Origin: Sedimenticola sp.
Lineage (GTDB): Bacteria > Pseudomonadota > Gammaproteobacteria > Chromatiales > Chromatiaceae
Reading direction: 5' to 3'
Assembly (NCBI GenBank): GCA_027038775.1
Contig: JALWGP010000192.1
Coordinates: 1 to 11,463 of the forward strand
DNA length: 11,463 nt
Shown here: positions 1 to 11,463 of the stretch, piece after piece
How the letters are laid out: the number at the start of each line of letters is the position of its first letter
How positions within the stretch are numbered: the stretch's first letter is position 1
The notes under the pieces: model-generated
Seen by the model: only the letters and a program-made list of their open reading frames with translations
Told to the model about the DNA's origin: nothing
The model's database searches: none
Position numbers and translations under genes: made by a program

Positions 1-200
1 ACCACTTCAGCAAGCCGGTGGTGGCCTATATCGCCGGGGTCACCGCGCCGCCAGGCAAGCGCATGGGCCATGCCGGCGCCATCATCAGCGGCGGCAAGGG
101 GACGGCAGAGGCCAAGTTCGAGGCACTGGAGTCGGCCGGCGTGCACGTGGTCCGTTCGCCCGCCGAGATGGGGCGGCGCATGGCGGAGGTGCTGGATTGA
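1..200 (+). CDS. sucD: Succinyl-CoA synthetase alpha subunit, C-terminal end (partial)
   Basis: This is the last 65 codons (reading from base 3) of the ADP-forming succinyl-CoA ligase alpha subunit, the TCA-cycle enzyme that interconverts succinyl-CoA and succinate with substrate-level phosphorylation in the cytoplasm. The visible peptide [20 protein letters not shown] followed by [19 protein letters not shown] is the signature of the family. The His of the MGHAGAI block (codon at 69-71) is the residue phosphorylated during catalysis in the well-studied E. coli enzyme. The ending ([16 protein letters not shown]) has the normal family length after that motif, so the 3' end is intact. The 5' part, and presumably sucC, lie outside the window to the left. 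A stem-loop at 255-270 and a strong terminator at 321-348 follow. Confidence 0.96.
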
Positions 201-254
201 TGGCCTGGCGTGAGATGAGTTTCAGCCGGGTGTTGGCGTATTGATCGAGGCCAC

Positions 255-277
255 AGCCCTTGCCAGGGCTTTCCTTT
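255..277 (+). terminator. Possible intrinsic terminator after sucD
   Basis: AGCCCT (255-260), loop TGCC, then AGGGCT (265-270) form a perfect 6-bp hairpin. It is followed by the T-rich but interrupted tail TTCCTTT, 55 bases after the sucD stop. The stem is short and the tail imperfect, so it may be only a partial terminator or a 3'-end stabiliser in front of the stronger one at 321-348. Confidence 0.45.
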
Positions 278-320
278 ACGCCGACCTGGTTGGTATTGCC
301 AGAGTGTTTCTGCTTCCAAG

Positions 321-348
321 AAAAAACCGGCTCGAGGCCGGTTTTTTT
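321..348. terminator. Bidirectional intrinsic terminator between sucD and rpsT
   Basis: CCGGC (327-331) and GCCGG (337-341) form a GC-rich stem with loop TCGAG. It is flanked by six A on the left (321-326) and seven T on the right (342-348), which can extend the stem to 11 bp. Because the A tract is a U tract on the other strand, the element can end both the sucD transcript (+) and the convergent rpsT transcript (-), whose stop lies about 23 bases away. Confidence 0.9.
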
Positions 349-370
349 GGGAGATGCAGGGAGTACGCCC

Positions 371-634
371 TCACGACATCGCCTTGATGTGCGCGTTCAG
401 GCGGCTCTTGTGGCGGGCGGCCTTGTTCTTGTGGATCAGGCCCTTGTTGGCCATGCGGTCGATGATGGGAACCGCTGCCTTGTAGGCTTCCACAGCCGCT
501 TCCTTTTCGCCCGCCTCGATGGCCCTGACCACCTTCTTGATGTAGGTGCGCATCATGCTGCGACGGCTGGCGTTGTGCTTGCGGCGCTTTTCCGCCTGAC
601 GGGCGCGCTTGCGTGCTTGCGGTGAATTTGCCAC
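371..634 (-). CDS. rpsT: 30S ribosomal protein S20
   Basis: Small, very basic 87-residue primary-binding protein of the 30S subunit, which binds 16S rRNA in the body of the subunit. The sequence begins [20 protein letters not shown] after the initiator and continues with the typical helical segment and the [19 protein letters not shown] ending. Length equals that of the usual gammaproteobacterial S20. The start is a GTG at 634-632, preceded by AGGAG with a 7-nt spacer. A non-ATG start is notable because E. coli rpsT also uses a rare start (UUG), where weak initiation is part of autogenous control; whether that holds here is inference. Transcription is probably from the consensus-like promoter at 679-707, giving a leader of roughly 40 nt, and ends at the shared terminator at 321-348. 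It is monocistronic and divergent from murJ. Confidence 0.98.
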
Positions 635-678
635 CTGTCTACTCCTGAAATTCCGGGTGTTCTCTGAAAAGACGCGAA

Positions 679-707
679 ATTATGGCGACAGGCGATGCGG
701 CTGTCAA
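679..707 (-). promoter_or_regulatory. Sigma70 promoter of rpsT
   Basis: Read on the minus strand, a perfect -35 box TTGACA (707-702) is followed after exactly 17 bases by CATAAT (684-679), one mismatch from TATAAT. The predicted transcription start, near 672, leaves a leader of about 38 nt before the GTG of rpsT. A strong promoter fits a ribosomal protein gene. Confidence 0.82.
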
Positions 708-728
708 CAGGAATGTGATCGTTACGGG

Positions 729-885
729 TTCGCGGCGGGGGCGCCGCTCCTACCTGGCTGGTAGGAGGCCCGCCCCCGGGCCGAACTTCAAACATTCGCG
801 GCGAGGGCGCCGCTCCTACGGTGTGGGGTGGGAGGCCCGCCCCCGGGCCGAATTTCAAACATTCGCGGCGGGGCGCCGCTCCTAC
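729..885. repeat. REP-like tandem repeat array (two and a half units)
   Basis: Three direct copies: unit 1 at 729-793, unit 2 at 794-860 and a truncated unit 3 at 861-885. Each begins TTCGCGGCG(G/A)GGGCGCCGC followed by TCCTAC. Units 1 and 2 continue into GGAGGCCCGCCCCCGGGCC and GAA(C/T)TTCAAAC. The internal symmetry is strong: CGGCG/CGCCG around a four-base loop, and GGCCCG/CGGGCC around CCCC. In unit 1, CTCCTAC (747-753) also pairs with GTAGGAG (761-767). The repeat lies wholly between the rpsT promoter and murJ. This is the build of extragenic palindromic (REP/BIME-type) elements common in gammaproteobacterial intergenic regions. No gene for a REP-associated transposase is in the window. 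Long reading frames across it come from base composition. Confidence 0.85.
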
Positions 886-907
886 GGGCAGCGGCTTCCA
901 CGGTAGA

Positions 908-2482
908 ATGAACCGTTTTTCATCGACCTGCAGGAGCACCAGGCTGGCTTCCCTCTTCAAATCCCTCACCACCGTCGGCGGAAACACCCTGCTGTCGCGC
1001 ATCCTCGGCTTCGTGCGCGACCTGGTGCTGGCGCGGCTGTTCGGCGCCGACGCAGCCACCGACGCCTTCTTCGTCGCCTTCAAGATCCCCAACTTCCTGC
1101 GGCGGCTCTTCGGCGAAGGGGCCTTCGCCACCGCCTTCGTGCCGGTGCTCACCGAGTACAAGGAGACCCGTTCCCACGCTGAGCTGAAGGGGCTGGTGGA
1201 CCACGTGGCTGGCACGCTGGGGCTGGTGCTGCTGGTGGTTTCCCTCGTCGGCGTGGTGGCGGCGCCGCTGGTGGTGTCGATCTTCGCTTTCGGCTGGGTG
1301 CTGGATGGCGCCCGGGAGAAACTGGACCTGGCCGCCTCCATGCTGCGGCTCACCTTCCCCTACCTCTTCTTCATCTCGCTCACCGCCTTCGCCGGCGGTA
1401 TCCTCAACGCCCACAACCGCTTTGCCGTGCCGGCCTTCACGCCGGTGCTGCTCAACCTCTGCCTCATCGGCGCGGCGCTGTGGCTCTCACCCTGGATGAC
1501 GGAGCCGGTGACCGCCCTGGCCTGGGGGGTGCTGGTGGCAGGGGTGGTGCAGTTCACCTTCCAGCTTCCCTTCCTGCACCGGCTGAAGCTGCTTCCCCGC
1601 CCGCGCCCGAAGGCGGACCACGAGGGGGTGCGGCGCATCATGAAGCTGATGCTGCCGGCGCTCTTCGCCGTGTCGGTAGTGCAGATCAACCTGCTGCTGG
1701 ACACGGTGCTCGCCTCCTTCCTGCAGACCGGCAGCATCTCCTGGCTCTACTACTCGGACCGCCTCATGGAGTTCCCCCAGGGGGTGCTGGGGGTGGCGCT
1801 GGGCACGGTGATCCTGCCGGCGCTGTCGCGCGACCACGCCGCCGAGGATCCCCGCCTCTTCGGGCGTACCCTCGACTGGGGGTTGCGCACCACGGTGATC
1901 TTCGGCGTGCCGGCGGCGGTGGGGCTGGCGGTGCTGGCCGGTCCCATGATCGCCACGCTCTTCCTGTCGGACCGCTTCGACTTCCACGACGTGGTGATGG
2001 CGCGCCAGAGCCTGATGGCCTATTCTGCGGGGCTGCTCGCCTTCATTTTCATCAAGGTGCTGGCGCCGGGCTACTATGCCCGCCAGGACACCCGCACGCC
2101 GGTGCGGATCGGCATCGTCGCCATGGTGGTGAACATGGCCTTCAACCTGGCGCTGATCGTGCCGCTGAAGCATGCCGGCCTGGCGCTGGCCACCAGCCTC
2201 TCCGCCTTCGTCAATGCCGGTCTCCTCTACCGCGGGCTGCGCCGGCGGGGCGTCTACGCACCCGATCCGGGATGGCCGCTGCTGTGGCTGCGGGTGGGGC
2301 TGGCCTGCGCCGTCATGGCCGGGATCCTCCTGGCGTTTGCACCGGGGCTCGAGGCGTGGGCCGGCTGGAGCGTCTGGCGGCGGGCGCTGCAGCTGGGCTG
2401 GTGGATCCTGGCGGGGGCGGGAAGCTACCTGCTCACCCTGCTGGCGCTGGGGTTGCGGCCGGCGGATCTGGGCAGGCGTTGA
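908..2482 (+). CDS. murJ: Lipid II flippase MurJ (MviN family)
   Basis: Inner-membrane flippase of the MOP superfamily that moves lipid II to the periplasmic side for peptidoglycan synthesis. From the ATG at 908 it has 524 residues with about 14 hydrophobic segments. Family signatures are clear: SRILGFVRDLVLARLFGA (R31, R37), ATDAFFVAFKIPNFLRRLF (D52, R65, R66), and SWLYYSDRLMEFPQGVLGVA with D284, R285 and E288. These match the charged cavity residues needed in E. coli MurJ. The start is uncertain. ATG 908 has no credible Shine-Dalgarno, and its bases overlap a TAGAAT (904-909) that could be a -10 box. An in-frame CTG at 944 has AGGAG 7 nt upstream and would give 512 residues, close to the E. 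coli length. A longer GTG start at 821 would translate REP repeat and is unlikely. First gene of the plus-strand string. Confidence 0.96.
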   Translation: MNRFSSTCRSTRLASLFKSLTTVGGNTLLSRILGFVRDLVLARLFGADAATDAFFVAFKIPNFLRRLFGEGAFATAFVPVLTEYKETRSHAELKGLVDHVAGTLGLVLLVVSLVGVVAAPLVVSIFAFGWVLDGAREKLDLAASMLRLTFPYLFFISLTAFAGGILNAHNRFAVPAFTPVLLNLCLIGAALWLSPWMTEPVTALAWGVLVAGVVQFTFQLPFLHRLKLLPRPRPKADHEGVRRIMKLMLPALFAVSVVQINLLLDTVLASFLQTGSISWLYYSDRLMEFPQGVLGVALGTVILPALSRDHAAEDPRLFGRTLDWGLRTTVIFGVPAAVGLAVLAGPMIATLFLSDRFDFHDVVMARQSLMAYSAGLLAFIFIKVLAPGYYARQDTRTPVRIGIVAMVVNMAFNLALIVPLKHAGLALATSLSAFVNAGLLYRGLRRRGVYAPDPGWPLLWLRVGLACAVMAGILLAFAPGLEAWAGWSVWRRALQLGWWILAGAGSYLLTLLALGLRPADLGRR

Positions 2483-2531
2483 AATATGGATGTAAAATAA
2501 CCGGTTCTCGAATCCAGAGGTTCCCTAGGCA

Positions 2532-3437
2532 ATGCTGCGGCGCAAGACGATTCCCATTCTGGCGGCATTCGCCCTGGCCGTCGTCACGCCGGGTCGCGCG
2601 GACGAGGACGGCTCGGGGGACCTGCTGCGCCTGGACCGCGGCGCCGTGATTCTCGCCCACACCGGCCAGTACGACGAGGAGTTTCCCGCCAACGCCCTCA
2701 TCGACGGTCGGCTGCGGGACTACTGGGCCAGCGGCAGGCGCCACGTGGTGGGCTTCCGACCCGACAGCTTCATCATCGAGCTCGATCGTACCTATCTCAT
2801 CCGCCGCCTGGTGGTGGACAACCGGGACAACGATGAGATGCAGTATCCCGGCATCTCCGCAAAGGAGGTGCGCTTTTCCGCCTCCACCGAATCTCATACC
2901 GGTCCCTGGACACCCATGGCGGTGGTGGAGGGGAAGAAGTTCGAGCGTGCCGAAAAGGTGCTGGAGAAACCGGTGGCGGCGCACTGGCTCAAGGTGGAGG
3001 TGCTCTCCAACCACGGTCACAGGCTCTACACGGAGATCAGCGAGCTGGAAGCCTACGGTGAGCCTCTGGGCGATCCGCCGGCCGGGGTGGAGCCCGGCGG
3101 GGTCTACCAGACCAACTACGGCCCCCTCCTGCTCAAGGTGACGGGCAACCGGGTGGAGGGCTGCTACGAGCTGGACAAGGGCTACGTCTACGGTATCACC
3201 GACGGCCGGGTCTTCCATCTCAACTGGATCGAGCACCGGGGCGAGGAGCGGGGCACGGCCGTGCTGGTGCTCTCTTCCACCCGCTTTCTCAACGGCCTCT
3301 GGTACGAGGAGGGCAACCTCTCCGGCACCTGGTTCGGCAACAAGCTGCCGGACCGCGAACCCATCGGCTGCGACCCGGTCACCGCCGCTGCGGGCGTGGG
3401 CTTCACCGCCGGCGAACTGGCCGCCGGGAACGAGTGA
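2532..3437 (+). CDS. Exported discoidin (F5/8 type C)-like protein of unknown function
   Basis: A 301-residue protein with an N-terminal Sec signal (positive MLRRK, hydrophobic stretch 7-19, likely cleavage after GRA at 23, no lipobox), so probably periplasmic. Residues about 36-176 look like a discoidin/F5-8 type C beta-sandwich: ANALIDGRLRDYWAS near the start, FIIELDRTYLIRRLVV in the middle, and HWLKVEVLSN...YTEISELEAYG at the end. Such domains often bind carbohydrate or other surface ligands. Residues about 188-272 form a second beta-rich module with repeated G-x-Y / G-x-W turns (GGVYQTNYG, VEGCY, YVYGITDG, NGLWYEEGNLSGTWFG). I do not recognise a characterised protein. AGAGG lies 11 nt before the ATG, and TAAAAT (2493-2498) is a possible -10. 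Its stop overlaps the ribF start by one base (TGATG), suggesting translational coupling. It sits where murJ and ribF are often direct neighbours. Confidence 0.85.
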   Translation: MLRRKTIPILAAFALAVVTPGRADEDGSGDLLRLDRGAVILAHTGQYDEEFPANALIDGRLRDYWASGRRHVVGFRPDSFIIELDRTYLIRRLVVDNRDNDEMQYPGISAKEVRFSASTESHTGPWTPMAVVEGKKFERAEKVLEKPVAAHWLKVEVLSNHGHRLYTEISELEAYGEPLGDPPAGVEPGGVYQTNYGPLLLKVTGNRVEGCYELDKGYVYGITDGRVFHLNWIEHRGEERGTAVLVLSSTRFLNGLWYEEGNLSGTWFGNKLPDREPIGCDPVTAAAGVGFTAGELAAGNE

Positions 3438-4423
3438 TGGAGCTGATCCGCGGCAAGCACAACCTGCGCCCCCACCACCGCGGCTGCGTGGCCACCATCG
3501 GTAACTTCGACGGTGTCCACCTGGGCCACCAGGCGGTCTTCGACGCGCTCAAGGAGAAGGCACGGGCCCACGGCCTGCCCGCCACCGTGATCCTCTTCGA
3601 ACCCCAGCCCATGGAGTTCTTCCGTCCCGGCCAGGCGCCGGCGCGGCTCACCCGCCTGCGCGAGAAGCTGGACCGGATCCGGCGTTGCGGCATCGACCGG
3701 GTGCTGCTGCTGGAGTTCAACCGGCCGCTGGCGGAGACGGCCCCGGAGGCCTTCATCGAGGAGGTGCTGGTGCGGGGGCTCGCCATTCGCCACCTCTACG
3801 TGGGGGACGACTTCCGCTTCGGCCGCAACCGCGCCGGGGACTTCCACCTGCTGAAGGAGGCAGGAAACGGGGCCGGCTTCGACGTGGAGAGCCTGCCCAC
3901 CGTGGAGCTGGACGCCTGCCGCATCAGCAGCACCCGCATCCGCGAAGCGCTGATGGCGGGGGATCTTGCCACTGCGGAAGCCTGCCTGGGGCGTCCCTAC
4001 CAGATCTTTGGCCGGGTCAGCCGCGGCCACCAGCGGGGCCGGACCATCGGCTTTCCCACGCTGAACGTGCCCCTCCACCGGCGCGTGAGCCCATTGCAGG
4101 GGGTTTTCGCCGTTACCGTGCAGGGGCTGGGAGACGGTGACATTCCCGGTGTGGCCAATATCGGCGTGCGGCCCACGGTGGCCGGTGACGAGCGGCCCCT
4201 GCTGGAGGTGCACCTGTTCGATTTCGACCGCCAGGTGTACGGCGCCCACGTGGGCGTCACCTTCCTCCGCTTCCTCCGCGAGGAGCGGAAATTCGACTCC
4301 TTCGACCGGCTCCGCAGGCAGATCGAGCTGGACGCCGCCGAGGCGCGGCGCTTCCACTTCACGGCCTCGACCCGGTGGCCGCCATCATTTGACATTTTCC
4401 ATCACAGGAATCCCAGTCCGTGA
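3437..4423 (+). CDS. ribF: Bifunctional riboflavin kinase / FAD synthetase
   Basis: Cytoplasmic enzyme that phosphorylates riboflavin to FMN and then adenylylates FMN to FAD. The N-terminal nucleotidyltransferase domain (about 1-185) shows [10 protein letters not shown] (22-31), [35 protein letters not shown] and ISSTRIRE (163-170). The C-terminal kinase domain shows [11 protein letters not shown] (201-211), [17 protein letters not shown] and LEVHLFDF. With 328 residues it is slightly longer than the E. coli protein (313), because about 18 residues after RRFHF run on into the ileS junction. I chose ATG 3437, which overlaps the previous stop, over the GTG immediately upstream. The stop overlaps the ileS GTG by 4 bp. 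No FMN riboswitch is seen, as expected inside an operon. Confidence 0.97.
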
Positions 4424-7227
4424 GCAAGTACAAGGACACTCTCAACCTGCCCAAGACCAAATTCGCCATGCGCGGCAATCTCGCCCAGCGCGAACCCCAG
4501 GCCATCGAGGCGTGGACGGAGAAGGGGCTCTACGAACGCATCCGCCAGGCCCGCGCCGGCGCCGAGAAGTTCATCCTACACGACGGCCCGCCCTACGCCA
4601 ACGGCGACATCCACATCGGCCACGCGGTCAACAAGATTCTCAAGGACATCATCGTCAAGAGCCGCACCCTGGACGGCTACGACGCCCCCTACGTGCCGGG
4701 CTGGGACTGCCACGGCCTGCCCATCGAGCTGCAGGTGGAGAAGAAGGTGGGCAAGCCGGGCCAGAAGGTGAACGCCGCCGAATTCCGCCAGGCCTGCCGC
4801 GACTACGCCCGCAGCCAGGTGGAGCGGCAGAAGGCCGACTTCAAGCGGTTGCTGGTGCTGGGCGACTGGGAGAACCCATACCTCACCATGAACTTCCAGC
4901 AGGAGGCCGACATCATCCGCTCCCTTGGGCGCATCGTGGCGGCGGGCCACCTGCACAAGGGCTCCAAGCCGGTGAACTGGTGCACCGAGTGCGGCTCGGC
5001 CCTGGCCGAGGCCGAGGTGGACTACCTGGACAAGACCTCCACCGCCATCGACGTGCGCTTCCCGGTGGTGGACGAGGCCGCCTTCCTCGATCGCTGCGAC
5101 ATGGCGGAGGCCGGCGAAGGGCCCCTCTCGGTGGTGATCTGGACCACCACCCCCTGGACCCTGCCCGCCAACCAGGCGGTGGCACTGAACCCGGAGCTGG
5201 AGTACCTGGTGATCCAGGCCGGCGGTGAGCGGCTGCTGGTGGCCGAGGGGCTCCTGGAGCAGGCGCTGGCCCGCTGGGGGGTGGAGGATCCGGTGCGCCT
5301 CGGCAGTTGCCGTGGCCAGGCGCTGGAGGGGCTGATGCTCCAGCATCCCTTCTACGACCGGCAGGTGCCCCTCATCCTGGGCGAGCATGTCACCCTGGAT
5401 GCCGGCACCGGCGCCGTCCACACCGCCCCCGGCCACGGCCTGGAGGACTACGTGGTGGGCCAGCAGTACGGCCTGGAGGTGGACAACCCGGTGCTGGGCG
5501 ACGGCCGTTTCCGCGAGGACCTGCCGCTCTTCGGCGGGCAGAAGGTCTTCGAGGCCAACGACGAGGTGGTGAAGGTGCTGAAGGAATGGGGCCGGCTGCT
5601 CTGCGCCGGCAAGCTCGCTCACAGCTATCCCCACTGCTGGCGCCACAAGACTCCCATCATCTTCCGCGCCACGCCCCAGTGGTTCATCAGCATGGACCAG
5701 AACGGCCTGCGAGACGCCGCCCTGGCCGAGATCGAACGGGTGGAGTGGCTGCCCGACTGGGGACGGGAGCGCATCCGCGGCATGGTGGAGAACCGGCCCG
5801 ACTGGTGCATCTCCCGCCAGCGCACCTGGGGCGTGCCCATCACCCTCTTCGTCCATCGCGAAAGCGGCGAGCTGCACCCGCGCACCCCCGAGCTCTTCGA
5901 GGAGGTGGCCCGGCGGGTGGAGGAGAAGGGCATCGACGCCTGGTTCGAGCTCGATCCCGCCGAGCTGCTGGGCGACGAGGCAGCGCAGTTCGAGAAGGTC
6001 ACCGACACCCTGGACGTCTGGTTCGATTCCGGGGTCACCCACGCCTGCGTCCTCGACCGCCGCCCGGAGCTCAAGCGCCCCGCCGAGCTCTACCTGGAAG
6101 GCTCCGACCAGCACCGCGGCTGGTTCCAGTCCTCCCTGCTCACCTCGGTGGCCATGACCGGCCGGGCGCCCTATGAAGCCTGTCTCACCCACGGCTTCAC
6201 CGTGGACGCCGAGGGGCGCAAGATGTCCAAGTCCCTGGGCAACGTGGTGCAGCCGCAGAAGGTGATGAAGAGCCTGGGGGCCGACATCGTCCGCCTCTGG
6301 GTGGCGGCCACCGACTACCGCGCCGAGATGGCGGTCTCCGACGAGATCCTCAAGCGCATGGCCGACGCCTACCGGCGGTTGCGTAACACCCAGCGCTTCC
6401 TGCTGGCCAACCTCTTCGACTTCGACCCGGCGCAGCATGCCCTGGTGCCGGAGCAGATGGTGGAGCTGGACCGCTGGATCGTGGGCGAGGCGCAGAGGCT
6501 CCAGGAGGAGGTGGTGCAGGCCTACCGCGACTACAACTTCCACCTCATCTACCAGAAGGTGACCCAGTTCTGCGTGGTGGAGCTGGGCGGCTTCTACCTG
6601 GACGTGATCAAGGACCGCCAGTACACCTGCAAGACCGACAGCCCGGCGCGCCGCTCCTGCCAGACCGCCATCCACCAGATCGCCGAGGCCATGGTGCGCT
6701 GGCTGGCGCCCATCCTCAGCTTCACCGCCCAGGAGGCCTGGGAGCACCTGCCCGGCGAGCGCGACGAGTTCGTCTTCACCCAGCACTGGCACCGCTTCCC
6801 CGAGGCGGCGGTCGGCGGACGTCTCACGGAGGCCGACTGGCGGCGGCTGCTGGCAGCACGCGGCGAGGTGAGCCGGGTGCTGGAGGGGATGCGCAAGGCG
6901 GGCGAGATCGGTTCCTCCCTGGACGCCGAGGTGACCCTCTACTGTGATGGCGAGCTCCGCGACAGCCTGGCGAAGCTGGAGGACGAACTGCGCTTCGCCC
7001 TCATCACCTCCTACGCCGAGCTGAAGCCCCTGGCGGAGGCCGGCGGAGAGGCGGTGGAGACCGAAGTGGCCGGGCTGAAGGTGGCGGCCGCCGCCTCCGC
7101 CCACCCCAAGTGCGTGCGCTGCTGGCACCACCGCGAGGACGTGGGCAGCCACCCGGACCACCCCGAACTCTGCGGCCGCTGCGTGGAGAACGTGGAGGGC
7201 CGGGGTGAGGAGCGCCGCTTTGCCTGA
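4420..7227 (+). CDS. ileS: Isoleucyl-tRNA synthetase
   Basis: Class I aminoacyl-tRNA synthetase that charges tRNA-Ile. It has 935 residues, almost the length of the E. coli enzyme (938). The ATP-binding HIGH motif is at 65-68 in [13 protein letters not shown], and KMSKS is at 601-605. The CP1 editing domain, which hydrolyses Val-tRNA-Ile, shows [13 protein letters not shown] and [16 protein letters not shown] with its conserved Asp. The C-terminal zinc site C898-x2-C901...C918-x2-C921 is intact, placing it with the bacterial-type synthetases that carry this extension. It starts at GTG 4420, overlapping the ribF stop (GTGA), with AGGAA 9 nt upstream. It overlaps the start of lspA at its 3' end. 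Confidence 0.98.
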
Positions 7228-7714
7228 GCGGCTCTCCACCACGCCCTGGCTACTGCTGGCGGCGGCGGTGGCGCTGGCGGACCAGCTCACCAAGTGGTGG
7301 GTGCTGCACAGCTTCCACCCCGGCGAGGTGCGGGAGGTGCTGCCGGTCTTCAACCTGGTGCTCACCTTCAACGAGGGGGCCGCCTTCAGCTTTCTCAGCG
7401 AGGCCGGCGGCTGGCAGCGGTGGTTCTTCATCCTGCTGACCCTGGGCGTCTCCCTCGCCCTGGTGCTCTGGCTGCGGCGTCTCCATGCCGGCGAGCGGGC
7501 CACCGCCCTGGGGCTGGCGCTGATCCTGGGCGGCGCCCTGGGCAACCTGGTGGACCGGGTCCGGTTGGGCCGGGTCACCGACTTTCTCGATTTCCACTGG
7601 CAGGGGTGGCACTGGCCCGCCTTCAACCTGGCCGACTCGGCCATCACCCTCGGCGTGGTGGTGCTCCTGCTCTTCTCCGGCAGGCAGAAAAAAACCCGGC
7701 CACACTCCATGTGA
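7205..7714 (+). CDS. lspA: Prolipoprotein signal peptidase (signal peptidase II)
   Basis: Inner-membrane aspartyl protease that cleaves the signal peptide of diacylglyceryl-modified prolipoproteins. Four membrane segments are visible: about 14-30, 71-91, 99-117 and 144-158. The catalytic aspartates lie in [18 protein letters not shown] (D117) and FNLADSAIT (D144), with the usual FNEGAAFS block before them. Two starts are supported. GTG 7205 has GGAGG 6 nt upstream and gives 169 residues. TTG 7220 has GAGGAG 7 nt upstream and gives 164, the E. coli length. Either overlaps the end of ileS. Its last codons (QKKTRPHSM) are read from the A tract and left stem arm of the terminator that serves the opposite strand. 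The fkpB-ispH pair that often follows lspA is absent. Confidence 0.96.
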
Positions 7715-7720
7715 CCGGGT
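7688..7720 (-). terminator. Intrinsic terminator for the minus strand (putative sRNA and btuF-like mRNA)
   Basis: On the minus strand, ACCCGG (7720-7715) pairs with CCGGGT (7699-7694). After one mismatch, CACA (7713-7710) pairs with TGTG (7704-7701), leaving loop TGGAG (7709-7705). Seven U follow (plus-strand A7 at 7688-7694). It overlaps the last codons and stop of lspA on the other strand. There the hairpin has no downstream T tract, so it is oriented for minus-strand transcripts. Confidence 0.88.
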
Positions 7721-7808
7721 CGTCGCCAGGCTTGGTCTGGTTCGTCCCTGGGTCGTCCCTGACCGGACCTCCCTGTCCGAATCTCCTGAATCTCCCTTGT
7801 TGGCGACG
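7688..7808 (-). ncRNA. Putative RsmY/RsmZ/CsrB-type CsrA-sequestering small RNA
   Basis: A region of about 121 nt on the minus strand, between the btuF-like stop and the lspA end. It carries seven GGA motifs: AAGGGAG (7797-7791 area), CAGGAG (7788-7783), CGGAC (7779-7775), CAGGGAG (7775-7769), CAGGGACG twice (7761-7754 and 7750-7743) and TGGAG in the terminator loop. The opposite strand has one. Hairpin 1 is CGGAC-AGGGAG-GTCCG (7779-7764); its ACAGGGAGGU is one base off the CsrA core ACARGGAUGU. Hairpin 2 is GGTC-AGGGAC-GACC (7764-7751, sharing G7764). CGTCGCCA (7808-7801) can pair with TGGCGACG (7728-7721) and enclose the array. An intrinsic terminator ends it. Known RsmY/RsmZ RNAs have about this size and build, and titrate the CsrA/RsmA translational repressor. 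The 5' end is not determined; a weak CAGACA-N17-GAGACT (7842-7814) would start near 7807. The family call is inference from architecture. Confidence 0.72.
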
Positions 7809-7811
7809 GCT

Positions 7812-8672
7812 TCAGTCTCTCCCAGAAGGCGTGGCCTGTCTGTCGGTGGCGGCGGAACTCCCTGTAGGCAGATTCCTACAAAGCTGTCCCAGGCCCTCCA
7901 CGATGCGGGGGCCAGGGCGCTCCAGGGTTGGATCGACGGGGACGACCCTGCTTCCGCCGCCCGCCGCTTCCGGGTTCCCGGTGAGCACCAGGTCGTGGGG
8001 GCGGGCGAGCAGGGCTTCGCGGCTGACGGTGACGATGCCCGCCGGCACATCGGCGAAGACGTTCACGAGCCGGGCCCTTGCCAGCACCTCGTTGAGCCAG
8101 TGACGGCCGCCGAGGGTCATGGGCGGACTGGGCCAGATCTCGTAGTAGACGCGCAGGAGCGGGGCGTTGCGCCTGCGGGCGCAGGCGGCTTCGAGCGCCC
8201 GCTCGAAGGTGCCCGCGGCCTCCGCGCCCGCCCGCGGCACGCCGGCCAGGCGGGCGAGCTTCCTCAACGATTCGGCGATCTCCGCCAGGGTGCGGGGTTC
8301 GCTGCGGTAGACGGGGATGCCGATGCGTTCCAGCCAGCGCAGGTCGGCGGGGCGGTTCCCCGAGGCCCAGGCCACCACCAGGTCGGGCCGCAGGAGCAGC
8401 AGCCGCTCGCGGTCCAGGGGACCCAGGGAGGCCACCCTGGGAACGCCGTCGAGGCTTCGCGGGTAGTCGGTGAAATCGGCCACGGCGACCAGGCGGGATT
8501 CCAGTCCCAGGGCCAGGAGCAGCTCGGTGGCGTGGGGGGAGAGAGTGACGATGCGCCGGGCGGGCGCTTCCAGGGTCACGCGGTGGTCGAGGTCGTCGGT
8601 GACCTGCAGGTTGGCCGGTGCCGGGAGTGGCACAGCGAGCAGCGTGATCAGCGGAAGGAGGAGGGCCCTCAT
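7812..8672 (-). CDS. BtuF-like cobalamin ABC-transporter substrate-binding protein
   Basis: A 286-residue periplasmic binding protein of the helical-backbone (BtuF/FepB-type) family, likely capturing vitamin B12 for an ABC importer. A signal peptide covers about residues 1-20 (MRALLLPLITLLAVPLPAPA). Conserved blocks follow E. coli BtuF in order: RRIVTLSPHATELLLALG (39-56), DFTDYPRSLDGVPRVASL, LLLLRPDLVVAWASGN (91-106), SREALLARPHDLVLTGNP (217-233) and GPRIVEGLGQLCRNL (254-268). W102 lies where a B12-contacting Trp occurs in BtuF. Homology ends near residue 268. The last 18 residues (PTGSSAATDRQATPSGRD) are read through the likely promoter of the downstream sRNA. The start ATG overlaps the ampD stop by 4 bp (ATGA). 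No btuC, btuD or cobalamin riboswitch is in the window, so the ligand is inferred. Confidence 0.88.
   Translation of the reverse strand: MRALLLPLITLLAVPLPAPANLQVTDDLDHRVTLEAPARRIVTLSPHATELLLALGLESRLVAVADFTDYPRSLDGVPRVASLGPLDRERLLLLRPDLVVAWASGNRPADLRWLERIGIPVYRSEPRTLAEIAESLRKLARLAGVPRAGAEAAGTFERALEAACARRRNAPLLRVYYEIWPSPPMTLGGRHWLNEVLARARLVNVFADVPAGIVTVSREALLARPHDLVLTGNPEAAGGGSRVVPVDPTLERPGPRIVEGLGQLCRNLPTGSSAATDRQATPSGRD
7863..7880 (-). promoter_or_regulatory. GacA/UvrY-box-like 18-bp palindrome upstream of the putative sRNA
   Basis: On the minus strand the sequence is TGTAGGAATCTGCCTACA, a perfect inverted repeat TGTAGG-N6-CCTACA. The established upstream activating sequence of Gac-controlled rsm genes is TGTAAG-N6-CTTACA, so spacing and length are identical and one base per half-site differs, symmetrically. 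It lies about 55-72 bp upstream of the predicted sRNA 5' end. It is fully inside the coding frame of the btuF-like gene (codons for CRNLPT). Confidence 0.7.
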
Positions 8673-9220
8673 TCCGGCTCTTCCAGCCCGGCGCGGAAGC
8701 GTTTCCAGTCAAAGGCCGGGCCCGGGTCGGTCTTGCGCCCGGGGGCGATGTCGCAGTGGCCGACGATCCGTTCCGGGGTGATGGCCGGGAAGTGCGTCAT
8801 GATCTGCCGGGTCACCCTGCAGAGGACCCGGTACTGGATGTCCGTGTAGGGTACCTGGTCCGCTCCCTCCAGCTCGATGCCGACGGAGAAGTCGTTGCAC
8901 CTTTCACGCCCCTGGAAAGAGGAGACGCCGGCGTGCCAGGCCCGCTGCTCCAGGGGCACGAACTGGACCAGCTCGCCGTCCCTGCGGATCAGGAGATGGC
9001 TGGAGACGCGCAGCCCGTGGATTTCGGCAAAAAAGGGGTGGCGGTGCCTGGGCAGCCGGTTGAGGAAGAGCTGCTCGATCCAGGGGCCCCCGAAGGCGTT
9101 GGCCGGAAGGCTGATGCCGTGGATCACCAGCAGGTCCACCTCGACGCCAGCCGGTCGTTCGTCCCGGTTGGGAGAGGGAAGCCTGCGGGCCTCCTCGAGC
9201 CAGTTTTCGAGCCTCGTCAT
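8669..9220 (-). CDS. ampD: 1,6-anhydro-N-acetylmuramyl-L-alanine amidase AmpD
   Basis: Cytoplasmic zinc amidase of peptidoglycan recycling that releases the stem peptide from 1,6-anhydroMurNAc-peptides. Its loss derepresses ampC beta-lactamase in species that have AmpR. The protein has 183 residues, the same as E. coli AmpD. Zinc ligands H34 (LLVIHGISLP), H155 (IVGHCDIAPGRKTDPGPAF) and D165 are present. So are the catalytic E116 (SVGIELEG), K163, and the substrate-region blocks VSSHLLIRRDG and RAWHAGVSSFQGRERCND. The start ATG at 9220 lacks a strong Shine-Dalgarno. Its stop overlaps the btuF-like start (ATGA), so the two are probably one mRNA ending at 7688. A weak hairpin with T tracts lies just upstream (see findings). 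Confidence 0.96.
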   Translation of the reverse strand: MTRLENWLEEARRLPSPNRDERPAGVEVDLLVIHGISLPANAFGGPWIEQLFLNRLPRHRHPFFAEIHGLRVSSHLLIRRDGELVQFVPLEQRAWHAGVSSFQGRERCNDFSVGIELEGADQVPYTDIQYRVLCRVTRQIMTHFPAITPERIVGHCDIAPGRKTDPGPAFDWKRFRAGLEEPE

Positions 9221-9511
9221 GGCAGGGTGAGCAAAAAAATTCGAAAAAATGTCTATGATCGTTTAGACTCAATAACTTGAAGGGGATTTGTAAAAAAATA
9301 GTTTAAAATTCGATCCACAGGAAGGCCCGGAACGGGAAGCCGAGGCGCTGCAGCAGGTGCCCCATCCGGGCTTCCAAGGGGAGGCGCTCCCATGAAATCC
9401 TTCTCCTGCGGCGATGCTCCAGGTCCCGTTGCATGGCGTCCGTCACAGTCGCCAGGAAAGGATTCTTGCACAATTGCTGCCCCGGTGCCTTTCCTTTGAA
9501 GAGCTGCGTTC
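9221..9511. other. 291-nt divergent intergenic region between ampD and the DUF1631 gene
   Basis: The half nearest ampD (9231-9312) is strikingly AT-rich for this GC-rich window. It has A tracts on the plus strand at 9233-9239, 9244-9249 and 9292-9298, the first two about one helical turn apart. It also has a GTCTA/TAGAC dyad (9251-9268) and a small TCAA-N4-TTGA dyad (9269-9280). The half nearest the DUF1631 gene is GC-rich, with a GGGAG-GCG-CTCCC hairpin at 9379-9391. A 35-codon open frame with a good Shine-Dalgarno occupies 9392-9499. No promoter with two convincing boxes was found for either gene, though both must be transcribed from here or from outside. Confidence 0.6.
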
Positions 9512-11463
9512 ATGGCCAAACCTTATAAATCGGTGCTGACCCGCCACCAGCTCCAGCAGCTGGCCGGGCTTTTCCGGCGCCGGCTGGAGGCGTGGCTGGA
9601 ACAGCAGCTCGACCCCTATTTCGCCAGCCTGGAAGAGAGCTTCTTCAGCCATGCCGAGCAGGCGGCCAGTGACGCGTTGCGCCAGGGATATACGCACGCG
9701 GTGCAGGAGTTGGGCAGGAAACGTGGGGAGCTGGGGCTGGCGTTCCGCAACAACCTGCTCAAGGCGGTGGAGACCTTCTTTCTCCACTACGAGGCCTACC
9801 TGGAGGAGTTCATCCACGGTTTCACCGCCTCCACCGCCACGCCCGAGTCGCTGGAGCTGGTGAACAACGAAAAGCTGGAGGAGGACCTGGTGGTCCTGAG
9901 GACCTCCCACCGGGCCGCCAGCAATCTGCAGCCCGGCCACAAGGAGATGGTCTCCTACATGGCCGCCGTGGTGCAGCCCAAGGATCTTCCGCAGAACGGC
10001 ACGCCGCTGTCGCCCCAGGTGATCGCCAACTGCATGCGCATGGCGCTTTCCGGTTGGGAAGGAACCGCCGCCTCGCGCTTTCTCTTCTACCAGGTGCTGG
10101 CCGACCGGATGTTGCCGGAACTGGTGGCGCTCTATCCCTCCCTGATCCGGGCGTTGCAGAAGATGGGGCTGGAACCGGTCCAGGTCCAGGTGAAGGTGAA
10201 GCGGCCGCATCCGCGCCAGCGCGCGCTGCCGCTCTCGGGCTACGCCCCCATGGCCACGGGGCGGCAGGGAAACAGCCGGCTGGAGGGCGAGGAGGCTGCC
10301 CTCTTCTCGGTGCTCAGCCTGATGCGCCAGCTCGGTGACGAGGACCGGGAGTTTCTCGGCATGGTGGGGTCGGTGGCCGGCGCCGCCCGTTCCTCGGGTG
10401 CCGCGATGAAGCCGGAGTCGCTGGCCCGGGTGGTGCGAGGGCTGCTGCAAAACCATTTCCGGGAGGTGGTCGGGCTGGAGGAGACCCGTGCGATCCAGGA
10501 GTCCTGGAAGCGGGACCTGGTGCAGGGCCTGAAGCGGCGGATGGAGGAGGAGCAGCTCCGGCTGCACAACCTCGACCAGCAGATCATCGACATCGTTACC
10601 ATGCTGTTCGATTTCGTGCTGGACGATTCCCTGATTCCCGATTCCATGAAGGTGCTGCTGATCCGCCTGCAGATGCCGGTGCTCCAGATCGCCATTCGCG
10701 ACAAGACCTTTCTCACCAACAGCCGGCACCCGGCCCGCGTGCTGGTCAACAATCTTTCGCGGGCGGCAGTGCGCTGGGTGGACGTGGGGGACTACTCCGA
10801 CGACAGCGTCTACGGCATGATCCGCAATTCGGTGGAGCGCATCCTGCAGGGGGATGGCAGGGACCCCGGGCTCTACCTCGAGGTGAACCGCGATTTCGAG
10901 GAGTTCCTGGCCCAGGAAGAGCGTGGGGCGAGGGTGGCCGAAGAGCGGATCTCCCAGGTGGCGAGAGGCAAGGAGCAGCTGGCCATGGCGCGTCGCCGGG
11001 TCGCCGACATCCTGGACGGGCTCGTCACCGAGGAGCTGCCCGAAGTGGTCCGCCAGATCCTGGAGGATGCGTGGCGGGACGTGCTGACCCTCATCCTGCT
11101 GCGGGAAGGCGAGGAGAGCGATGCCTGGCGGGAGGCCTTGGGGGTGGCCCGGCGGCTCGCGCACAGCGTGTGGGGCGAGGAGATCGAGCAACAGCGCGAC
11201 CGGTTCGTTGCGGAGATCCCGCAGCTGCTGGGCGAACTGCGCCGGGGATTTGCCTCCATCGCCTACGATTCCAAGAAGTCGGCGCAGTTGCTGGAGAAGC
11301 TGGAAGCCTGTCACGAGGCCGCCTCCCGGGGGGGCGCCTCCGTGACCGTCTCCTGCGCCCGTGCGACGACAACCGGGAAGGAAAAGGCGGGGGACGAAAC
11401 GGCCGGATCCGCCGAGCCCGACCGCTACGACCAGCTGGTGCAATCGCTGAGGGAGGGCGACTG
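9512..11463 (+). CDS. DUF1631-family protein (partial, runs off the right end)
   Basis: An uninterrupted frame of 650 codons from ATG 9512 to the window edge, with GAAGAG 8 nt before the start. The protein is soluble, helical and highly charged, with no signal peptide or membrane segment. Recognisable features are MAKPYKSVLTRHQLQQLAG, an LELVNNEKLEEDLV segment, and the central LDQQIIDIVTMLFDFVLDDS followed by LIPDSMKVLLIRLQMPVLQI. FLTNSRHPARVLVNNLSRA comes next, and then a coiled-coil-like Arg/Glu-rich stretch. This pattern matches DUF1631 (PF07793), a family of roughly 700-800 residues sometimes mislabelled thymidine phosphorylase. The visible end (YDQLVQSLREGD) resembles the entry to the C-terminal module of these proteins, so about 100 residues are probably missing. 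Biochemical function is not established. It is divergent from ampD. Long minus-strand frames over it are shadows. Confidence 0.88.
   Translation, partial: MAKPYKSVLTRHQLQQLAGLFRRRLEAWLEQQLDPYFASLEESFFSHAEQAASDALRQGYTHAVQELGRKRGELGLAFRNNLLKAVETFFLHYEAYLEEFIHGFTASTATPESLELVNNEKLEEDLVVLRTSHRAASNLQPGHKEMVSYMAAVVQPKDLPQNGTPLSPQVIANCMRMALSGWEGTAASRFLFYQVLADRMLPELVALYPSLIRALQKMGLEPVQVQVKVKRPHPRQRALPLSGYAPMATGRQGNSRLEGEEAALFSVLSLMRQLGDEDREFLGMVGSVAGAARSSGAAMKPESLARVVRGLLQNHFREVVGLEETRAIQESWKRDLVQGLKRRMEEEQLRLHNLDQQIIDIVTMLFDFVLDDSLIPDSMKVLLIRLQMPVLQIAIRDKTFLTNSRHPARVLVNNLSRAAVRWVDVGDYSDDSVYGMIRNSVERILQGDGRDPGLYLEVNRDFEEFLAQEERGARVAEERISQVARGKEQLAMARRRVADILDGLVTEELPEVVRQILEDAWRDVLTLILLREGEESDAWREALGVARRLAHSVWGEEIEQQRDRFVAEIPQLLGELRRGFASIAYDSKKSAQLLEKLEACHEAASRGGASVTVSCARATTTGKEKAGDETAGSAEPDRYDQLVQSLREGD

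Follow-up and report, generated by a model that had tools for sequence, protein, structure and literature searches.

The Gac/Csr switch is known mainly from pseudomonads, enterics and vibrios, and the prediction of CsrA-regulating RNAs was reportedly the subject of a 2006 NAR paper. The closest described RNAs are RsmX, RsmY and RsmZ of Pseudomonas (RF02144, RF00195 and RF00166) and CsrB and CsrC of E. coli (RF00018 and RF00084). With the former the Sedimenticola RNA described here shares a length of about 110 to 120 nt, repeated GGA motifs and a rho-independent terminator; with the latter, a GGA-rich RNA under a UvrY palindrome, CsrB being far longer than the ~120-nt Sedimenticola RNA. According to the available excerpts of the respective papers, RsmA sequestration requires several GGA motifs (PMC2375449), the GacA/UvrY box has the consensus TGTAAG-N6-CTTACA (PMC4950607; PMC4682653), the UvrY palindrome of csrB is TGTGAGAGATCTCTTACA (PMC4682653), and BarA-UvrY and its orthologues have been proposed, in a survey, to transcribe CsrA-antagonist RNAs across the Gammaproteobacteria (PMC4682653). 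RsmW of P. aeruginosa, which binds RsmA in addition to the first Rsm RNAs, has seven GGA motifs (PMC4950607, excerpt), as does the Sedimenticola RNA. The RsmA sponges of the 3′ UTR type predicted in Vibrio fischeri likewise follow a coding gene and carry GGA in loops, and predictions of such RNAs in other species are given in the same excerpt (PMC5568370).

We analyzed an 11,463-nt stretch of Sedimenticola sp. DNA (the window), in which the minus strand of positions 7688 to 7809 very probably encodes a GacA-activated, CsrA-sequestering small RNA of the Rsm/CsrB type, about 120 nt long. The neighboring genes are a btuF-like periplasmic binding protein gene (7812 to 8672, minus strand; PF01497, 66.2 bits against a cut-off of 27.5), whose product scores 118.2 bits with the BtuF equivalog model, under the cut-off of 234, and the convergent lspA (7205 to 7714, plus strand; TIGR00077, 143.2 bits against a cut-off of 73.95), whose 3′ end at 7714 is overlapped by the terminator of the RNA.

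The original prediction started from seven GGA motifs on the minus strand against one on the other, and this count is correct for the 122 nt of 7809-7688: six motifs start at 7795, 7786, 7778, 7772, 7758 and 7747 (span, 7745 to 7795, minus strand) and the seventh at 7708 on the same strand, in the terminator loop. As the main argument it is weak alone, since 751 of 2,000 dinucleotide shuffles had seven or more (mean, 5.97), and we rejected it as proof of a sponge because shuffles reach seven so often. In the local background, 122-nt windows with at least seven GGA make up 1.8% of the plus strand and 2.4% of the minus strand. The ANGGA form is enriched in 7809-7688, with five occurrences versus a shuffle mean of 1.37 (matched by 10 of 2,000 shuffles), and four GGA lie in hairpin loops with a stem of at least 4 bp versus 1.58 in shuffles (matched by 103 of 2,000).

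For 7815-7680, the predicted fold has greater stability than the folds of shuffled sequences (z = −2.61). Two consecutive hexaloop hairpins had been drawn for the RNA, GGAC[AGGGAG]GUCC (7765 to 7778, minus strand) and GGUC[AGGGAC]GACC (7751 to 7764, minus strand); both sequences are present, with CsrA-site-like loops, but the drawing did not hold as the predicted optimum of the free RNA, at −44.7 kcal/mol with the two hairpins compared to −57.2 kcal/mol for the minimum-energy fold. Several GGA motifs are buried in that lowest-energy fold, which counts against CsrA sequestration. A long-range stem of 8 bp, 7808-7801 with 7728-7721, can likewise be read as proposed, but only its inner 6 bp are conserved, i.e., GUCGCC (7802 to 7807) and GGCGAC (7722 to 7727), which form the closing stem on the minus strand. 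Next to the 3′ arm lies a conserved linker without GGA, ACCAAGCC in the Sedimenticola locus (7729 to 7736, minus strand). The rho-independent terminator expected at the RNA end was indeed found by a terminator scan (7688 to 7721, minus strand; 13 pairs, GGA in the loop), as the one hit where 0.3 was expected.

Overlooked by the original prediction and lying beyond its coordinates is a GacA/UvrY-type upstream activating sequence, the 18-bp palindrome TGTAGGAATCTGCCTACA (7863 to 7880, minus strand), detected by pattern match and conserved in 14 of 15 genus genomes. It reads TGTAGG-N6-CCTACA, the two 6-base arms being perfect inverted repeats around 6 bases, and resembles the published box, with the 6-6-6 geometry in common and near-identical letters. 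The box falls in the last codons of the btuF-like open reading frame and ends 53 nt before the RNA, its center lying about 64 bp ahead of the putative start near 7807; at csrB, by contrast, the palindrome center is placed at −183/−182 (PMC4682653, excerpt), and the GacA site of RsmW is described as weak and ~830 bp upstream (PMC4950607, excerpt), whereas the Sedimenticola box is strong and close. It is the sole strict TGTARGN6CYTACA match in the window, with none in 200 shuffles, and also the sole one in the assembly (2.37 Mb, 440 contigs, 89% complete). Downstream on the same strand, promoter-like elements can be read from the sequence at 7842 to 7814: a −35-like CAGACA (7842-7837), a 17-nt spacer and a −10-like GAGACT (7819-7814). 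The columns ACAGAC and ACT are invariant in an alignment of seven genus sequences, and in the 14-sequence consensus of the promoter region two sequences have AATACA instead. Because a scan of the window gave no sigma-70 consensus promoter, it is by inference that we place the putative promoter there and a start near 7807. Unlike the V. fischeri sponges, as far as the excerpt of PMC5568370 describes them, the Sedimenticola RNA has a GacA-type box and possibly its own promoter, and its location relative to genes varies between genera.

Within the genus, DNA similarity to the RNA locus was found in 7 of 15 genomes, the Sedimenticola source included, and box patterns enlarged the set to 14 sequences, four of which came from named records equal to G002, G004, G010 and G011; the covariance model R1 was built from these 14. 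R1 recovers 14 of the 15 genomes at 98 bits or more (112.9 bits at the locus itself), a circular result by construction, as the model was made from those 14 sequences; the independent genus-level support is the DNA similarity (7/15) and the box pattern. The box, its spacing, the 6-bp closing stem, the GGA repeats and the terminator are common to 14 of the 15 genomes, the box being free of mismatches in all 14 loci, 53 to 54 nt ahead of the RNA start. The 14 loci have as neighbors a btuF-like gene (n = 14), ampD (n = 13) and lspA (n = 11). No R1 match was found in G005 (84% complete), which counts against CsrA sequestration. A GGA-blind pattern, consisting of the box, 48 to 60 nt and CCGTCGCC, returned 28 loci over the named genomes, 16 with 5 to 7 GGA downstream and 12 with 0 to 3; 11 of the 16 GGA-rich loci are from the genus that supplied the pattern and five are not (L038, L041, L044, L052 and L053). 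A looser box pattern found 17 places in 16 of 146 genomes in a family scan, 15 of them with at least 5 GGA. Named loci carrying the RNA include those of a Thiolapillus brandeum MAG (L040) and Chromatiaceae CTD079 (L053), and the RNA is also found in two methanotroph MAGs, a Methylococcaceae bacterium (L041) and Methylumidiphilus (L044).

At an E value of ≤0.01, R1 matched 74 of 142 sampled family genomes, of which one or two may be chance matches at this threshold. These include all six genus members and 68 of the 136 genomes from other genera, the other 68 being without a match at this sensitivity; the scan used stricter filters, so that absence carries little weight. Counted by genus, 36 of 61 were matched, the source genus included. 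In the best 24 other-genus loci (L088 to L111), 22 of 25 RNAs have a box with three mismatches at most 53 to 54 nt upstream, whereas the same test at offsets from 0 to 100 nt gave at most one locus anywhere else, bar that spacing and its immediate neighbor. Such a box at 53 to 54 nt was absent from L088, L092 and L100 (3/25 RNAs), L092 having one with four mismatches at that spacing. One genome (L093) has two tandem copies of the RNA (1358-1233 and 1631-1501, minus strand), each with a box at 53 to 54 nt. No homologues of btuF, lspA or ampD were found in the 24 loci (2 to 3 kb each; tblastn, E 1e-4), which argues that the RNA is a gene of its own and not a btuF tail.

A class-wide search with R2, another covariance model of the RNA family (369 genomes, E ≤ 0.001, strict filters, up to nine candidates scored per genome), matched 10 places in 9 genomes. 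Four of these are in family members, i.e., the Sedimenticola source genome, G021 (twice) and G022. Two places from other families, L115 and L117, each have a box free of mismatches, lying 54 nt upstream and accompanied by 6 GGA in L115, and 53 nt upstream with 7 GGA in L117; the latter combines its perfect TGTAAG-N6-CTTACA and its GGA motifs with a CCAACCAAGC linker and a terminator. L120 is equivocal, with three GGA and no box, and L116, L118 and L119, with 0 to 1 GGA and no box, look like chance terminators. The spacing is not absolute, with the box at 75 nt in L121 (the second copy of G021) and at 52 nt in L114.

In an alignment of 44 sequences, fitted to the model structure and so favoring it, 96.6% of the cells pair; none of 500 shuffles matched the pairing or the covariation score, one of 500 had as many pairs with two-sided changes, and the values for slid controls were far below those of the real alignment. 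The covariation is nearly all in the terminator, where 7 of 9 stem pairs are changed on both sides. It is weak in the closing stem (1 of 6 pairs), where 99.6% of the cells are paired; the variant GUCGUC/GACGAC occurs in L107 and L121. As this stem is almost invariant, conservation supports it more than covariation does. The linker is CCAACCAAGC in 22 of the 44 sequences, and its GGA-free CAAGC stands just ahead of the 3′ arm of the closing stem in 42 of 44, a count in which the L080 linker row was read at a misplaced position. For the alignments, L016 was excluded from A3, A4 and A6 and L108 from A6, and the 3′ ends of L012 and L044 were trimmed for A3; the 54-nt match in L100 was lost at a stricter threshold.

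The GGA motifs proved to be conserved in relatives, as the original prediction had looked for. In 46 sequences (one of 47 rows, of <100 nt, was dropped), collected with a model in which GGA letters contribute to the score, ANGGA occurs 4.87 times compared to 1.10 in shuffles, and 43 of the 46 relatives are individually at or below 5% of shuffles. The G residues of GGA have a mean unpaired probability of 0.49 versus 0.22 for other G residues, and the value is higher in 45 of the 46 sequences. GGA loops on changed stems, also looked for, were seen in part: other-stem counterparts occur in L077, L079, L080 and L081 (UGCC[AGGGAU]GGCA in L081 for the second hairpin), but none of the other nine genus loci examined has an internal GGA loop with a stem of at least 4 bp. 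The internal GGA hairpins hence have no fixed fold.

Comparison with the known RNA families was negative at the level of sequence models. The suggested searches with CsrB, CsrC, RsmX, RsmY and PrrB/RsmZ yielded no family at its gathering score, no Rfam family at all being matched in the window at that threshold, and in 20 related loci a single tRNA was the only match. The rsmX model (RF02144) gave 16.6 bits against a gathering score of 56 on the same strand and at the same place (E 1.3, 701-base search), a candidate that we discarded; in 19 further sources this model had no match even at E values as high as 10. RsmY (RF00195; gathering score, 57 bits) had no match at the RNA locus; its sole match in the source genome at E ≤ 0.01 (L135, 23.7 bits) lies elsewhere and was rejected for lacking the box, and matches below the cut-off appeared in 6 of 14 control genomes. 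In the Pseudomonas-type RsmY loci L132 to L134, which served as positive controls and are above the Rfam cut-off, the layout is the same, with a GacA palindrome that ends 58 nt upstream (55 nt in the weaker RsmY-model matches L136 and L137) and takes the mixed form TGTAGG...CTTACA in L133. The RNAs of these five loci differ in lacking both CAAGC and CCAACC and in not being matched by R2, the only R2 match there being one of 14.9 bits in L137, away from the RsmY RNA. Nor did R2 match L112, an E. coli stretch that presumably contains csrB, a gene absent from its feature list. Since the sequence families match in neither direction and no Rfam gathering score is reached, the RNA falls outside every Rfam family; as far as its sequence tells, it would work like RsmX/Y/Z and CsrB.

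The proteins of the pathway are encoded in the source genome (G000). The csrA gene, whose presence had been looked for, specifies a 70-aa protein (C357; PF02599, 91.7 bits against a cut-off of 27) that carries R6 and R44, residues whose roles we take to favor CsrA sequestration. A GacA homologue (C177) shares 51% identity with E. coli UvrY across residues 1 to 210, and homologues at E 3e-64 or better are found in 14 of the 15 genus genomes; in G004 a close GacA was not found, only a distant homologue, which counts against Gac-controlled sequestration. The GacS/BarA homologue (C142) is 35% identical over BarA residues 4 to 876 of 918 and has the HAMP, HisKA, HATPase and receiver domains of a hybrid kinase; a domain-model search of the source genome did not find the BarA sensor domain PF09984, again a point against. 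Together with the GacA-type box at its fixed spacing, the GacA and GacS homologues support the assignment to the Gac/Rsm small RNAs made in the original prediction. That the RNA is one of several, as was also suggested, is likely: a weaker candidate, L128 (C288:27908-28028, minus strand; E 0.0085), has a box with two mismatches, TATCGGAAATTTCCTACA, 54 nt upstream and a closing stem GUCGC/GCGAC, and is probably a second CsrA-sponge RNA copy in the same genome. More divergent Rsm-like RNAs of about 100 to 120 nt occur in four other genomes of the genus (L082 in G001, L083 in G011, L084 in G010 and L086 in G014), with boxes of one to two mismatches at 53 to 54 nt; in two weaker second-copy candidates of G013 (L085 and L087) this spacing was not seen.

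The interpretation as a CsrA sponge draws on what was observed, i.e., the box and its spacing, the conservation, the closing stem, the terminator and the csrA, gacA and gacS homologues, while transcription, binding of GacA and CsrA and a physiological effect would follow by analogy with the known class. The GacS/BarA kinase would phosphorylate GacA, which would bind the palindrome at 7880-7863 and switch on transcription from near 7807; the ~120-nt RNA would terminate at 7721-7688, and CsrA dimers would bind to its five ANGGA sites, of which some may lie in hairpin loops. CsrA would thereby be drawn off mRNAs, and the translation of those mRNAs altered.

It is extremely unlikely that the locus is a purine-rich, GC-rich intergenic stretch that acquired a terminator and its GGA by chance: shuffles do match the GGA count (751 of 2,000), but box, spacing, stems and motifs are all conserved over many genera, which already contradicts it. 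Slightly less remote, though still very unlikely, is a fragment derived from the 3′ UTR of the btuF-like gene, or its plain terminator region, lacking any independent regulatory function. The RNA does start about 3 nt past the stop codon of the btuF-like gene, whose reading frame overlaps the box at its end; yet in L088 to L111 the RNA occurs where btuF, lspA and ampD homologues were not found, with the box spacing kept in most, and a closing stem, an ANGGA array and a box are not expected of a terminator alone.

Two other readings we each consider improbable. The palindrome could be bound by a different regulator, the RNA then being a CsrA sponge under non-Gac control, given that the arms read TGTAGG...CCTACA and not TGTAAG...CTTACA and that it is mostly the downstream half of the box which is retained in many family members. 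The shared 6-6-6 geometry and near-identical letters (PMC4950607 and PMC4682653, excerpts), the GacA homologues in 14 of the 15 genus genomes and the mixed form at the rsmY locus L133 all speak against this, as does the P. brassicacearum upstream activating sequence TATAGCGAAACGCTTACA, which in the excerpt of PMC7911923 likewise has a degenerate upstream half. Of equally low probability is that the RNA acts mainly by base-pairing with mRNAs, e.g., via the CAAGC linker, with the GGA motifs secondary; the position and near-constancy of this GGA-free element would fit, but ANGGA enrichment and GGA accessibility across relatives argue the other way.

In our best reading, the CsrA-sequestering RNA represents an uncatalogued sequence family, apparently of Sedimenticola/Thiolapillus-type Gammaproteobacteria, a sulfur-oxidizing group, and a well-known kind of regulator. 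No description of Csr/Rsm RNAs in the Sedimenticola group was found in titles and abstract openings of open-license papers, among the matches listed, and other papers may differ. A candidate CsrA-antagonist RNA is now supplied for the relatives of Sedimenticola and Thiolapillus; its alignment and covariance model could be turned into a new RNA family. Gac/Csr control also becomes directly testable in these bacteria. We also entertain, tentatively and as the less likely case, a separate and widespread lineage of CsrA sponges with a fixed architecture (the GUCGCC/GGCGAC closing stem, the CCAACCAAGC-type linker and the GGA-bearing terminator loop), in which the linker would act as a further functional site, used in processing, in the control of decay or in pairing with mRNAs; if so, the RNA would do more than titrate CsrA.

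Elsewhere in the window, a protein encoded at 2532-3437 (plus strand) has an F5/8 type C (discoidin-like) domain that scores slightly over the cut-off, with no match in an NCBIfam search, and a long DUF1631 protein (PF07793, 385.5 bits) is encoded at 9512-11461 (plus strand), running off the contig end.
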